From contig MKVQ01000005.1 of assembly GCA_001899635.1 (NCBI GenBank), positions 248,001 to 312,000 on the forward strand: 64,000 nt of DNA, in the 5' to 3' direction. The stretch comes from Myxococcales bacterium 68-20 (lineage in GTDB: Bacteria; Myxococcota_A; Polyangia; Polyangiales; Polyangiaceae). Positions within the stretch are counted from its first letter, which is position 1; each line of letters begins with the position of its first letter. The notes under the pieces are model-generated. The model was not told where the DNA came from. It worked only from the letters and a program-made list of their open reading frames with translations, and did not search any database. This document shows, piece after piece, positions 1 to 64,000 of the stretch. Made by a program: the position numbers and the translations under genes.

Positions 1-157
1 GGGGGCGGAACGTTCTATCCGCCGCGCGACAGCGTCTCTCCGCGAGCAGCGACGGGCCATGACCTACGCCAGCGCTCATGAGCACGCACCGACGCGATCG
101 TGCGCGGTCTCGAGCGAATCGTTGCATCCACGGCCTCGGACGCTGTATTCGGGGCCG

Positions 158-1492
158 ATGACCGAACTCTCTCGGGCCGTGAACGATCTCGTAGCCGCTG
201 CCACGCACGGGGTCGAGCCGCGCGCGTTGAAGAGCACCGTCGAGAAGATGCTCGACGCGTTCGACGCATCCGCCGCTCCCGGGCGCGACGCTGCCATCCG
301 CTCGATCGGACGTGCCCTCGGCAAGGTCGACGGCCGCGGAGCGCAGATCCTCGCGCTCGCGCTCGGCGCGCTCGTCGAGAGCGGCGCCTCGCCCGAGGTC
401 GCATGGCCGGCCGTCGGCAAGGGCCTCTCCGACCTCCTCGATCAGGCGACGGCCTTCGCCAGTGCCGCCGTGAAGCACGCACGAGACGAGCACGTCGACA
501 CCGCGATCGAGTCGTCCGGCGCCGCCGTGGCGAAGAAGATGCCGCGTGAAGGAGAGGCCTGGAAGGCGCTGCCCTCGCGATGCCTCGCTGCCGTCGCGTG
601 CCTCACCCGCTCGAAGCAGATCCGGAAGCGCGCCGGCAAGGACGAGACACTCGTGGAAGCGGCATGGCCGCTCTCGGATGTCGTGTCCGAGGTCGGCTAT
701 CTGTTGCAGGCGCTCCGCATCGTCGACGACGAGACCTTCGTCGTCCTCGCGCCGGGCGCGCACCGTGGATGGCGCGTCACCGTCGACGCGATGGCCTCGA
801 ATGCCGAGCTCTATGTCCTGCTCGCCGACGCCCTCGTGGGCGAGGGCAAGCCAGGCCCCAAGACGAAAGCCCCCGCGCGGCTCCCGGGCAAGCGGCCAGA
901 TCCAAGGGCGGTCGCCGCGATTCGCGAAGGCGCACACCCACCGAAGGGTGCGTCTTCGGTGAAGGTTCCGTTCCACCTCGTCGCGTGGACCGCGGTCGAG
1001 GAAGGTGGCCTCCCGCCGACCACGCCACACGAGACCGATCACTGGATCCGGATGGAGGGCATCCCCGCGGACATCCCGCTTGGGGCCGGCAAGGAGCGCG
1101 TCGTCCTTCTGCAGGACGCCCCGTATCCGGAGCCCATCCCCGTCGCGCCGTCGTTCGAATCGCTCCGGCCCGAGGTGCGGATCGAACGGGAGCTCTCGGC
1201 CTCCGAGGTCGACCGCGCGATGCTCACGCTTGGAAAGGCGGCGGCGAAGGCGCGTCCGACGACGGCGGAAGCCCCGACGAACGCGAAGACGAAAGCTCCG
1301 ACGAAGGCGAAGACGAAAGCCCCGACGAAGGCGAAGACGAAAGCCCCGACGAAGGCGAAGACGAAAGCCCCGACGAAGGCGAAGACGAAAGCCCCGACGA
1401 AGGCGAAGGCGAAAGCTCCGACGAAGGCGAAGACGAAAGCTCCGACGAAGGCGAAGGCGAAAGCCCCGACGAAGGCGAAGGCGAAGGCCTGA
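158..1492 (+). CDS. Hypothetical protein with Lys/Ala/Pro/Thr repeat tail
   Basis: I do not recognise a family for the body of this protein. The ORF opens at 59, but the first 33 residues look non-coding, so I start at the ATG of MTELSRAVND, giving 444 aa. Residues 1-120 are alanine-rich and helical with no signal peptide. The middle is a globular mixed region. The last ~72 residues are nine KTKAPTKA-type octads, a basic histone-H1-like tail that could bind nucleic acid (inference). The tail is encoded by a 24-bp tandem repeat that also encodes the end of the opposing DUF790 gene, so the two genes overlap tail-to-tail by 269 bp. Existence is likely from length and sustained coding character; function is unknown. 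Confidence 0.7.
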   Translation: MTELSRAVNDLVAAATHGVEPRALKSTVEKMLDAFDASAAPGRDAAIRSIGRALGKVDGRGAQILALALGALVESGASPEVAWPAVGKGLSDLLDQATAFASAAVKHARDEHVDTAIESSGAAVAKKMPREGEAWKALPSRCLAAVACLTRSKQIRKRAGKDETLVEAAWPLSDVVSEVGYLLQALRIVDDETFVVLAPGAHRGWRVTVDAMASNAELYVLLADALVGEGKPGPKTKAPARLPGKRPDPRAVAAIREGAHPPKGASSVKVPFHLVAWTAVEEGGLPPTTPHETDHWIRMEGIPADIPLGAGKERVVLLQDAPYPEPIPVAPSFESLRPEVRIERELSASEVDRAMLTLGKAAAKARPTTAEAPTNAKTKAPTKAKTKAPTKAKTKAPTKAKTKAPTKAKTKAPTKAKAKAPTKAKTKAPTKAKAKAPTKAKAKA

Positions 1493-2633
1493 GGCCGCCC
1501 GAGGCCGCCCGAAGCGCCGCGGCATACAGACTGAACGCGTCGATCGCGCCACGGTAGGGCACCACCGCGGGCGACTCGACGGAGATGAAACGCGCGTCGA
1601 CACATACGAGCATCGGGACACCGAGCGCAGCGGCCGCCGCGAGCTTGCACTCCAGATACTCCGGCGTCGCGAACGGCACGACGTCGACCAGGACCCTCTG
1701 CGCCGACCACTCCAAGGCGAAGTCGGGGAGGACGAGCGTCGATCCCGCACGCACCGGCTCGGGGTGCAGGTCGACGCGGACGCCGGCGGAGCGAAGGGCG
1801 CGGGCGACTCGGCGCGCGAGCCTTCCGTCCGGCGCCGCCGGCACCGTCGACGCGAACGCGATCGCGCCGTCGCGTTCGAGAGCGAGCACCGCGCTCCGAT
1901 CGCCGAGCGTGACCCGCGCGCGAAGCGACCACGACGGCGCCGCCATGAGCGCGGGTACGAAGCGCGCGATCATGCGCCCATACTTCGCGGTGTCGTGGAA
2001 GATCGCGAGCGGCCCGGTGAGCGTCAGGCGCATCGTCTCGCCCTCCGCGTCGAAGCGCACGAGGAGACCGTCACGCTTCGCGGCGCGCGCAACGGTCGAG
2101 GCGTCGCCTGCGATCGTCGCCTCTACCTCCATCGAGCGAGCGACGAGCGCCTGTGCGAGCGCGAGGTTGTACCGGGCGACGAGGTCCCGCGGGTGCGGGG
2201 GTCGGTCCGGCGCCACGAGCACTCGGCGGACCTTCCGATCGGCGAAGAGGCTCCCCACGACGAGGTCGCCAGCGATACCGAACCGCCGGGCCGCCTCGGA
2301 GATCGCCGCTTCGCGCGGGTGGCGAGCAGCGAGCTCGAAGACCACCTCGCGCAGCGCCTCGGGGTCGACCGCCGCGTCGATCCGCGCCTCCCACCGCCTG
2401 CGCTCGATCGCCCACAGCGCTTCCGCGACACGCACCGGCATCTTCGCCTCACGCGCTACCCGCGCGAGCGCGCCTGGCGCCACGAGCTCCGCTTCTCCGA
2501 CCGAGAGGCCGGCGAGCGCGGCCACGGAATCGAGCACCGCGGCCACGAACGGCTCGTCGGCCTCGCCGAGCCAAGTCGGGAGGAGCCGGCCGTCGACGAT
2601 CGTGTACGCGAGGCACTCAAACGGCAGCAACAT
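1224..2633 (-). CDS. DUF790 family protein, Bax1-type nuclease partner of XPB
   Basis: Bax1 proteins are nucleases that pair with XPB helicase and cut DNA beside repair bubbles (known for archaea). The N-terminus MLLPFECLAYTIVDGRLLP and the internal ARYNLALAQALV fit DUF790. A PD-(D/E)XK-like core follows: PDF near residue 303, VDVV near 316 and K near 330. I start at the second Met (2633), where family proteins begin. That start overlaps the stop of the upstream helicase by 17 bases, so the two are translationally coupled. The domain seems to end near residue 382; the last ~88 residues are Ser/Pro repeats written by the 24-bp array of the opposing gene, an unusual extension. Family call good; repair role inferred from the partner. 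Confidence 0.85.
   Translation of the reverse strand: MLLPFECLAYTIVDGRLLPTWLGEADEPFVAAVLDSVAALAGLSVGEAELVAPGALARVAREAKMPVRVAEALWAIERRRWEARIDAAVDPEALREVVFELAARHPREAAISEAARRFGIAGDLVVGSLFADRKVRRVLVAPDRPPHPRDLVARYNLALAQALVARSMEVEATIAGDASTVARAAKRDGLLVRFDAEGETMRLTLTGPLAIFHDTAKYGRMIARFVPALMAAPSWSLRARVTLGDRSAVLALERDGAIAFASTVPAAPDGRLARRVARALRSAGVRVDLHPEPVRAGSTLVLPDFALEWSAQRVLVDVVPFATPEYLECKLAAAAALGVPMLVCVDARFISVESPAVVPYRGAIDAFSLYAAALRAASGGLRPSPSPSSGLSPSPSSELSSSPSSELSPSPSSGLSSSPSSGLSSSPSSGLSSSPSSGLSSSPSSELSSSRSSGLPPSSDAPSPPPFQA
1271..1486. repeat. 24-bp tandem repeat, nine copies, coding on both strands
   Basis: Nine contiguous 24-base units of the type GCYCCGACGAAGGCGAARRCGAAA run from 1271 to 1486 with only a few base differences. 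Because 24 is a multiple of three, every frame repeats cleanly. The plus strand reads KTKAPTKA in the hypothetical gene. The minus strand reads SSGLSSSP/SSELSSSP in the DUF790 gene. A third plus frame reads an open acidic DEGEDESP repeat. It is a coding minisatellite, expected to vary in copy number between strains. Confidence 0.95.
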
Positions 2634-4074
2634 CGGCTCCTCCGTCGTCCCCTGCACGCTCGAGCGGCGATGGCCGCGCGTCCAAGCTACGCGACCGCGC
2701 CAGGCGCTCGTCGAGCGTTCCGCGCGTCACCAGCTCGTAGACGAGCGCGCGCTTGCCCGGAGCCGGCCGGAGGACGCGGCCAATCCGCTGCACGTGCTCC
2801 CGAGCGCCGAGCGAGCCGCTCACGACGATCGCGATCCGCGCGTCGGGCACGTCGATCCCTTCGTTCAGCACCCGCGCCGAGGCGATCGCGCGCACGCGTC
2901 CATCCCTGAACTTGGCGAGGATGCGGTCGCGCTCCTGGGCACCGACCTCCCCGGTGATCACCGGGACGAGGTCCCTCTCCGAGACGCGGTACGCATCCTC
3001 GACCCGGGCCGTGAACACGATCGTGCGATCCGCGCGATGCCGCGCGAGGAGCGTCGATACGAGCGCCTGCTTCGCGCGTGGAAAGCACGCCACCTGAACG
3101 GCGGCCGCATGATCGCGCAGCGCCGCGCGCCCCTCCGCCGTACTGCCCACGACGCGCACCATCTCCTCGTAACCGGCGCCCCGGTGCTGCCGAAAGAAGA
3201 GGCGCCGCAAGCTGGCGAACGGCGCGACGAGTCGCTCGTAGCGCTCGCGCTCGTCGGCTGCGAGCTCGACGGGAAGCTGGACGATCGACAGCTCCGCGAG
3301 GTGCGTGCCTGCGAGCTCGGCCACCTTGATCTCCGTCACGACGGGTCCGACGAGCTCGGCGAGCCGCAACGCGCCCTCCGTCCCGGCGGGTGGCGCCGTC
3401 GCCGAGAGGCCGAGCCGCGCCGGTGCGGCACATGCCTCGAGCGCCTCCGCACGTGCGCCGCTCGCGAAGTGATGGACCTCGTCGACGACGAGCAGGCCGA
3501 AGCGATCCCCCACACCGTCGAGGCGACGGTACGCGCTCTCGAACGTCATCACGGTCACGCGCTCGATCGTTCGCTCACCGTCGCCGACGATGCCGATGCG
3601 CTCGCCGAGCGTCGCGCCTAGCTGCGACGCCCACGCCCCCATCAGCGCCCGGGTCGGGCACAGCACGACCGCGGGGACGCCGCACGCGAGGATTGCCGCG
3701 AGCGCGACCCGCGTCTTCCCGGCTCCCGTCGGCAGCGCCAGGATCCCTCGCCGACCGGCGACCATCCACGCCGAGAGGGCAGCCTCCTGGTAGGAGCGGA
3801 GCGCGAGGCGGTCCCAGGAGCGCGGGGCCGGCGGCCACAACTCGCGAAGATCACCGGTGAGCCTCTCTCCCGCGGCGTCCGCACGCGCCGCGATCTCGCC
3901 GAAGAGGTACGCGGGAGCGCGTTGCTTCCCGGCGCGGTCGTCCCAGACGACACCGGCTCGCCGAAGGCTGCTCCCCGCACTGCCCCCTACGAGCAACGTG
4001 CCACCGGTGAAGACGACGCTGCTCCCCTCGCCCGTTCCCGCCGCCGCTTGCGCGTCCGCCATGCGCCGGCCCAT
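2617..4074 (-). CDS. XPB-type DEAD/DEAH superfamily 2 helicase
   Basis: ATP-dependent DNA helicase of the XPB/RAD25 type, expected to unwind DNA in excision repair with the Bax1-like nuclease downstream. From the chosen start (485 aa) it has Walker A PTGAGKT at ~115, DEVH at ~198, SAT at ~224 and the motif VI-like QRIGRVLRP at ~429, preceded by an N-terminal region of ~100 residues. The track ORF begins at 4332, but its first 86 residues are Arg-rich shadow. MGRRMADAQ (4074) or MADAQ (4062) is a more credible start, though neither has a strong Shine-Dalgarno. It overlaps the nuclease gene by 17 bases. Bacterial XPB-Bax1 pairs exist but are not universal, so this supplements UvrABC rather than replacing it (inference). 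Confidence 0.88.
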   Translation of the reverse strand: MGRRMADAQAAAGTGEGSSVVFTGGTLLVGGSAGSSLRRAGVVWDDRAGKQRAPAYLFGEIAARADAAGERLTGDLRELWPPAPRSWDRLALRSYQEAALSAWMVAGRRGILALPTGAGKTRVALAAILACGVPAVVLCPTRALMGAWASQLGATLGERIGIVGDGERTIERVTVMTFESAYRRLDGVGDRFGLLVVDEVHHFASGARAEALEACAAPARLGLSATAPPAGTEGALRLAELVGPVVTEIKVAELAGTHLAELSIVQLPVELAADERERYERLVAPFASLRRLFFRQHRGAGYEEMVRVVGSTAEGRAALRDHAAAVQVACFPRAKQALVSTLLARHRADRTIVFTARVEDAYRVSERDLVPVITGEVGAQERDRILAKFRDGRVRAIASARVLNEGIDVPDARIAIVVSGSLGAREHVQRIGRVLRPAPGKRALVYELVTRGTLDERLARSRSLDARPSPLERAGDDGGADVAAV

Positions 4075-4132
4075 GAACGAAGCGTGCCGGCGCCGCCCCC
4101 TCGCGATCCTCGCGCTTTGCCCCCGCTCCCCC

Positions 4133-4165
4133 TGGCCCGGGCCAGATCGGGCCGGCCCCCGGCCG
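4133..4165 (+). repeat. 33-bp GC-rich element, copy A
   Basis: The sequence TGGCCCGGGCCAGATCGGGC and its continuation match 30 of 33 bases to an element at 17258-17290 on the other strand, including 19 identical bases in a row. It is partly palindromic (GGGCC...GGCCC). It lies in the divergent gap between the XPB helicase and the 4215 gene, so it may be a shared operator or a small dispersed repeat. Confidence 0.6.
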
Positions 4166-4214
4166 CGCTCGACCGAGGTGGAGAAGCACCGAACCTGAGC
4201 TACGATCACCGTCG

Positions 4215-4772
4215 ATGAAGTGCGCCCTCTTCGCCGCCGCGGTGCTCGGCGCGGTCTCGTTCTCCGCGCTCCCTGCCCATGCCGACGGGGCGTGTCCGCC
4301 CGCGTCCGGTGCTCCGGCGACCTGGGGAGCACCGGCGACTCCGGCCTCGACGGCCGACGAACCGCCGGTCGCGCGAGCGCGAGACCTCCTCGCGCGGGCG
4401 CGCCTCCTCGACGAGGCCGCGACCTCGGACGAGCGGGCGGCGGTCGAGATCGCAGCGCGCCTTCCAGCGCTCCGAGCGAGCGCCAAGGCTGCGCGCGATC
4501 GCGCCGATCGAGCAGCGGGAGACGATCGCGAGGCGCTCGTCTCGCGCGCCGAGGATCTCGAGGCCGACCTCGCCGTCAGCGAGGCGGAGACGACGGCGAA
4601 GCGACGCAGCGCCGTCGACAATCGGCGCGTCGCGCGCGAGCTCCGCGCACGTGCAGTGCGCATCGTGCGCGAAGCACCGGCCGATCCGGCGCCGGCGGGC
4701 GCGCCGTGCGATCCGCCGTACCGCTTCAGCGCCGACGGGCGGAAGATCTACCGCGTCGAGTGCCTGAAATAG
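4215..4772 (+). CDS. Secreted hypothetical protein with coiled-coil middle
   Basis: A 185-aa protein with a clear signal peptide (MKCALFAAAVLGAVSFSALPAHA, cleavage after AHA). The mature N-terminus is Ala/Pro-rich. A charged Ala/Arg/Glu-rich helix follows at ~55-150 and is probably coiled coil. It ends in a compact Cys-containing motif, PCDPPYRFSADGRKIYRVEC, which looks like a small C-terminal module; I recall similar endings on other Polyangia envelope proteins but did not verify this. It converges on the AlkA-like gene, with only 7 bases between the stops. Likely periplasmic; function unknown. Confidence 0.75.
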   Translation: MKCALFAAAVLGAVSFSALPAHADGACPPASGAPATWGAPATPASTADEPPVARARDLLARARLLDEAATSDERAAVEIAARLPALRASAKAARDRADRAAGDDREALVSRAEDLEADLAVSEAETTAKRRSAVDNRRVARELRARAVRIVREAPADPAPAGAPCDPPYRFSADGRKIYRVECLK

Positions 4773-4779
4773 GGCGCCG

Positions 4780-5748
4780 TCAATAGCGCCACGGCTCGCA
4801 CCGGTGCGGATCGATGCGGGGTAGCCGCCGGCCTCGTTGCATCGCCGTATGTCGCTCGACGAGCAGCGCGACCCTCGCTCGGTGGGGTCGAAACGGCTCG
4901 AGCATCTCCAGCATCGCCGCGTCTGCGGCCTTCGGATCGTCGCGTGTGAGGTCGTCCGGGCCGCCGAGCGCCGCCGTGATCGTGTAGGGTGCATGGAAGT
5001 CGCCCACCGGCACCGCGTCCCCCCAGCCAAGGCCGCTTCTCGCGACGGCATTCGCGGTCCACGGGCCGACGCCGCGGAGGCTCTGCAGCTTCTCGATCGC
5101 GACCTCGGGCGAATGCGCGCGGAGGCGCTCGAGAGCCTCCGCGCGCCCTGCACCCTCGTGCAACGTCACGGCTCGCCGCGAGCCGACTCCGATCGCGTGC
5201 ATCTTCCACATCGGCACGCGCTTGACCGCGGCTCCGGTCGGCGCGGCGCGGAGCTCCGTGTTCGGGACGGGCTCTCCCGCGATCCTCCAGAGCCGCCGGA
5301 TCGATGCCCTCGCCTCGAACGTGGTGACGAGCTGCTCGATGACCGCGACCGCGAAGCTCTCGAACACGGTGGGCGTGGAAGCGATCCGCGGGTCGACGGC
5401 GCGCGCGAGCGGACCGAGCAACGCGTGCCGGCGGACCATCGCGAAGAATTCCGTCGGATCGTCGTCGACCGCAGCGACGGCGCGGGCTGTCGCGATCGCG
5501 CGCTCGACGTCCTCACTCGAGCACGCCCCCACGGCCGCGACCTGCACGCGTACGGCGCGGTCGGCCCAGCCGAACGCCAGTACGATCGCGTCGGGCCCGC
5601 CGCGCACGGCCACCAGCCGGCGCGCGAGGCGGACGCGCGGGTCATAACCTGGTCCGCGCGGGGCGAAGGACGCCATCGCCACCGGCCGAAGGCGGGATAC
5701 GCCGCCGAGCTCGGAGGGCGAGTGATGCGGCTCGTCGGGAGGTCGCAC
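4780..5748 (-). CDS. AlkA-like DNA-3-methyladenine glycosylase (HhH-GPD)
   Basis: Base-excision glycosylase that removes alkylated purines. The 322-aa protein carries the helix-hairpin-helix LRGVGPWTANAVA followed by the catalytic-Asp segment VPVGDFHAPYT, both typical of AlkA/HhH-GPD enzymes, on an N-terminal domain of ~130 residues. The track ORF runs back to 6186 through the upstream gene. I start at GTG 5748, which sits 5 bases after GAGG and 19 bases downstream of the PEGA gene stop; the ATG of MASFAPRG is an alternative. It is the last gene of the kinase-PEGA-glycosylase run, so a DNA-repair enzyme is probably co-transcribed with a signalling pair. The family is clear; the exact lesion range is not. 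Confidence 0.85.
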   Translation of the reverse strand: MRPPDEPHHSPSELGGVSRLRPVAMASFAPRGPGYDPRVRLARRLVAVRGGPDAIVLAFGWADRAVRVQVAAVGACSSEDVERAIATARAVAAVDDDPTEFFAMVRRHALLGPLARAVDPRIASTPTVFESFAVAVIEQLVTTFEARASIRRLWRIAGEPVPNTELRAAPTGAAVKRVPMWKMHAIGVGSRRAVTLHEGAGRAEALERLRAHSPEVAIEKLQSLRGVGPWTANAVARSGLGWGDAVPVGDFHAPYTITAALGGPDDLTRDDPKAADAAMLEMLEPFRPHRARVALLVERHTAMQRGRRLPRIDPHRCEPWRY

Positions 5749-5767
5749 GTCGACCTCGAACGTTAGC

Positions 5768-6829
5768 TCAGAAGCGCCCCGCGCACGCGATGGCCATCCC
5801 GGCCGGGGCCGTCGTCGGCGAGCACGCGAGCGACGGCCTCGATGCGGCTGTGCTCTTCGAGGGCGCCTCCGCGGACGGCGCCGTGGCCACGAGCACGAGC
5901 CCGCCCACGGCGAAGGCGCCGCCTCCGACGAGGGTGAGGAGCGACACGGTGAGCCAGGTGCGGGACGCGCTGACCTGATCGTCGCAGCTCTTCGGTTGTT
6001 CGGCGCCGAGCCCCGGACAGGTTGTGGCGTTGTACTCGTCGATGATGCCCTTGCGAACGAACATCCCGACGCCGCCCGTCGCGACGAGCGCGGCGCCCGT
6101 ACCGACGAACGCCCAGCCGAGGAGCCGTTGCCCGGATCCGGGGTCCTCCTGAGCGGGACGCGATCGCTCCTCCGGCGGTACGCCACCGGCAGGCGGAGGC
6201 GGAGCGCTACCGGCCGCCGCGGGCGAAGGCACCAGCGTCACGGTCTCACGCGCAACACCGCCGGGCGGCAGCTCGACGGTGCGCGTGGTCGAGTGGAAGC
6301 CCGCCCCACGAACCTCGAGTGTGCGTTTGCCCGCCTCGACGCGGAACGGTCCGCTCCCAGCCCCGATCCGGACGCCGTCGACGTAGACGTCGGCCTGCTC
6401 GGCGCCGCGGACCTCGAGCGTCGCGATGCGCTTCTGGATGACGGCGAGCGCCCCCTCGAGCGCGCCCCGGTTCTTCGTGATCCACGGGTCGCCCGTGCTC
6501 GCGAGCGCAGCGGACAGGTCCGTCTCCGCGAGCACCCACATCCCGAGCGCCTGCTCGGCGAGCGCGACCTGCGCCCGGGCCCGAGCGCTCGGAGACTTCG
6601 CGAGCGCCTGGCGAAAGACCTCGAGGGCCTCCTCGTCTCGCCCCTTCTCACGGAGCTCTACGCCCTTCGTGAGGAGCGCATCGGCGTCCGATGACGCATC
6701 GGCATGCGCAACGGGGGCAGCGAATGCCAAGGCCGCACAGACGGCAACAGCGATGCGCTTGGGGCGCGCGCCCCAACCACCCGCACCAGTGGGCTTTCGG
6801 CCCGCGTTGAATGCTTTCTTAGCTCGCAC
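5768..6829 (-). CDS. TPR/PEGA-domain membrane protein
   Basis: A 353-aa envelope protein beginning with a basic segment and a hydrophobic signal (RIAVAVCAALAFAAPVAHA). A TPR-like stretch (DADALLTKGVELREKGRDEEALEVF) follows, then a PEGA domain near 140-200 (DVYVDGVRIGAGSGPFRVEAGKRTLEV), a Pro-rich linker and two membrane helices near 235-315. PEGA proteins commonly accompany Ser/Thr kinases in Myxococcota. Here the gene lies 15 bases downstream of one, so a role as kinase partner or envelope sensor is a reasonable inference. The C-terminal tail holds two Cys residues. Confidence 0.85.
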   Translation of the reverse strand: MRAKKAFNAGRKPTGAGGWGARPKRIAVAVCAALAFAAPVAHADASSDADALLTKGVELREKGRDEEALEVFRQALAKSPSARARAQVALAEQALGMWVLAETDLSAALASTGDPWITKNRGALEGALAVIQKRIATLEVRGAEQADVYVDGVRIGAGSGPFRVEAGKRTLEVRGAGFHSTTRTVELPPGGVARETVTLVPSPAAAGSAPPPPAGGVPPEERSRPAQEDPGSGQRLLGWAFVGTGAALVATGGVGMFVRKGIIDEYNATTCPGLGAEQPKSCDDQVSASRTWLTVSLLTLVGGGAFAVGGLVLVATAPSAEAPSKSTAASRPSLACSPTTAPAGMAIACAGRF

Positions 6830-6844
6830 GCGTGGTCGCAGATG

Positions 6845-8416
6845 CTAGCGCAGGATCGGCGCGCCGTTTGGTGCTTGCGTATCGGCCGGCACCGGCGGCG
6901 CCACGGGCGCGGCCGTGCTGCCATTCGTCGTCGCCGGGGTCGTCGCTCGCCCGCGGCCCGGCGGGCGGGCCCGGACGGTCGGAGCCACGGTCGCCGCTGG
7001 GAGGCTGGACGGCGAAACGACGGTCTCGGCGACCACCACGGAGAGAGCCGGCGGCGGGTCCGACGGCGCAGGCGCAGACGAAGGCGCTGGAGCCGCCGAC
7101 GGTGCCGGAGTCGCCTCCGCGACCGACGGAGGCGGCGGCGATGACGCGGATGCCTTCACCACCGACGACGAGCGAAGCCCGATGATGACCACCGCGGCCA
7201 CGGCGATCGACACCATCGCGCCGACGGCGATGCCCAGCCTGAACGGAGACCGGCGCGGCTCGGGCTCGGCGCCCCGCCCCCACGTGACATCGGTGGAGAC
7301 GAGCGGCCGGACGATGTCTCCGGACGGCGGCGCCGAACGGGCTTGCGCCGGAGTGACCGCCCCGAACGGCGCCGGTCCTGACACGCCCCGGAGCGCCCGC
7401 GCGATGTCCTCGCCGGTCGGCATCGTCACCGCGGTCGACGGCCCGGTGTCATCGGCACCTCTCGGCGGTGGCCGGGAGTCCATCGTGTCCTCGAACGAGC
7501 GCCACGGTCGAAGCACGACTCCCTGCTGCGCGCTGCGTGCGTACGGCTCGAGCGCCGTCGCCAGCTGGGCGACGTTCTGCCAGCGACGGGCAGGATCCTT
7601 CTCGAGGGCTCGCATCACCACCGCCACGAGTTTCTCGTCGAGACCGGGGCGAAGCGCGAGCAGCGACTCGGGCGGCTCGTTGACGACGCGAATGCACACC
7701 TCGGTGACGGTCTCGCCGTCGAACGGCGGCTGTCCGCCGAGCAGCTCGTAGAGGATCACACCGAGCGACCAGATATCGCTCCGGATGTCCGCGGCGCGAG
7801 CGGAGCGCATGTGCTCGGGTGCCATGTAGAGCGGCGACCCCATCACCGCTTGCGAGTCCGTCAACGCCAGCTGGCCCACGGCCGCTGCGCCGAAAGCCTT
7901 CGCGATACCGAAGTCGAGGACCTTCACGAGCGGCGTCCCGTTGAGGCGACGGCTGACGAAGATGTTCTGAGGCTTGAGATCGCGATGGACGATCCCCGCG
8001 GAGTGCGCCTCGACGAGGGCCTCGCACGCTTGGAGGACGTACTCCACCGTGTCGGCGACCGGGAATGGCCCCTTCTGCTTGTTCAGTTTGGCGAGGTCGA
8101 GCCCCTCGAGGAGCTCGAGGACCATGTACGGGCTCCCGGTCTCGTCACGCCCGACATCGAACACCCGCGCCACGTGCTCGCTCTTCAAGCGGGCGACCGA
8201 GCGCGCCTCGCGCATGAAGCGCTCGATGGCGTCCTTCCCCGAGACCGCCTCGGGGAGGATGAACTTCAACGCGACCGGCTGATCGAGCTCGGTGTGCTTC
8301 GCGGCGACGACGACCCCCATGCCGCCGGCTCCGAGGACGCGCTCGACACGATACCTCCCGCCGACGATGTCGCCGGGATTCACGGGAGAGCAGACGCGGA
8401 CGTGATCGGACGACAT
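6845..8416 (-). CDS. Transmembrane Ser/Thr protein kinase (PknB-like)
   Basis: Eukaryotic-type kinase, 523 aa. The cytoplasmic N-terminal kinase domain has a glycine loop at LGAGGMGVV (~29), catalytic Lys at ~51, HRDLKPQN at 144-151, DFG at 168-170 and APE at 199-201. A ~110-residue Pro/Ala linker leads to one membrane helix near 393-415 and a Pro/Ser/Ala-rich outside tail. All kinase residues needed for activity are visible. The track start at 8632 is too early; MSSDHVRVC at 8416 places the kinase domain normally. It is first in a run with the PEGA/TPR protein and the AlkA-like glycosylase. The external tail has no recognised sensor domain. Confidence 0.95.
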   Translation of the reverse strand: MSSDHVRVCSPVNPGDIVGGRYRVERVLGAGGMGVVVAAKHTELDQPVALKFILPEAVSGKDAIERFMREARSVARLKSEHVARVFDVGRDETGSPYMVLELLEGLDLAKLNKQKGPFPVADTVEYVLQACEALVEAHSAGIVHRDLKPQNIFVSRRLNGTPLVKVLDFGIAKAFGAAAVGQLALTDSQAVMGSPLYMAPEHMRSARAADIRSDIWSLGVILYELLGGQPPFDGETVTEVCIRVVNEPPESLLALRPGLDEKLVAVVMRALEKDPARRWQNVAQLATALEPYARSAQQGVVLRPWRSFEDTMDSRPPPRGADDTGPSTAVTMPTGEDIARALRGVSGPAPFGAVTPAQARSAPPSGDIVRPLVSTDVTWGRGAEPEPRRSPFRLGIAVGAMVSIAVAAVVIIGLRSSSVVKASASSPPPPSVAEATPAPSAAPAPSSAPAPSDPPPALSVVVAETVVSPSSLPAATVAPTVRARPPGRGRATTPATTNGSTAAPVAPPVPADTQAPNGAPILR

Positions 8417-8494
8417 GCAGCCGCGGCCAAGATTAGCACGTTGGCCCCCAGAGGCACCCATCGCCACCCCGCACCGTTGGCCCCGGCGGAACCA

Positions 8495-8884
8495 ATGAGC
8501 GACCGCGCTGTCTATCGGCGGGTGAAACGAGCACGCCCTGCGATCCTCATCGCCGCCCTCGGGCCCCTCTCCCTCCTTGCGCTCCGGGCGCCCGACGTCC
8601 GGGCGGCCGACTCCGCCAACGACTGCGTCCACATGCGCGAAGGTCAGAGCGGCGACGGCCTGACCCTCTCGATCGACAACAACTGCGATCGGGGCTTGAG
8701 CTGCTCCCTCTCCTGGACCGTGCAGTGCGAGACCGCGACCGGCAAGGTCACTCGCCGCTCGAAGGATGGCGCCCGGTTCATCATTGGCCCGTCCGCCTCG
8801 CAGTCCGCGACCGCGTCCGCCCGGAGCTGCGGCGACAGCTGGCGCATCGACGACGTGAGCTGGGCCTGCAACCCGACCAAGTGA
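8495..8884 (+). CDS. Small secreted Cys-rich hypothetical protein
   Basis: A 129-aa protein with an N-terminal signal segment (ARPAILIAALGPLSLLALRAPDVRA). The mature part of ~95 residues has six cysteines (DCVH, NNCD, LSCS, VQCE, RSCG, WACN), suggesting disulfides outside the cytoplasm. I do not recognise the fold. The start ATG at 8495 opens MSDRAVYRR; the longer track frame upstream is the shadow of the kinase gene. It diverges from the kinase by 78 bases, so the two may share a regulatory region. Confidence 0.7.
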   Translation: MSDRAVYRRVKRARPAILIAALGPLSLLALRAPDVRAADSANDCVHMREGQSGDGLTLSIDNNCDRGLSCSLSWTVQCETATGKVTRRSKDGARFIIGPSASQSATASARSCGDSWRIDDVSWACNPTK

Positions 8885-9044
8885 CCCCGCTACCGCCCCT
8901 GGGCGTGGTCAAGGGGGCGACCACGGACGCCCACCCGGACCAAGCCCTACCTTCGTGCCGACGGCGGGCGTCCTGGACAACCTCGACGTTACGAAGTCAC
9001 GAGAGGCCCCCATCGCTTCGCCAATGTGGATATGCTCGGCACGA

Positions 9045-11357
9045 ATGCCGAGCACGACCGTCGTCGTAGCCTGTGTCGTCGGACTCTCGCTCCTGATCGT
9101 GCTGATCCTCGTCGCCCGTGGGCGGCGCAAGGCAGCCGAGCCGGAGACGCCTCCTTTCGAACCGCCTCGCGAGCTGGCCCCCCCGCCCGCGAAGACGGAG
9201 ACGAAAGCGGCCGCGAGCGAGCCGGCGACGCAAGGAGCGCCCCCTCCCGCCAGCGTCCCGATGCCCGTTGCCAAGGCGACGGACGCGCACGCCGCGCCTC
9301 CAGCGCCTGCAGCCGAGCAGGCTGTGAGGGTCGAGGAGCCGACGCCGCCGTCGACCGAGGTGATCCCTCCGTCCATCGAGGAGATCGTCACCGATCAGGT
9401 CATCGAGACCGCAACCGAGGCGCCGGCGCCTGCGGCTGCGCCGCCCGTGCCGCGAGCAGGCTCGACGCCCGACGCGCCCCGCCGTGCGATGCCCTCGTAC
9501 TCGGACATCAGCGACGAGTCGGTGGCCGAAGCGATCCGGCGCGAGTCCCTCATGCCGCCGGCACCGCCCGCGGCGCTCGCCGTGGAGATGCCCACGCCCG
9601 AGGTCCCGGCCGCCAGGCCCGAGCCCGCGGTCCCGATCGCGGAGCCCGAGGTTGCAGCCGCCAGGCCCTCTCTCTCGGAGCCGAAGGCGCCCGTCGCCCC
9701 GAAGGCCCCGACCTCCGCTGCGCGAGTCCCCACCGCGAAGCCCGCGCTCTCCGAGCCCAGGGTGCCCGTCGCCGCGAAGCCCGCGCTCTCCGAGCCCAGG
9801 GTGCCCGTCGCCACGAAGCCCGTGGTCTCCGAGCCCAGGGTGCCCGCCGCCGCGAAGCCCGTGGTCTCCGAGCCCAAGGTGCCCGTCGCTCCGAAGTCTG
9901 CGCCGGACGAGCACGATTTCTCCGCGCTCAACGACGCGCCCGCAGCGAAGCCCGCGGCAGCAGCGGCAGCAGCAGCGGCGGCGGCCACCGTCGCGAAGTT
10001 CGCCCCTCCACCGAACCCGGCGACCGCCGACCTCGAGAAGAACGATCCCCGTCACGCAGCCGCGCGCCGCTTCGCGCGCGTCTCCGTCAGCGAGATCAAG
10101 CTCTATCACGAGGACGAAGTGAAGGCCGGTCGCGAGGCCAAGGACCTCTGGAAGCGCCTCCAGCAGGACATCGCGCTGGCGCGTCAGACGTTCGATGCGC
10201 GCGTCGTCCCCGAGGTGCGCCAGCGCTTCGACTACCTCCTCGACGAGATCATCCGGCAGCTCGCCGAAGGTGACGCTTCGAAGCTCGGTCCCGAGGCCCC
10301 CGCGCTCGCGACCGCCGCGACGACGACCGAGAGCGCGACCAGCTCGCCCACGGCGGCCCCGCCTCCGATGAACGCCGCGGCGTCCGGCAACATCCTCGAT
10401 CCCGAGGCGCCGACCCGCACGGTTCGCCGGACACTCGAGCCCGTCGAGCCGACACCGACGAAGGCCGAGGTCGTCGAGACGCCGAAGCCCAAACCGATCG
10501 AGCCTCCTCCTCCCGCTGGGGCTGCCGCTCCCGCGAAGCCCGCCGAAGCCGGCAAGCCGACGGGGCTCGCCGCACGCGCCCTCCCGTCGAATCCAGAGAC
10601 CGCCGAGCTCGAGAAGAACGATCCGAGGCACGCCGCGGCTCGCCGCCTCGCGCGTCTCTCCGTGAGCGAGATCAAGCTCTATCACGAGGACGAAGTGAAG
10701 GCCGGCCGCGAGGCCAAGGACCTCTGGAAGCGGATGAGCGCGGACATCGGGCTCGCAACGCAGACGTACGAGAAGCGCGTCGACAAGGAAGTCCGCGACC
10801 GCTTCGACTACCTCTACGACGAGATCCTCCGACAGCTTGCCGAGGGTGACGCCTCGAAGCTCGGACCCGAGGCACCGAAGCCGAAGAAGGTCGCGGCGGC
10901 CGCGCCCGCCGCCGAAGCACCTCCTCCTTCTCCGCCGCCCCCGGCGCCTGCGGCCGTCCCCGCGGCCCCCGCCCCGAAGGCCGAGGCGCCGAAGCCTGCC
11001 GCGCCGGCATCCGGTGCCAGCCCGGCAGCGCGCTATGCGCCCCCGTCGAACCCGGCGACCGCCGAGCTCGAGAAGAACGATCCGAGGCACGCCGCGGCTC
11101 GCCGCCTCGCGCGTCTCTCGGTGAGCGAGATCAAGCTCTATCACGAGGACGAAGTGAAGGCCGGCCGCGAGGCCAAGGACCTCTGGAAGAGGCTCATCAC
11201 CGACATCGGCCTCGCGACGCAGACGTTCGAGAAGCGCGTCGACAAGGAAGTCCGCGACCGCTTCGACTACCTCTACGACGAGATCCTCCGGCAGCTCGCC
11301 GAGGGTGACGTGTCGAAGCTCGGGCCCGACGCGCCGAAGCCCAGAGCCGACGCCTGA
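9045..11357 (+). CDS. Membrane-anchored protein with three copies of one ~96-aa domain
   Basis: A 770-aa protein. From MPSTTVVVACVVG (9045) it starts with one membrane helix, followed by a ~330-residue Ala/Pro linker that includes four 13-residue KPALSEPRVPVAA-type repeats. Three copies of a charged helical domain then follow at nucleotides ~10014-10302, 10590-10878 and 11049-11337. Each contains EKNDPRHAAARR, VSEIKLYHEDEVKAGREAKDLW, a helix with VRDRFDYLYDEI or close variant, and RQLAEGD. Copies 2 and 3 are nearly identical, also at DNA level; copy 1 is more diverged. I know the domain only as something seen in myxobacterial proteins and assign no function; a cytoplasmic protein-interaction scaffold tethered to the membrane is possible. 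M24 of the track ORF (9024) is an alternative start. Confidence 0.85.
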   Translation: MPSTTVVVACVVGLSLLIVLILVARGRRKAAEPETPPFEPPRELAPPPAKTETKAAASEPATQGAPPPASVPMPVAKATDAHAAPPAPAAEQAVRVEEPTPPSTEVIPPSIEEIVTDQVIETATEAPAPAAAPPVPRAGSTPDAPRRAMPSYSDISDESVAEAIRRESLMPPAPPAALAVEMPTPEVPAARPEPAVPIAEPEVAAARPSLSEPKAPVAPKAPTSAARVPTAKPALSEPRVPVAAKPALSEPRVPVATKPVVSEPRVPAAAKPVVSEPKVPVAPKSAPDEHDFSALNDAPAAKPAAAAAAAAAAATVAKFAPPPNPATADLEKNDPRHAAARRFARVSVSEIKLYHEDEVKAGREAKDLWKRLQQDIALARQTFDARVVPEVRQRFDYLLDEIIRQLAEGDASKLGPEAPALATAATTTESATSSPTAAPPPMNAAASGNILDPEAPTRTVRRTLEPVEPTPTKAEVVETPKPKPIEPPPPAGAAAPAKPAEAGKPTGLAARALPSNPETAELEKNDPRHAAARRLARLSVSEIKLYHEDEVKAGREAKDLWKRMSADIGLATQTYEKRVDKEVRDRFDYLYDEILRQLAEGDASKLGPEAPKPKKVAAAAPAAEAPPPSPPPPAPAAVPAAPAPKAEAPKPAAPASGASPAARYAPPSNPATAELEKNDPRHAAARRLARLSVSEIKLYHEDEVKAGREAKDLWKRLITDIGLATQTFEKRVDKEVRDRFDYLYDEILRQLAEGDVSKLGPDAPKPRADA
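9738..9893 (+). repeat. 39-bp coding tandem repeat, four copies
   Basis: Four in-frame units of 39 bases encode KPALSEPRVPVAA and variants (KPVVSEPRVPAAA, KPVVSEPKVPVAP) in the linker of the three-domain anchored protein. Units differ by a few bases, as expected for recent tandem duplication with drift. Confidence 0.9.
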
Positions 11358-11364
11358 CACGGCA

Positions 11365-11406
11365 ACCGCCGGGAACGACGCTCACGAAGAGCGTCAGCCC
11401 GGCGGT
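11365..11406. terminator. Two-tier hairpin between convergent genes
   Basis: ACCGCCGGG pairs with CCCGGCGGT, and inside it GACGCTC pairs with GAGCGTC around the loop ACGAA, with small internal bulges. The element begins 8 bases after the stop of the three-domain gene and faces the convergent ferritin-like gene, so it can work as a bidirectional terminator. There is no long U-tract. Confidence 0.65.
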
Positions 11407-11462
11407 CGCTCCACGAGCGCGAGGACCGAGGGCGCGCAGCACGCGTGTGAGCCGCGATCTCC

Positions 11463-12347
11463 TCAAGCGGCCAGCAGACGCTCGCCCGCCGCGGCCGTGC
11501 CGGCGAGCGCAGTGAGCTTCCGTTCGATCGCCTCGATCACGCGCGCGTGCTCCTGCCGCTCGAGCGCCGCGCCTGCAATCCCCCAGCGCTCCCACCCGCC
11601 GTCGCTCGCCTCCTGCGACCGCTCCGGCGCGATCGAAGGAAGACGCCCAACGAGCGCCCGGAGCGCGTGCTCGACCGGAGCGCCACCCTCCGAGATGCAC
11701 CACTCGACGATCGCCCAGGCGTGGCTCACGTGGTGGCCTTCCCCGCTCGCGATCTCCTCGAGCGCCGCGCGGATGGCTCGATCGGTCGTCCTCCGCGCGA
11801 GCTTCGCGTCGATGCGCGCGGCGAGACCGCGCGTGAGAGCCACCTCGAGAACGACCTCGGTCGCCAGCATCGCCAGCGCGACGGGGCGAAGACCGGGGAG
11901 CGCTCGGCGCGGCGCGCCGTCTTCGCCGCGCGGAGCGATCGACCCACCGATGGCCCGAGCCACCGAGAAACAGAGCTTCGCGCGGCGGACCTCGACGATC
12001 GCGTCCTCGTGAGCGGCCACGACGAGATCCGGGGGCGCGCGGAGCGTCACCAGATCGAGCGCACGGTGGGTCGACGCCGCGAGGGCGCGATGCGCCGACA
12101 GCGCGACCCCCTGCCAGGCCTTCGCAAGCTCGATGCGCGTGGCGTCGTCGATCCCGTCGTCGGCGAGCAGCCGCGACGACGAGCCGTCCGGGAGCTCGGC
12201 CACCGCCCAGCCGCCGAACGACGGCCGGGTCGGGTGCGCGTCCTGCGTCGAGCGAACGCGGACGCGCACCCGGGCCGCCACGGCGAGGAGTGCGGCTAGG
12301 AAGCCGAGCAGCGCGGACAGCGTCGCGTCGATCCAAGCCGTTCGCAT
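11463..12347 (-). CDS. Ferritin-like domain protein, probably decaying
   Basis: The open frame runs from 12554, but the part upstream of M70 belongs to a different, broken gene. From the ATG at 12347 it gives 294 aa: a membrane helix (LLGFLAALLAVAA) and a long helical region. This resembles the ferritin-like proteins that, from memory, sit next to radical-SAM/SPASM genes in Polyangia: LDLVTLRAPPDLVVAAHEDAI, EVRRAKLCF and EGHHVSHAWAIVEW align with that family. Residues I would expect as metal ligands look altered (AHRALAAS for EHASVA, EVRRA for EVRHA), so iron binding may be lost. There is no Shine-Dalgarno before this ATG. Assignment is moderate and decay is an inference. Confidence 0.5.
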   Translation of the reverse strand: MRTAWIDATLSALLGFLAALLAVAARVRVRVRSTQDAHPTRPSFGGWAVAELPDGSSSRLLADDGIDDATRIELAKAWQGVALSAHRALAASTHRALDLVTLRAPPDLVVAAHEDAIVEVRRAKLCFSVARAIGGSIAPRGEDGAPRRALPGLRPVALAMLATEVVLEVALTRGLAARIDAKLARRTTDRAIRAALEEIASGEGHHVSHAWAIVEWCISEGGAPVEHALRALVGRLPSIAPERSQEASDGGWERWGIAGAALERQEHARVIEAIERKLTALAGTAAAGERLLAA

Positions 12348-12380
12348 GCAAGGAGAACGCTCGGCCGCTACTCCTCTTCC

Positions 12381-12590
12381 ACGGGCCGGACCGACACGCT
12401 CCCGAAGGCCGCACTTCTTCAGCTCGAGGGCGCGATGATGGCAGTACCGGTTGTTCCCCGGCTTCCCGAAGAGAACGTCGGCCGTCCAGGTGCAGCCCGC
12501 CTTGCACTCGTCGGCGTAGTAACAGGTCGCGCAGTACCCCCAGAGGTCCTTCACCGCGCGGTCGCGCGTATAGCGGAGCGCCGTCGAGCG
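12381..12590 (-). pseudogene. SPASM C-terminal remnant of a radical-SAM protein
   Basis: This stretch translates as ALRYTRDRAVKDLWGYCATC, then YYADECKAGCTWTADVLFG and GNNRYCHHRALELKKCGLRERV. That is the Cys-rich SPASM ending of a radical-SAM enzyme: CxxCxxxxxCxxGC followed by a further Cys. Nothing upstream encodes the radical-SAM core: an in-frame TAG lies at 12591-12593 and a VOC sequence on the other strand starts there. The 3' side reads without a stop into the ferritin-like gene. This is the tail of a deleted gene, not a working enzyme. Confidence 0.75.
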
Positions 12591-12593
12591 CTA

Positions 12594-12957
12594 CCAGATG
12601 TCCTTCAGGTCACCGATACCGCACGCTCGAAGGCCGTCTACACGCAGGCCCTCGCTCCGCTCGGGATCTCGCTCGTGATGGAGCACGGAGCGGCCTGTGG
12701 CTTTGGTCGGAACGGTAAGCCCGAGCTCTGGATCGGCTCTGGAGGGATGGACTTCCAGACGCCGGACCAGGTCCGCGTGCTCACCCCGGTCCACGTCTGC
12801 TTGACCGAAGGACCGTGCCGAGGTGGACGCGTTCTACGCCGCGGGAGGACGCGACAACGGACCGCCGGGCATCCGCGCCATCTACCATCCCAACTACTAC
12901 GGAGCCTTCGTGCTCGACCCCGACGGCCACAACGTCGAAGCGGTCGTCCACACGTAG
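12594..12957 (+). pseudogene. Frameshifted glyoxalase/VOC family gene
   Basis: The first part reads LQVTDTARSKAVYTQALAPLGIS then MEHGAACGFGRNGKPELWI and TPVHVC, the N-terminal half of a VOC (glyoxalase/bleomycin-resistance fold) protein. Near 12808-12815 the homology moves to another frame and continues DRAEVDAFYAAGGRDNGPPG, then YHPNYYGAFVLDPDGHNVEAVVHT and a TAG at 12955. The normal ...FYxxAL linker in the second half is also shortened. The 5' end has no in-frame start and meets the broken radical-SAM tail. One base loss and a clipped start make it a pseudogene unless the read has an error. Confidence 0.8.
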
Positions 12958-13084
12958 CCCAGCCGTACGCCTGTAGCTCCGGCTCCACGCCCCTGACACG
13001 GAAGTCGTGCGTAGACCTGTGGTCGTCGCGACAACACTGCGGAAATCGGCGGGTACGCCCGTTGCTGCATCTCCTGTGGCTTCG

Positions 13085-13720
13085 ATGATTTCCCGTCTGC
13101 GGCCGTGGTTGGGCCGCCTTGCTTCGAGTGGCTCCTGGACAGCGCTGGCGCTTGCCGCAAGCGTCGCTTGCAACGACTCCGCGACAACCTCGTTCGCCGG
13201 ACGCCAGGAGAGGGAGCGCGAGTCCACGCGAGCCGCGCCGCGCGGGAGCGCGGATCGCGATCCTGCGTGCACGCCCGACGTGAGCGGGCTCGTGCCCGCC
13301 GAGATCGCGCCGATCGAGATCGACTGCCCCCGCGGCTACACCCACCGGAAGTCCCTCGCTGCGCTGCCGATCGCTGGGCGCTTCACGAACTCGAGGGAGC
13401 TGACTGAAGCCTTCTGCATCGCGGAGAGCGACATGGGCGCCGACGCGAGCGACGCCGACGAGAAGGGCGCTGCGGTGGCCGCTCCTCTCCCTCCCTCGGT
13501 CGAGAGCGCGATCGACTTCGCAACGAACGACGTCATCGCCTATGCGTTCGACGCGCATGCCGGCGCGAAGCCGATGCTCTACGAGCGCGGCGACGAGCTG
13601 TGGCTGAGGCTCATGACGTCCTCGTGCACGGGCGAGGCTCCCGAGCTCGCCAGCGTCGCGTACGTCGTGCCGAAGGACCGCGAGATCAACGAGCAGCGAT
13701 GCTCGCTGAGCTGCCGCTGA
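13085..13720 (+). CDS. Putative lipoprotein, unknown function
   Basis: From MISRLRPWLG (13085) the 211-aa product has a signal sequence ending in a lipobox-like AASVAC, placing a lipidated Cys near residue 28. The mature protein is polar with further Cys residues (ACTPD, IDCPRGY, AFCIAE, SSCTG, QRCSLSCR) that suggest an extracytoplasmic disulfide fold. No family is recognised. The track start at 13007 adds 26 residues before the signal and is unlikely. It converges on the pseudo-receiver gene. Confidence 0.7.
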   Translation: MISRLRPWLGRLASSGSWTALALAASVACNDSATTSFAGRQERERESTRAAPRGSADRDPACTPDVSGLVPAEIAPIEIDCPRGYTHRKSLAALPIAGRFTNSRELTEAFCIAESDMGADASDADEKGAAVAAPLPPSVESAIDFATNDVIAYAFDAHAGAKPMLYERGDELWLRLMTSSCTGEAPELASVAYVVPKDREINEQRCSLSCR

Positions 13721-13750
13721 ACGCCACGTCGCGACGGCGCCGCCTCGGCG

Positions 13751-14947
13751 TCATCCCCTCGTGAAGTCCTCGATGACGCGCGCGATCGTCTCGCGTCGCA
13801 ACGGGCGTTCGACGAAACGCGCGGGGCTCGAGCGGGGAGCGGACGCGGGGACGGCATCCGGCGGCGTGACCAGCACCGTGCGTCTCTTCAGCCCGGGGCT
13901 GAGCCGCCAGAGCACGCGGTAGAACGGCTCGCCGCCGTCCGCGCGCAGCGTGGCGCTGCACAGCACGAGGTCGACATCGCGCGAGACGACGTGCTCGAAC
14001 GCATCGATCGCGTTCGTCGCGAGCGCAACGTCGGCGCCACCTCCCGGGATGCCGGACGAGAAGAGGATCTCCGTGGCGAGCTCCTCGTCGATGACGAGCA
14101 CCTGAAACCTGCGGAAGCAAGGCCGGTGGATGCGGTCCCCCTCGAGCCCCGCGACCTCCGCCGCCGCAGCTCGCGCGAACAGCTCCACGTGCTCGCGGAA
14201 CGCCTCGTGCCGAAGGAGCGTATCGTCGATCGGGGTGGCAAGGATCGGGTTCTTGCGGTGCCACCGCGCCAGGTTCCACTTCACGTAAGGGACGTCGCGA
14301 GCCGGGGCCACCACGACGATTCCATCGCCGCCCGCCCGATCCTCGGATGCGACGCGCGCGAGGAAGCCTCGCATCCCGAGCGCGGCGGGCGCGCTGCAGA
14401 GGATGATGTGGAACGGCCGCGTCAGCGCGGTCTCGGCCGCCGCCGCCTGGTCCGGTTCGATGCGGTGTCTAGCATCGCCGCGGAAGACGGTGCGCAAAGA
14501 CTCGTGGACGTCGTCGCCGAGGTCGACGACCAGCGCCGAGAACGGCGCGTCGCTGGGCGGACGCGTGAGCCGCCGCGAGCGCCTCACTGGTTCGGCCGCC
14601 GCGCTATCGCTCGAAGGCGACATGTCGGTCGCCACTGCGGAAGGAAGCGGCCCGACTCGCATGCGGGCGAGCTCGCGCTCGGCACTCGTCAACGATAGCC
14701 GCGTCGCATTCACCATCGGTCTCGGGAGCAGGTCTCCGTGCGAGGGAACGCGATACAGGATCCTCCCGCACTCCTCGTAGGAGAGAACGCGAAGGAGCGC
14801 GTAGTGCGCCGCTGACGCGAAGGAGCTCCGCGAGACCTCGATGGCGAGGTCGAAGCCCCCTTCGTGCCTCGCTGCGAGAGCGTACACGGCGAGGACGCCA
14901 GGTACCCCCTCGAGGACGAACATCACGTCGGCGTGACGCGGCGTCAT
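13751..14947 (-). CDS. Protein with two degenerate receiver-like domains
   Basis: A 398-aa protein. An N-terminal ~90-residue part (DVMFVLEGVPGVLAVYALAARHEGGFDLAIEV) is of unknown fold. Two CheY-like segments follow: FSALVVDLGDD...PFHIILCSAPAA and FQVLVIDEELA...DVDLVLCSATLRADGG, each ending in a beta/alpha pattern such as VLVTPPD. At the phospho-acceptor position, where family members read LCD, both read LCS, so neither should be phosphorylated in the usual way. Start chosen at 14947 (MTPRHADVM) with AGGA upstream. It lies 72 bases after the permease gene on the same strand and may belong to the pcm-permease transcript. Possibly an adaptor; function unknown. Confidence 0.7.
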   Translation of the reverse strand: MTPRHADVMFVLEGVPGVLAVYALAARHEGGFDLAIEVSRSSFASAAHYALLRVLSYEECGRILYRVPSHGDLLPRPMVNATRLSLTSAERELARMRVGPLPSAVATDMSPSSDSAAAEPVRRSRRLTRPPSDAPFSALVVDLGDDVHESLRTVFRGDARHRIEPDQAAAAETALTRPFHIILCSAPAALGMRGFLARVASEDRAGGDGIVVVAPARDVPYVKWNLARWHRKNPILATPIDDTLLRHEAFREHVELFARAAAAEVAGLEGDRIHRPCFRRFQVLVIDEELATEILFSSGIPGGGADVALATNAIDAFEHVVSRDVDLVLCSATLRADGGEPFYRVLWRLSPGLKRRTVLVTPPDAVPASAPRSSPARFVERPLRRETIARVIEDFTRG

Positions 14948-15019
14948 CGCCCCTGATCCTATGTCGACTCGCCCGTCTTCGCCACCGACAGCCGCGCCTC
15001 CCACAGCGACGACCGCGCA

Positions 15020-16336
15020 TCAGACGTGCGAGTCCGACCGCATGGCCGCAGGGCGTCGGCGGACCCAGTAGAGCGCGAGCCCCACGGCGAGCGTGACGAT
15101 CCCAGCGAGACTCTCGGCGGGCCGCGTCACGATGGCGTAGGTCGCCATCCAGAGCGAGAGCAGCAGGAAGAGGACCGGACTCACCGGCCAACCGCGCGCA
15201 CGGTACGGACGTGGGGCGTCGGGAGCGCGGCTCCGCAACACGAACGCGGCGAGCACGGTGAGCGCGGCGAAGACGCTGAGCGTGAAGCCGATGTAGACGA
15301 GGAGTTGGTCGAACGTGGCGCTGAGCGCAAGGACGATGGCGATGCCGCCCTGAAGAGCGACCGAGGCCCACGGAGCACCGGAGCGCCGTCCTCGACGGGC
15401 GAACGGACGGAAGAAGAGCCCGTCCTCCGCCATCGCGAGATAGACCCGCGGCCCTGCCATGATCATGGCGCTGACCGACGAGACCAGCGCGACCGCGATC
15501 AGGAGAGAGAGGATCGAGCCGGCCGTCGGGCCGAAGAGCGATAGCGCCGCGACGTGCCCGACCTCGATCTCGCCGGCCATCGCTGGAGGAGGCAGCGCAT
15601 AGAGAAAGACGACGTTCAGCGCCAGGTAGAGCATGACGACCGCCGCCGTCCCTCCGAGGAGCGCGCGCGGAAGGTTCTTCCCCGGAGCCTTCAGCTCGCC
15701 GGCGATGTATGCCGCGCCGTTCCAGCCCGAATAGGCGAACGAAACGAAGATCAGGGCGACCGCGAGACGAGATGGCGTCGGCGGGCCTCCGCCGAGCGCG
15801 AAGTGCTCCCAGGTTCCCCTGCCGACGACCAGCCCCGCTATCACGAAGCTGACGAGCAGGGCGATCTTCGCGGCGGTGAAGACCGTCTGCACGCGGCTGC
15901 CCCAGCGAACGCTCGCCATGTGGAGGATGGTGACGACCGCGATGAGCCCGAGCGCCGCCGGTCTGCGCGGCACCGCCGGCAACGCCGCCGCGACGTAGCT
16001 CGCGAACGCGATCGCGGAGGCCGCGATCGGCGCGGAGAAGCCGACGATGAGCGAAACCCAACCCGACAGGAATCCCGCCGCCGGATGGATCGCACGGCTC
16101 AGGTACACGTACTCGCCCCCGGCGCGGGGCATCATCGCGCCGAGCTCCGCGTACACGTCCGCTCCACACAACGCGAGCACGCCGCCGAGCAGCCAAGCTC
16201 CGAGGATCCAGAGCGGATCGCGCAGCTCCTCGGCGAGGAGCCCCGTCGTGGTGAAGATGCCCGTCCCGATCATGTTCGCCACGACGAGGCCGAGGGCGTG
16301 GAGGAGTGGGATCGTTCTAGCCCCGGCGGAGCTCAC
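15020..16336 (-). CDS. APC superfamily amino-acid permease
   Basis: A 438-aa inner-membrane transporter with about twelve hydrophobic segments. The family signature lies at the start (LVVANMIGTGIFTTTGLL), followed by PRAGGEYVYLSRAIHP, both typical of amino acid/polyamine/organocation permeases of the LAT-like branch. Substrate cannot be read from sequence; an amino acid is likely. The ATG overlaps the stop of the upstream PCMT gene (ATGA, 4 bases), so the two are translationally coupled. Confidence 0.92.
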   Translation of the reverse strand: MSSAGARTIPLLHALGLVVANMIGTGIFTTTGLLAEELRDPLWILGAWLLGGVLALCGADVYAELGAMMPRAGGEYVYLSRAIHPAAGFLSGWVSLIVGFSAPIAASAIAFASYVAAALPAVPRRPAALGLIAVVTILHMASVRWGSRVQTVFTAAKIALLVSFVIAGLVVGRGTWEHFALGGGPPTPSRLAVALIFVSFAYSGWNGAAYIAGELKAPGKNLPRALLGGTAAVVMLYLALNVVFLYALPPPAMAGEIEVGHVAALSLFGPTAGSILSLLIAVALVSSVSAMIMAGPRVYLAMAEDGLFFRPFARRGRRSGAPWASVALQGGIAIVLALSATFDQLLVYIGFTLSVFAALTVLAAFVLRSRAPDAPRPYRARGWPVSPVLFLLLSLWMATYAIVTRPAESLAGIVTLAVGLALYWVRRRPAAMRSDSHV

Positions 16337-17088
16337 CGTTCTCCGCTCCCCTGCTGGGCGCGGCCCGTCATGAGGACGAACCGTACGGGGATGGCTCTGT
16401 GTTGGACGAAGCCGTGCTCCGTCCGCTCGATCACGCGCAGCTCCTGGCTGTCGGTACCGACGGGGATCACCAGCCGGCCGCCCACTCTCAGCTGGTCCAG
16501 GAGCGGCTGGGGGACCTCGGGCGGCGCGGCCGTGACGACGATTGCGTCGAACGGCGCAGCCTCCGGCCAGCCGGCGTAGCCATCGCCGATCCGGAAGTGG
16601 ATCACGTCACCGTAGCCGAGCCGCTCGAGGTCTCCGCGCGCGCGCCGCGCGAGCGGCTCGACGATCTCGATCGTGTAGACCTGACCGGTGATCTCCGCGA
16701 GGATCGCCGACTGGTAGCCCGACCCCGTCCCGACCTCGAGGACGCGATCGCCGGGCTTCACGTTCGCGAGCTCGGCCATGAGGGCGACGAGCGACGGCTG
16801 GCTGATCGTCTGACCCTCGCCGATCGGCAGCGGACGGTCTTCGTACGAGAGGTGCCGGATCCTCGACGGGACGAGCTCGTGCCGCGGGACTCGCGCGATC
16901 GCGTCGATGACCCGCGGATCACGGACCCCGTGCTCACGTACGGCGCGGACGAGTTGCTGCCGCTCCTCACGCATCGGACCGGATGCCGGGATGTCCGCGG
17001 CGGTCGTCGTCGTGACGTCGGGCGGCTCGCGGCTCTGATCACACGCGCCGATCACGCCAAGCACGAGCACCAGCCGCCAGAGACTCAT
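16333..17088 (-). CDS. pcm: Protein-L-isoaspartate O-methyltransferase, lipoprotein form
   Basis: SAM-dependent repair enzyme that methylates isoaspartyl residues in aged proteins. The catalytic part is full length: LPIGEGQTISQPSLVALMAELANVKPGDRVLEVGTGSGYQSAIL contains the PCMT substrate region and SAM motif I, followed by VVTAAPPEVPQPLLDQL. Unlike the usual cytosolic enzyme, the N-terminus from MSLWRLVLVLGVIGAC is a signal with a lipobox (IGAC), so the protein is probably anchored in the envelope. The longer track ORF start is a shadow. It is first in a coupled pair with the permease. Confident on family; localisation inferred. Confidence 0.93.
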   Translation of the reverse strand: MSLWRLVLVLGVIGACDQSREPPDVTTTTAADIPASGPMREERQQLVRAVREHGVRDPRVIDAIARVPRHELVPSRIRHLSYEDRPLPIGEGQTISQPSLVALMAELANVKPGDRVLEVGTGSGYQSAILAEITGQVYTIEIVEPLARRARGDLERLGYGDVIHFRIGDGYAGWPEAAPFDAIVVTAAPPEVPQPLLDQLRVGGRLVIPVGTDSQELRVIERTEHGFVQHRAIPVRFVLMTGRAQQGSGER

Positions 17089-17452
17089 GGCCGCAGACGG
17101 TGCATCGCCCATGCCCCGTTGCGCTCCGATCGCGCCTCCTCGGAAGCACGTGCCCGAGGCAGGCGTGATCGTTCGTGCGAAGCCGAGGCCCGCTACGGCA
17201 GCGGTGTCGACGACGATGTCGGCGCGAAGCTGCTGAAGAGCTCCGCCCCCACCCCACCGGCCTCGGGCCGGCCCGATCTGGCCTGGGCCACCGAGCGAGC
17301 GTCGTAGGCGAGCGAAATCGCTCACGCGCGAGCGTGGCATGTTCGTCGCTCCACGGACGCGCATGATCGCCTCCTCCTCGTCGCCGTCCCCCTGCCCTCC
17401 CTCCGCGCTCTCGATCGCCGGGCGCGCAGGCCACGCGTTCACGCCCCACGCG
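17089..17452. other. Divergent intergenic region between pcm and the SWIM gene
   Basis: About 360 bases without a convincing gene. It holds copy B of the 33-bp GC-rich element; I see no clear sigma70 promoter. Open frames here are continuations of the two flanking genes. Confidence 0.5.
17258..17290 (-). repeat. 33-bp GC-rich element, copy B
   Basis: On the minus strand this reads TGGCCCAGGCCAGATCGGGC and on, matching copy A at 4133-4165 in 30 of 33 positions. Like copy A it sits between divergent genes, about 170 bases upstream of pcm and 163 upstream of the SWIM gene. Confidence 0.6.
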
Positions 17453-18046
17453 ATGATGCAGGGATTCACCTGTCACGCCCGGGGCGTCGAGCTCGCGGCC
17501 TCCACCCCAGGGCGCGCCCATGCACGTGTCCGCTCCAAGCGCCTCCACGACGTACTGCTCCGCGTCGACGACGGACGACTCGTCGTCGCGTGCACGTGCC
17601 CGGCGCGCTCGTTCGGCCTCGACGTCTGCAAGCACGCCTGGGCCGCGCTCCTCGAGGTGGATCGGCAGGACGGGCTCTCCGATCTCCGCAAGACCCGCGG
17701 GCCGCTCGTCGTCGTCGCCGCGCCGCTCCCCACCGCTACGGAGTCGGCGGATGCGACCGCGACCCTCGAAGGCGGGATGACCGCGTCGAGGGCTCGCTCG
17801 AAGAAGCCGGCCGCGAGCACGACCGCCAAGAAGAAGGCTCCCGCCGAGACCGCGCCCGGAGGAAACAAGGCGACGACCGCGTCCAAGAAGAAAGCGTCCA
17901 GCGAGACGGCGAGCGCGCCGCGAGGAAGCGAGACGTCCGCGTCCAAGAAGAACGCGGACGCCGAAACGACACGCGCTTCGGCGACAACTAAGGCGCGCCC
18001 GCAGAAGCCGGCGCCCGCGCCGACGCGCCGATCGAAGCGGCGCTGA
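17453..18046 (+). CDS. SWIM zinc-finger protein with basic Lys/Ala tail
   Basis: From MMQGFTCHARG (17453) the 197-aa protein has a SWIM motif, CTCPARSFGLDVCKHAW, with C47, C49, C59 and H61 in the CxCx(n)CxH spacing. SWIM domains bind zinc and mediate DNA or protein contact. From about residue 110 the protein is a low-complexity tail rich in Lys, Ala, Ser and Thr (KKPAASTTAKKKAPAE, SKKKAS), resembling histone-H1-like tails and likely nucleic-acid binding (inference). The first 38 residues of the track ORF are dropped because MMQGF begins the conserved part. It ends 9 bases before the MFS gene stop on the other strand. Confidence 0.75.
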   Translation: MMQGFTCHARGVELAASTPGRAHARVRSKRLHDVLLRVDDGRLVVACTCPARSFGLDVCKHAWAALLEVDRQDGLSDLRKTRGPLVVVAAPLPTATESADATATLEGGMTASRARSKKPAASTTAKKKAPAETAPGGNKATTASKKKASSETASAPRGSETSASKKNADAETTRASATTKARPQKPAPAPTRRSKRR

Positions 18047-18055
18047 CCGAGCGAG

Positions 18056-19516
18056 CTACTTCCGCTCGCGAGCGATGTCCGACATCGCGGCGATCTCCTC
18101 GAGCGAGCGCCTCTCGGCAGGCAATGCGAGGACCGCCGCGACGATACCGGCGACGATCATGAGGCCGGCGGCGAACAGATAGCCGTGGAACAGCTCCACG
18201 CGGCTGCCGGTGCCCACGAGCGCGCCGAAGATCGTGGGGGCGAGCACGCCGCCGGCGCCCGTCCCGGCGGCGTAGAAGACGGCGATCGCCATTCCGCGTA
18301 GCTCCACCGGGAAGAGCTCGCTCACGGTCAGGTACGCCGAGCTCGCCGCCGCCGAGGCAAAGAAGAAGACGAGGCAACACATCACCGTGAGCTCCCTCGA
18401 ATCGACGGCGCTCTTCGCGAACAAGAAGCCGGTCAGCGCGAGGAGGACGCCCGTGAGCGAATATGTCGTCGCGATCATGACGCGGCGACCTATCCGGTCG
18501 AAGAATGGGCCGAGCAGGATCGGTCCGAGCAGGTTGCCGAACGCGAACGGCACCAAGTAGAGGCCGATGGCGTCGGGCGCGACGTCGTAGAAACGCCCGA
18601 GCACGAGCGGGTACGTAAAGAACACGCCGTTGTACGCGAAGGCCTGCGCCACCATCAGCACCAGGCCGAGGATGGCGCGCCGCCGATGGACGACGAAGAG
18701 CACCCGCAGGATTCGTCCCCAGCTCGTGTCCACGCGCGTGTCGACCGTCGCCGTCGTGGTGGGCGGCTCGAGGGCGTGTCCCTCCGCACGGATCACCTCC
18801 TCGATCTCGCTCACCACGCGCCCTGCCTCCTCGACGCGCCCATGCATGATGAGCCATCGCGGACTCTCGGGCAGATGCCTGCGTGCGAAGATGATGATGA
18901 GCCCGATGAGCGCCCCGACGGCGAAGCAGACGCGCCAACCGAGCCAGATCGGCAGGATGCTCGGATCGAGGAGGACGAGGGTGCCGAGCGCTCCGAGGGC
19001 GGCGCCGAGCCAATACGTCCCGTTGATCGCGAGGTCGGCACGGCCACGAACGCGCGCAGGAAGGAGCTCGTCGACCGCCGCGTTGATCGCGGAGTATTCG
19101 CCGCCGATGCCCGCGCCCGTGAAGAAGCGGAACACGGCGAACGACACGATGCCGGTCGAGAACGCCGTGAGCAACGACGCCCCCAGATAGACCGCGAGCG
19201 TCACGAAGAAGAGCTTCTTCCGCCCGAGCGTATCCGTGAGTCGTCCGAAGAAGAGCGCACCGAGCACCGCCCCTGCGAGGTAGGCGCTCACGGCCGCGCC
19301 GATCTGGCCCTCGGTCAGGTCGAGCGTCTCCGGCTCGCGGAGGACTGTGGCGACGGCGCCGACCAGCGTCACTTCGAGCCCGTCGAGCAACCACGTGATC
19401 CCGAGGGCGGTCACCACACGCCAGTGCCATCGACTCCACGGGAGCCGATCGAGGCGGACGGGGATGTCGCTCTCGACGTACTGGCGCTCCGTCTTCACCC
19501 TTCGAACATGCGTCAA
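18056..19516 (-). CDS. MFS transporter, sugar-porter-like
   Basis: A 486-aa inner-membrane transporter with twelve predicted helices. Motif A appears as GRLTDTLGRKK in loop 2-3 and again as PFFDRIGRRVM in the second half. The ESPRWL-type motif after TM6 (RRHLPESPRWLIMHGR) and ELFPVELRGMA near TM10-11 are sugar-porter/metabolite:H+ symporter signatures. The first ~30 residues are cytoplasmic. Substrate unknown; members transport sugars, aromatic acids or other organic anions. It appears monocistronic. Confidence 0.92.
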   Translation of the reverse strand: MTHVRRVKTERQYVESDIPVRLDRLPWSRWHWRVVTALGITWLLDGLEVTLVGAVATVLREPETLDLTEGQIGAAVSAYLAGAVLGALFFGRLTDTLGRKKLFFVTLAVYLGASLLTAFSTGIVSFAVFRFFTGAGIGGEYSAINAAVDELLPARVRGRADLAINGTYWLGAALGALGTLVLLDPSILPIWLGWRVCFAVGALIGLIIIFARRHLPESPRWLIMHGRVEEAGRVVSEIEEVIRAEGHALEPPTTTATVDTRVDTSWGRILRVLFVVHRRRAILGLVLMVAQAFAYNGVFFTYPLVLGRFYDVAPDAIGLYLVPFAFGNLLGPILLGPFFDRIGRRVMIATTYSLTGVLLALTGFLFAKSAVDSRELTVMCCLVFFFASAAASSAYLTVSELFPVELRGMAIAVFYAAGTGAGGVLAPTIFGALVGTGSRVELFHGYLFAAGLMIVAGIVAAVLALPAERRSLEEIAAMSDIARERK

Positions 19517-19587
19517 CGCATGGCGCGGCGCATGCGGCGACGACCCGCAGCACCGATCGGCAAGCGATCTGCACGTGTCGGCCCGCG

Positions 19588-19821
19588 ATGAACCGGATCG
19601 CCGATCAGCCCGAAAGCACGGTCGCGCTCTGCGTCGTAGCGCCAGACAGCACGTGCGACGGCGCAGCGACGGGGCGCCTTGCCTCGAAGCGCGAAGCTCG
19701 AGTCGACGTGACCGGCTCCACGACCGCGCAGCACCCCGCGCTACTCTGGGCTCTCTCGCTCCTCGCCGTGATCGCGGCGGCGGCGCTGTTCGCGTGGCAG
19801 GTCCACGTGATGCTCCACTGA
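19588..19821 (+). CDS. Possible small tail-anchored membrane protein
   Basis: A 77-aa ORF with a polar N-terminal ~50 residues and one strong C-terminal helix (HPALLWALSLLAVIAAAALFAWQVHVMLH). Helix placement and the hairpin-like palindrome shortly after its stop support a real gene. There is no clear ribosome binding site, and an equally long frame lies opposite (19605-19829), so existence is uncertain. Confidence 0.4.
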   Translation: MNRIADQPESTVALCVVAPDSTCDGAATGRLASKREARVDVTGSTTAQHPALLWALSLLAVIAAAALFAWQVHVMLH

Positions 19822-19853
19822 GCGTCCAACCGCGCCGCAGGCGCGCCGACGGA

Positions 19854-19879
19854 GAACGCGCTCGAGCTCGAGCGCGTTC
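19854..19879. terminator. 26-bp perfect inverted repeat between convergent genes
   Basis: GAACGCGCTCGAG is followed directly by CTCGAGCGCGTTC, a perfect loop-free palindrome, extendable to 32 bases with one mismatch pair. It lies between the stops of the 19588 ORF and the GYF-like gene, where a bidirectional terminator is expected. The symmetric, loop-free form would also suit a dimeric DNA-binding protein. Confidence 0.6.
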
Positions 19880-19892
19880 CCCGATCTGTCGA

Positions 19893-20705
19893 CTAGAGCG
19901 CGCCGTTCAGCGGGTCGAACCGGTCGCCGCCGTTGAGCAAGCCCTGGCTCGTCTTCGTGCTCGGCTTCTTCGGTTGCCGCTCGGTCTTCTCGACCCTCTC
20001 GGCCTTCTCAGCCTTCTTCGCGCGGGCCTTGTCCTCGCGCGCCTTGTCGGCGTCGAGCAGCATGCGCTTCTGCCAGTCGCTCAGCTCCGCCTTCTCGTCG
20101 GCGTTCGCTTGTTGCACCTTCGCCGGCTGCTCCTTGGCCGGCTGCTCCTTGGCCGCCGGTTGCTCCTTGGCCGGCTGCTCCGACGCCGCCTGCTCCTTCA
20201 CCGGCTGCGGCTCGGGCTGAGGAAGCGCTTCGACGGCGGCAGGCGGCGGAGGCTCCACGGCGAACGCAGCATTCACGTTGCTCGTCGTGGGGACGGATCC
20301 GCCGACCTTGCCGGCGACCACGGCGAGGGCGAGCGCGAGCGCGCCCACGCCGGCGATGGCTCCGAAGACGGCGCGACGGCGCGAGCGCGCCGCGAACACG
20401 AGCTCTTCGGGGAGATCGAGATCGTGATCGAGCCGAGGACTCGACGGCTCATCGGCGTCCGGGACGCACGACGTCGAGCTCGGCGGAGAGATCGCGATCG
20501 GCGACAAGCTCGGGGCTTGGTCCGGCGGCGTCTCCTGATCGAGCCCGGCTGCTTCGCCGAGCGTCGTCCAGGCCGACGCGCCCGGCGGAAGCACGGGCAC
20601 GCGGGCGTCGATGAGACCTTCGTCGAAGGCTTCATCGAGCGCCTCGAGCGTCATCATCCGAATCTCCCCCGTGCTGAGCTGCACACGCCAGAGCGCTTCG
20701 TTCAT
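19893..20705 (-). CDS. GYF-like domain membrane protein with EQPAK repeats
   Basis: A 270-aa protein. The N-terminal ~55 residues (ALWRVQLSTGEIRMMTLEALDEAFDEGLIDARVPVLPPGASAWTTLGEAAGLD) match the GYF_2-like domain that I recall from myxobacterial proteins. One membrane helix follows near 118-138 (AVFGAIAGVGALALALAVVAG). The C-terminal half is a low-complexity region of KEQPAKEQPA repeats, then a charged Lys/Glu/Arg coiled coil. Start at 20705 (MNEALW) because GGAG lies 6 bases upstream; the track start adds four residues. Probably an envelope-tethered adaptor of unknown partner. Confidence 0.8.
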   Translation of the reverse strand: MNEALWRVQLSTGEIRMMTLEALDEAFDEGLIDARVPVLPPGASAWTTLGEAAGLDQETPPDQAPSLSPIAISPPSSTSCVPDADEPSSPRLDHDLDLPEELVFAARSRRRAVFGAIAGVGALALALAVVAGKVGGSVPTTSNVNAAFAVEPPPPAAVEALPQPEPQPVKEQAASEQPAKEQPAAKEQPAKEQPAKVQQANADEKAELSDWQKRMLLDADKAREDKARAKKAEKAERVEKTERQPKKPSTKTSQGLLNGGDRFDPLNGAL

Positions 20706-20827
20706 GTGTGACTCCATTTCGCGGGTGACGCTAACGATCGACGCATGTAGGTCGCGAACGTTGCAACGACGTGATGCGCCCGTGAGACGAAACGAGCTGT
20801 GCCGTAGCGAGATGAAATACCTCCAGC

Positions 20828-22114
20828 GTGGCAGCTGCGCTCCGCCGCGGCGTGGATGATGGTAGCCTCCGGCCCGTGGTGCCCCCCGCTCAAGAGACCG
20901 CCGGCTGGTACGGACCGTTCGGCGGTCGTTTCGTCTCCGAGACGCTCATCCCTGCATTGGACGAGCTCACGGTCGCAACCAAAGAAATCTCATCCACGGA
21001 TGCCTTCAAGGCCGAGCTCCGTGCGCTTCTGGCGGACTACGTCGGTCGCCCGACGCCGCTCACGGAAGCCTCGCGCCTCGCGCGTGAGATCGATCCCGCC
21101 AAGAAGACCATCCACCGTCTCTTCTTGAAGCGCGAAGACCTGTGTCACACGGGCGCGCACAAGATCAACAACGCGCTCGGTCAGGTCTTGCTCGCATCGA
21201 AGATGGGCAAGACTCGGATCATCGCCGAGACGGGCGCGGGCCAGCACGGCGTCGCGACGGCGACGGCATGCGCGCTCTTCGGCCTCCCGTGCGAGGTCTA
21301 CATGGGCGCGGAGGACGTGAAGCGCCAGGCGCCGAACGTCGGGCGCATGAGACTCCTGGGCGCAAAGGTGATCCCGGTCGAGTCGGGATCGCGCACGCTC
21401 AAGGACGCGATGAACGAGGCGCTCCGCGACTGGGTCACCAACGTCGCGACCACGCACTACTGCATCGGCAGCGCCGCCGGTCCTCATCCCTATCCCGAGC
21501 TCGTCGCGCGCTTCCAGTCGGTCATCGGAGACGAGGCGCGTGCGCAGATCCTCGAACGCACGGGACGTCTGCCCGACGCCGCGATTGCGTGTATCGGCGG
21601 TGGCTCGAATGCGATCGGTCTCTTTCGAGGGTTCGTCTCCGCGGCGAGCGTCAAGCTCTTCGGTGTGGAGGCGGCGGGCCACGGCATCGAGACCGGCATG
21701 CACGCCGCGACGTTGACCGCGGGTCGCGTCGGAGTGCTCCACGGATCGAAGAGCTACGTCCTCTGCGACGACGGCGGGCAGATCCAGGAGGCGCATTCGA
21801 TCAGCGCCGGCCTCGATTATCCCGGCGTCGGTCCCGAGCACGCCTGGCTGAAGACCTCCGGGCGCGCGCGCTACCTCTCGGCGACGGACGACGAGGCGCT
21901 CGCCGCCGCCGCGCTCGTCACGCGAACCGAGGGCATCTTGCCGGCGCTGGAGACATCTCATCCGTTCGCGAAGATCGGCGCCATCGCGACCGAGGTCGCG
22001 AGGAGCATCGGCCGCCCGGCCACGATCGTGCTGTGCCTCTCCGGGCGCGGCGACAAGGATCTAGAGACGTTCCTCGGCCGGCTCCTGTCGCCGGTGGCCG
22101 AAGGGAGCAAGTGA
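20828..22114 (+). CDS. trpB: Tryptophan synthase beta chain
   Basis: PLP enzyme that condenses indole with serine to make tryptophan, acting as an alpha2-beta2 complex with TrpA. The PLP lysine is in HTGAHKINN (K112 from this start). The phosphate-binding loop is in the [10 protein letters not shown] segment, and GRGDKD lies near the C-terminus. [15 protein letters not shown] near the N-terminus is the TrpB1 signature. Full length. The start is uncertain: GTG codons at 20828, 20852, 20876 and 20879 are all possible and none has a clear Shine-Dalgarno. Its TGA overlaps the trpA ATG (TGATG), giving translational coupling of the pair. Confidence 0.97.
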
Positions 22115-22923
22115 TGGGTCGCATCGAAGACGCATTCGCTCGACGTGCAGCCGAGGGGAAGAAGACCCTCGTCACGTACCTCTGCATCGGCGATCCCGAC
22201 GGCGACGCGTCGATCGACCTCGCCCTCGCATGCGCCGAAGAGGGCGCCGACATCCTCGAGCTCGGCTGCCCGTTCAGCGATCCGTCCGCCGACGGCCTCG
22301 CGATCGCGCGCGCGAGCCAGCGAGCGCTCCGACGCGGTGGCGGCCTCGAGGAGACGCTGCGGGTGGCGCACGCGATCCGTGAGCGTTCCGACGTGCCGAT
22401 CGTGCTCTTTGGGTACTACAACCCGCTGTTCGTGCGAGGCGAGGAGGACGCCGCGCGGGTGGTCGCGTCGGCCGGGATCGACGCGCTCCTCGTGGTCGAC
22501 CTCCCCGTCGACGAGTCGATGCCGCTGCGGACGGCGGCGGCGAACCGAGGGCTCGGGCTCGTCCCGCTCGTCGCGCCGACGACGCGTCCCGAGCGCGTCG
22601 TGCAGCTCGGTACGCTCGCCGAGAGCTTCCCGGTCCCGTTCATCTACTACGTGTCGATGACCGGCGTGACCGGAGGCGCCGGCGGCGAGGACGTGCTCGC
22701 GACCGCCGGGGCCGAAGCGGGCCGCGTGCGTGACGCGACGAAGCGCCCGACCGTCGTCGGCTTCGGGATCGACTCTGGCGCGCGCGCCCGCATCGCTGCG
22801 AAGGACGCCGACGGCGTCGTGGTCGGGTCGGAGATCGTCCGGCGCATCGAGCGTGGCACCACCAGCACGGAGCGGCTCACGAGCGTCCGCGAGCTCGTCC
22901 GCGAGCTCCGCGCAGCCGTGTGA
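22114..22923 (+). CDS. trpA: Tryptophan synthase alpha chain
   Basis: Cleaves indole-3-glycerol phosphate to indole, passed through the channel to TrpB. The 269-aa TIM-barrel protein has catalytic E49 (in ILELGCPFSDPSADG) and D60. The substrate loop is in MTGVTGG, and the phosphate-binding region is GFGI...DGVVVGSEIV. The ATG shares its A with the trpB stop, and AAGGGAGC lies upstream inside trpB. The other trp genes are not in the window, so the pathway is split in this genome. Confidence 0.97.
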   Translation: MGRIEDAFARRAAEGKKTLVTYLCIGDPDGDASIDLALACAEEGADILELGCPFSDPSADGLAIARASQRALRRGGGLEETLRVAHAIRERSDVPIVLFGYYNPLFVRGEEDAARVVASAGIDALLVVDLPVDESMPLRTAAANRGLGLVPLVAPTTRPERVVQLGTLAESFPVPFIYYVSMTGVTGGAGGEDVLATAGAEAGRVRDATKRPTVVGFGIDSGARARIAAKDADGVVVGSEIVRRIERGTTSTERLTSVRELVRELRAAV

Positions 22924-23120
22924 CCGCCGCGCGACCACGCCCAGCGCCAGCCCCAGCGACCGCGGTCCGAGCCCGAGCCACACGCTCGAGCCGGACCGCT
23001 CGCACCGCGAACCGATCGTGGCTAGGATGCGCGGCCCTCCGGACCGTCCTAGACTCCTCATAAGCCGAAGGCCCACCTCTGCGGTTGGTTGGGCCGCGCG
23101 CTCCAAATTCGAGCCTCACG

Positions 23121-23825
23121 ATGCTTCTCCTCTGTGTCTCCGACATCCACGGCAACCTCGACGCTCTCCGCGCTGTCCTGGCGACGGCCGAGAAGCGCTC
23201 GTTCCACAAGCTGCTCGTCGCCGGTGACATCGTCTTTCCCGGACCGGAGCCGCTCGAGACATGGCGGCGCCTCTCGGCCGCCGGCGCGGTGATGGTCCAG
23301 GGCGTGTCCGACAAAGCTCTGGCGACCCTCGATCCGAACGCTCTCCGTGCCCGAAGCGAGCACGAGCGCCTGATGCTCGACCGCATGAAGGCGGTTCGCG
23401 CGGAGCTCGGGGACCTCGTCCTCGAGCGCATCAAGCGACTGCCGACCCACCAGCGCGTTCCCCTCGAGGACGGCGGCGAGCTGGTCCTCGTGCACGGCTC
23501 GCCCCTTCACCCGGACGAGGCGCTCTCCTTCGACATGTCCGATGAGGAGATCGACGCGCTCCTCGGCGACGACTGCGGTGACGTCGTCGTCTGCGGCATG
23601 AGCCATACGCCGTTCCACCGCAGCATCGGCGGGGTCGAGGTCATCAACGTCGGGAGCATCGGCGAGGCGCCCGACGGGCTCGCAACGACGCCCACGTACG
23701 GAAGCGGCGAGCGCCCGACGGTCGCGCACGCGACGTGGATCGAGTCCACGCCCCGTGGGATCCACGTCGAGCAGATCACCGTCCCGCTCGAGGCGCCGCC
23801 GCGCCAGCTCCTCGCCGCTCCCTGA
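23121..23825 (+). CDS. Calcineurin-like metallophosphoesterase (YfcE/MJ0936-like)
   Basis: A 234-aa phosphodiesterase of the small calcineurin-like family. Motifs: DIHGN at the N-terminus, GDIVFPGP, VHGSPLH and GMSHTPFHR, which supply most metal ligands of the dinuclear centre. The usual GNHD/GNCD block reads GVSDK, so the bridging/catalytic Asn is replaced by Val; activity may be altered. The start at MLLLCVSD is used because it places DIHGN at the normal distance. Substrate unknown. It stands alone between trpA and the convergent CHRD gene. Confidence 0.85.
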   Translation: MLLLCVSDIHGNLDALRAVLATAEKRSFHKLLVAGDIVFPGPEPLETWRRLSAAGAVMVQGVSDKALATLDPNALRARSEHERLMLDRMKAVRAELGDLVLERIKRLPTHQRVPLEDGGELVLVHGSPLHPDEALSFDMSDEEIDALLGDDCGDVVVCGMSHTPFHRSIGGVEVINVGSIGEAPDGLATTPTYGSGERPTVAHATWIESTPRGIHVEQITVPLEAPPRQLLAAP

Positions 23826-23892
23826 GCGAGCGCACTCACCGCGTCGAGATCGCGACGCTCGTCATCGCGACCTCGACGCTCGATCGACGTCG

Positions 23893-24609
23893 TCAGCGAC
23901 GACGCGCTCGCCCCCGCGCAACGACGACGAGCGCCGCCAGCGCGGCCAGCGCCAGGCCGCCGCTCGACGTCGCGCCGGTGCTCGAACAGCCGCCGTCGTC
24001 CTTCTTCGCCGCCGGGGCGTTCTCGGTCGGCGGCGCCGACGAGCCGCTCGTGCCGCCGCTCGTCCCGCTCGTCCCGCTCGAGCCCGACGACGAAGATGAC
24101 GAGGATGACGAGGACGACCCCGCATCGGTGCCGGAGTCTGCGCCGGAGTCCGCGCCGGCGTCCCCGCCGCCGCCGCCGCAAGACTGCTCCGCTCCCTGAG
24201 GATCGGGGTTGAGCTCGCCGTTGATCTCACCGTTGCCCGGGGCGGGATTGGTCGCCGTCTGGATGACGATGTAGAGGCCGGGGTTCTGCAGGAGCGCAGC
24301 CTCCCCGTCGGTCAGCGCCACCTCGACGTCGAGCGGGCTCGCCCCCGGCGTCAGCGTCTTCACCAGCGCCTGGTCGTTCTGGTTCTTCAGTGCGGTGCCC
24401 GTCACTGCGCCGCCGGTGAGCGCGGTGAACGTGACCTTTCCGCACAGCTTCTTGGTCACGTCGTCGTACGTGAAGTTTCCGGTACCCGTCGCGTTCGAGC
24501 CAGCCGCCGAGCCCTCGAGCTCTGCCTTGTAGTTCGTCTTCGCAGCCAAGGAGGTGGATGCGGCCGAGACGAGAGCGAGCGCGACGCCTGCGATGAGGAA
24601 GCTCTTCAT
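23893..24609 (-). CDS. CHRD-domain protein with MYXO-CTERM-like anchor
   Basis: A 238-aa exported protein with a signal peptide ending in SLAA. A CHRD domain follows (YKAELEGSAAGSNATGTGNFTYDD, GLYIVIQTATNPAPGNGEINGEL). Then come a Gly/Asp and poly-Ser/Thr linker, a second Cys-bearing segment and the C-terminal tail GGCSSTGATSSGGLALAALAALVVVARGRARRR. That tail has the MYXO-CTERM shape: Cys near the start, one hydrophobic helix, Arg cluster. Such proteins are thought to be processed and attached to the cell surface in Myxococcota. Function of CHRD domains is unknown. Confidence 0.88.
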   Translation of the reverse strand: MKSFLIAGVALALVSAASTSLAAKTNYKAELEGSAAGSNATGTGNFTYDDVTKKLCGKVTFTALTGGAVTGTALKNQNDQALVKTLTPGASPLDVEVALTDGEAALLQNPGLYIVIQTATNPAPGNGEINGELNPDPQGAEQSCGGGGGDAGADSGADSGTDAGSSSSSSSSSSSGSSGTSGTSGGTSGSSAPPTENAPAAKKDDGGCSSTGATSSGGLALAALAALVVVARGRARRR

Positions 24610-25019
24610 GTGTCACCTGCTCCGGCCCTGAGAGCGAGACCGCGAGCGACGACGATCGCCGCTCCCTGCGTCCCGCGTCGAAGGCCTGCGAAGCTCAAGC
24701 ATCGCAGCCGGCGCGGCGCGTGTCACGACGTACAGCGAGCGAGAACGCCCTGCCCCCTTGCGCCGCTCCATGGCGACGCCGAGCCCATCGCACTGGTCCT
24801 CGACACGGACTGACGCGAACGTGTTCTGTGGTCCTCTGCGCTCGTTCGCAACGCACGTGCGAGCGGCGCGCGCCCTCGCGTTCGACGCACTTGGATCAAA
24901 TCGACGCAGCAACGTTGCGCCGACGAAGCGCGGTTTGCGACGATCCGTTCGTGGTTACGCGACGAGGCCCTTCCCTTGCGAAGGTTCGGAAGCCTGCGCT
25001 CATCGAGCATCGAGGCAGC
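24610..25019. other. Intergenic region without a supported gene
   Basis: About 410 bases between the divergent CHRD gene and the 25020 gene. Open frames exist on both strands, but their translations are Arg/Ser-rich and show no coding character. I see no hairpin or promoter that stands out. Confidence 0.5.
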
Positions 25020-25391
25020 ATGGTGCGCACGGTCGAAGGCCGTTGGCGCGAGTTGTTCGAGTCGGCCGACATGGTCAGCGAAGGCGCTGCCAGAGAGGAG
25101 CGCGACGGAGATCGGACCTGGTACGGGTCGACGAGCATGATCCTGGAGCTTCCTGTGGAAACCTCGTTGGAAGATCGTGCAGAGCTCCTTGCGGTCGCCC
25201 AGAAAGACGTGCATACGCACGTCCACGCGCTCCGTTCGGCGCATCGCGAAGCGCAGAGCCGAGCCCCTGGCCAGCTCGGTCGGCTCGCCTGCGAGCTTCG
25301 CTTCAGTGACGATCCGAAGGGGTTGAGGATTGACGTCGACGTCCAGGCGCCTTTGATAGAGAGGCGGAGGGTCAAGAGGACCTTGCCATGA
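25020..25391 (+). CDS. Small conserved-looking hypothetical protein, coupled to the MerR/TPR gene
   Basis: From MVRTVEGRWRELF (25020) the product is 123 aa with a regular alpha/beta pattern: TWYGSTSMILELPVETSLEDRAELLAVAQKDVHTHVHALRSAHREA, then LRIDVDVQAPLIERRRV. There are no membrane segments or signal. Its TGA overlaps the ATG of the MerR/TPR regulator (ATGA), which argues for a real gene acting with it. The track ORF extends to 24720, but that part looks non-coding. Function unknown; a partner or modulator of the regulator is the simplest idea. Confidence 0.65.
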   Translation: MVRTVEGRWRELFESADMVSEGAAREERDGDRTWYGSTSMILELPVETSLEDRAELLAVAQKDVHTHVHALRSAHREAQSRAPGQLGRLACELRFSDDPKGLRIDVDVQAPLIERRRVKRTLP

Positions 25392-26503
25392 CCACTCTGA
25401 TCGACGGCATGCCGACATCGAAGAAGCACCGGGGGAAAGGCAAGCGGAGCGGCGGCGAAGTCATTCACGTCGCGTTCGGGCCAGGGGGAGGTCGCATCCA
25501 CCACGCGGACGCTCCGAGGCCCGGAGCCACCGGCCACGCGGCCCGTACGAACGGGACGGCGAGCCGCCCCAACGGCAAGGCGACGTCCTCGGTCGACGAT
25601 CATTCCCACGCCCTGCCTCCGCCGAGCATCGGCGAGCCGGTGACGGATGTCTTCTCGCCACGCGAGGTCGCGAAGCTCCTCGGCCTCACGGTCGGGCGTC
25701 TTCGGAGCCTCGACAAGTCGCATGTCGTCTCGCCGAGCGCGATGCGCCGAGGCCGCCGCGCGTACACGTTCCAGGATCTGATCGCCCTTCGAGCGACGCA
25801 CGGGCTGCTCGAGCAGCAGATCCGCCTGAAGGACGTCGTCCAGGCGATCGGCGCGCTCCGTCGCGCTCTCCCCCGCGTGACGCGTCCGCTCCAGGAGCTC
25901 CGCATCGTCTCCGACGGCCGCAAGGTGGTCGTCCAGGCGGAGGACGGCGTCTTCGAGCCGATCAGCGGGCAGATGGTGCTCGACTTCCGCGTCGACCACC
26001 TGCGCGACGACATCGTCCGTGTGCTCCGCCACGAGCCGAACGGCTCACGCGCGCGCTCGGCCTACGATCTCTACATGCGCGCGAGCGGGCTCGACGAGGA
26101 CCCCGCGACGTACGACGAGGCCGAGGAGCTCTACAAGCGAGCCACCGAGCTCGATCCGCAGCTCGCCATCGCCTACACGAATCTCGGGAACATCCGCTTC
26201 CGTCGGGGCGACGAGGCTGGCGCCGAGCAGCTCTATCGGAGGGCCCTCGAGATCGACGAGCGCCAGCCCGAGGCGCACTACAACCTCGGCTACGTGATGC
26301 TCGAGCGGGGCTACGCATCACGCGCGGTCACCTACTTCGAGGCCGCCATCAAGACGGACCCGCGCTTCGCCGACGCCCATTTCAACCTGGCGATGGCGTA
26401 CGAGGCCCTCGCCGACAAGGCGCGCGCGCGCGTCCACTGGAAGCGGTACCTCGAGCTCGAGCCGACCGGCACCTGGGCCGACATCGCGCGCGACCATCTC
26501 TGA
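25388..26503 (+). CDS. MerR-type DNA-binding protein with C-terminal TPR repeats
   Basis: A 371-aa protein. The first ~85 residues are basic, Gly-rich and disordered. A MerR-type winged helix follows near 86-150 (FSPREVAKLLGLTVGRLRSLDKSHVVSPS...AYTFQDLIALRATHGLLEQQIRLKDVVQAI). A middle domain comes next, then three to four TPRs from ~240 (AEELYKRATELDPQLAIAYTNLGNIRFRRGDEAGAEQLYRRAL). A MerR reading head on a TPR scaffold is an unusual transcription factor, more common in Myxococcota than elsewhere (recollection). It is translationally coupled to the small upstream gene. Target unknown. Confidence 0.88.
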   Translation: MTTLIDGMPTSKKHRGKGKRSGGEVIHVAFGPGGGRIHHADAPRPGATGHAARTNGTASRPNGKATSSVDDHSHALPPPSIGEPVTDVFSPREVAKLLGLTVGRLRSLDKSHVVSPSAMRRGRRAYTFQDLIALRATHGLLEQQIRLKDVVQAIGALRRALPRVTRPLQELRIVSDGRKVVVQAEDGVFEPISGQMVLDFRVDHLRDDIVRVLRHEPNGSRARSAYDLYMRASGLDEDPATYDEAEELYKRATELDPQLAIAYTNLGNIRFRRGDEAGAEQLYRRALEIDERQPEAHYNLGYVMLERGYASRAVTYFEAAIKTDPRFADAHFNLAMAYEALADKARARVHWKRYLELEPTGTWADIARDHL

Positions 26504-26618
26504 GTCATCCCGAAGCGGCCGCAGGCCAAAGACAGGCGCTCGTGTGGTGTGATTCCACACGGCGCCGAGAGCCGATCCAGCTCCGCAGCGACGCCGCTTT
26601 TCAGTAGAGTGAGTGCCG

Positions 26619-27401
26619 ATGACTCAGCGCGCACTCCTCGTGATCGCCGACATCGGCGGGTACACGAAGTTCATGCGCGTCCATCGCGTGAACCTCGCGC
26701 ATGCGCAGTACGTCATCGCGCAGCTCCTCGAGGCGCTGATCGACGGCGCCGAGCCTCGCCTGAAGCTCGCCAAGCTCGAAGGCGACGCGGCGTTCTTCTA
26801 CGCGCTCGCCCCCGAGGGAAAGAAGCGCGACGAGGTCGCCTCCCTCGCCGAGATGGTCGCGTCGATCCGGCGGGCGTTCCTCTCACGGAGACTCGAGCTC
26901 GAGACCGATCGCCTCTGCAATTGCGACAGCTGCACCCAAGCCGGGCAGCTGAAGCTCAAGTTCGTCGCGCACGTGGGCGAGGTCGCCTTCCAGAAAGTGA
27001 AGCGATACACCGAGCTCGCTGGCGTCGACGTCATCTTCGTCCATCGCCTCCTCAAGAACAGCGTGCCCGTCCCCGAGTACGCGCTCATGAGCGAGGCCGT
27101 GTTCTCGAAGGTCGATGCCTTCTCGACGTTCGGTCGCGAGACGACCGAAGAGCTCGAGGGTCTCGGCAACGTGACGACTTACTACGTCGATCTCACCGAG
27201 GTCGCGCGCGAGCTCACGATCCCGCTCGAGCCGTCGGCGCTCCGCAAGCTGGTCGCCTGGTTCAAGATGACGGTCCGATCGATCCCCTACTTCCTCGGGA
27301 TCAAGAAGTCGTGCGACGGCTTCCGCAACATGGGCGCGGTCGATCCGTCGCTCGCGCTGCCGGGCAGCTCGCTCCCGCCACCCTCGCTCGGGCCGCCCTA
27401 G
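26619..27401 (+). CDS. DUF2652 family protein, cyclase-like fold
   Basis: From MTQRALLVIADIGGYTKFM (26619) the protein is 260 aa. ADIGGYTKF and KLEGDAAFFYA recall the class III nucleotide-cyclase core and fit DUF2652. A Cys cluster, CNCDSC, lies near 100. The C-terminal part (VAWFKMTVRSIPYFLGIKKSCDGFR) may be a lipid-binding or START-like segment. Cyclase activity is not established for this family, and I do not claim it. GTG at 26613 is an alternative start. Stands alone; a strong hairpin follows its stop. Confidence 0.8.
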   Translation: MTQRALLVIADIGGYTKFMRVHRVNLAHAQYVIAQLLEALIDGAEPRLKLAKLEGDAAFFYALAPEGKKRDEVASLAEMVASIRRAFLSRRLELETDRLCNCDSCTQAGQLKLKFVAHVGEVAFQKVKRYTELAGVDVIFVHRLLKNSVPVPEYALMSEAVFSKVDAFSTFGRETTEELEGLGNVTTYYVDLTEVARELTIPLEPSALRKLVAWFKMTVRSIPYFLGIKKSCDGFRNMGAVDPSLALPGSSLPPPSLGPP

Positions 27402-27444
27402 AGTGCCGTTCGGTTGGGCCGTGGCCGCCAGAGACAGAAACAGG

Positions 27445-27502
27445 AAGGCGGGGAGGCGGGAAGGATTTCATTGATCAAAACTCTCTTCCCGTCTTCCGCC
27501 TT
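27445..27502. terminator. Long hairpin between convergent genes
   Basis: AAGGCGGGGAGGCGGGAAG can pair with CTTCCCGTCTTCCGCCTT over ~17 base pairs, around a 21-base AT-rich loop (GATTTCATTGATCAAAACTCT). It lies between the stops of the DUF2652 and nitrilase genes. T-rich sequence on the far side in both directions supports a bidirectional terminator. Confidence 0.75.
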
Positions 27503-27544
27503 GCTGTTGAATCTCTCTCGGTTCGTTTGACGACGGCAGAGACT

Positions 27545-28366
27545 CTAGAGCCGGCGATGCGAGAGGCAGGGCAGTGACGCGCGGACACGGTCTTGCGCCG
27601 CGAAGTCGAGCCGCGCGAGCGCGATCCCCTCACCTTCGCCACACTGGGCCAGCACATCCCCCCACGGATCGACGATGACGCTCTTGCCGTAGGTCGTCCG
27701 CCCACGAGGGTGGCGCCCGTGCTGCGCGGGAGCGAGGACGAAGACCTGGTTCTCGATCGCCCGCGCCCGGAGGAGCACATGCCAGTGGTCCTTGCCGGTC
27801 GTGACCGTGAAGGCGGCGGGCACCGTGACGATGCGAACGCCGGCGCTCACGAGCTTCCGATAGAGCTCCGGAAAACGCACGTCGTAACAGATCGTCATTC
27901 CGAGCTTCGCCTGCGCCTCTGCCGTCGCGACGTCCGCGACCACGGTCTCGCTGCCGGCGAGCGTCGCACCGCTCTCGAGGAGCTTCGTCCCGTCGGGAAG
28001 GTCGACATCGAAGAGATGGATCTTCCGGTAGCGCGCCACGACGGCACCATCGGGGCTGACGAGGAGCGACGTGTTCCAGGGCCGCGCCGCGTCGCCGCTC
28101 GCTTCCGGCATACCGCCGGCGACGAGCCAGACGCGGTGCTGTCGCGCAGCCTCCACGATCGCCGTCGTGATCGGCCCCCTAGCGTCGTCGGCGGTGCTCT
28201 CCGCGATCTCGCGCTTGTGCGCCTCCTCCCCCATGAAGGCGAAGTTCTCGGGGAGCGCGACGATGTCGGCTCCCGCGCCGGCGGCCTCGCCCACAAGCGC
28301 GCGAACGCGCTCCAGGTTCTTCGCCACATCGTCCTGGCTCGACAGCTGAATGATCGCGGCTCGCAT
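27545..28366 (-). CDS. Nitrilase-superfamily C-N hydrolase (Nit1/Nit2-like)
   Basis: Hydrolyses a carbon-nitrogen amide bond with a Glu-Lys-Cys triad. All three are visible: E40 in ALPENFAF, K115 in RYRKIHLFD and C160 in GMTICYDVRFPELYR. The 273-aa length and GMTICYDVRFPELYR fit the Nit branch, which includes deaminated-glutathione amidase and omega-amidase; the substrate here is not resolved. Start at MRAAIIQLSS (28366); the longer track ORF is the shadow of the protease gene opposite. Divergent from that gene by only 24 bases. Confidence 0.92.
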   Translation of the reverse strand: MRAAIIQLSSQDDVAKNLERVRALVGEAAGAGADIVALPENFAFMGEEAHKREIAESTADDARGPITTAIVEAARQHRVWLVAGGMPEASGDAARPWNTSLLVSPDGAVVARYRKIHLFDVDLPDGTKLLESGATLAGSETVVADVATAEAQAKLGMTICYDVRFPELYRKLVSAGVRIVTVPAAFTVTTGKDHWHVLLRARAIENQVFVLAPAQHGRHPRGRTTYGKSVIVDPWGDVLAQCGEGEGIALARLDFAAQDRVRASLPCLSHRRL

Positions 28367-28390
28367 CGTCGATGCTAATACTAGCGCAAG

Positions 28391-29761
28391 GTGGAGGACG
28401 CGATCGTCATCGCGGCAGAGGTCGAAGACGGGACCGGCGTCCTCGCGGACGAGCCCGTCACGACCGCGACGCTGCGAAGCGTGACAACCGGGCGCGGTCG
28501 CGTGGTCCGCATCGTCGGCGGGCCCACGAAGCGCGGCGGCTTCGCCCGCCTCGCCGGTCACGTCGTCCCGATCGCCGGAGCGCGCGTCCGGTTCGATCTC
28601 CGCGAAGACCGGCGCGCGCCCCCTCCGATGTCCCTCCCCGTCGTACGGGGCCCGCAGTGGATGCCGAGCACGCCCGCCGGGACCTGGGACGCGAGCGCGC
28701 TGCCGCTCACCTTCGTCCTCGCGCTTCCGCCGAGCCGTGACCTCGGCAGCGAAGCGGGCAGCGAGCTCGAGGTCGCCGCGCGAACGTGGGGCCGCCCCTC
28801 GTGCACCGCGTTCCGCGCGCGCTTCGGCGGAGAGCGCTCCCTCGTCCCCGGCGACGATGGCGAGAACGGCGTCTTCTTCCACGACACCGCATGGCCCGCC
28901 GAGCTCGAGCCCGGGGCGCTCGCGCAGACGATCCTGCACACCGACGGCGCCGGCAAGCTCCGCGACGCGGACATCCACGTCAACGGCGCGGCGTTCCGCT
29001 TCTCGAACAGCGGCGCGGCCGGCACCCAGGATCTCCGCAGCGTCCTCGTCCACGAGATCGGGCACGCGCTCGGCCTCGGGCACTCCACCGACGCGCGGGC
29101 GACGATGAACGTCGCCGGATCCGGCCTCCGCTGGCGCTCACTGGAGAAGGACGACATCGACGGCGTCTGCGCGCTCTACCCCGGCACCGGCAGCGCCGGC
29201 TGCGACACCGACCCTTGCCCTTCGGGATTTCGCTGCGTCGCGGGCGCGTGCCAGAGAGCGGGCGATCGCGCCGACGTCTGCTCGCCGTGCACGCCCGAGC
29301 TCGGCGCGTGCGAGGCCGCCGGCGACGAAGCACGCTGCGTCGACATCGGCACCGGCACGAACGCCGGACGTGTGTGCGGCCGAGCGTGTGCCCACGACGA
29401 CGACTGCGGAGCTGGATTCGCCTGCCGGGCGACGACCGAGGCAGGCGACCTCCAGTGCGTCTCCCTCGCCGCGTGCCGGAACGGCGCGAACACCTGCACG
29501 ACGGATGCAGATTGCATACATCAGGACTCCGTATGCCGCGACGGCGCCTGCGTCGGCGCGAGCACGACCGGCGCGGGCGCGACCGACGCGGGCGCCGCCG
29601 GCGCCGATGGAGGAACGCAGCCGCTCGCCCCGGAGGGCGGCGCCAGCGGCTGCGATTGCCGAGCGACGCCGCGACCGTCCCGGACGTCGACCTCGGCCAT
29701 CGCGCTCGCACTCGCTGCGCTCGCATCCTGGAAGCGCGCGGCTCGCCGGCGAGTCGAGTAG
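28391..29761 (+). CDS. Matrixin-type zinc metalloprotease with MYXO-CTERM-like tail, signal peptide missing
   Basis: A 456-aa protein. After an N-terminal ~90-residue domain (DAIVIAAEVEDGTGVLADEPVTTATL), the catalytic site VHEIGHALGLGH at ~218 gives the zinc-binding HExxHxxGxxH, with the following Met in TMNVAGSG. Next come Cys-rich repeats (CDTDPCPSGFRCVAGACQ, CGRACAHDDDCGAGFACR) and a tail with CDC, a hydrophobic helix and RRR, resembling MYXO-CTERM. An anchored surface protease should have a Sec signal, but this ORF starts at GTG 28391 with an in-frame TAG 9 bases upstream and no signal. Probably 5'-truncated or rearranged. Confidence 0.75.
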   Translation: MEDAIVIAAEVEDGTGVLADEPVTTATLRSVTTGRGRVVRIVGGPTKRGGFARLAGHVVPIAGARVRFDLREDRRAPPPMSLPVVRGPQWMPSTPAGTWDASALPLTFVLALPPSRDLGSEAGSELEVAARTWGRPSCTAFRARFGGERSLVPGDDGENGVFFHDTAWPAELEPGALAQTILHTDGAGKLRDADIHVNGAAFRFSNSGAAGTQDLRSVLVHEIGHALGLGHSTDARATMNVAGSGLRWRSLEKDDIDGVCALYPGTGSAGCDTDPCPSGFRCVAGACQRAGDRADVCSPCTPELGACEAAGDEARCVDIGTGTNAGRVCGRACAHDDDCGAGFACRATTEAGDLQCVSLAACRNGANTCTTDADCIHQDSVCRDGACVGASTTGAGATDAGAAGADGGTQPLAPEGGASGCDCRATPRPSRTSTSAIALALAALASWKRAARRRVE

Positions 29762-29771
29762 AGTGCCGGCC

Positions 29772-30779
29772 GTGACGAATCTACCTCACGGTCTCGATCT
29801 CTCGACCTTCGATGCGGCTCGAGCGCGGCTCCACGGCCGCATCGTCGACACCGCGCTCGTCCACCTGCAGAGCGGCGTCGTCGCCGAAGGCGGCGGCATC
29901 GACGACCGCGGCGTGACCACGACCCCCGCCCTCGACGATCGGCTACCGCACGACGTGTGGCTGAAGCTCGAGTGCCTCCAGGTCACCGGATCGTTCAAGG
30001 CGCGCGGCGCACTGAACCGTGTCCTCACGCTCCCACGCGAGCGAGCGAAGCGCGGGATCGTCACGGCGTCCGGCGGCAACCACGGGCTCGCGGTCGCCTA
30101 TGCCGGGCGTGCCATCGGAGCACCGACGACGGTCTACCTCCCCGAGCCGACGCCGCCGGCGAAGGCAGCGCGCATCGCGCGCTGGGGCGCGGACGTGATC
30201 CGGGCCGGCGCAGTCTGGGACGACGCACACGCCCGAGCACTCGAGCACGCCGAACGCGAAGGCCTCACGTACATCCATCCGTTCGCCGACCCCGAGGTCG
30301 TCGCCGGCCAGGGAACGATCGCGCTCGAGCTGTTCGACAAGGCGCCCGAGATCGATGCCCTCGTCATCGCGATCGGCGGAGGCGGTCTCATGGCCGGCGT
30401 CGGCGCCGCCGCGCGCCTCCTGCGCCCTGGCATCCGGATCATCGGCGTCGAGCCCGTGGGTGCGCCGACCCTCCACGAGAGCCTCCGCGCCGGCCGCGTG
30501 ATCGAGCTGCCTTCGATCTCGACCAAGGCCGGTACGCTGGCTCCGCGCCGGAGCGATCCCTACACGTTCGAGATCATCCGCGCAGTCGCCGACGAGATCG
30601 TCCTCGTCACCGACGACGAGATGAAGGACGCCGCCCGCTACCTCCTCGCGAACGTGGGGGTCGGCGTCGAGCTCTCCGGCGCAGCCGCGGTCGCGGCCCT
30701 CCTCACGCGGAAGGCGACGGTGGCCGGAGCGAAGCGCCCGTGCGCGCTGGTCTGCGGCACGGGCACCGACGCCTGCTGA
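29772..30779 (+). CDS. Threonine/serine dehydratase, PLP fold type II
   Basis: Deaminates threonine or serine to a 2-oxoacid. PLP lysine is in VTGSFKARGA (K77). The ASGGNHG segment binds the cofactor phosphate region, and the glycine loop is AIGGGGLMAGV. At 335 aa it has no ACT regulatory domain, so it is like catabolic dehydratases or serine racemase rather than feedback-controlled IlvA. A short insert near 38-58 (EGGGIDDRGVTTTP) is unusual. Start is GTG 29772; GTG 29763 is close by. It converges on the acyl-CoA synthetase with 18 bases between. Confidence 0.9.
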   Translation: MTNLPHGLDLSTFDAARARLHGRIVDTALVHLQSGVVAEGGGIDDRGVTTTPALDDRLPHDVWLKLECLQVTGSFKARGALNRVLTLPRERAKRGIVTASGGNHGLAVAYAGRAIGAPTTVYLPEPTPPAKAARIARWGADVIRAGAVWDDAHARALEHAEREGLTYIHPFADPEVVAGQGTIALELFDKAPEIDALVIAIGGGGLMAGVGAAARLLRPGIRIIGVEPVGAPTLHESLRAGRVIELPSISTKAGTLAPRRSDPYTFEIIRAVADEIVLVTDDEMKDAARYLLANVGVGVELSGAAAVAALLTRKATVAGAKRPCALVCGTGTDAC

Positions 30780-30797
30780 CCGCGCCCGAGTACCGAC

Positions 30798-32606
30798 TCA
30801 CTCCGCGCTGGCTTCGGCCTTCTGCGCCTTGTCCTCCGACGCCTTCTCCTTCTTCTTGGAGTAGAGCGCCTCGATCACCGACTGGTACCTCTCGAACACC
30901 TTGCGGCGCTTCACCTTGAGGCTCGGCGTGAGCATTCCGTTGTCGACGGTGAAGTCGTCGGCGATGAGGGCGAAGTCCTTCACGCCCTCGAAGCCCTTGA
31001 ACTTCTCGCCGTAGCGATCGAGCTCCTGCTTGAAGAGCGCGCGCACCTTCGCATTCGCGAGGAGCTTCTCGGGGTCCGACTCGCTGACGCCGTTGTCCTT
31101 GCCCCACTCCTTCACGGCCGCGACGTTCGCGACGATGACCGCCACGTTGTACGGCTTGTTGTCGCCGTGCACCATGACGTTGAGGACGTAAGCGGAGAGC
31201 TTGAGCTGCTCCTCGAGCGGCGTCGGAACGACGTACTTGCCGTTCTCCAGCTTGTACTGCTCCTTGATGCGGCCGGTGATGAAGACGAAGCCGTCCTCGT
31301 CGATGCGGCCCATGTCGCCCGTCTTGAAGCCGCCATCCGGGAGGAGAACGGCGTCGTTCTCTTCCTTGCGGTTGTAGTAGCCCTGCATCACGTTCGGGCC
31401 GTAGACGACGATCTCGCTGTCGTCGGAGATCTTCACCGAGACGCCGGGGATCGGCTTGCCGACGCTGCCGATCTTCCGGTTGTTCGGCCAGTTCGCCGTC
31501 GCGATGGGGCTCGTCTCGGTGAGGCCGTAGCCCTCGTAGACGGTGATCCCGAGGCTGTCGATGAACTCGGCGACCTCGGTGGAGATCGCCGCGCCGCCGC
31601 TGAACGCGTACTTCAGCGCGCCGCCGAAGCGCGCCCTCACCTTGGCGAAGACGACCTTGTCGGTGATCGCGAGGACGAGGCCCTCGCCGAGCGACACCTC
31701 CTCGCCCTTGCGCTGCTTGGCGCGCGTCGCGAGCGATGTCTTCACCATCGCCTGGACGACGCCGGGCTTGGTCGAGATCTGCTTCTGCACCGCGGCATAG
31801 AGCTTGTTGAAGATGCGCGGGACGCTGAAGAGCAGCGTCGGCTTCGTCTCGGCGAGGTTGTCGAGGATCTTCTCGACGCTCTCGGCGATCGCGAGGCTCG
31901 CGCCCATCGAGAGGAGACCATGGAGCTCGACGGTCTGGCCGAACGAGTGCGCCCACGGGAGGAACGAGAGCGACCGATCCATCGACGACATCGGGAAGCA
32001 CTCGTGAATCGCGCTCACGTTGCTCGCGATGTTCCCGTGCGAGAGGATGACCCCCTTCGGGTTGCCGGTCGTCCCGCTCGTGTAGATGAGGCCCGCCGTG
32101 TCCTTCACATCGGGCCGGATCGTCGGGACAGTCGCCTTCGTCGCGGCGAGCGACGCGAAGGAGTGAACCTTGTCCGACGTCTTGGTCGCCGGATCCATGG
32201 AGACGATGTGCTGGAGCGACGGGATCGTGTCGAGGAAGCCCTTGGTCTTCTCGGCGATCGCGTCCGTCGCGGCGATCAGCACCTTGGCCCCGCAGTCCTT
32301 GACGATGAACTCCCAGTCCTTCTGGACCTGCGCCTCGTACATCGGCACGAAGGCCACTCCGAGCCCGAAGCAGGCGTACGCGGCGATCGCCCACTCGGCT
32401 CGGTTGTTCGAGACGATGGCGACGCGATCGCCACGCTCGAGGCCGAGCGAGGCGAGGCCGGCGCGGAAGCCGTCCGTCTTCCTCCCGAACTCGAGGTACG
32501 TCATCCAGGACCACTGCCCACCGCTCTTCGTTCCAAAGAGCGGGTTGTCCGGGAACGTCTTGACGGCGTCCTGGTAGATGTCGACGAGGGTCTGGAATTT
32601 CGCCAT
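30798..32606 (-). CDS. Long-chain acyl-CoA synthetase (AMP-forming)
   Basis: Activates fatty acids to acyl-CoA via acyl-AMP. The 602-aa protein starts at MAKFQTLVDIYQD. It has the ATP/AMP P-loop YTSGTTGNPKG at 175-185, VYEGYGLTETSP and the hinge region KTGDMGRIDEDGFVFITGRIKEQYKL. The layout is the FAA1/ACSL type. The C-terminus ends in a charged Lys/Glu/Ala tail (SKKKEKASEDKAQKAEASAE). Cytoplasmic or membrane-associated. It may feed the acyl-CoA dehydrogenases near 50-52 kb, but the link is only metabolic. Confidence 0.94.
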   Translation of the reverse strand: MAKFQTLVDIYQDAVKTFPDNPLFGTKSGGQWSWMTYLEFGRKTDGFRAGLASLGLERGDRVAIVSNNRAEWAIAAYACFGLGVAFVPMYEAQVQKDWEFIVKDCGAKVLIAATDAIAEKTKGFLDTIPSLQHIVSMDPATKTSDKVHSFASLAATKATVPTIRPDVKDTAGLIYTSGTTGNPKGVILSHGNIASNVSAIHECFPMSSMDRSLSFLPWAHSFGQTVELHGLLSMGASLAIAESVEKILDNLAETKPTLLFSVPRIFNKLYAAVQKQISTKPGVVQAMVKTSLATRAKQRKGEEVSLGEGLVLAITDKVVFAKVRARFGGALKYAFSGGAAISTEVAEFIDSLGITVYEGYGLTETSPIATANWPNNRKIGSVGKPIPGVSVKISDDSEIVVYGPNVMQGYYNRKEENDAVLLPDGGFKTGDMGRIDEDGFVFITGRIKEQYKLENGKYVVPTPLEEQLKLSAYVLNVMVHGDNKPYNVAVIVANVAAVKEWGKDNGVSESDPEKLLANAKVRALFKQELDRYGEKFKGFEGVKDFALIADDFTVDNGMLTPSLKVKRRKVFERYQSVIEALYSKKKEKASEDKAQKAEASAE

Positions 32607-32700
32607 GGCCCCGCAAAGATACCCCCCGCGCAAGGGCGGGGCCAGTCTCCATAGGCGCACAACGGCGCTTTCGACGGGGTCGGCCGACGGCGCCGACCGG

Positions 32701-33129
32701 CTACCGGAGCGTCGCGAGGAAGCGGCCTCCGCCCCGTCCGTTCGCGTTCGGGCTCGCCTCGCAGTCGGCCTTCGCGGATTCGGCGCTGAAGCCGCGCTCG
32801 ACGCCGCGGCGGTAGTACCGCTTCACCTCGCCTTCCGCGACCACGCAGCTGCCGACGGTCCCCTCGGTCGGGCATCTGCTCAGCCGGAAGTCGCCGCCCG
32901 CGCTGCGGCAGAGCGACCGCTCGACGCCGAAGCTACCCGTCGCGGAGGCATAGTCGAAACAGCTCCCCCGCTCGCCGACCGTATCGCAGCTCGCCGGCGC
33001 CCGGACCGCCGCCGACGTGGTCGTCGCCGCTCCGAGCGGCTCTTCCTTCGGCTGCGTGCAGGCGAGCGCCGCGAGCATGGCGATCGTGACGGCGCTGACG
33101 GTCGAGACGCTCCTGACGAACGGGCTCAT
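32701..33129 (-). CDS. Putative lipoprotein, Cys-containing, unknown
   Basis: From MSPFVRSVST (33129) a 142-aa product with signal and lipobox LAALAC at about residue 24. The mature part has paired Cys (SCDTVGERGSCF, RSLCRSAGG, LSRCPTEGTVGSCVV, KADCEAS), suggesting disulfides. No family is recognised, though VGSCVVAEGEVKRYYR is the kind of segment I recall in short myxobacterial lipoproteins. The track start 31 residues earlier is not credible. Confidence 0.75.
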   Translation of the reverse strand: MSPFVRSVSTVSAVTIAMLAALACTQPKEEPLGAATTTSAAVRAPASCDTVGERGSCFDYASATGSFGVERSLCRSAGGDFRLSRCPTEGTVGSCVVAEGEVKRYYRRGVERGFSAESAKADCEASPNANGRGGGRFLATLR

Positions 33130-33250
33130 GGCGGTCTCGTACGGCCCCGGCGGCAAATGCTTCCCAGCCCTCGTCGCGCTGCGGCTCGCGCGCTCGGCGA
33201 CGAGGCGCCTGCCCCTTCCCACTGCAGGCGTCCTTCGTTACGACCACTTC

Positions 33251-34387
33251 ATGAAGGTCACCGTTCTCGGGGCAGGCCTGGTGGGCTCGCCGATGGCTCT
33301 CGACCTCGCGAAGGATCCCGCTTTCGACGTCATCGTCGCCGACCTGCGAGAGGAGCCGCTCGAGCGCCTCGCGCAGAGGGCCCGCGTGACGCCCAGGCGC
33401 GCCGATCTGGCGAAGGCCGACGAGCTCCAGGCGTTGACCCGCGATGCCGACATCGTGCTGTCGGCGGTACCGGGCTTCATGGGCTACCGCACCCTCGAGA
33501 CGCTCCTCGAGATGGGCAAGACCGTCGTCGACATCGCGTTCTTCTCCGAGAACCCGCTCGACCTCGACGCGCTCGCGAAGAAGAACGGCGCCACCGCGAT
33601 CGTCGACATGGGCGTGGGGCCGGGCATGAGCAGCGTCCTGGCCGCGCACGCCCATTCGCAGCTCGATCAGACGACGACGATCCTCACCTACGTCGGTGGC
33701 CTCCCCCGGATCCGCCGCTGGCCATACGAGTACAAGGCCGTCTTCTCCCCGATCGACGTCATCGAGGAGTACACCCGGCCCGCCCGCTACATCGAGAACC
33801 GGCACCTCGTCGTCCGGCCTGCCCTCTCCGACGCCGAGTACCTCGAGTTCCCCGAGGTCGGGACGCTCGAGGCCTTCAACACCGACGGCCTCCGGACGAT
33901 GGCCGTCACGATGAACGTCCCGAACATGAAGGAGAAGACCCTTCGCTACCCGGGCCACATCGAGAAGATGGCGGTCCTGCGCGAGACGGGCTTCTTCAGC
34001 GCCGAGCCGGTCGAGATCGACGGCGCGAAGGTCCGCCCGATCGACCTGACCGCAAAGCTCCTCTTCCCGATGTGGAAGATGGAGCCCGGCGAGGCCGACG
34101 TCACCGTGATGAAGGTCATCATCGAAGGGACGAAGGCCGGCAAGAAGACACGCGTCACCTACGACCTGTTCGACACCTACGACGCCGCCACCGGGATCCA
34201 CTCGATGGCGCGGACGACGGGCTACACGGCGACCGCGGCCGTCCGCATGCTCGCCAGGGGCCTCTTCGCGGAGAAGGGCGTATTCGCGCCGGAGCTCGTC
34301 GGGAGGAACCGGTCGTGCGTCGAGTTCCTGCTGGCCGAGCTCCGGGCGCGCGGGGTCGTCTACAAGGAGACGATCGAGTTCCCCTGA
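33251..34387 (+). CDS. Saccharopine-dehydrogenase-like NAD(P)-dependent oxidoreductase
   Basis: A 378-aa protein with an N-terminal Rossmann motif (KVTVLGAGLVGSPMALDLAK) and the body of the saccharopine dehydrogenase / lysine 6-dehydrogenase group (DMGVGPGMSSVLAAHAH, GGLPRIRRWPYEYKAVFSP, TLRYPGHIEKM). In the lysine-dehydrogenase branch the reaction is oxidative deamination of lysine or a related amino acid; the exact substrate is not readable here. The track ORF begins at 33017, but MKVTVLG at 33251 is the natural start. The next gene, miaB, follows after 131 bases. Confidence 0.88.
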   Translation: MKVTVLGAGLVGSPMALDLAKDPAFDVIVADLREEPLERLAQRARVTPRRADLAKADELQALTRDADIVLSAVPGFMGYRTLETLLEMGKTVVDIAFFSENPLDLDALAKKNGATAIVDMGVGPGMSSVLAAHAHSQLDQTTTILTYVGGLPRIRRWPYEYKAVFSPIDVIEEYTRPARYIENRHLVVRPALSDAEYLEFPEVGTLEAFNTDGLRTMAVTMNVPNMKEKTLRYPGHIEKMAVLRETGFFSAEPVEIDGAKVRPIDLTAKLLFPMWKMEPGEADVTVMKVIIEGTKAGKKTRVTYDLFDTYDAATGIHSMARTTGYTATAAVRMLARGLFAEKGVFAPELVGRNRSCVEFLLAELRARGVVYKETIEFP

Positions 34388-34518
34388 GCCGACTCGCATG
34401 GCCGATCCCCGTTGCTCGGTCCGAGAGCGAGCCCGTCGACCAGCGGGGGGGTGCTGCAGCGGCCTGCACCGTCGAGCGGATCGCCGGCCGCGCCAGCGCG
34501 TGCTATGAGCGGGCCGTT

Positions 34519-35955
34519 TTGGGCCGCTACCTCGTCCACACCTTCGGCTGTCAGATGAACGCGCACGACTCCGACCGTATGGAGGAGGTACTGCGCGCAC
34601 ACGGCTGGACCAACGCAGAGTCGGTCGAGGACGCAGACCTCGTCGTGCTCAACACGTGCAGCGTCCGCGAGAAGGCCGAGCAGAAGCTCCGCAGCGAGGT
34701 CGGCAAGCTCGCGCCGCTCAAGAACCGCAAGAACCGCGGGCTCGTGCTCGCCGTCGCGGGGTGCGTCGCCCAGCAGGAGGGTGAGAAGCTCCTCGCGCGC
34801 GTCTCCCATCTCGACCTCGTGATCGGCCCGGACAACCTCGCCGAGCTTCCGATGCTCGTCGCCGACCAGATGGCCGGGGCTCCGCCGCGCGCCCGGACGG
34901 TCTTCGACCTCGACGCTCCGCGCTTCCTCGCGGCCGCCCCCGAGCCCGGGGCAACGCCGGTGAGCACGTTCGTCACGACGATGAAGGGCTGCGACGAGCG
35001 CTGCTCGTTCTGCATCGTCCCGTACACGCGCGGCCCGGAGCGCTACCGTCCCTCCGGGGAGATCATCGACGAGGTCGCCCGCTGGGTCGACAGCGGCGCG
35101 CGCGAGGTCACGCTCCTCGGGCAGACGGTCGACAGCTACCGCGATCCGTCGCTCCCGCCGCCCGCATCGGACGACCCGGACGAGAGCCAGTTCCCCTCCC
35201 TGCTCCGCGCGATCGCCACGCGGGTGCCGGGCCTCCGCCGCCTCCGCTACACGAGCCCCCATCCCCGTCACGCGACGGCGGCGCTCGCGGCGGCGCACGC
35301 CGAGCTCGATGTGCTTGCGCATCACGTGCACATGCCCGTTCAGTCGGGCAGCGACCGGATGCTCAAGCGGATGATCCGCCGCTACACCCGCGCCGAGTAC
35401 ACCGAGCGCGTCCGGCGCCTGCTCGCGACGCGCCCCGACATGACGATCTCGACGGATGTGATCGTCGGCTTCCCCGGGGAGACCGAGCAGGACTTCCAGG
35501 CGACGCTCGATCTCGTCCGTGACATCGGCTTCGTCGGGCTCTTCGGCTTCAAGTATTCGCCGCGTCCCTTCACGCCCGCGCTCAAGCTGGCGGACGACGT
35601 CCCGGAGGCCGAGAAGAGCGAGCGCCTCGCGCGCCTGTTCGAGGTCGCCGAGGCACAGACGCGCGCTCACTTGGCGACCCTCGTGGGGACGCGCCAGGAG
35701 GTCCTCGTCGAGGGGCCCGGCAAGACGCCGAAGAGCTGGGAGGGACGCACGGCGCGCAACGAGATCGTCCACGTCGACGGCCGGCCGGCGGAAGGCCGAG
35801 GGCTCGCGGGCGAGGTCGTCGAGGTCGAGATCCGCCAGGCCTTCAAGCACTCCCTCGCCGGCGAGCTCACGGCCAAGGCGATCGAGCTGCTGCCGCTCGA
35901 GAGCGGCGTCGCAAGGCCCTCACGGAAGCGGCGAGCGCTGCCGCTGGTGCTCTGA
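34519..35955 (+). CDS. miaB: tRNA-2-methylthio-N6-isopentenyladenosine synthase MiaB
   Basis: Radical-SAM methylthiotransferase that adds a methylthio group to i6A37 of tRNA. The N-terminal UPF0004 domain has C11, C47 and C82 (HTFGCQMN, NTCSV, AGCV) for the auxiliary cluster. The radical-SAM cysteines are C158, C162 and C165 in GCDERCSFCIVPYTRG. A C-terminal TRAM domain follows (VLVEGPGKTP...NEIVHVDG). At 478 aa it is full length. I start at TTG 34519 (GRYLVHTFGCQMN); a nearby ATG at 34505 is out of frame, and the huge upstream extension of the track ORF is shadow. Its TGA overlaps the next ATG. Confidence 0.95.
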   Translation: MGRYLVHTFGCQMNAHDSDRMEEVLRAHGWTNAESVEDADLVVLNTCSVREKAEQKLRSEVGKLAPLKNRKNRGLVLAVAGCVAQQEGEKLLARVSHLDLVIGPDNLAELPMLVADQMAGAPPRARTVFDLDAPRFLAAAPEPGATPVSTFVTTMKGCDERCSFCIVPYTRGPERYRPSGEIIDEVARWVDSGAREVTLLGQTVDSYRDPSLPPPASDDPDESQFPSLLRAIATRVPGLRRLRYTSPHPRHATAALAAAHAELDVLAHHVHMPVQSGSDRMLKRMIRRYTRAEYTERVRRLLATRPDMTISTDVIVGFPGETEQDFQATLDLVRDIGFVGLFGFKYSPRPFTPALKLADDVPEAEKSERLARLFEVAEAQTRAHLATLVGTRQEVLVEGPGKTPKSWEGRTARNEIVHVDGRPAEGRGLAGEVVEVEIRQAFKHSLAGELTAKAIELLPLESGVARPSRKRRALPLVL

Positions 35956-36479
35956 TGCCGATCTACTCCCACAAGGGCGTGACCCCGCGCATCGGAGAAC
36001 GCGTGTATCTCGCACCGAACGCGACCGTCATCGGCGACGTCGTGATCGGCGACGACTCGAGCGTGTGGTTCGGGGCCGTGCTCCGCGGCGACGTCTTCCC
36101 CATCCGGATCGGCGCGCGAACGAACATCCAGGACAACGCCGTCGTCCATGTCACCGGGGGAAAGGCAGAGACGTCGATCGGCGATGACGTGACGGTGGGT
36201 CACCTCGCGCTCATCCACGGCTGCACGGTCGGAAACCGCTGCCTGGTCGGGATGGGCAGCATCGTGCTGGACGGAGCGGTCGTCGAAGACGAGTGCTTCA
36301 TCGCGGCCGGCGCCCTCGTGCCACCCGGGATGCGCGTCGCCCGCCGCTCCCTCATGGTCGGTCGCCCGGCGCGAATGGCTCGGGTCCTCGACGACGCCGC
36401 CCTCGCCGATATCGCAAACGCTGGCGCGCTCTACATGCAGTACGCACGTGACTTCGCGACCGACCTGAAGCTCGTCTGA
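35955..36479 (+). CDS. Gamma-class carbonic-anhydrase-like protein (left-handed beta-helix)
   Basis: A 174-aa hexapeptide-repeat protein (IGDVVIGDDSSVWFGAVLRGD, TVGHLALIHGCTVGN, VGMGSIVLDGAVV) with the gamma-CA histidines in VVHV, VGHLAL and IHGC. In many bacteria the family acts as a CA or as an ion-binding acyltransferase relative; activity here is not certain. Start ATG at 35955 shares bases with the miaB stop (TGATG), so it is translationally coupled to it. Confidence 0.92.
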   Translation: MPIYSHKGVTPRIGERVYLAPNATVIGDVVIGDDSSVWFGAVLRGDVFPIRIGARTNIQDNAVVHVTGGKAETSIGDDVTVGHLALIHGCTVGNRCLVGMGSIVLDGAVVEDECFIAAGALVPPGMRVARRSLMVGRPARMARVLDDAALADIANAGALYMQYARDFATDLKLV

Positions 36480-36592
36480 GATCTGGACACGGATGGGCCC
36501 GGCGTGCCCCGCGTTCCGGAATCGGACAACGCGTGAAGAATCTACGCCGAAGTTAGCTCCCGTTAAGATTTCGCGCCTTAGTTTGCCTTGTT

Positions 36593-37147
36593 GTGGGACA
36601 GGACGACCAACGCGTCCGCCGCATCAAGCAATACGTTTTGAGGCGGCTGCGGGAGGAGCTCGGGAACGCTCCTCGGGGTGCACAGGCGAAGCTCGCCAAG
36701 AGCCTTAGTGTATCCGGCGCGCACCTCAGCAACATGCTTTCCTCGACACCGTCGCGTCAGCCGGGGGAGGACTTCCGCCGCAAGGTCGCGGCGCACTGGG
36801 GAGTGACGTACGCGCAGCTCGAGGCGCTCGCTCTGGGCGAAGAGCCGCCATCATCGATCCCGAAGGTCGTCAACGGGCGTAGCGACGCCACCCCGCCGAA
36901 CCTCGCTGCTGCCGCCGCCGAATACCTCTGGATGCACGAGCTCCCACACGAGCTCCGCGTGATCGTCCGCGAGCAGGCTCGGCAGCACTATGCGTTCACG
37001 CCGACCGACCTCTCTCGCGAGGAGTGGCAGCGCATCCTGACGGGCCTCGAGCGAGAGGCCCTGGCGCTCGTCGCCTACCGCTCACGGGCCGGCTCGAACG
37101 ACGACGACAACAACCGGCAGGCACGCAAGCGACGCGCTCGGACCTGA
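36593..37147 (+). CDS. XRE-type helix-turn-helix protein
   Basis: A 184-aa protein starting at GTG 36593. An N-terminal HTH lies near 25-75 (GAQAKLAKSLSVSGAHLSNMLSSTP...RKVAAHWGVTYAQLEALA). The C-terminal half holds an unrecognised helical domain (LAAAAAEYLWMHELPHELRVIVREQARQHYAF) and a basic tail (NNRQARKRRART). Probably a DNA-binding repressor. The gap upstream has an AT-rich patch where its promoter may lie. Target unknown. Confidence 0.78.
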   Translation: MGQDDQRVRRIKQYVLRRLREELGNAPRGAQAKLAKSLSVSGAHLSNMLSSTPSRQPGEDFRRKVAAHWGVTYAQLEALALGEEPPSSIPKVVNGRSDATPPNLAAAAAEYLWMHELPHELRVIVREQARQHYAFTPTDLSREEWQRILTGLEREALALVAYRSRAGSNDDDNNRQARKRRART

Positions 37148-37175
37148 CTCGACGCGGTCGGAGCCGCGGACGAAG

Positions 37176-37655
37176 TCAGGGACCGCCGACGACGCGAAGC
37201 TCGACGCGGACCACCCCGGCACGCACGATGTCCAGCTGCTCGGCGGCACGCTGCGAGAGATCGATGATCCGATGCGCAGCCCGGCCGTTCGGGCCCCGAT
37301 CGTTGATCCGCACGCGGACGGTGCGGCCGGTGTCGATCCGCCGGACCTCGACCCACGTCCCGAACGGAAGCTTCTTGTGGGCCGCAGTGAAGAGCCGTGG
37401 GTCGAAGCGCTCGCCGCTCGCCGTCGGCTTGCCCGCGAACGCGCGCCCGTACCAGCTCGCGAGGCCCACTTGCTCGAAGCTGGACGAGCCCGGAGCCGCC
37501 TCCTTCGTGCTCGCGCGTGCCTGCCCGCGGTCTACGCCCGGCGCTCGCGGAGGCGCTTCGTTCCTCGGCGCAGCACAACCGACCGCAAGGAAGGTAATCC
37601 CGAGGAGGGCGAAGCACGCGAGCCCGCGCCGGAGGTTGCCTGTCAGTACGTCCAC
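37176..37655 (-). CDS. rlpA: RlpA-like lipoprotein, double-psi beta-barrel
   Basis: A 159-aa lipoprotein with lipobox LAVGC near residue 27. A complete RlpA domain follows: VGLASWYGRAFAGKPTASGERFDPRLFTAAHKKLPFGTWVEVR and VRINDRGPNGRAAHRIIDLSQRAAEQLDI. Family members cleave denuded peptidoglycan at the septum. The catalytic-region residues H and D are present in AAHKKLP and NDRGP. There is no SPOR domain, as in many short homologues. Divergent from the sigma-factor gene. Confidence 0.92.
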   Translation of the reverse strand: MDVLTGNLRRGLACFALLGITFLAVGCAAPRNEAPPRAPGVDRGQARASTKEAAPGSSSFEQVGLASWYGRAFAGKPTASGERFDPRLFTAAHKKLPFGTWVEVRRIDTGRTVRVRINDRGPNGRAAHRIIDLSQRAAEQLDIVRAGVVRVELRVVGGP

Positions 37656-37935
37656 TCGTTCATTCCGTGCCGAAAGCGAAGCCCCCCGGTCGGGACACTA
37701 GTACAGCGCGCCGAGCTTGGTTCCGGGTTCCGCTCGCGCGTCGGACGACGCGTTTCGTTCGTGCACCGAGAAAGCCACGGTGCCGTCACGTCGTGGCGTA
37801 ACCTTTCGGGCATCGATCGTTACGCTCCATCGCCAGTGTTACGGCGAGTGTTACGCCTGTTACGCCGGACCGTAACACTCCGTCACATCGAGTTTCGATG
37901 TCATTTCCACAGGTTGAAGTTCGCTCTCCGCACGG
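37656..37935. other. Divergent regulatory region between rlpA and the sigma-factor operon
   Basis: About 280 bases (350 if the sigma factor starts at 38005). The left half shows nothing I can name. The right half holds the GTTACG box array. Confidence 0.6.
37797..37878. promoter_or_regulatory. Array of six GTTACG boxes (operator-like)
   Basis: GTTACG occurs at 37819, 37838, 37850 and 37859, and its inverse CGTAAC at 37797 and 37871. The inner boxes are spaced 9-12 bases apart, close to one helical turn, and two of them are the longer GTGTTACG facing an inverted CGTAACAC. Such clustering is far above chance in this GC-rich DNA. It ends 57 bases before the first possible sigma-factor start, and the rlpA start lies on the other side. 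Confidence 0.7.
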
Positions 37936-38667
37936 ATGAGGCTGGCACGCGAGGTGCTCCGAGGACTCCCGCCGGCGGGAACGACGCCGAGCGCTTTGGA
38001 GAGGATGCGAGAGATGATGAACGCCCCCCGCGAGTCCGGTTTCTTCCCCTGCATCGCTGCGGATCGCTTCGAAACCGACGACGACCTCGTCGCGGGGATG
38101 CTCGCGAACGACGCGGGGGCGTGGCGCGAGTTCCAGAGCCGCTACGACCGCCTCATCATCCGCTGCATCACCAAGGTGACGCGCCGCTTCGCTTCGATCG
38201 TGAGCCAGGACGACGTCCGCGAGGTCTACGCCACGCTCTACGTCTCGCTCCTCGCGAACGACATGCACAAGCTTCGCTCCTTCGATCCGGAGCGCGGAAA
38301 CCGCTTCTCGTCGTGGATCGGCCTCCTCGCGATCAACGCCGCTTACGACTACCTCCGCTCGCTCAAGCGCGAGCCGCAGAAGGAGTGCATCACCGAGGCG
38401 ATGGAGCTCGTGTGTCACCTCCCTGACCCCTTCGAGCTCACGAGCGAGCACGAGCGGGCGACGATCGCGCAGCAGACCCTCGAGGACTTCAGCGAGAAGG
38501 ACCGCGCCTTCGCGGCGCTCTACTTCGGCGAGGGCATGGATCCGCAGGCGATCGCCGACAAGATGAACATCAGCGTGAAGACCGTTTACTCGAAGAAGCA
38601 CAAGATCCAGTCCCGCCTCGAGTCGGTCCTCGCCGCGCGCACCTCGCCCCGCCGAATCGCGGCCTGA
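37936..38667 (+). CDS. Sigma-70 family RNA polymerase sigma factor (ECF-like)
   Basis: A 243-aa sigma factor. The region-2 segment AWREFQSRYDRLIIRCITKVTRRFASIVSQDDVREVYATLYVSLLANDMHKLRSFDPERGNRFSSWIGLLAINAAYDYLRSLKRE is clear. Region 4 with its HTH is LEDFSEKDRAFAALYFGEGMDPQAIADKMNISVKTVYSKKHKIQSRL. No region 1.1 or 3, as in ECF factors. MREMMNAPRE at 38005 is an equally good start. No anti-sigma gene is adjacent; instead a lipoprotein gene follows after 44 bases. It is probably first in an operon and may respond to whatever binds the GTTACG array. Confidence 0.9.
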   Translation: MRLAREVLRGLPPAGTTPSALERMREMMNAPRESGFFPCIAADRFETDDDLVAGMLANDAGAWREFQSRYDRLIIRCITKVTRRFASIVSQDDVREVYATLYVSLLANDMHKLRSFDPERGNRFSSWIGLLAINAAYDYLRSLKREPQKECITEAMELVCHLPDPFELTSEHERATIAQQTLEDFSEKDRAFAALYFGEGMDPQAIADKMNISVKTVYSKKHKIQSRLESVLAARTSPRRIAA

Positions 38668-38711
38668 GCTTCGCCCTCTCCTCCTCCACTGTTCCGTGCT
38701 AATCAGGAGCC

Positions 38712-39527
38712 GTGCACCTCGCGCGGCTCCTGTCCTTTTGTGCCTCGCTCACGCTCCTCGCAGGCGTCGCGTCCTGCGAATCCCGGGAGGGCGACCAGCC
38801 GTCGCCTTCGGTCGTCCCGCCCCCCGCGGGGAAGGACCACCGCATCCACGAGATCCGGGATCCGGAGAGCCCCACCAAGGCCGCCCACGAGTCCCAGGTC
38901 GCGGTGAGCGGCGCGGTCGTGATCGCGGTCGATCGGTTCGACGAGACGCAGAACGGCCGCAGCATCGGGACGATCTACGTCCAGGACCTCGGCTCGAAGG
39001 AGCCCTACTCGGGCATCAGCCTCTACAACCCGTCCTTCATCCCGGGCAACCTCCGCGTCGGTCCGGGTGACGCGCTCGATCTCCGCGGCCAGTTCCAGGA
39101 GAACCAGGACATCCCGTTGAAGTTCGCGCCCGGCGCCTTCCTGGTGCAGCTCGCGAACGCGGTCGGCACGTTCCGCTTCGACGCCAACGAGCCCGACCCG
39201 GTCGAGATCGACATCAAGGATCTCGAGACCTACGAGACCGGGAGCAAGTGGCTCAACATGCTCGTCACCGTGAAGAACGTCACGGTGAACGGCAAGCCGT
39301 TCGGGAGCGGAGGCCGGCGCAGCTACAACCTCGCGGCACCGATCGAGACGGAGCAGAGAGGCTGCGATACCCCCTTCCCCAAGGTCCCCACCCTCGTGAA
39401 CTCGCTCGCGGACCTCGAGCCGCTCCAGCTCGCAGAGGGCGCCACCGTCAAGTCGATCACCGGCGTCGTCACGTTCTTCTGCAATCTCCAGATCGCTCCC
39501 CGCAGCGTGAAGGACATCGTCCTCTGA
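38712..39527 (+). CDS. Lipoprotein with OB-fold-like body
   Basis: A 271-aa lipoprotein starting at GTG 38712. The signal ends in the lipobox GVASC (Cys ~22). The mature protein is beta-rich (SQVAVSGAVVIAVDRF, GTIYVQDLGS, GDALDLRGQFQE, LVTVKNVTVNGKPF, AEGATVKSITGVVTFF), a two-repeat pattern like secreted OB-fold modules. No catalytic motif is seen. It lies 44 bases after the sigma factor and 4 before the M16-like gene, so it is in the same unit. Confidence 0.8.
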   Translation: MHLARLLSFCASLTLLAGVASCESREGDQPSPSVVPPPAGKDHRIHEIRDPESPTKAAHESQVAVSGAVVIAVDRFDETQNGRSIGTIYVQDLGSKEPYSGISLYNPSFIPGNLRVGPGDALDLRGQFQENQDIPLKFAPGAFLVQLANAVGTFRFDANEPDPVEIDIKDLETYETGSKWLNMLVTVKNVTVNGKPFGSGGRRSYNLAAPIETEQRGCDTPFPKVPTLVNSLADLEPLQLAEGATVKSITGVVTFFCNLQIAPRSVKDIVL

Positions 39528-39531
39528 AGGG

Positions 39532-42039
39532 ATGCGCTCGAGAGGCATCAAGATAGCCGCTCCCTCTCGAGTCGTTCTTCGCCTCGTCGTCGTCGCGTCG
39601 GCGCTCGCTGCTTCCGTCGTCGGATGCGCGCCCCGAGCGCCCGCGCGGAGCGTAGAGAGCGGCGCGGCCCTCCTGCCCGACGTGCGTACGGCGAGCGGGC
39701 GACCGCCCGTCGTCCTCGTCGCGCGCGAAGGCGATCCTGCTGCGGCGATCGCCGTCGCGGTGACCACCACCGGGATCGCCTGGGGCGACGGCTCGGGTGA
39801 CGATCCCGAGGCGGCGACCGCCCTCGCAGGGCTCGTCGAGTCGCGCCTCCGCGCAAAGGCGATCGACGCCGCCGTCACGCCGTCGTGGGACGGGGTCCGC
39901 GCGTCGATGCTCGTGACGAGCGAGGCGGAGGCGCGCCGCCTCTCGGAGGCGCTCCGCGACGCCCTCGTCACCCCCGCGACCGAGGCGGACCTCGCGCCCG
40001 CACGACGCAAGCTCGCGGCGCTGGGGCAGCGACCGCTCCGCGACCGCGCGCTCGTTCGATGGGCGCGCTGCGTGGGGTCACCGCACGCGCTGCCCGAGCG
40101 CGCGGGGAAGGACTATGCGGAGGTCGACGTCGCGAGGCTCGAGCGATGGCGCACCGCCGGTGTCGGCCTCGGCCGCGTCGCGGTCGCCGTCACGGGTCCC
40201 TCCGCGATCGCCGAGACTGTCGCCTCGACGATCCTCGACGGCCCGGCGTGGAAGCGCGGAGCGGCGATCTCGAGGAGCCCCGAGAGCGCCGAGGTCTCCG
40301 TCGACGTCTTCGAGGCGGCGCCCGACCTCGCGGCCGTCCCCGTCCTGCACGCCACGCTCGACGTCGGCACGAGCAGCGCCGCGGTGACGACGGCGGAGGC
40401 GCTCGGTGATCCGCGCGGTCCGCTCGCAGCGCGCCTCTCGGAGCTCGACCTCCCGTTCCGTCTTCGCGAGGTGACCGGCGCGGCTCACGCGCGCGGCGGA
40501 TGCGTGGGCGTGGTGCTCGAAGCCGCGCCGTCCTCGCCGAGTGCTGCCGCCGGTGCGGACCTCGCCACGCGCGTGGCGGATGCCGTGGCGCTCGTCCGCC
40601 TCGAGGCTGCCGTCTTCCTCGCCGAGACCGGCACGGCGCGCGACGGGCGCGTGCTCTCGCGACGCTCGGGCGACGCACGCGAGGCCGCAGAGCGCGCCGC
40701 GTGGTGGGCGCTCGTCGATCAGTCGCTCGATCGACGGTCCGGAGGAGGCTCGATCACGCTGACCGTCCCGTCCCGTCGTGGGGCGAAAGATGCGGCGACC
40801 GAGCCCTCGCGCGACGCCCTCGCGTCCGCGGTCACACATGCGGCCGCTGCCTGGGACAAGCCCGTCGTCGAAGCGCGCTCCCGCATCGAGGCAGGACAGG
40901 GCGAGGCATGGGTCCTCGTCGGATCGCCGTGCGGGACGGACGGCGAGAACGACTCGGACGCGGGGCTCACCGCCCTCTTCGCGGCCGCCGCGGCCGACGG
41001 CGTGACGGCGTCGGCGGACGTCCGTATCGAACCGTGGGTGTCGACCGACGGCGCCGGCCTCCTCGTTCACGGCCCCGCGCGAGCGGGCGAGACGGCCGCC
41101 ACCCACGCGCGCCGCCTCGCGGACATCGCGGCCCGGAGCTTCGCGGCCGAGCCCATCTCGACCGCAGCCCTCTCACGCGCGCGCGCCGATCTCCTCCGCC
41201 GCGACGCACGAAACGGCGGCGCGGCCCTCTCCGTGCTCGCGTCGGCGCTCGCGCCGCAACATCCGTCGTGGGTCGTCCCCTGGGGCTCGGGCGAGCCGCT
41301 CGCGCGATCCGCGGACAGCGCCGTCCTCCTGCGCGCGCAGTCCCTCCGCAACGGACCGCTCCGCATCGCCGTCCTCGCGAACACGGATGCCTCGCAGGCG
41401 GACGCCGCCGTGCGTGCCGCCGATCGCTGGGTCACCCGGCGGACGAGCGAGGCGCGCGCCTGTCGTGCCCCCTCCGGCGCGCAGCCGCCGAAGCCGGGCA
41501 CCTACGCAGTGCCGCTGCGCCCGGGATCGATCCCCGAGGTGTACCTCGCGTTCCCCTTCCCGCCCGGTGACGAGGCTGGCTACGGCGCCGCGACCGTCGT
41601 CGCGGCGGCGCTGTCCGAAGGCGAGGACGCGCTCCTCGACAAGGCGCTCGGCGGATCATCGCCGCTCGCGCGCGAAGCCTCGGCTCGCGTGCTCGGCTGG
41701 CCACGCGCTCCGGCCCTCGTCGTCCGCGTCGTCGCCGCGCAGGCTTCGCTCGACGCGGCCGTGATGCAGGTGCGGGCGCTCGTCGATCGCCTCCACCAGA
41801 ACGGCCTCCCTGCTCCCGACTTCGACCGCGCGAAGGCCGCCCGCGCCCGGGCCGTCCTCGCCACCGCGCTCGACCCGCGGGCGCGCATCGTAGCGACGTG
41901 GCGCGGAGAGCCGATCGCCGCCGCCGAACCGTCGCGGGTGACGATCGAAGACGTGCGCGCATACGGGCAGAGGCACCTGGCCGAGGACACGATGGTGGTG
42001 GTCGCCTCGCGTCCCACGCGGCCGCCGGCGACGCCATGA
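39532..42039 (+). CDS. M16-like peptidase homologue, lipoprotein, no zinc motif
   Basis: An 835-aa lipoprotein (ALAASVVGCAP lipobox near residue 32). Its arrangement resembles two M16/pitrilysin halves: alternating alpha/beta with TLDVGTSSAAVTTAEALGDPRGPLAARLSELDLPFRLREVTGAAHARGGCVGV in the first half, and VPLRPGSIPEVYLAFPFPPGDEAGYGAATVVAAALSEGEDALLDKAL and VTIEDVRAYGQRHLAEDTMVVV in the second. I find no HxxEH anywhere, so it should lack protease activity and may be a chaperone or scaffold. Its stop overlaps the next ATG by 4 bases (ATGA). Assignment to M16 is by pattern, not by a catalytic site. Confidence 0.7.
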   Translation: MRSRGIKIAAPSRVVLRLVVVASALAASVVGCAPRAPARSVESGAALLPDVRTASGRPPVVLVAREGDPAAAIAVAVTTTGIAWGDGSGDDPEAATALAGLVESRLRAKAIDAAVTPSWDGVRASMLVTSEAEARRLSEALRDALVTPATEADLAPARRKLAALGQRPLRDRALVRWARCVGSPHALPERAGKDYAEVDVARLERWRTAGVGLGRVAVAVTGPSAIAETVASTILDGPAWKRGAAISRSPESAEVSVDVFEAAPDLAAVPVLHATLDVGTSSAAVTTAEALGDPRGPLAARLSELDLPFRLREVTGAAHARGGCVGVVLEAAPSSPSAAAGADLATRVADAVALVRLEAAVFLAETGTARDGRVLSRRSGDAREAAERAAWWALVDQSLDRRSGGGSITLTVPSRRGAKDAATEPSRDALASAVTHAAAAWDKPVVEARSRIEAGQGEAWVLVGSPCGTDGENDSDAGLTALFAAAAADGVTASADVRIEPWVSTDGAGLLVHGPARAGETAATHARRLADIAARSFAAEPISTAALSRARADLLRRDARNGGAALSVLASALAPQHPSWVVPWGSGEPLARSADSAVLLRAQSLRNGPLRIAVLANTDASQADAAVRAADRWVTRRTSEARACRAPSGAQPPKPGTYAVPLRPGSIPEVYLAFPFPPGDEAGYGAATVVAAALSEGEDALLDKALGGSSPLAREASARVLGWPRAPALVVRVVAAQASLDAAVMQVRALVDRLHQNGLPAPDFDRAKAARARAVLATALDPRARIVATWRGEPIAAAEPSRVTIEDVRAYGQRHLAEDTMVVVASRPTRPPATP

Positions 42040-43223
42040 CCTCGACGATCACGCCGTGGTGGGAGCGCGTCGAAGCGCTCGGCCCATGGTTCAAGATCGG
42101 CAGCGACGATGTCCGTCTCCTTCGCGACGGAGTCGAGGCGCTTCCGGCGATGCTCGCCGCGATCGCAACCGCCAAGCGCGAGATCCTCCTCGAGATGTAC
42201 TGGGTCGCGCCCGACGCCGTCGGAATCAAGTTCCGTGACGCGCTCGTCGAGAGGGCGCGCATCGGCGTCACCGTTCGCGTGATCTACGACGCCGTCGGCA
42301 GCCTGTCGATCACACCGAGCTTCTGGGATCCGCTCGTCCGCGCGGGCGGCGAGGTGCGCGAGTACCATCCTCTCTCTCCGCTCCGACCCGCCTTCGACCT
42401 GGCGCGCATCGAGCAGCGCGACCATCGCAAGATCCTCGTGGTCGACGGCGTCCGCGGCTTCACGGGCGGGATCAACCTCGCGCGGCCATGGCTCCCGCTC
42501 GAGGACGGCGGCGAGGCCTGGCGCGACGACGCGATCGAGGTCGTCGGCCACGCGTCATCCGAGCTTCGCACGCTCTTCTACAAGACGTGGCGCCGCATGG
42601 GCTTCCGCCGCCTACCGCACGATCCGCTCCGCTCGTTGTCGCTCCCGAACGACCTCGTGCCGTTGAGCAAGCGCCCATCGGGCAGGGTCTACGTGCTCGC
42701 CAGTCTCCGCCGGAGCAGGCGCAACCTGCGCCGCGAGTACCTCGCCCACCTGAACCGGGCAACGCGATCGATCGAGATCGCCAACTCGTACTTCATCCCC
42801 GACCGCAACGTCCGCAACGCGCTCTATCGCGCCGTCCTCCGCGGCGTGCGGGTCCGGGTGCTGGTTCCAACGAAGAGCGACGTCGCCATCGTCCAATTCG
42901 CCCTCGAGGCGATGTACGAGTCCTTGCTCCGCAACGGCGTCGAGATCTACTGCCACTCCGGCCCGATGATGCACGCGAAGACCGCGATCATCGACGACCG
43001 CTTCGCGACGATCGGCAGCTACAACCTCGACGAGCGCTCGCGAACGAAGAACCTCGAGGTGAACATCGCGGTCGCGGACGAGGCCTTCGCCACCTACGTG
43101 CGGAGGTGGTTCGATCGTGACCTCGAGACGGCCACGCACCTCGATCTCTACGAGTGGCGTGCGCGCCCCCTCGCCCGGAGGGGCGTCGAGTACATGGCCT
43201 ATGCGTTGAGGAAACTGTGGTGA
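42036..43223 (+). CDS. Cardiolipin-synthase-type phospholipase D family protein
   Basis: A 395-aa protein with two HKD motifs: HRKILVVD (H130, K132, D137) and HAKTAIID (H313, K315, D320), each followed by the typical G-G/S region (GFTGGINLA, IGSYNLDERS). Both catalytic sites are intact. ClsA/ClsB enzymes join two phosphatidylglycerols or related lipids. There are no N-terminal membrane helices, so it is closest to the soluble/peripheral ClsB-like form. The ATG overlaps the preceding stop, and the following ATG overlaps its stop, so all three genes are coupled. Likely works at the inner membrane. Confidence 0.92.
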   Translation: MTSTITPWWERVEALGPWFKIGSDDVRLLRDGVEALPAMLAAIATAKREILLEMYWVAPDAVGIKFRDALVERARIGVTVRVIYDAVGSLSITPSFWDPLVRAGGEVREYHPLSPLRPAFDLARIEQRDHRKILVVDGVRGFTGGINLARPWLPLEDGGEAWRDDAIEVVGHASSELRTLFYKTWRRMGFRRLPHDPLRSLSLPNDLVPLSKRPSGRVYVLASLRRSRRNLRREYLAHLNRATRSIEIANSYFIPDRNVRNALYRAVLRGVRVRVLVPTKSDVAIVQFALEAMYESLLRNGVEIYCHSGPMMHAKTAIIDDRFATIGSYNLDERSRTKNLEVNIAVADEAFATYVRRWFDRDLETATHLDLYEWRARPLARRGVEYMAYALRKLW

Positions 43224-44008
43224 TGAACGTAGCCCGAGAAGCGCGGGACCGAGCCCGTCAGGTCTATCGAGCGAGCGGATTCCTCGCGACCACCGCCGCG
43301 ATGCTCCCGCTCTACCTCTCGGTTCACCATCGCGCCCCCGAGGCGGAGAAAGACCTCGTGCGCGACCTCTGGGTGAAGCGCTGGGCGCGCGCTCTGCTCG
43401 GGCTCTTCTCCGTCGAAGTCCTCGTCCAGGGCTCCGTCCCATCGCCGACGCGAAAGGGCGCCCCGGGCCGGCTCATCGTGGCGAACCATCGCTCGGCGAT
43501 CGACATCGGCGTCATGTTGGCGACGTTCGGCGGCACGATGGTGAGCCGAGCCGATATCGCGACCTGGCCGGTCGTCGGCGCCGCCGCCCGCTCGGTCGGC
43601 ACGGTGTTCGTCGATCGCGCGAGCGCCAAGAGCGGCGCCGCGACGATCCGCGCGATCCAGAAGCACCTCGAGGACGGTGAGACGATCGCGATCTTCCCGG
43701 AGGGGACGACGTACGCAGGCGACGAGGTCCGCCAGTTCCACGGCGGCGCGTTCATCGCGGCGGCGCGTGCCGGGGTGGAGATCCTCCCGGTTGGCCTCGC
43801 CTACCCCGCGAGCTCCGGCGCTGCGTTCGTCGACGAGACTTTCGTCTCGCACCTCGGTCGCATGGCGCGAAGCACGGCGACCCGAATGGGCGTGGCCGTC
43901 GGCGCCCCCATCACCACGAAGGGCATGCGCGCCGCCGAGCTCACGGAGCGAGCCCGCGCCGAGGTGAGCCGCCTCGTCCTCGAGGCGCGGGCGCTCTCAG
44001 GACCGTAG
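43223..44008 (+). CDS. PlsC-type 1-acyl-glycerol-3-phosphate acyltransferase
   Basis: A 261-aa acyltransferase with the NHxxxxD catalytic motif NHRSAID (H89, D94) and FPEGTTY near 158-164, which bind acyl donor and glycerol phosphate. An N-terminal hydrophobic stretch (FLATTAAMLPLYLSV) anchors it to the membrane. It makes phosphatidic acid or acylates another lipid; the exact acceptor is unknown. Its ATG overlaps the cardiolipin-synthase stop (TGATG). Last gene of the sigma-factor-led run; ThiS follows on the other strand. Confidence 0.92.
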   Translation: MNVAREARDRARQVYRASGFLATTAAMLPLYLSVHHRAPEAEKDLVRDLWVKRWARALLGLFSVEVLVQGSVPSPTRKGAPGRLIVANHRSAIDIGVMLATFGGTMVSRADIATWPVVGAAARSVGTVFVDRASAKSGAATIRAIQKHLEDGETIAIFPEGTTYAGDEVRQFHGGAFIAAARAGVEILPVGLAYPASSGAAFVDETFVSHLGRMARSTATRMGVAVGAPITTKGMRAAELTERARAEVSRLVLEARALSGP

Positions 44009-44032
44009 CGCGTCCCTAGCTCGGGCGCGTCG

Positions 44033-44233
44033 TCAGCCGCCGCCGACGAAATGCACGATCTCGATCGTGTCGCCGTCGGCGAGGCGACGAGAGGCGTGCT
44101 CCGCTCGCGGGACGATCTCGCGGTTCTGCTCCACCGCGACCGGCCCCTCACCCAGGCCCAGATGCACGACGAGCTCGCGGACGGTGAGGTCGTCCGGAAC
44201 GTCCTTCTCGGATCCGTTGATGGTCAGCTTCAT
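44033..44233 (-). CDS. thiS: ThiS-like sulfur-carrier protein
   Basis: A 66-aa ubiquitin-fold protein ([27 protein letters not shown]...[35 protein letters not shown]) ending in the Gly-Gly needed for thiocarboxylation. [10 protein letters not shown] and [13 protein letters not shown] are the ThiS signature, so thiamin thiazole synthesis is the natural role. No thiG, thiF or other thi gene is near. Divergent from alaX. Confidence 0.88.
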
Positions 44234-44305
44234 GAAAGCCCGCTATGAGAAGCTCATACCGGGGCGGCGGTGTCAACCGAGGCCCGCCCCTCGGACTGCG
44301 CAATC

Positions 44306-45556
44306 ATGACCGAGAAGCTCTACTGGTCGGCCCCTCACCTCACCACGTTCGACGCGACCGGAGCAACGCTCGCCGAGGTCGGAGGCAAGCCTTCGATCGT
44401 CCTCGGCCGCACGCTCTTCTATCCCGAGGGCGGCGGCCAGCTGGGTGACTCCGGCGTCCTCACGGTCGGCGCTCTCGAGCTCGCCGTCACCGATACCCAG
44501 ATCGACGACGCCGGGACGATCCATCACGTGCTCGCCGGCGTGCCGCCGGAGGAGGCACGAGCGAGCCTCGGAGCCGGCGCGAACGTGCGCGGAACGATCG
44601 ACGCGGCTCGCCGTCGCGACCACACGGCCCAGCACACCGCGCAGCACGCGCTCTCTCGCGCGCTCGCCGACATCGCCCAGGCCGAGACGGTCTCCGCGCG
44701 CCTCGGCTCCAGCACGTGCACGATCGACGTCGCCCGCCAGGGCATCCCCGACGCCGAGCTCCACCGTGCCGAGGACCTCGTCAACGCGCTCATCGGAAGC
44801 GACGTCGAGGTGCGGGCGCTCTACCCGACCGCCGACGAGCTCGCGAAGCTTCCGCTGCGGAAGCAGCCGAAGGTGACCGAAGGCGTGATCCGCGTCATCG
44901 ACATCGACGGCTTCGACATCACGCCGTGCGGCGGCACGCACTGCACCCGCACCGGCCAGATCGGTCAGGCCCGCATCGTCGGCCTCGAGAAGTACAAGGG
45001 CATGCTCCGGATCACGTTCCACGCAGGCCTCCGCGCGCTCACCGACGCGCGCGCGAAGCACGGCGCACTCGCCGCCATCGCCGCCGATCTCACGTGCGGC
45101 GTGCTCGAGGTCCCTGGCGCCGTCACCCGCCTTCGCGCGGACCTGAAGGGAGCACGTGCCGAGCTCGACGGTGTTCGCACGGAGCTCGCCGAGCTCGTCG
45201 CACACGCGGCCCTCGATCGACTTCCAGGCGCCGACGTTGCGCCCGGCCCGATCGTGATCCCGCTCTTCCGTCCGAACGACGATGTGGGAGCGCTCCGGCT
45301 CCTCGCCGGCAAGCTCACCGCCGACCCGCGCGTGATCGCGCTCGCCGGTGGCACCGATCCGTCGACCGGCGATGTCGCGGTCGTGATCCAGCGCGGCGCC
45401 CCCGGCAAGCTCGATTGCGGCGCATTCATCCAGGCGCAAGCGAAGGCGCGAGCCGGCCGCGGAGGAGGACGTCCCGAGCGAGCCGAAGGCCGCTTCCCGC
45501 GCGGCACCTCGCTCGAGGTCCTCGCGGCCGCCGCCCAGGCCGCCGTCTCCGACTGA
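44306..45556 (+). CDS. Alanyl-tRNA editing protein AlaX, long form
   Basis: Trans-editing deacylase that removes Ser or Gly from tRNA-Ala. From MTEKLYWSAPHL (44306) the protein is 416 aa. The zinc ligands HTAQH (H106, H110) and CGGTHC (C208, H212) form the editing site. The N-terminal part with FYPEGGGQLGDSG is the second-domain beta barrel, and the C-terminal ~150 residues are a DHHA1-like domain (FRPNDDVGALRLLAGKLT...CGAFIQAQAKARAGRGGG). Full-length AlaX-L architecture. Its TGA abuts the minus-strand stop of the next gene. Confidence 0.93.
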   Translation: MTEKLYWSAPHLTTFDATGATLAEVGGKPSIVLGRTLFYPEGGGQLGDSGVLTVGALELAVTDTQIDDAGTIHHVLAGVPPEEARASLGAGANVRGTIDAARRRDHTAQHTAQHALSRALADIAQAETVSARLGSSTCTIDVARQGIPDAELHRAEDLVNALIGSDVEVRALYPTADELAKLPLRKQPKVTEGVIRVIDIDGFDITPCGGTHCTRTGQIGQARIVGLEKYKGMLRITFHAGLRALTDARAKHGALAAIAADLTCGVLEVPGAVTRLRADLKGARAELDGVRTELAELVAHAALDRLPGADVAPGPIVIPLFRPNDDVGALRLLAGKLTADPRVIALAGGTDPSTGDVAVVIQRGAPGKLDCGAFIQAQAKARAGRGGGRPERAEGRFPRGTSLEVLAAAAQAAVSD

Positions 45557-47002
45557 TCAGCCGCCCTCGGGCCCCAGCGGAGGCGCGTTCTCGACAGGCC
45601 CGACCTCGTCGAGCTTGCGATAGATCGTACGCGTCGAGATGCCGAGGAGCTGCGCCGCGAGGGACTTGTCGCCCTTCGTGTGCTTGAGCGTCTCCTTGAT
45701 GACGCGAAGCTCGATCTCCGCGAGCGGCGTCCCCACCGGGAAGTCGAGCGCGCGGGGGGCGGCGCTGGCCGACTTCACGATCGCCTCCGGGAGATCGTGC
45801 TCAGTGAGCGTGTCGGCGCGCGAGAGGACGACCGCGCGCTCGATCACGTTCTCGAGCTCGCGCACGTTGCCCGGCCACGCGTAGTCCATCATCCGTTCGA
45901 GCGCGGCCCGCGCCACGCCGAGGCGCGCCTTGCCGTTCTTCTTCGCGTACAGCCCCACGAAGTGATCGACGAGGAGCGGGATGTCCTCGCGGCGCGCGCG
46001 GAGCGGCGGAGCGGTGACTGCGATGACGTTGAGGCGGTAGTAGAGGTCCTCGCGGAAGCGGCCGGCCTGGACCTCGGCGAGCAGATCGCGGTTCGTCGCA
46101 GCGACGATGCGCACGTCCGCCTTGACGGTGTTGCCGCCGAGCGGCTCGTACTCACCCTCCTGCAGGACGCGCAGCAGCTTCACCTGGACCTGCGGCGACA
46201 GCTCGCCGATCTCGTCGAGGAAGAGCGTGCCGCCGGCGGCCTTGGCGAAGCGGCCATCCTTCTTCGTGACCGCGCCGGTGAAGGCGCCGCGCTCGTGGCC
46301 GAACAACTCGCTCTCGAGGATCGTCTCCGGGATCGCCGCGCAGTTGACCGCCACGAACGGCCTCTTCGCGCGCGCGCTTCGCTCGTGGATGTAACGCGCG
46401 AGGAGCTCCTTGCCCGTGCCGCTCTCGCCTAGGACGAGCACCGTGGCCATGCTCGGCGCGGCCTGCGTGGCGACCTCGATCACGCGGCGCCACGCGACCG
46501 AGCTGCCGATGATCTCACGCTTCGTGAGCATCTTGATCTCGTCCTTGAGGGTGCGGTTCTCCTCGAGGAGCCGGCCTCGCTCCGCGGCCTTCCTGACGCT
46601 CTTCACGATCGTCATGCGCTTGAGCGGCTTCTCGACGAAGTCGTACGCGCCCTCGCGCATCGCGCTCACCGCGACCTCGACCGAGCCGTACGCCGTCATC
46701 AGCACGACCTCGACCTCCGGCTGGACCTGCTTGATCGCGCGGAGCAGCTCGAGGCCGGTCGTCCCCGGCATCATCAGGTCGGTCAGCACGACGTGAACGC
46801 GGTGGCCCCGCACCTGCTCGAGCGCGTGCTTTGCGTCGTAGGCGACGAGGACGCGCATGCCTTCGCGCTGGAAGATCTTCTCGAGCGACTCGACGTTGGA
46901 GCGCTCGTCGTCCACGACGAGGACGGTCGTGCCCTCCTCGGCCCCGGCGGTGCGCTCGATTCCTGACGCCTTGTCGTCGACCTGTGCCGTTTCGTCAATC
47001 AC
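45557..47002 (-). CDS. NtrC-family sigma54-dependent response regulator
   Basis: A 481-aa regulator starting at GTG 47002. Receiver domain at ~25-145 with phospho-acceptor D75 (VVLTDLMMPG) and the Lys in EKPLK. AAA+ domain with Walker A GESGTGKE at 192-199, GAFTGA at 239-244 for sigma54 contact, and FLDEIGELS for Walker B. A Fis-type HTH closes the C-terminus (KSLAAQLLGISTRTIYRKL). All parts for sigma54 activation are present. No histidine kinase is adjacent, so it is an orphan. The gene converges on alaX with abutting stops. Confidence 0.95.
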   Translation of the reverse strand: MIDETAQVDDKASGIERTAGAEEGTTVLVVDDERSNVESLEKIFQREGMRVLVAYDAKHALEQVRGHRVHVVLTDLMMPGTTGLELLRAIKQVQPEVEVVLMTAYGSVEVAVSAMREGAYDFVEKPLKRMTIVKSVRKAAERGRLLEENRTLKDEIKMLTKREIIGSSVAWRRVIEVATQAAPSMATVLVLGESGTGKELLARYIHERSARAKRPFVAVNCAAIPETILESELFGHERGAFTGAVTKKDGRFAKAAGGTLFLDEIGELSPQVQVKLLRVLQEGEYEPLGGNTVKADVRIVAATNRDLLAEVQAGRFREDLYYRLNVIAVTAPPLRARREDIPLLVDHFVGLYAKKNGKARLGVARAALERMMDYAWPGNVRELENVIERAVVLSRADTLTEHDLPEAIVKSASAAPRALDFPVGTPLAEIELRVIKETLKHTKGDKSLAAQLLGISTRTIYRKLDEVGPVENAPPLGPEGG

Positions 47003-47234
47003 GAGACCACTTTGTCACCATCAGACAATTCGTCAAGGCCGCGATAAATTCTCAACCATTTCGGTCGCTTCGCGCCGCGGCCATGAGCGCCCATTCGCGA
47101 AGCGCAAGGCAGCGCTCGGCTCAACAGCGGTTGGGATCGTCTCGCCGGCGCTCGAGCGCGCCCGGTCCGACGCGATCACGAGGCGCGCGACGCGATCCGT
47201 CGCGCGCTGGTCCGGCGCCGCTACCCGACGCCGC

Positions 47235-47792
47235 TCAACGCACGAGCTTCGATACGGCCTTGAACGCGTCCGTGCCTGCCTGCCCGAGGAGGTCGAACGC
47301 CACCGTCTCGGTCGCGGTGATGATGGCCCCGGCGCGCTCGCAGAGCGAGAGGCCGAGCCGCCGGTTCTCGTCGCGGCGCGAGGCCACGCCGTCGGCCACG
47401 ACGTGGGTCGTGTACCCGCGCTTCACGAGCTCGCGTGCCGTCTGAAAAACACAGACGTGCGACTCCATCCCGACGACGACGACCGAGCGTGGAGCAATGT
47501 CCGAGATCGCTCGCGCGATCGCGAGGTCCGAACAAGCGTCGAACGTCATCTTCGCCATCGGCGTGACCCCGAGCGGCGCGAGCTTCTCGGCGATCGCCGG
47601 CACGGTCGGACCGAGGCCCTTCGGGTATTGCTCGCTGGCGAGCACCGGGACGCCGAGGACCCTCGCGGCCTCGAGGAGGATCCCCGCGTTCTTGACGAGC
47701 GTCGCGAAGGACTCCTCCGGCATCGCCGCCGCAAGCTTCTCCTGCACGTCCACGACGAGGATCAGGGTGGTGCTCGGGTCGAGTCGGTCCAT
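47235..47792 (-). CDS. Isochorismatase-family cysteine hydrolase
   Basis: A 185-aa hydrolase with the triad D15 (VVDVQEK), K81 (AKMTFDAC) and C114 (GMESHVCVFQTARELVKRG). The pattern fits the nicotinamidase/isochorismatase-like group (YcaC-type); the substrate is not readable. It lies 43 bases downstream of the hypothetical gene on the same strand and 232 bases upstream of the NtrC-like regulator. Confidence 0.9.
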   Translation of the reverse strand: MDRLDPSTTLILVVDVQEKLAAAMPEESFATLVKNAGILLEAARVLGVPVLASEQYPKGLGPTVPAIAEKLAPLGVTPMAKMTFDACSDLAIARAISDIAPRSVVVVGMESHVCVFQTARELVKRGYTTHVVADGVASRRDENRRLGLSLCERAGAIITATETVAFDLLGQAGTDAFKAVSKLVR

Positions 47793-47835
47793 CGTCGCTT
47801 CCTCCGTAACGCCTTCCGTCAGGATGCCGGCCTGC

Positions 47836-48324
47836 TCATCGCCGCTTCCGGCTCAGGGCCTTGATTCGAACGCGCGGCCGGAACGACTTGAGCAACGCGG
47901 GGATCTCCATCCGCGGTTCGAAGGAGAGGACGGCGCGGCCGATCTCGCGCTCCTGGTCGTCGTAGAGGCTCGCCGCCATCGTCGTGAGCGAGTCGATCGC
48001 GTTGTAGATGAAGAAGTCCCGCTGGCCGCGGAGGTGGTAGGTCTTCTCGTCGTCGCCCTGGAAGGTGAGCGCGTAGGGGACCCGCTTCTCATCGAGGAGC
48101 TTCCAGGTGATCGTCCCGTGCACCGTGCGACCCGAGCCGCCGTTCTCGGCGAGCCCCTCCGCGACGATGACACCGTCCGCCTCGATCCGTCGCTCACGCG
48201 CGAAGCGACGGAGCCCGTCGACGCCGAGCCGCAACGTGATGCGGAGGACGCCGTCCTTCATCGGATCGTCGAACCGATGAAAGTGCCCTGTGATCGACTC
48301 TGCGAGCTCGAAGCCGAGGCCCAT
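47836..48324 (-). CDS. Hypothetical beta-rich protein, possibly GMC-oxidase-associated domain
   Basis: A 162-aa cytoplasmic protein with no signal. Beta-rich pattern: DGVLRITLRLGVDGLRRF, HGTITWKLLDEKRVPYALTFQGDDEKTYHLRGQRDFF, REIGRAVLSFEPRMEIP. It recalls the barrel module found at the N-terminus of some GMC oxidoreductases, but I cannot confirm it. Nine bases separate it from the upstream [2Fe-2S] gene, so they are co-transcribed. Confidence 0.7.
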   Translation of the reverse strand: MGLGFELAESITGHFHRFDDPMKDGVLRITLRLGVDGLRRFARERRIEADGVIVAEGLAENGGSGRTVHGTITWKLLDEKRVPYALTFQGDDEKTYHLRGQRDFFIYNAIDSLTTMAASLYDDQEREIGRAVLSFEPRMEIPALLKSFRPRVRIKALSRKRR

Positions 48325-48333
48325 CGGTCGACC

Positions 48334-48672
48334 TCAGCCCTCGGCCCGCCCCGCCGCGTGCGGACCGAAGACGACGAGACGCTCGACGACCTCACCCTTG
48401 ACCGCAGCGTCCGCGATCTCGTCCACATCGGCGAGGGTGACCCGGCCGTAGGCGACGTGCTCGGGCTCCTGCACGATGCTCGCTCCGATCTCGCAGAGAT
48501 CGAGGCAGCTCGCGGTGCAGGCGCGGACCTGTGCCGCAGCGCCGCGCGCGACGAGCGCCGCCTTGAGCTTCTTCACGATCTCCTCGCTGCCCTTCTGCGC
48601 GCACGATCCCTTGGGGTGATCGTCCGCGCGTCGGTTCGTGCACACGAAAAGGTAACGTTCTCGGTGGGGCAT
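48334..48672 (-). CDS. Thioredoxin-fold [2Fe-2S] ferredoxin
   Basis: A 112-aa protein from MPHRERYLFVCTNRR (48672). Cys positions FVCTN, GSCAQKG, RACTASCLDLCEIG fit the thioredoxin-like [2Fe-2S] ferredoxins related to NuoE and the Clostridium/Aquifex type, where four cysteines hold the cluster. The track reports a 1347-aa frame; only its last part is this gene, the rest is shadow of the acyl-CoA dehydrogenase region. First in a short run with the hypothetical and isochorismatase genes. Confidence 0.85.
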   Translation of the reverse strand: MPHRERYLFVCTNRRADDHPKGSCAQKGSEEIVKKLKAALVARGAAAQVRACTASCLDLCEIGASIVQEPEHVAYGRVTLADVDEIADAAVKGEVVERLVVFGPHAAGRAEG

Positions 48673-48831
48673 GCCGGAGGGCGGCCGCTCGCCTTCGCCC
48701 GCGCAGTGCGGGCCTCGAGACAGAGGCCTCGTCGAACCTTCGGCTCGCCCGCGAGCGCCGTCAAGAGGACACGCCGGCACCGGCCACGCGCCCCTTGCTC
48801 GGGAGCGGGCTGAGGTGCCAAAGTCCGCGCC

Positions 48832-49902
48832 ATGCTCTCGCTCCATCGCCCCCGCCGGTTCACCGTCCGCGTCGCCTCCGTTCTTGCGCTGCCCGCGATC
48901 GGAGCAGCCATGCTGTTCGCATGCGGAGGTGGAAGCGACAACCTCCCGCCGCCGCCTCCTCCCCCGCCCGTCCCCGCGACGGACGCGGCGACCACGGTGA
49001 CGACGGTCGCGCCGCCCTCGCCCGCGGTCCCGCCGAAGGCGCCGGCTCCCCCGGTCACGCTCACCGCAGGCGCGGCCAGCCCGGACCCCACGGCGCCGCT
49101 TCCCACCGTCGCGATCACGGCGCCCACGAAGGAGCAGGTCATCGCCGGCGACAAGGCGGCCGACTTCTCCGTGAAGCTCGACGTCAAGCACTGGCAGACG
49201 GCGACGGGCTCGAACCACGTCCACCTCATCCTCGACAACCGACCGTACAAGGCGATCTACGACACCAAGCAGCCGGTGAAGCTCTCCGAGCTCACGGGTG
49301 GTGAGGCGCTCTCGGAGGGACGCCACGTCCTCGTCGCGTTCCCGAGCCGCGCGAACCACGAGTCGGTGAAGACGAAGGGCGCGCTCTCGATCGTCACGTT
49401 CTGGGTCGGCAAGAAGGGTGACGCGAAGGACGATCCGACGAAGAAGCCCATGCTCGTCTTCAGCCGTCCGAAGGGCGAATACAAGGGCGAGATGGCGAAC
49501 CACGTCCTCATCGACTTCTACCTGGCGAACGTCACGCTCGCCGAGGGCAAGGAGCACGTGAACGTCACCGTGACGGGCCCCGGCATCGACAAGGCGCTCG
49601 AGGCCAAGGTCGAGAAGTTCGGCACGCCGCTCTACCTGGACAACCTCCAGAACGGCTCTTACGACGTGAAGACGGAGCTCGTCGACGGCTCGAACAAGCT
49701 GATCGAGGGGCCGTGGAACTCGACGACGCGCACCATCAAGATCGACCACGACGCGCCGGCCGACGTCGCCGCCGCGCACGGCGATCACGCCGCCCCCGCC
49801 GCGGACGCAGGCGCTCCGAAGCCGGGCCCGGCGAAGGTCCCCGCGCCGCCTCCGACGATGACCGGCGCGCTGCCGTCGATGGGCGGCGGCGGCACGAAGT
49901 AA
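48832..49902 (+). CDS. Putative lipoprotein, Pro-rich linker, beta-sandwich-like domains
   Basis: A 356-aa lipoprotein with a lipobox-like MLFAC after a signal. A Pro/Ala/Thr-rich linker (PPPPPPPPVPA) follows. The body has two Ig/fibronectin-like segments: HVHLILDNRPYKAIYDTKQPVKLSELTGGEALSEGRHVLVAFPSRANHES, and FSRPKGEYKGEMANHVLIDFYLANVTLAEGKEHVNVTVTGPGID. The tail is Ala/Pro-rich. No enzyme motif; an outer-envelope binding protein is possible. A strong inverted repeat follows the stop. Confidence 0.8.
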   Translation: MLSLHRPRRFTVRVASVLALPAIGAAMLFACGGGSDNLPPPPPPPPVPATDAATTVTTVAPPSPAVPPKAPAPPVTLTAGAASPDPTAPLPTVAITAPTKEQVIAGDKAADFSVKLDVKHWQTATGSNHVHLILDNRPYKAIYDTKQPVKLSELTGGEALSEGRHVLVAFPSRANHESVKTKGALSIVTFWVGKKGDAKDDPTKKPMLVFSRPKGEYKGEMANHVLIDFYLANVTLAEGKEHVNVTVTGPGIDKALEAKVEKFGTPLYLDNLQNGSYDVKTELVDGSNKLIEGPWNSTTRTIKIDHDAPADVAAAHGDHAAPAADAGAPKPGPAKVPAPPPTMTGALPSMGGGGTK

Positions 49903-49945
49903 GCAGCCTTCCCCCCAACAACGCCCACGACCACGGGCGTCCCCT

Positions 49946-49980
49946 GCATGCCCTCCTCGACATCCTCGAGGAGGGCATGC
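49946..49980. terminator. 15-bp stem hairpin between convergent genes
   Basis: GCATGCCCTCCTCGA pairs perfectly with TCGAGGAGGGCATGC around the loop CATCC. A smaller hairpin, ACGCCC/GGGCGT, lies just before at 49921-49940. It is placed between the stops of the lipoprotein and acyl-CoA dehydrogenase genes, so it can stop transcription from both sides. There is no U-tract. Confidence 0.75.
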
Positions 49981-50048
49981 GCGCATCCATCCCTCGTCGG
50001 CAGAAGCAGAACGCAGGGTCGAGCCCTCGCGCCCGTGAAGCGTCGACC

Positions 50049-51176
50049 TTAGAACCCGCTGAGTCGCGCGAAGCGGTCGCGGTGATAGGCGGCGTCGCCG
50101 AACGTCATCTCGCAGACGCGTGCCCGCTTCAGGAAGAGCCCGATGTCGTGCTCGTCCGTCATCCCGATGCCGCCGTGCATCTGCACGGCTTCGTGGGCGA
50201 TCGCCATGAACGCATCGGAGCACTTCGCCTTGGCGACACTCACGGCGCGGGCGACCGGAGCGCCGCCTTCGAGCCCGTCGAGCATCGCGCTCGCGTGCAT
50301 GACGGCGGAGCGCGCGAGCTCCGTCTCGACGTAGAGCCGGGCCGCGCGATGCTGGAGCGCCTGGAAGCTCCCGATCGGGACGCCGAACTGCACGCGTGTC
50401 GCGAGGTAGTCGAGCGTCATCGCGAACGCCGCCGACATCGAACCCAACATCTCTGCGGCGAGGCCCGCGGTGCCCGCATCGATGACGCGCTCGAGGAGGC
50501 GGAGTCCCCTCCCGCCCGCGCCGAGTCGCATCTCCTGGCGCACCATGACGCGGTCGAGCCGCACGCTCGCAGCGCTCCGGCCGTCGACACGCTCCTCGCG
50601 TGACACGGTCACGCCCTTCGCACTGGCGGGGACGAGGAAGAGCGCGACGCCATCGACGACGCGCGCCGAGACGAGGAAGTGATCCGCGATCGAGCCGTCC
50701 GCGACGTGGAGCTTCTCGCCGTTCAGCGTCCAGGTCGTGCCGGTGCTCGCCTCGGCCGTCGTGTCGATTGCGGCCAGGCTGAAGCGGCTGTGCCGCTCGT
50801 GATGCGCCAGCGCGATGATCCGCTCGCCCTTCACGATCGCGGGGAGGTGCTCGCGTTGCAGCTCCGCCGAGCCTCCGAGCTCGATCGCAGTGGCGCCGAG
50901 CAAGGCCGTGGAGACGATCGGCTCCGGCGCCAGCTTCGCGCCGAGCTCCTCGAGCACGACCATGAGGTAGCGATGCCCGAGGCCGGTACCTCCGTGCCGC
51001 TCGTCGATCGTGAGCCCGAGCCATCCGAGCTCGGCCATCTCCTTCCAGACGTCGCGGGAGTAGCCCTCGCCGGCCCCGCGAAGCTTGCGCGCACGCGCGA
51101 GGGGCGAGCGCGCGTGCGCGAAATCCTTCGCCGCCTGGCGAAGCAGCTTCTGCTCTTCGTTCAGCACGAGGTCCAT
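50049..51176 (-). CDS. Acyl-CoA dehydrogenase, smaller subunit of a pair
   Basis: A 375-aa FAD-dependent acyl-CoA dehydrogenase. The N-terminal helical part starts MDLVLNEEQKLLRQAAKDF. TRVQFGVPIGSFQALQHRAA and AVQMHGGIGMTDEHDIGLFLKRAR are conserved C-terminal signatures. The gene sits 6 bases after a second, larger ACAD gene on the same strand. Such tight pairs encode heteromeric enzymes in which one subunit carries the catalytic base (known for steroid side-chain and ring degradation ACADs). The substrate here is unknown. Confidence 0.92.
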   Translation of the reverse strand: MDLVLNEEQKLLRQAAKDFAHARSPLARARKLRGAGEGYSRDVWKEMAELGWLGLTIDERHGGTGLGHRYLMVVLEELGAKLAPEPIVSTALLGATAIELGGSAELQREHLPAIVKGERIIALAHHERHSRFSLAAIDTTAEASTGTTWTLNGEKLHVADGSIADHFLVSARVVDGVALFLVPASAKGVTVSREERVDGRSAASVRLDRVMVRQEMRLGAGGRGLRLLERVIDAGTAGLAAEMLGSMSAAFAMTLDYLATRVQFGVPIGSFQALQHRAARLYVETELARSAVMHASAMLDGLEGGAPVARAVSVAKAKCSDAFMAIAHEAVQMHGGIGMTDEHDIGLFLKRARVCEMTFGDAAYHRDRFARLSGF

Positions 51177-51182
51177 GGCTGG

Positions 51183-52427
51183 CTACGCTCCGTCCTTTCG
51201 CGCACCGCGCGCGTCGGGCAATCCGAGGACGCGCTTCGCGATGATGTCGAGCTGGATCTCGCTCGTGCCGCCTTCGATCGTGTTGCCGCGGGAGCGGAGC
51301 CAGTCGCGGGTCGCCTTCAGCTCCTCGGGGCCATAGCCGGCGGTCCCGGCGGCCGAGGGCTCGCTCTCCCAACCGAGCGCCTGCGGACCGAGGATCGCGC
51401 AATGGAGATCGCGGCGCCGCTGGTTCAGCTCCGTTCCGGCGAGCTTGAAGATCGACGACTCGTGCCCCGGCTTCTGCCCTGCCCGAGCGCCGTCCTTCGC
51501 CCGTTGCATCGTGAGGTCGAGGCACGCCTGATCGATCTCCAGCGCCGCGATGCGGTCGCGAACGAGCGGATCGGCGATCCTCCCACCGTCGTCGCCGAGG
51601 TGATCTCGCGCGGCAGCCACGAGCTTGTCGGTGTCGTCGCGCTCCTTGAAGACATCGCCGATCATCGTCCGCTCGTGCGCGAGGAGCGCGCGCGCGAGCG
51701 CCCAGCCCTGATTCTCCTGGCCGACGACGTTGGTCACCGGGACGCGCACGCCCGTGAGGAACGTCTCGCAGAACGGCGAGGCTCCGCTGATGAGGCGGAT
51801 CGGACGGACGGTCACCCCCGGCGTCGTCATGTCCATCAGCAGGAAGGTGATCCCATGCTGCTTCTTCGCCGCCGGATCCGTACGCACGAGGATGAACATC
51901 CAGTCGGCCTTCTCGGCATACGACGTCCAGATCTTCGATCCGTCGAGCACGTACACGTCGCCGTCGCGCACTGCCTTCGTCTGCAGGCTCGCGAGGTCGC
52001 TCCCCGCCCCCGGCTCCGAATATCCCTGGCACCAGCGGATCTCGCCGCGCACGATCGGCGGCAGGTGCTCGCTCCGCAGCGCCTCGGCCCCTTCCTGGAG
52101 GAGGAGCGGCCCGATCATCGACAGACCGAACCCGATCAGCGGCGGCCGGAGGCCGAGCGCGCTCATCTCCTCCGCGAGGACCTTCGCCTCGGCCTTCGAG
52201 AGGCCTCCGCCTCCGTAGGTGCGCGGCCAGGTCGGAGCCGTGAACCCACGCTCGACGTTCACGTCGAGCCAGCGCTGCACGTCCGGCGATCGCTTCTCTT
52301 TCTTGCCGCCCCAGCACGCCTCCTCGCCGGGCGCGAGCGGCGTACGCATCGACGGAGGCGCGTTTGCGAGCAACCACGCGCGCGTCTCTTCGCGGAACTT
52401 CTCGAGCCCGCTTCCACCACCCTGCAT
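51183..52427 (-). CDS. Acyl-CoA dehydrogenase, larger subunit of a pair
   Basis: A 414-aa ACAD. Recognisable parts: WPRTYGGGGLSKAEAKVLAEEM, WCQGYSEPGAGSDLASLQTKAVRDGDVYVLDGSKIWTS, which is the FAD/substrate signature, and GNTIEGGTSEIQLDIIAKRVLGLP at the C-terminus. It lies directly upstream of the smaller ACAD gene and probably forms an alpha2-beta2 enzyme with it. Such pairs often act on bulky CoA thioesters rather than straight chains (inference). Confidence 0.93.
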   Translation of the reverse strand: MQGGGSGLEKFREETRAWLLANAPPSMRTPLAPGEEACWGGKKEKRSPDVQRWLDVNVERGFTAPTWPRTYGGGGLSKAEAKVLAEEMSALGLRPPLIGFGLSMIGPLLLQEGAEALRSEHLPPIVRGEIRWCQGYSEPGAGSDLASLQTKAVRDGDVYVLDGSKIWTSYAEKADWMFILVRTDPAAKKQHGITFLLMDMTTPGVTVRPIRLISGASPFCETFLTGVRVPVTNVVGQENQGWALARALLAHERTMIGDVFKERDDTDKLVAAARDHLGDDGGRIADPLVRDRIAALEIDQACLDLTMQRAKDGARAGQKPGHESSIFKLAGTELNQRRRDLHCAILGPQALGWESEPSAAGTAGYGPEELKATRDWLRSRGNTIEGGTSEIQLDIIAKRVLGLPDARGARKDGA

Positions 52428-52464
52428 GGGCGGGAGCGTAGCTCGTCCGGCGCGCCGGTGCGCC

Positions 52465-52827
52465 TTAGTTGATGACGACGGAGCTCTTGTACATCCCCAT
52501 CCCGCACTGGAACGTGAGCTTCTGCTCCTTGTCCGTCGGGACCTCGATCGTCACAGCCTTGCCCTTCGGAAGGTCCTTCTTCACGTCGAGCTCGGGGAAG
52601 ACGACCTCGGTCGCGCACGTGTCGTCGGTCGTTCGCGTGAACACGAGACTCGCAGTCTCCCCCTTCTTGAAGGTCACCGAGCTCGGCTTGAAGCCGTTCT
52701 CGTCGGCGATGACCTGCACGGCGCCCGGCGGAAGCGGGCCATCGACGACGGCAACCTTGTCCTTGCACCCTACGGCGGTGAGGGCTGCGGTGGCGGTCAG
52801 CAGAAGGAGCTTGTGCCGGAGCATCAT
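52465..52827 (-). CDS. Cupredoxin-like lipoprotein
   Basis: A 120-aa lipoprotein with the lipobox AVGC (Cys ~21). The mature part is a single cupredoxin-like beta barrel: VQVIADENGFKPSSVTFKKGETASLVFTRT, CATEVVFPELDVKKDLPKG, LTFQCGMGMYKSSVVIN. A Cys in CATEVVF and the CGMGM near the end are the metal-site signature of this family, consistent with copper. The two Met starts at 52827 and 52824 are adjacent. Divergent from the dienelactone hydrolase gene. Confidence 0.88.
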   Translation of the reverse strand: MMLRHKLLLLTATAALTAVGCKDKVAVVDGPLPPGAVQVIADENGFKPSSVTFKKGETASLVFTRTTDDTCATEVVFPELDVKKDLPKGKAVTIEVPTDKEQKLTFQCGMGMYKSSVVIN

Positions 52828-52893
52828 GACGGACCGTTTTAACACCGAACGGAGCCGGTAGACAGCAGAGCCGTCGCCAGTATCCTCCCCGCC

Positions 52894-53574
52894 ATGACAA
52901 CGCGCGTGACCTTCAAGTCGAAGACAGGTTCGGACATCTCGGGTGAGCTCGCGACGCCCAGCGGCTCGGACAAGGCCCCCGCGGTCGTCCTCATCCAGGA
53001 ATGGTGGGGCGTGAACGATCACATCCGTGATCTCGCCGACCGCCTTGCCGCCGAGGGCTTCCTCGTCGTCGCCCCCGACCTCTATCACGGCAAGTCGACC
53101 AAGGACCCCGCCGAGGCCGGCAAGCTCATGTCGGAGCTCGATGCCGGCGCCGCGGTCGACGACATCGCCGGCGCCGTCGCCTACCTGAAAGAGCACCCGC
53201 GCGGGAACGGCAAGGTCGGCGTGATCGGCTTCTGCATGGGCGGCGCGCTCTCGTTCGCATCCGCATGCCACGTCGACGGGCTCTCCGCCGTCGTTCCGTT
53301 CTACGGGATCCCGCCGGCGGAGAAGGTCGACTATTCCAAGGTCACCGCACCGATCCTCGCGCACGTCGCGAAGCGGGACGAATGGGTGACGGTCCCGAAG
53401 GCGCAGGAGATCAAGAAGCAGCTCGACGACCGCGGGCACCCGATGCAGCTCGAGATCTACGACGCCGACCACGCGTTCATGAACGACACCCGGCCCGAGG
53501 TCTACGACAAGGCCAACGCGAAGCTCGCCTGGGACCGCACGGTCGCGTTCCTCAAGAAGCATCTCGCCGCCTGA
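52894..53574 (+). CDS. Dienelactone-hydrolase-family alpha/beta hydrolase
   Basis: A 226-aa hydrolase with the DLH triad: C114 in GFCMGG, D162 in AKRDEW and H193 in DADHAF. QEWWGVNDHIRDLADRLAAEGFLVVAPDLYHG is typical for the family. In classic DLH the nucleophile is Cys as here, and it opens dienelactones in aromatic degradation; other members have different substrates, so this role is not proven. It is monocistronic, divergent from the cupredoxin gene. Confidence 0.92.
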   Translation: MTTRVTFKSKTGSDISGELATPSGSDKAPAVVLIQEWWGVNDHIRDLADRLAAEGFLVVAPDLYHGKSTKDPAEAGKLMSELDAGAAVDDIAGAVAYLKEHPRGNGKVGVIGFCMGGALSFASACHVDGLSAVVPFYGIPPAEKVDYSKVTAPILAHVAKRDEWVTVPKAQEIKKQLDDRGHPMQLEIYDADHAFMNDTRPEVYDKANAKLAWDRTVAFLKKHLAA

Positions 53575-53713
53575 GCACGACGCGGCCGCACGCGTGAGCT
53601 CGAGCCACGCAAGCGACCAACCGAGCGCCGGCGCATCGATTCGCGCGCCGGCGCCGTAGCGAGCTCGGGCGGTGCTTGGCGGACGCGACCTCCGCCGCGT
53701 CCGCTCGAGTCAT

Positions 53714-53772
53714 GAGCTCGAGCCGCGCGAGCGTGGGCTCAGGTCGTGAGCTCGAGCCGCGCGAGCGTGGGC
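53714..53772. repeat. 34-bp direct repeat at the 3' end of the GpsA-like gene
   Basis: GAGCTCGAGCCGCGCGAGCG and the bases around it occur at 53714 and again at 53748, a tandem duplication of 25 identical bases with 34-base spacing. The second copy covers the stop end of the GpsA-like gene; the first lies just past it, so the last codons (LARLEL) are duplicated behind the stop. Confidence 0.85.
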
Positions 53773-54740
53773 GCGACCTCGGCGCCCTCCCAGACGATCT
53801 GGTGGAGCGCGGCCAGGAACGGCAAATCGCCGACCTCGCGCTCCTTCGCCCAGCGCCACGCGGACGCGATCGCCGGGTAGCCCTCGGTGAGCTCCCCGGT
53901 CGCGAGCATCTCGGCGGCGACCGTCTTGGCGGGCTTGCCCTTCCCCACCCGCTCGCCGAAGGCACGGTTGCGTCCCGCCGCGGCGGTCACGTGGAGATCG
54001 CCGACCCCCGCCGGCCCGTACGCGCTCTCCATGCGGCCGCCGCCAGCAGCGACGAGCTTCACCATCTCGACCACCGCCTGCTGGAAGCACGCCGCCCGAG
54101 CGTTGTGACAATCGGCGCCGACGAGCCCGTCCCAGAGCCCGAGCCCCGTCGCGTACGCGTTCTTCATCGCCGACGAGATCTCGGCGCCGGCAATGTCGTC
54201 GCTCACGGTGACGCGGAGATGGTCGCCGCCGACGGCCTCGGCACATGCCCGCGCGTTCGCGACGTCGGCTGAAGCGAAGTGCATCCAGGTGAGGACGCGG
54301 CGCGCGACCTCGATCGCCTTCGCCGGCCCTGCCGCGTGGACGTACCTCAGCGGACGGCCCGCGATCTCGGACGCGATCACGTCGACCCGCTCCATCTTCC
54401 CGCTCCTGCCGGGGAGGAAGCCCTTCGTGACGCTCAGGATCGGCACGTCGGGGAGATGGGCGGCGGCCTTCGTCAGGACCGGAACGAGGCCGTCGGAGCT
54501 CACGCCGTGCACGACGAGCTCCGCGCCCTCGAGCGCCTCCGCGAGCTTCTCCGAACGCAACGGCTTCACGCGCGCGTCGAGCGTCTTCTTCAGCCGCGGG
54601 TGGTCCTTGCGCTGTTCGACCGCCTCGACGAGCGCATCGTCCAGCCACGTCCCCCAGAGCCGGACGTCATGGCCGCGCATCGCGCAGACCTCGGCCATCG
54701 CGCTTCCCATGTATCCTGCCCCCAGTACGGTCACACGCAT
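53739..54740 (-). CDS. gpsA: Glycerol-3-phosphate dehydrogenase GpsA-like
   Basis: NAD(P)-dependent enzyme that makes glycerol-3-phosphate for phospholipids. The 333-aa protein has the Rossmann motif TVLGAGYMGSAMAEV, the TKGF segment and AGAEISSAMKNAYATGLGLWDGL, which holds the conserved lysine. The C-terminal part with GVGDLHVTAAAGRNRAFGERVGKG matches the helical domain. Some residues differ from standard GpsA (HAAGPAKAIEV for the SGPSFA-type loop), so it may be a variant. Last of a minus-strand run (beta-CASP RNase, slipin, hypothetical). Confidence 0.85.
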   Translation of the reverse strand: MRVTVLGAGYMGSAMAEVCAMRGHDVRLWGTWLDDALVEAVEQRKDHPRLKKTLDARVKPLRSEKLAEALEGAELVVHGVSSDGLVPVLTKAAAHLPDVPILSVTKGFLPGRSGKMERVDVIASEIAGRPLRYVHAAGPAKAIEVARRVLTWMHFASADVANARACAEAVGGDHLRVTVSDDIAGAEISSAMKNAYATGLGLWDGLVGADCHNARAACFQQAVVEMVKLVAAGGGRMESAYGPAGVGDLHVTAAAGRNRAFGERVGKGKPAKTVAAEMLATGELTEGYPAIASAWRWAKEREVGDLPFLAALHQIVWEGAEVAPTLARLELTT

Positions 54741-54842
54741 CGCTTTCGACCTCGCTCGCGGCGCACTCTAGATCAGCTCCGGCCCGTTGCCGATCCGTCC
54801 ACGGCAGCACCCGGCGCGAGCGCTCGCGAACGAGCTCGACCG

Positions 54843-55190
54843 TCAGACACGCCCCCGGTAGGGCGTCGACCTCGCCGGCAGCATCGCGCGCGCCAGGATC
54901 TTGAGCTCCGCGAGGGCATTGCCGGAGACCTTCGCAACGGCGGACGCGACCGCCGCCGTCAGCGCGTCGACGGCGAACGGGGCCTCGCTCACGCGCGCAT
55001 GAAGGTCAGGCTCGAGCCAGAGCACGACGAGGTGGCCGCGCACCATCCCCATCGTCCCCGTCCAGGCGAGCACGTCCGGCTCGACCTCGGTGACGCCGTT
55101 CTCGAGCGCCTCGCGGGCGAGCGGCGTCGAGAGTGGCCCGAGCCGCTCGAGCGCGAGGAGGCGCAGGCCCTCGTCTTCACCGCGCCTCAT
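54843..55190 (-). CDS. Small hypothetical protein between slipin and gpsA
   Basis: A 115-aa ORF of mixed alpha/beta content: GVTEVEPDVLAWTGTMGMVRGHLVVLWLEPDLHARVSEAPFAVDALTAAVASAVAKVSGNALAELKILARAMLP. No signal or membrane segment and no recognised family. Position between two same-strand genes (51 bases after slipin, 102 before gpsA) and regular coding composition support it. Confidence 0.65.
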   Translation of the reverse strand: MRRGEDEGLRLLALERLGPLSTPLAREALENGVTEVEPDVLAWTGTMGMVRGHLVVLWLEPDLHARVSEAPFAVDALTAAVASAVAKVSGNALAELKILARAMLPARSTPYRGRV

Positions 55191-55241
55191 CGCTCACTCC
55201 GTACCAGGCACCGCGATGCGCACCGGACGGCGCGAACGACC

Positions 55242-56111
55242 TCAGCGACGCATCCCGCGGGCATGCTGCACCGGTGCGAGCTCGTCCTCCACGTCGCGTT
55301 CCTCGACCTGACCGCCGCGCTGATCCGCCACCCGCACGCTCCCACCGAGCGCCGCCGCGACGGCCGCCGCCTGGGTCTCGCTGGCCTGCGGCTTCGCGAG
55401 GTCGAAGATCACCTTGCTCGTCCCACCCGAGAGGTTCTGCAGCGCCTCGAGCCGGCGGAGCTCCATCGCGCCCGGCGACTCGTGGAGGATCCGGGCGGCC
55501 TCGGCGAAGTTCTTGGCGCTCTCGAGGTCCGCCTGGCTCTTGATGACCACGTATTGCCGGTCACGCTCGGCGATCGCCTTCTTGGCGATCACCTCCTGCA
55601 TCTGCGGCGGGAGCTGGATGTCCTGGAGCGCGATGAGCTCGACGTGAAGCCCCCACTGCGCGACGAACTGCTCGACCGCCGCGCGCACCTTGGCCGCGAT
55701 CTCTTCCCGGTGCGCCAGGAGCTGATCGAGGGTCGTCTCGCCGACCACGTCTCGAAGGACCACCTTCGCCCGGTCCCGCACCGCGTGCTCGTAGTCCTGC
55801 ACGTTGAGCGTCGCCTTCTCCGCGTCGACAACCTTGTAATAAATGACCGCGTCAATCCACGCGGTCACGTTGTCGGCGGTGATGACCGCTTGCTGAGGCA
55901 GGTCGCGGTTTCGGACGCGCATGTCGATGCGCACCATCCGCTGGAAGCCGGGCATCACGAAGTTGAGGCCGGGTCCGCCCCGCCCCGCGAACTTGCCGAG
56001 CGTGAACTTCAGCACCGTCTCCCATTGGTTCACCTGGCGGAGGCCGCCGAACAACACGGCGGCGGCGCCGAACACCGCGACAGCAAGCCCAAGGGTGGAG
56101 GCCGGGTCCAT
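55242..56111 (-). CDS. Slipin / SPFH-domain membrane protein
   Basis: A 289-aa stomatin-like protein from MDPASTLGLAV (56111): N-terminal membrane segment, then an SPFH/band-7 domain (RGGPGLNFVMPGFQRMVRIDMRVRNRDLPQQAVITADNVTAWIDAVIYYKVVD) and a coiled-coil helix (EVIAKKAIAERDRQYVVIKSQADLESAKNFAEAARIL). SPFH proteins form membrane microdomains and often partner with an NfeD protease, which is not in this window. It is 65 bases downstream of the beta-CASP gene. Confidence 0.92.
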   Translation of the reverse strand: MDPASTLGLAVAVFGAAAVLFGGLRQVNQWETVLKFTLGKFAGRGGPGLNFVMPGFQRMVRIDMRVRNRDLPQQAVITADNVTAWIDAVIYYKVVDAEKATLNVQDYEHAVRDRAKVVLRDVVGETTLDQLLAHREEIAAKVRAAVEQFVAQWGLHVELIALQDIQLPPQMQEVIAKKAIAERDRQYVVIKSQADLESAKNFAEAARILHESPGAMELRRLEALQNLSGGTSKVIFDLAKPQASETQAAAVAAALGGSVRVADQRGGQVEERDVEDELAPVQHARGMRR

Positions 56112-56176
56112 ACGCCGCATGGTAAGGCGCCCTTCTCCGAGCGCCACGATCAAAGCACGAGCGCCCGGCCTGTGCG

Positions 56177-57520
56177 TCAGTCAGCGCGTCGCGAGGCCCA
56201 CGCCGCGAACGAGGTCTGCGCCTCGACATCACCGTGATGCAAGGCGACGCGGCGGACACCCGGGATGCTCGCGAGCCAAGCGCGCAGCTCCTTCCGATCC
56301 GCGTGCGCCGAGAGGCCTCGGAGCGTGGCGACTCGCGCGCGCACGAGCACCTCTTCGCCGTCGACGCGGACCTTTCCGCCGCGCTTCGCCGCCTCTTGGA
56401 TCCTCCGGCCGGGCGTCCCTTCCGCTTGATAGCCGACGAACAGGACCGTCGTATTCGGGCTCGGCAGCCCTTCGCGGAGATGACCGAGGATGCGCCCGCC
56501 GGTGCACATGCCCGAGCCGGCGATGATCACCATCGGCCCCTCGACGTCGTGGAGCTTTCGCGAGTCACGGCCGCGCTCCACCGCGAAGAGGTCCGCGAAA
56601 TCGAGCGGATCATCGCCGCGCGCGAGCTTGGCGAGCGACTCCTTGTCGTAGAGGCGCCGGAACCGCTTGTACGTCTTCGTCACCGCGAGGCCCATCGGGG
56701 TGTCGATCATCACGGGCACCTCCGGGATGCGCCGCGCTTCCACGAGCGAGTCGAGGAAGTAGAGCAACGTCTGCGTTCGGCCGATGGCGAAGGCCGGGAC
56801 GAGCACCTTCGCCTTCCTCGCGATCGCGTCCTTCAGGATCGCCTCGAGCTCGCGCTCGATGTCATCGTGCGTGTGCGCGTGCTCCCGCGAGCCGTAGGTC
56901 GACTCCATGACGACGACGTCGACGGCGCGCCCCCGTGCCCACTCCGTGTTGGGATCGCGAAGGATGGGGCTGTCGGGGCGGCCGAGGTCGCCGGAGACGA
57001 TGACGCGGCTCGCAGCGCTGGCGATCTCGGCGCTCGCGGATCCGAGGATGTGCCCGGCCTCGTGAAGCGTGAGGTCGAGGCCGAGGACGGAGGCCCGCTC
57101 GCCGTACGGCACCGGGCGGGAGAGCTGACGAAACCGCGCGAGGAACCGTTCGATCTCGTTGTCGCGGAGGCCCTGCATGCCGAGGCTGTCCTCGAGCGAG
57201 AGCTTGGCGATCTCGAGCGTCGCCTGCGTGCCGTAGATCGGCCCATCCCATCCGCCCTCGAGCAACGTCGGCACATGGCCGATGTGGTCGAGATGGCCGT
57301 GCGTCAGGACGAGCGCCTCGGCGTCGCGCGCGGCCTCAGGGAAGGCCATCTCCTCACGTCCCTGGGCCACGCCGCAGTCGACGAGGAGCCGCCTCCCGCC
57401 GGAGTCGACGCGGGTCATTGCTCCCGTGACCTGACGGACGGCGCCGAGGAGCCGAACCTCGCCGTCCGGAAGCGGATGCACCTCGGTGACGGGGACGATC
57501 TCGGGCACGCTCGACGTCAT
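56177..57520 (-). CDS. Beta-CASP metallo-beta-lactamase RNA hydrolase
   Basis: A 447-aa metallo-beta-lactamase/beta-CASP nuclease. Motif II is HGHLDHIGH (H74, H76, D78, H79); ASAEIASAASRVIVSGDLGRPDSPIL carries further ligands; MESTYGSREH is the motif in the CPSF73/YSH1-like group; the C-terminal RMMBL-like region is VATLRGLSAHADRKELRAWL. These enzymes process RNA endo- or exonucleolytically. Start at MTSSVPEIVP (57520), as the longer frame has no support. Probably first of the slipin-gpsA run. Confidence 0.92.
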   Translation of the reverse strand: MTSSVPEIVPVTEVHPLPDGEVRLLGAVRQVTGAMTRVDSGGRRLLVDCGVAQGREEMAFPEAARDAEALVLTHGHLDHIGHVPTLLEGGWDGPIYGTQATLEIAKLSLEDSLGMQGLRDNEIERFLARFRQLSRPVPYGERASVLGLDLTLHEAGHILGSASAEIASAASRVIVSGDLGRPDSPILRDPNTEWARGRAVDVVVMESTYGSREHAHTHDDIERELEAILKDAIARKAKVLVPAFAIGRTQTLLYFLDSLVEARRIPEVPVMIDTPMGLAVTKTYKRFRRLYDKESLAKLARGDDPLDFADLFAVERGRDSRKLHDVEGPMVIIAGSGMCTGGRILGHLREGLPSPNTTVLFVGYQAEGTPGRRIQEAAKRGGKVRVDGEEVLVRARVATLRGLSAHADRKELRAWLASIPGVRRVALHHGDVEAQTSFAAWASRRAD

Positions 57521-57791
57521 CGCCGCGAGCTTAGAGCAGCCCTCCGTCGGTTCGGTCGCAAACCGACCGGCCCTCCAGCCCATCCGCCCGAGCCCCTCGA
57601 CCCGTGGCGGCGCTCAGCCGGACCAGGGACGATGAGCTCTCGCGGGTGACCGCTCGAACGTCGATGACGTCCGGTCCGTCGCTGGGGCAGGAGTCGGGAT
57701 TGACCCCAACGACTACTGCGCCCAGCTCGTAGCTCGAGCTCGTAGGAGCGCCGATCGAATGAAGGACCGTCGCGCTCTATGTTCCGCGAGT

Positions 57792-57815
57792 GGCCTTCGC
57801 GCTATCGCGAAGGCC
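57792..57815. terminator. Hairpin 1 of a tandem pair 3' of tRNA-Pro
   Basis: GGCCTTCGCG pairs with CGCGAAGGCC around CTAT. It lies downstream of the minus-strand tRNA gene, where a terminator or processing signal is expected; the same stem occurs again 33 bases nearer the tRNA. Confidence 0.65.
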
Positions 57816-57824
57816 CTTCGGTGT

Positions 57825-57848
57825 GGCCTTCGCGCTGTCGCGAAGGCC
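57825..57848. terminator. Hairpin 2 of a tandem pair 3' of tRNA-Pro
   Basis: The same stem GGCCTTCGCG/CGCGAAGGCC with loop CTGT. The two units duplicate each other apart from one loop base. It ends only 5 bases from the tRNA 3' end. Confidence 0.65.
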
Positions 57849-57853
57849 TTTAG

Positions 57854-57927
57854 TCGGGGCGAGAGGATTTGAACCTCCGACTCCCTGGTCCCGAACCAGG
57901 TGCGCTACCAGGCTGCGCTACGCCCCG
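57854..57927 (-). tRNA. tRNA-Pro (anticodon CGG)
   Basis: On the minus strand CGGGGCGTAGCGCAGCCTGG starts the molecule. Acceptor stem CGGGGCG/CGCCCCG, D arm with GCGCAGCCTGGTAGCGC, anticodon stem CCTGG/CCAGG around TTCGGGA, giving anticodon CGG for Pro. T arm is GGAGGTTCAAATCCTCT, discriminator A. CCA is not encoded (CTA follows), so it is added later. All arms pair correctly. Confidence 0.95.
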
Positions 57928-58273
57928 AGGGCTCGCCGTCACTCGTTGCTGAGTGATGCCGAGGGGCAGCTAGATAGGGCGTCCGCGGCACCCTCGTCAA
58001 CGTGATTCGACGCACATTTTCATTTTAGTCTCGGCGGAATGGTCCAACTATATAGAACTCCTACCTTTTTCCAGTCATCCGTGACATCCGCCCTTCACTC
58101 CCAGCGGATCTCTGTCAAGCTACACTGTAACGGCGGAACGCACTTCGGGGTTCGGACCTCCCGGCTCGAACCGAGAAGCGCACACCACCGCCGCTCTCTC
58201 CCTTCCTTTGCCCGTCCTCACATCAACGGTCCGGGCCCGCCGTGAACCTTCAGTACGCCTCAACGGAGATGCG
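57928..58273. other. Intergenic region between tRNA-Pro and the receiver-XRE gene
   Basis: About 345 bases, with an AT-rich patch near 58010-58130 that is unusual for this genome. The tRNA promoter is at 57971-58000. The promoter of the rightward receiver-XRE gene should also lie here but I cannot place it. Confidence 0.5.
57971..58000 (-). promoter_or_regulatory. Sigma70-type promoter of tRNA-Pro
   Basis: On the minus strand TTGACG (57995-58000), an 18-base spacer and TATCTA (57971-57976) are close to the consensus -35 and -10. The expected start of transcription is about 37 bases before the tRNA 5' end. Confidence 0.7.
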
Positions 58274-58897
58274 ATGACCGCACAGCCTTCCGAGCTCCAA
58301 CTCCCCGCCGTCAAGATCCTGATCGTCGACGACGATCGCGCCATCTGCGAGTACATGCAGACGCTGCTCGAGCGCGATGGATACGCCGTCAAGACGATGA
58401 GCGATCCGACGACGATCGAGGAGGAGGTGAAGAGCGGCGGCTATCACCTCATCATCCTCGACCTGATGATGCCGAAGATGGACGGCATCGAGGCGCTGAA
58501 GAAGATCCGCAAGATCGACAGCGACGTCGCCGTCGTCATCTTCACCGGCTATCCGAACCTCGAGACCGCCGTCGCGTCGATGAAGCTCGACGCCGTCGAC
58601 TACATCAAGAAGCCCTTCAACGTGGATGAGTTCCGCGAGGTGCTCGACCGCGTGATGCGGAAGAAGGGGCTCGCGCGCACCCCGGAGGAGAAGCTCCACA
58701 AGGTCATCGGGGACACGATCCGCAACCTCCGGAAGGAGAAGGATCTCACCCTCAAGCAGATGTCCCGCCGTACCAACCTGAGCGTCTCGCTCCTCTCCCA
58801 GATCGAGCGCGCCGAATCGAGCGCATCGATCTCGTCGCTGTACAAGATCGCGACGGCCCTCGAGTCGCGCATCCAGGACCTGTTCGGCGAGTACTGA
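58274..58897 (+). CDS. Response regulator with XRE-type DNA-binding output
   Basis: A 207-aa regulator from ATG 58274, preceded by GGAG. Receiver domain ~13-135: acidic pair VDDDRAI, phospho-acceptor D63 (IILDLMMPKMDG), Thr in FTG and Lys in KKPF are all present. The output is a cI/XRE helix-turn-helix (IGDTIRNLRKEKDLTLKQMSRRTNLSVSLLSQIERAESSASISSLYKIATAL), where most response regulators carry OmpR, NarL or Fis modules. No kinase is adjacent. A hairpin terminator follows. Confidence 0.93.
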   Translation: MTAQPSELQLPAVKILIVDDDRAICEYMQTLLERDGYAVKTMSDPTTIEEEVKSGGYHLIILDLMMPKMDGIEALKKIRKIDSDVAVVIFTGYPNLETAVASMKLDAVDYIKKPFNVDEFREVLDRVMRKKGLARTPEEKLHKVIGDTIRNLRKEKDLTLKQMSRRTNLSVSLLSQIERAESSASISSLYKIATALESRIQDLFGEY

Positions 58898-58953
58898 CGC
58901 CTCCGAACGATCGGACGCGCCGCGCGCGCCAGCCGACGTCGACGTCACCCGAA

Positions 58954-58983
58954 GAAGAGCGAAGGCCGCCACCTTCGCTCTTC
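58954..58983 (+). terminator. Rho-independent-type terminator of the receiver-XRE gene
   Basis: GAAGAGCGAAGG pairs with CCTTCGCTCTTC around CCGCCA, a 12-bp perfect stem, followed by GTCATTTCT. It starts 56 bases after the stop codon. Confidence 0.85.
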
Positions 58984-59130
58984 GTCATTTCTGCTTCGCG
59001 CTCGGCGCTCGACGCGGCCTCGCACTGCGCTGCCGCGCGAGAACCGGCCCCGTGCCGCGGATCATCCGCGTCTCCGAAGGGGTGGGGCTCGAGGTTCCAA
59101 GCCCAGCCGTCGTGATAGCCTCGGCCCGCC

Positions 59131-62100
59131 ATGAAGTCCCCTCTCCTTCGGGCCTGGTCCCTCCTGTCCCTCGCCGTCGTCGCGACAGTCGCCGTGCGCG
59201 CCCACGCCGGGTGGCCGCCGGCCCCGGGCGCCGACATGAAGGACAAGGCGAACTGGCCGAACGACTTCAGGGCGCGCTGGAACTACATCTCGTACTTCCC
59301 CGAGCGCACCCCCGGGGCGCGTCCGATCGATCCGTTCGATCTGAAGCTCGGCGCGTCCGGCATGAGCATCGACCGCGCGTGGACGCACACGATCGGTCGC
59401 CCCGACGTGAAGATCGCCGTCATCGACTCGGGCATCGAGTGGGACGCCGCCGACCTCGTGAACAAGGCCGCGCTCAACATGGGCGAGCTCAAGCGCGACG
59501 AGGCGAAGCCGCGGACGAAGGAGGACACCGCGTGCGGCGGCACCGGCGCGCTCGCCGGCTACGACTGCAACGGCGACGGAGTCTTCAACGTCGCCGACTA
59601 CCGCGACGACCCGCGGATCGCGCCCGTCGTCCCGGGCGAGCCGTGCTTCAAGGACCACGACAAGAGCAAGCCGGGCGGAGATCGCATCAAGGGCGACCTC
59701 AATCGCAACTGCATCCTCGATCCCGGCGACATCATCCTGATGTTCTCCGACGGCGTCGACGACGATGCCAACGGCTACACGGACGACATCTGCGGCTGGG
59801 ACTTCTTCAAGAACGACAACGATCCCTACGACGACACCCGCTTCGGCCACGGCACCGGCGAGGCGCGCGACAGCGCTGCCGAGGCGAACAACGGCGACGG
59901 CGAGCCGGGCGTCTGCCCCGGATGTATGTTCATCCCGCTGCGCGTCGGCGACAGCTTCATCGGCGACGCCAACGACTTCGCCAAGGCGGTGATCTACGCC
60001 GCCGACAGCGGTGCGAAGGTCATCCAGGAAGCGCTCGGCACCGTCAACCAGTCGGCGTTCTCGAAGGCCGCGATCGACTACGCCTACAACAAGGGCGCGC
60101 TCATCGTGGCGAGCATGGCGGACGAGAACTCGCGCCATCACAACATGCCCGCGACGGCGAACCACGTCCTCACCGTCCACTCGATCCGCTACAACGAGGG
60201 CAACCCCGGCCAGGCGACGACGTTCGTCGCGTTCGACACCTGCTCGAACTACGGCGCGCACCTCTCGCTTAGCGTGAGCGGCACCAGCTGCTCGAGCGAA
60301 GCGACCGGCCGCGGCTCCGGCATCGCCGGCCTTCTTTACTCGGCGGCCGCCGACGAGGGGATCACGCTCACGACGGAAGAGGCGATCCAGCTCTTCAAGA
60401 TGGAAGCCGACGACATCGACATCGCGGACTCGCGCGTGACGGAGTCGCCGAAGTACTACTACTCGCACGCGGGGTTCGATCAGCGCTTCGGCTACGGACG
60501 CGCGAACGCGCTCCGTCTGATGGAAGCGATCAAGGCGCGGCGGATCCCGCCCGAGGTCGACATCGTCTCGCCGGAGTGGTTCGCGCCGATCCACGCCGAC
60601 AGGGCCGGTGGGCCCATCCAGATCATGGGTCGCGTCGCTGCCTCCCGCGCGAAGTCGTACGACTTCAAGGTGCAGTGGGCGCCCGGCGTCCAGCCGGCCG
60701 AGAGCGACTATCGCGACGTCGTCGCACCGCTCACGAACATCCCCGCCTCGACCGTCAGCGGCGGCGCAGTCCCGCTCGCTCAGCTCGATCCGGCGCAGAT
60801 CGACACGACCCACCCGCGTGACCCGGACTCGCAGCTCGGCGAGAACGACCGCTCGATCTCGATCCGCATCCGCGCGGTCGCTCACTACGATTCGTTCGAC
60901 GTCCCCGGCGAGGCGCGCCGCGTGGTGTCGATCACGAACGAGAAGAACGGCCTCGACAAGGACCTCCTCCCCGGCTTCCCGATCGCGCTCGGCGCCTCCG
61001 CCGAGGCGAGCCCGAAGCTCGCCGACATCGACGGCGACGGCGTCCGTGACATCGTCGTCCCCGACAGCTCGGGCAAGCTCCACGTCTACTCGATGAAGAC
61101 GGGCACCGCCGTCGAGCTCCCGGGCTTCCCGTACCTCACCCGTCCGATCGACGGTCTGGCGAAGGACCTCGGCGAGCCGACGGTGCCGAGCTACCTCGCT
61201 GCGCCGGCGTACGCCGCGGGCGCGCAGGGCGGTGTCGATCCCGCGGTCGCGCGCGAGTCGCTGATGGCGGCGCCGGCGGTCGCCGATCTCGACGGCGACG
61301 GCAAGCCCGAGATCATCTTCACGTCGTGGCCCGGCAGCATCTACGTGATCAACACCGCGGGTCAGGACCTCCCGGGCTGGCCGAAGCGCCTCCCGCTCGT
61401 CCCGTCGTGCCCGCACGATCCGAACGCGCCGCAGCCCGAGACGTGCATGGACCTCAAGCGCGGCTACGCGCGCGGTTCGTACAGCGCGCCGGTCATCGTC
61501 GACATGAACAAGGACGGGCGGCCCGAGATCGTCATCAGCGCATTCGACGGCAAGATCTGGGTGTTCAAGGCCGACGCCTCGGTGCTCGAGGGCTTCCCGG
61601 TGGCGCTCGTCTCGCCGAAGTCGGACACCCCGAGCCGTATCATGGCGACCCCGACCGCGGCCGACCTCAACGGCGACGGGATCCCCGAGCTCATCAGCGG
61701 CTCGAACCAGCTGATCGGCGGCGGCGGCGCTGCCGGCCCGGTCTTCGTCGTCGACGGCCGCGGCAACGCCGCGCCGAGCGTCTACCTGCCGAACTGGCCG
61801 ATGACGATGGCGAGCATCAAGCTCTTTCCCGTCGTCGCGGAGGGCATGGTCGCGTCGCAGGCCGTGGCCGACTTCGACGGAGACGGCCGCCCCGACATCC
61901 TCATCCAGGGCAACGGCTCGCGGCCGATCGTCGTCCAGGCGGACCCCGGGGGACAGCAGCGCTTCGAAGAGCCGCCGAACCGCCTCCCGATCGTGCAGAA
62001 CGAGGACGGCACCGAGCAGAAGGGCTTCGACGCGACGAGCATCTTCGGCGAGCGCTCGAAGGCCTTCACGCCCGACGTCATGTTCCCGCTCTTCAGCCAC

Positions 62101-62826
62101 CCCTCGATCGGCGATCTCGATCAGGACGGTGTCCCCGACATCATCGTCTCGGGCGGCTCGCTCAGCCTCGCAGGAGCCCTCGCCGGCGGCGGCTCGCGCG
62201 CCGAACGCGCGCAGCAGCTCATCGCCGCGTGGAGCGGCAAGACGGGCAGGATGCTGCCCGGCTCGCCGATCCTCGTCGAGGACTACACCTTCCTCGTGAA
62301 CCACGCGATCGCCGACGTGAGCGGCGACGAGTACCCCGAGATCATCACCGGCACCGGCGGCTACTTCCTCCACGCCGCGGACGCCTGTGGCCGCGAGGCC
62401 GAGGGCTTCCCGAAGTTCACCAACGGCTGGATCGCCGCCACCGCCGCGGTCGGCGACATCGACGGCGATCCGCAGAAGTCGCTCGAGGTCGTCGTCGGTA
62501 CGCGTGACGGCTGGCTCTTCGCGTGGAAGACGAAAGGCACCGCGAACGGCCCCGTCCAGTGGGAGTCCTTCCACCACGACAACGCCAACACCGGCAACTA
62601 CGGCACGAAGCTCGATCAGGGCACGACGCAGCGCGCGGCGAAGCCACTCGAGTGCCCCGTCGACGAGAAGCCGGCCGACGAGCGATTCGAGGTCGGCGGC
62701 GGCTGCGCCTGCCGCGTCGAGAGCCACGGCGCCCTCGGCGGGACGGGCGGAGCCGGCGCCCTCGCGAGCGCCGGGCTCCTCGGCGCCGCGGTGGTGCTCG
62801 TTCGCCGCCGCCGCGCCCGCGCCTGA
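59131..62826 (+). CDS. Subtilisin-like (S8) protein with FG-GAP/VCBS repeats and MYXO-CTERM-like tail
   Basis: A 1231-aa surface protein. A signal peptide (LLRAWSLLSLAVVATVAVRAHA) is followed by an S8-like domain at ~90-410: D99 in VIDSGIEW, H240 in FGHGTGEA and S386 in SGTSCSSEATG. The serine motif is GTSCSSE, not the usual GTSMAAP, so activity is uncertain. EF-like DCNGDGVFNVAD lies in the domain. From ~620 on, repeated VCBS/FG-GAP blades (LADIDGDGVRDIVVPDSSGKL, VADLDGDGKPEIIFTS, VADFDGDGRPDILIQG, IGDLDQDGVPDIIVSG) form a calcium-binding propeller. The C-terminus has CACR, a Gly/Ala helix and RRRRARA. The largest gene in the window. Confidence 0.93.
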   Translation: MKSPLLRAWSLLSLAVVATVAVRAHAGWPPAPGADMKDKANWPNDFRARWNYISYFPERTPGARPIDPFDLKLGASGMSIDRAWTHTIGRPDVKIAVIDSGIEWDAADLVNKAALNMGELKRDEAKPRTKEDTACGGTGALAGYDCNGDGVFNVADYRDDPRIAPVVPGEPCFKDHDKSKPGGDRIKGDLNRNCILDPGDIILMFSDGVDDDANGYTDDICGWDFFKNDNDPYDDTRFGHGTGEARDSAAEANNGDGEPGVCPGCMFIPLRVGDSFIGDANDFAKAVIYAADSGAKVIQEALGTVNQSAFSKAAIDYAYNKGALIVASMADENSRHHNMPATANHVLTVHSIRYNEGNPGQATTFVAFDTCSNYGAHLSLSVSGTSCSSEATGRGSGIAGLLYSAAADEGITLTTEEAIQLFKMEADDIDIADSRVTESPKYYYSHAGFDQRFGYGRANALRLMEAIKARRIPPEVDIVSPEWFAPIHADRAGGPIQIMGRVAASRAKSYDFKVQWAPGVQPAESDYRDVVAPLTNIPASTVSGGAVPLAQLDPAQIDTTHPRDPDSQLGENDRSISIRIRAVAHYDSFDVPGEARRVVSITNEKNGLDKDLLPGFPIALGASAEASPKLADIDGDGVRDIVVPDSSGKLHVYSMKTGTAVELPGFPYLTRPIDGLAKDLGEPTVPSYLAAPAYAAGAQGGVDPAVARESLMAAPAVADLDGDGKPEIIFTSWPGSIYVINTAGQDLPGWPKRLPLVPSCPHDPNAPQPETCMDLKRGYARGSYSAPVIVDMNKDGRPEIVISAFDGKIWVFKADASVLEGFPVALVSPKSDTPSRIMATPTAADLNGDGIPELISGSNQLIGGGGAAGPVFVVDGRGNAAPSVYLPNWPMTMASIKLFPVVAEGMVASQAVADFDGDGRPDILIQGNGSRPIVVQADPGGQQRFEEPPNRLPIVQNEDGTEQKGFDATSIFGERSKAFTPDVMFPLFSHPSIGDLDQDGVPDIIVSGGSLSLAGALAGGGSRAERAQQLIAAWSGKTGRMLPGSPILVEDYTFLVNHAIADVSGDEYPEIITGTGGYFLHAADACGREAEGFPKFTNGWIAATAAVGDIDGDPQKSLEVVVGTRDGWLFAWKTKGTANGPVQWESFHHDNANTGNYGTKLDQGTTQRAAKPLECPVDEKPADERFEVGGGCACRVESHGALGGTGGAGALASAGLLGAAVVLVRRRRARA

Positions 62827-62987
62827 TCGTCTCCCCACCACTCGGGACCGCGGTGGTGGCGCTCGTTCGCCCCACCGCGCCCGCGCCCAGAGCAGACGCG
62901 GCCTGTGGTGGCGGCGCGCACGGCGGTGGCGTGCCTCCGCCCCGGCCCGTCCTCGCACGACGTCCGACGCGGCGGAACGCTCGCGCG

Positions 62988-63710
62988 TCACTTCCCCGGC
63001 GCGAAGTACTTCTCGAGCTCGTCGGCGCCGCCGATGTACTTGCCGTCGATGAAGATCTGCGGCGTGCTGCTCTTGCCCGTCGCGGCGCGGAGGTTCCGCG
63101 GCGTGGCCTTGATCTCGTCGAACGGCAGCCCGCGCTCCTGGAGGACCTTCCGCGCTCGAGCGCAGTGCGAGCAACCCTCGCGACCGATCATCAGCACGTC
63201 GGCCGGCGCCTTGGCGTTCGGATCGAGGTGCTTCAGCATCGTATCGGCGTCGGACACGGTGAATGGATCGCCTTCCACCTCCGGCTCGATGAACATCTTC
63301 TTCACGACACCGTCGTCGACGAGCATCGAGTAGCGCCACGAGCGCTGCCCGAAGCCGAGCCCGCGCTTGTCGACGAGCATGCCCATCCCCTGGGTGAACT
63401 CGGCATTGCCGTCGGGGATGAACAAGACCTTGTCCGCGTTCTGCGCCCTGCCCCACTCCTCCATGACGAAACCGTCATTGACGGAGATGCATACGACCGA
63501 GTCGACTCCGCTCGCCTTCAGCGCGGGCGCGAGCTCGTTGTAACGCGGGACATGCGCGGAGGAGCACGTCGGCGTGAACGCGCCCGGGAGCGCGAAGACG
63601 ACGACCTTCTTGCCCGCGAAGAGCTCCTTCGACGTGACGTCCTTCCACTCCGCGCCCTGACGCGTGCGGAACGTGACCTCCGGAACTCGCTGTCCTTCCA
63701 TGTTCTTCAT
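62988..63710 (-). CDS. Hybrid peroxiredoxin 5-glutaredoxin
   Basis: A 240-aa hydroperoxidase. Prx5 domain at ~1-160 with peroxidatic C49 in [18 protein letters not shown] glutaredoxin domain at ~170-240 has C180 and C183 ([15 protein letters not shown]) and [14 protein letters not shown]. The fused Grx supplies electrons from glutathione, as in the Haemophilus-type hybrid. The Met is preceded by a purine-rich AGGAG stretch. It lies 99 bases after a pyridine-nucleotide disulfide reductase on the same strand, a likely reductant partner. Confidence 0.95.
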
Positions 63711-63809
63711 CTCGACTTCTCCTCTTCCTCGTTCTTCTCTGGTCTTGCTTCTCTTGCGTTGCTCTGAGTCGCGTCGGCCTTCGTGGCCGCTGCTGCTTGG
63801 TGCGCCCTT

Positions 63810-64000
63810 CTATTTCGTGCCCCCCGCGGTCGCCCGTGAGTCCAGCTTGGCGGCGACATCGCGGAGCGCCGTCCGAAGTCCCTCCTCCACGACGGGGTGG
63901 TAGAAGGGCATCGCGAGCATCTGATCGATCGTCAGCTCCGCCTGATGCGCCCAGGCGAGCAGGTGGGCGAGATGCTCGGCACGCGGTCCGGCGATCTCCG
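63810..64000 (-). CDS. Pyridine-nucleotide disulfide oxidoreductase, C-terminal part
   Basis: The window edge cuts this gene. The visible 62 residues ([45 protein letters not shown]) are the dimerisation domain of Lpd/glutathione-reductase/mercuric-reductase-type flavoenzymes, with the [10 protein letters not shown] segment that in this family positions the His-Glu acid pair near the active site. The substrate cannot be told from this end. On the same strand as the Prx5-Grx gene and upstream of it, so probably a redox operon. Confidence 0.8.

Follow-up and report, generated by a model that had tools for sequence, protein, structure and literature searches.

A probable sigma-54-dependent enhancer array upstream of an ECF-type sigma factor gene conserved in one order of myxobacteria

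The intergenic region between an rlpA-like lipoprotein gene and a divergently oriented sigma factor gene of Myxococcales bacterium 68-20 carries a dense array of the hexamer GTTACG, which raises the question of what binds there and which of the two genes is controlled. A sequence-only reading of the window (the whole stretch of 64,000 nucleotides analysed here) had proposed six boxes, four direct and two inverted, that are bound cooperatively by a regulator of the sigma factor gene, rlpA or both.

Anatomy of the GTTACG array and the promoter downstream

The array is real and far above chance. GTTACG occurs 12 times on both strands of the window versus 7.8 copies expected, and half of these copies (6/12) fall within 37797-37876, four on the plus and two on the minus strand. 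Six copies per 80 bp correspond to a Poisson probability of ~1e-15 at one place and of ~1e-8 across the 11.9-Mb genome. The arrangement GTGTTACG...CGTAACAC, reaching from 37836/37848 to 37878, was found as had been described. The proposed spacing of one helical turn is only roughly right: the start-to-start distances are 22, 19, 12, 9 and 12 bp, in which 12 and 9 add up to 21 bp, that is two turns. Unnoticed in the earlier reading, a -24/-12 element characteristic of sigma-54 promoters, TGGCACGCGAGGTGCT (GG-N10-GC), sits 67-146 bp downstream of the six boxes. The features of the region are as follows, with box offsets given relative to the -24 element.

37176-37655 (-): rlpA-like lipoprotein gene, divergent, sharing its intergenic region with the sigma factor gene; probably not a target
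37797-37802 (-): GTTACG box 1, offset -146
37819-37824 (+): GTTACG box 2, offset -124, the same in relative L003
37838-37843 (+): GTTACG box 3, offset -105, shared by five relatives
37850-37855 (+): GTTACG box 4, offset -93, the same in L002-L004 and L007; GTTACA in L005
37859-37864 (+): GTTACG box 5, offset -84; -84 or -85 in relatives
37871-37876 (-): GTTACG box 6, offset -72, the same in L002 and L003; makes up a dyad with box 5, GTTACG-N6-CGTAAC
37881-37886 (-): variant box GTGACG, offset -62; several relatives have GTGACG in place of GTTACG
37943-37958 (+): predicted sigma-54 promoter; TGGCAC-N6-TGC in relatives, invariant columns
37967-37971 (+): predicted transcription start, placed by promoter geometry
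38014-38667 (+): gene for an ECF-type sigma factor; ATG 38014 is the most likely start codon, with 38005 and 38017 as alternatives
38712-39527 (+): lipoprotein-like gene, 45 bp past the sigma factor stop codon, syntenic within the genus

The -12 part of the element reads GTGCT, not TTGCT; the published myxobacterial sigma-54 consensus is TGGCACG-N4-TTGC(T/A) (PMC9765219). The start of the sigma factor gene given in the list of open reading frames, 37936, must be wrong, because it lies upstream of the promoter, which would then be situated inside the reading frame, and because L002 has a TAG stop codon in the stretch between 37936 and 38014. Aligned starts of orthologues place the start at 38014. 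At sigma-54 promoters, transcription begins ~12 nt past the GC of the -12 element. The gene product matches TIGR02937 with 67 bits versus a cut-off of 42.9 and PF04542 above its cut-off, and its match to region 4 stays below the Pfam cut-off; with regions 2 and 4 only and a length of about 200 aa it has the make-up of an ECF sigma factor. An RNA element in the leader was considered and dismissed, as no Rfam covariance model matched 37500-38200 at E <= 1.

A genome-wide search with exact patterns, as the sequence-only reading had suggested, returned clusters of three or more boxes only at this locus and at C9:140951-141007 (L332:3952-4008; L035:1482-1538). This second array is noncoding, spans 57 bp, has four GTTACG boxes (three direct, one inverted) and lies 127-178 bp upstream of a further -24/-12 match (CGGCACCTCGCTTGCA). 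Downstream on that strand there is no clear gene, merely a possible 97-aa reading frame, and the region has no Rfam match. The C9 array is a candidate for a second target or a small RNA.

Conservation of the boxes relative to the promoter

The earlier reading had made its proposal depend on whether the boxes are conserved ahead of orthologous sigma factor genes, which they are. Within the genus, the offsets -105, -93 and -84 (or -85) from the -24 element repeat in six genomes, in which identity amounts to 84% in the boxes and 100% in the sigma-54 columns as compared to 42% at other positions. In other genera, boxes repeat at -80, -71, -58, -50 and -40. Most boxes are located 40-150 bp upstream of the -24/-12 element, which is the usual position of enhancers, and the pattern of repeated activator sites at recurring positions, roughly 70-150 bp upstream, is present. 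When all 6-mers in the 160 bp preceding the promoter are counted, GTTACG ranks first in over-representation (106 copies versus 6.0 expected; 32/36 loci), with GTGACG as a common variant, so that the box can be written GTKACG.

The promoter is equally well preserved. TGGCAC-N6-TGC was found upstream of 19 of the 21 orthologous sigma factor genes whose upstream regions were compared. A wider set of 77 loci was taken from a named collection of genomes (Labilithrix, Polyangiaceae, Sorangium, Sandaracinaceae); of these, 71 have a -24/-12 score of >= 9 of 12, and a score of >= 10 of 12 is reached by 70% of the loci versus 4% of random segments from the same loci. The paralogous sigma factor gene of L134, a relative, lacks an array as well as any comparable promoter. 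Since the boxes lie upstream of a conserved sigma-54 promoter, the array is most likely an enhancer for an activator of the AAA+ type.

A multi-site array acting on the sigma factor gene, as originally proposed, is thus strongly supported by conservation; the rlpA arm of the proposal is not. In distant genomes the array remains with the sigma factor gene where rlpA no longer adjoins, and the strand facing rlpA carries no convincing -24/-12 element, the one poor match being in L007, for which reasons rlpA was rejected as a target. The same data bear on the idea that a conventional repressor or activator, i.e. not an enhancer-binding protein, occupies the array and controls the sigma factor gene, rlpA or both. 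Such a regulator would fit the mixture of direct and inverted boxes and the intergenic region held in common with rlpA. However, the boxes hold defined positions with respect to a conserved promoter of the sigma-54 type, for which an enhancer-binding protein is needed, and in distant genomes they go with the sigma factor gene rather than with rlpA, making this explanation very unlikely.

Also beside rlpA, and syntenic within the genus, lies a reading frame (36593-37147, plus strand) for a 184-aa protein that appears HTH-like by eye and has no Pfam or NCBIfam match. On the other side, the gene at 38712-39527, for which a weak DUF5689 match is the only one, may be co-transcribed with the sigma factor gene.

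Search for the activator

Promoters of the sigma-54 type require a bacterial enhancer-binding protein (bEBP). The genome encodes one rpoN (single PF04552 match) and about 68 bEBPs. Around the sigma factor gene, the flanks of some 100 loci hold no bEBP gene save one at 45557-47002 (-), which encodes a response regulator of the NtrC/AtoC type, lies 8 kb from the sigma factor gene and is ~96% identical in two relatives. This candidate was rejected: it is found near the sigma factor gene in G003 and G006 only, and an orthologue exists in G010, which lacks the sigma factor gene.

Candidates were therefore sought by their distribution, using bEBPs extracted from the own genome, from G017, which carries the sigma factor gene, and from G008 (8/16 of its set), G010, G015 and G022, which lack it. 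The profiling covered bEBPs only, namely those with a counterpart in G017 and apart from about six divergent ones of the own genome. Three bEBPs of the own genome have a clear partner in G017 and none in the compared genomes devoid of the sigma factor gene. One of them, encoded at G000:C41:14402-15790 and unlinked to the sigma factor gene, combines an FHA domain (PF00498, 2.9e-15) with a Sigma54_activat domain (PF00158, 3.6e-60). Its loop reads GAFSGA, not GAFTGA, its C-terminus is HTH-like by eye with Pfam HTH_8 unmatched at E 0.001, and boxes do not cluster in the promoter of its gene. Among 38 genomes, this FHA-bEBP and the sigma factor gene are both present in 20 and both absent in 16, with one discordant genome of either kind (P = 1.2e-8); the other two of the three, the bEBP families L255 and L228, served as controls, gave P = 0.04 and 0.008 in this profiling and were discarded as regulators, as their distributions do not fit. 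The discordant genome bearing the sigma factor gene, G028, lacks both the boxes and the -24/-12 element.

Extension to 184 genomes of the order yielded 88 with both genes, 15 with the sigma factor gene only, 12 with the bEBP only and 69 with neither (P about 5e-23, or about 1e-21 without the six genomes used for choosing the bEBP), and counting at the level of genera gave 47, 5, 7 and 25, respectively (P about 2e-10); these Fisher P-values are too small because relatedness was ignored and presence or absence is not phylogenetically independent. Twelve of the 15 genomes with the sigma factor gene only belong to one family. Box presence follows the bEBP even among the genomes that bear the sigma factor gene: of 50 such genomes, boxes were found in 32/36 with the FHA-bEBP versus 1/14 without it (P about 8e-8), and the 14 loci of the latter contain one copy of GTTACG in total.

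Together with the conserved promoter and the recurring box offsets, these distributions argue that the array probably is an enhancer (UAS) through which a sigma-54 bEBP drives the ECF sigma factor gene, with the FHA-bEBP as its most likely regulator. It is conceivable that a different bEBP binds this enhancer and that the FHA-bEBP merely shares its distribution, considering that the genome holds about 68 such proteins, that the gene of the named one is unlinked and that profiling covered part of them. Against this, the two other candidates of the screen fit far worse and box presence tracks the FHA-bEBP within sigma-bearing genomes, so that we regard a different bEBP as unlikely. Another reading treats the boxes as repeated -35 elements by which the ECF sigma factor regulates itself and rlpA. 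Some ECF promoters have an AAC-containing -35 element, which CGTAAC resembles, and the boxes do occur on both strands. However, 191 aligned boxes revealed no conserved -10 element at a fixed distance, and past the first flanking base the information stays at <= 0.27 bit; moreover, the clustering has a spacing of 9-12 bp, and bEBP-less genomes that have kept the sigma factor gene lack the boxes. An autoregulated ECF promoter with a -35/-10 pair at fixed spacing was therefore rejected, and this reading has hardly any probability left.

Some loci depart from the general pattern. L098, L105, L131, L136 and L140 have kept a strong -24/-12 element (often TGGCACC-N5-TTGCT) without GTTACG boxes and without the FHA-bEBP, which was probably replaced there by another activator. 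In Sorangium, the sigma factor gene, a relative of the bEBP (in two copies in one strain) and the -24/-12 element are present, yet GTTACG and GTGACG are both absent, and thus the site may have diverged. The stretch GCAGTGAACCCTCGTTAACAGCTC, common to L101 and L103 upstream of the -24/-12 element, is possibly such a diverged site.

A proposed relay and its relation to known systems

Taken together, the sequence comparisons indicate that the boxes very probably serve as the landing site of a sigma-54 activator in a two-step gene switch, which is conserved across one order of myxobacteria. Several dimers of the bEBP would bind cooperatively to GTKACG half-sites, most of which lie 40-150 bp ahead of the -24/-12 element, and contact RNA polymerase-sigma54 at 37943-37958 through DNA looping. 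The AAA+ ATPase of the bEBP would open the promoter, and the ECF sigma factor gene, transcribed from about 37969, would provide a sigma factor that then turns on its own regulon. The FHA domain suggests an input from Ser/Thr phosphorylation, in which case phosphorylated Ser/Thr proteins may set the activity of the bEBP. ECF sigma factors commonly, albeit not universally, have an adjacent cognate anti-sigma gene. Tentatively, and with somewhat less than even confidence, we propose a dedicated, order-wide relay, in which the FHA-bEBP reads Ser/Thr phosphorylation and has the single multi-box sigma-54 enhancer as its main target, and in which the ECF sigma factor operates without an evident anti-sigma factor. 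If so, the control point would be transcription of the ECF gene rather than release from an anti-sigma factor.

If true, the switch would, via sigma-54, place an ECF sigma factor under an activator that binds phosphopeptides. It offers a testable regulator-target pair for myxobacteria, whose genomes hold dozens of bEBPs (about 68 here), most of them without known targets. The same approach, which combines promoter anatomy with the question whether regulator, target and box occur in the same genomes, can be used to assign further orphan activators.

The literature searched contained no described FHA-bEBP with a GTTACG-type box or an ECF target, and queries for GTTACG in conjunction with sigma returned unrelated papers only. 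The box, the assignment of regulator to target and the order-wide relay are absent from that literature; the logic leading from a bEBP via sigma-54 to an ECF sigma factor and the use of repeated half-sites are known. As in the FHA-domain enhancer-binding proteins of myxobacteria, the FHA domain precedes the Sigma54_activat domain in the candidate regulator. Nla28 of Myxococcus xanthus acts at short direct repeats that occur in clusters of 3-5 ahead of TGGCACG-N4-TTGC(T/A) promoters; its half-site is CT(C/G)CG(C/G)AG, and its candidate promoters number about 70 (PMC9765219). The array described here is likewise myxobacterial and likewise provides several repeated sites per sigma-54 promoter; however, its box is GTKACG and does not match the Nla28 half-site, and the genome contains two exact clusters only. 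The closest parallel in logic is the HrpR/HrpS-sigma-54-HrpL cascade of Pseudomonas syringae, in which enhancer-binding proteins activate a sigma-54 promoter in front of an ECF sigma factor gene (PMC5263251). Here, too, an ECF sigma factor gene has a sigma-54 promoter under predicted bEBP control, but in this case the candidate is an unlinked FHA-domain bEBP and its putative site is the GTKACG box.
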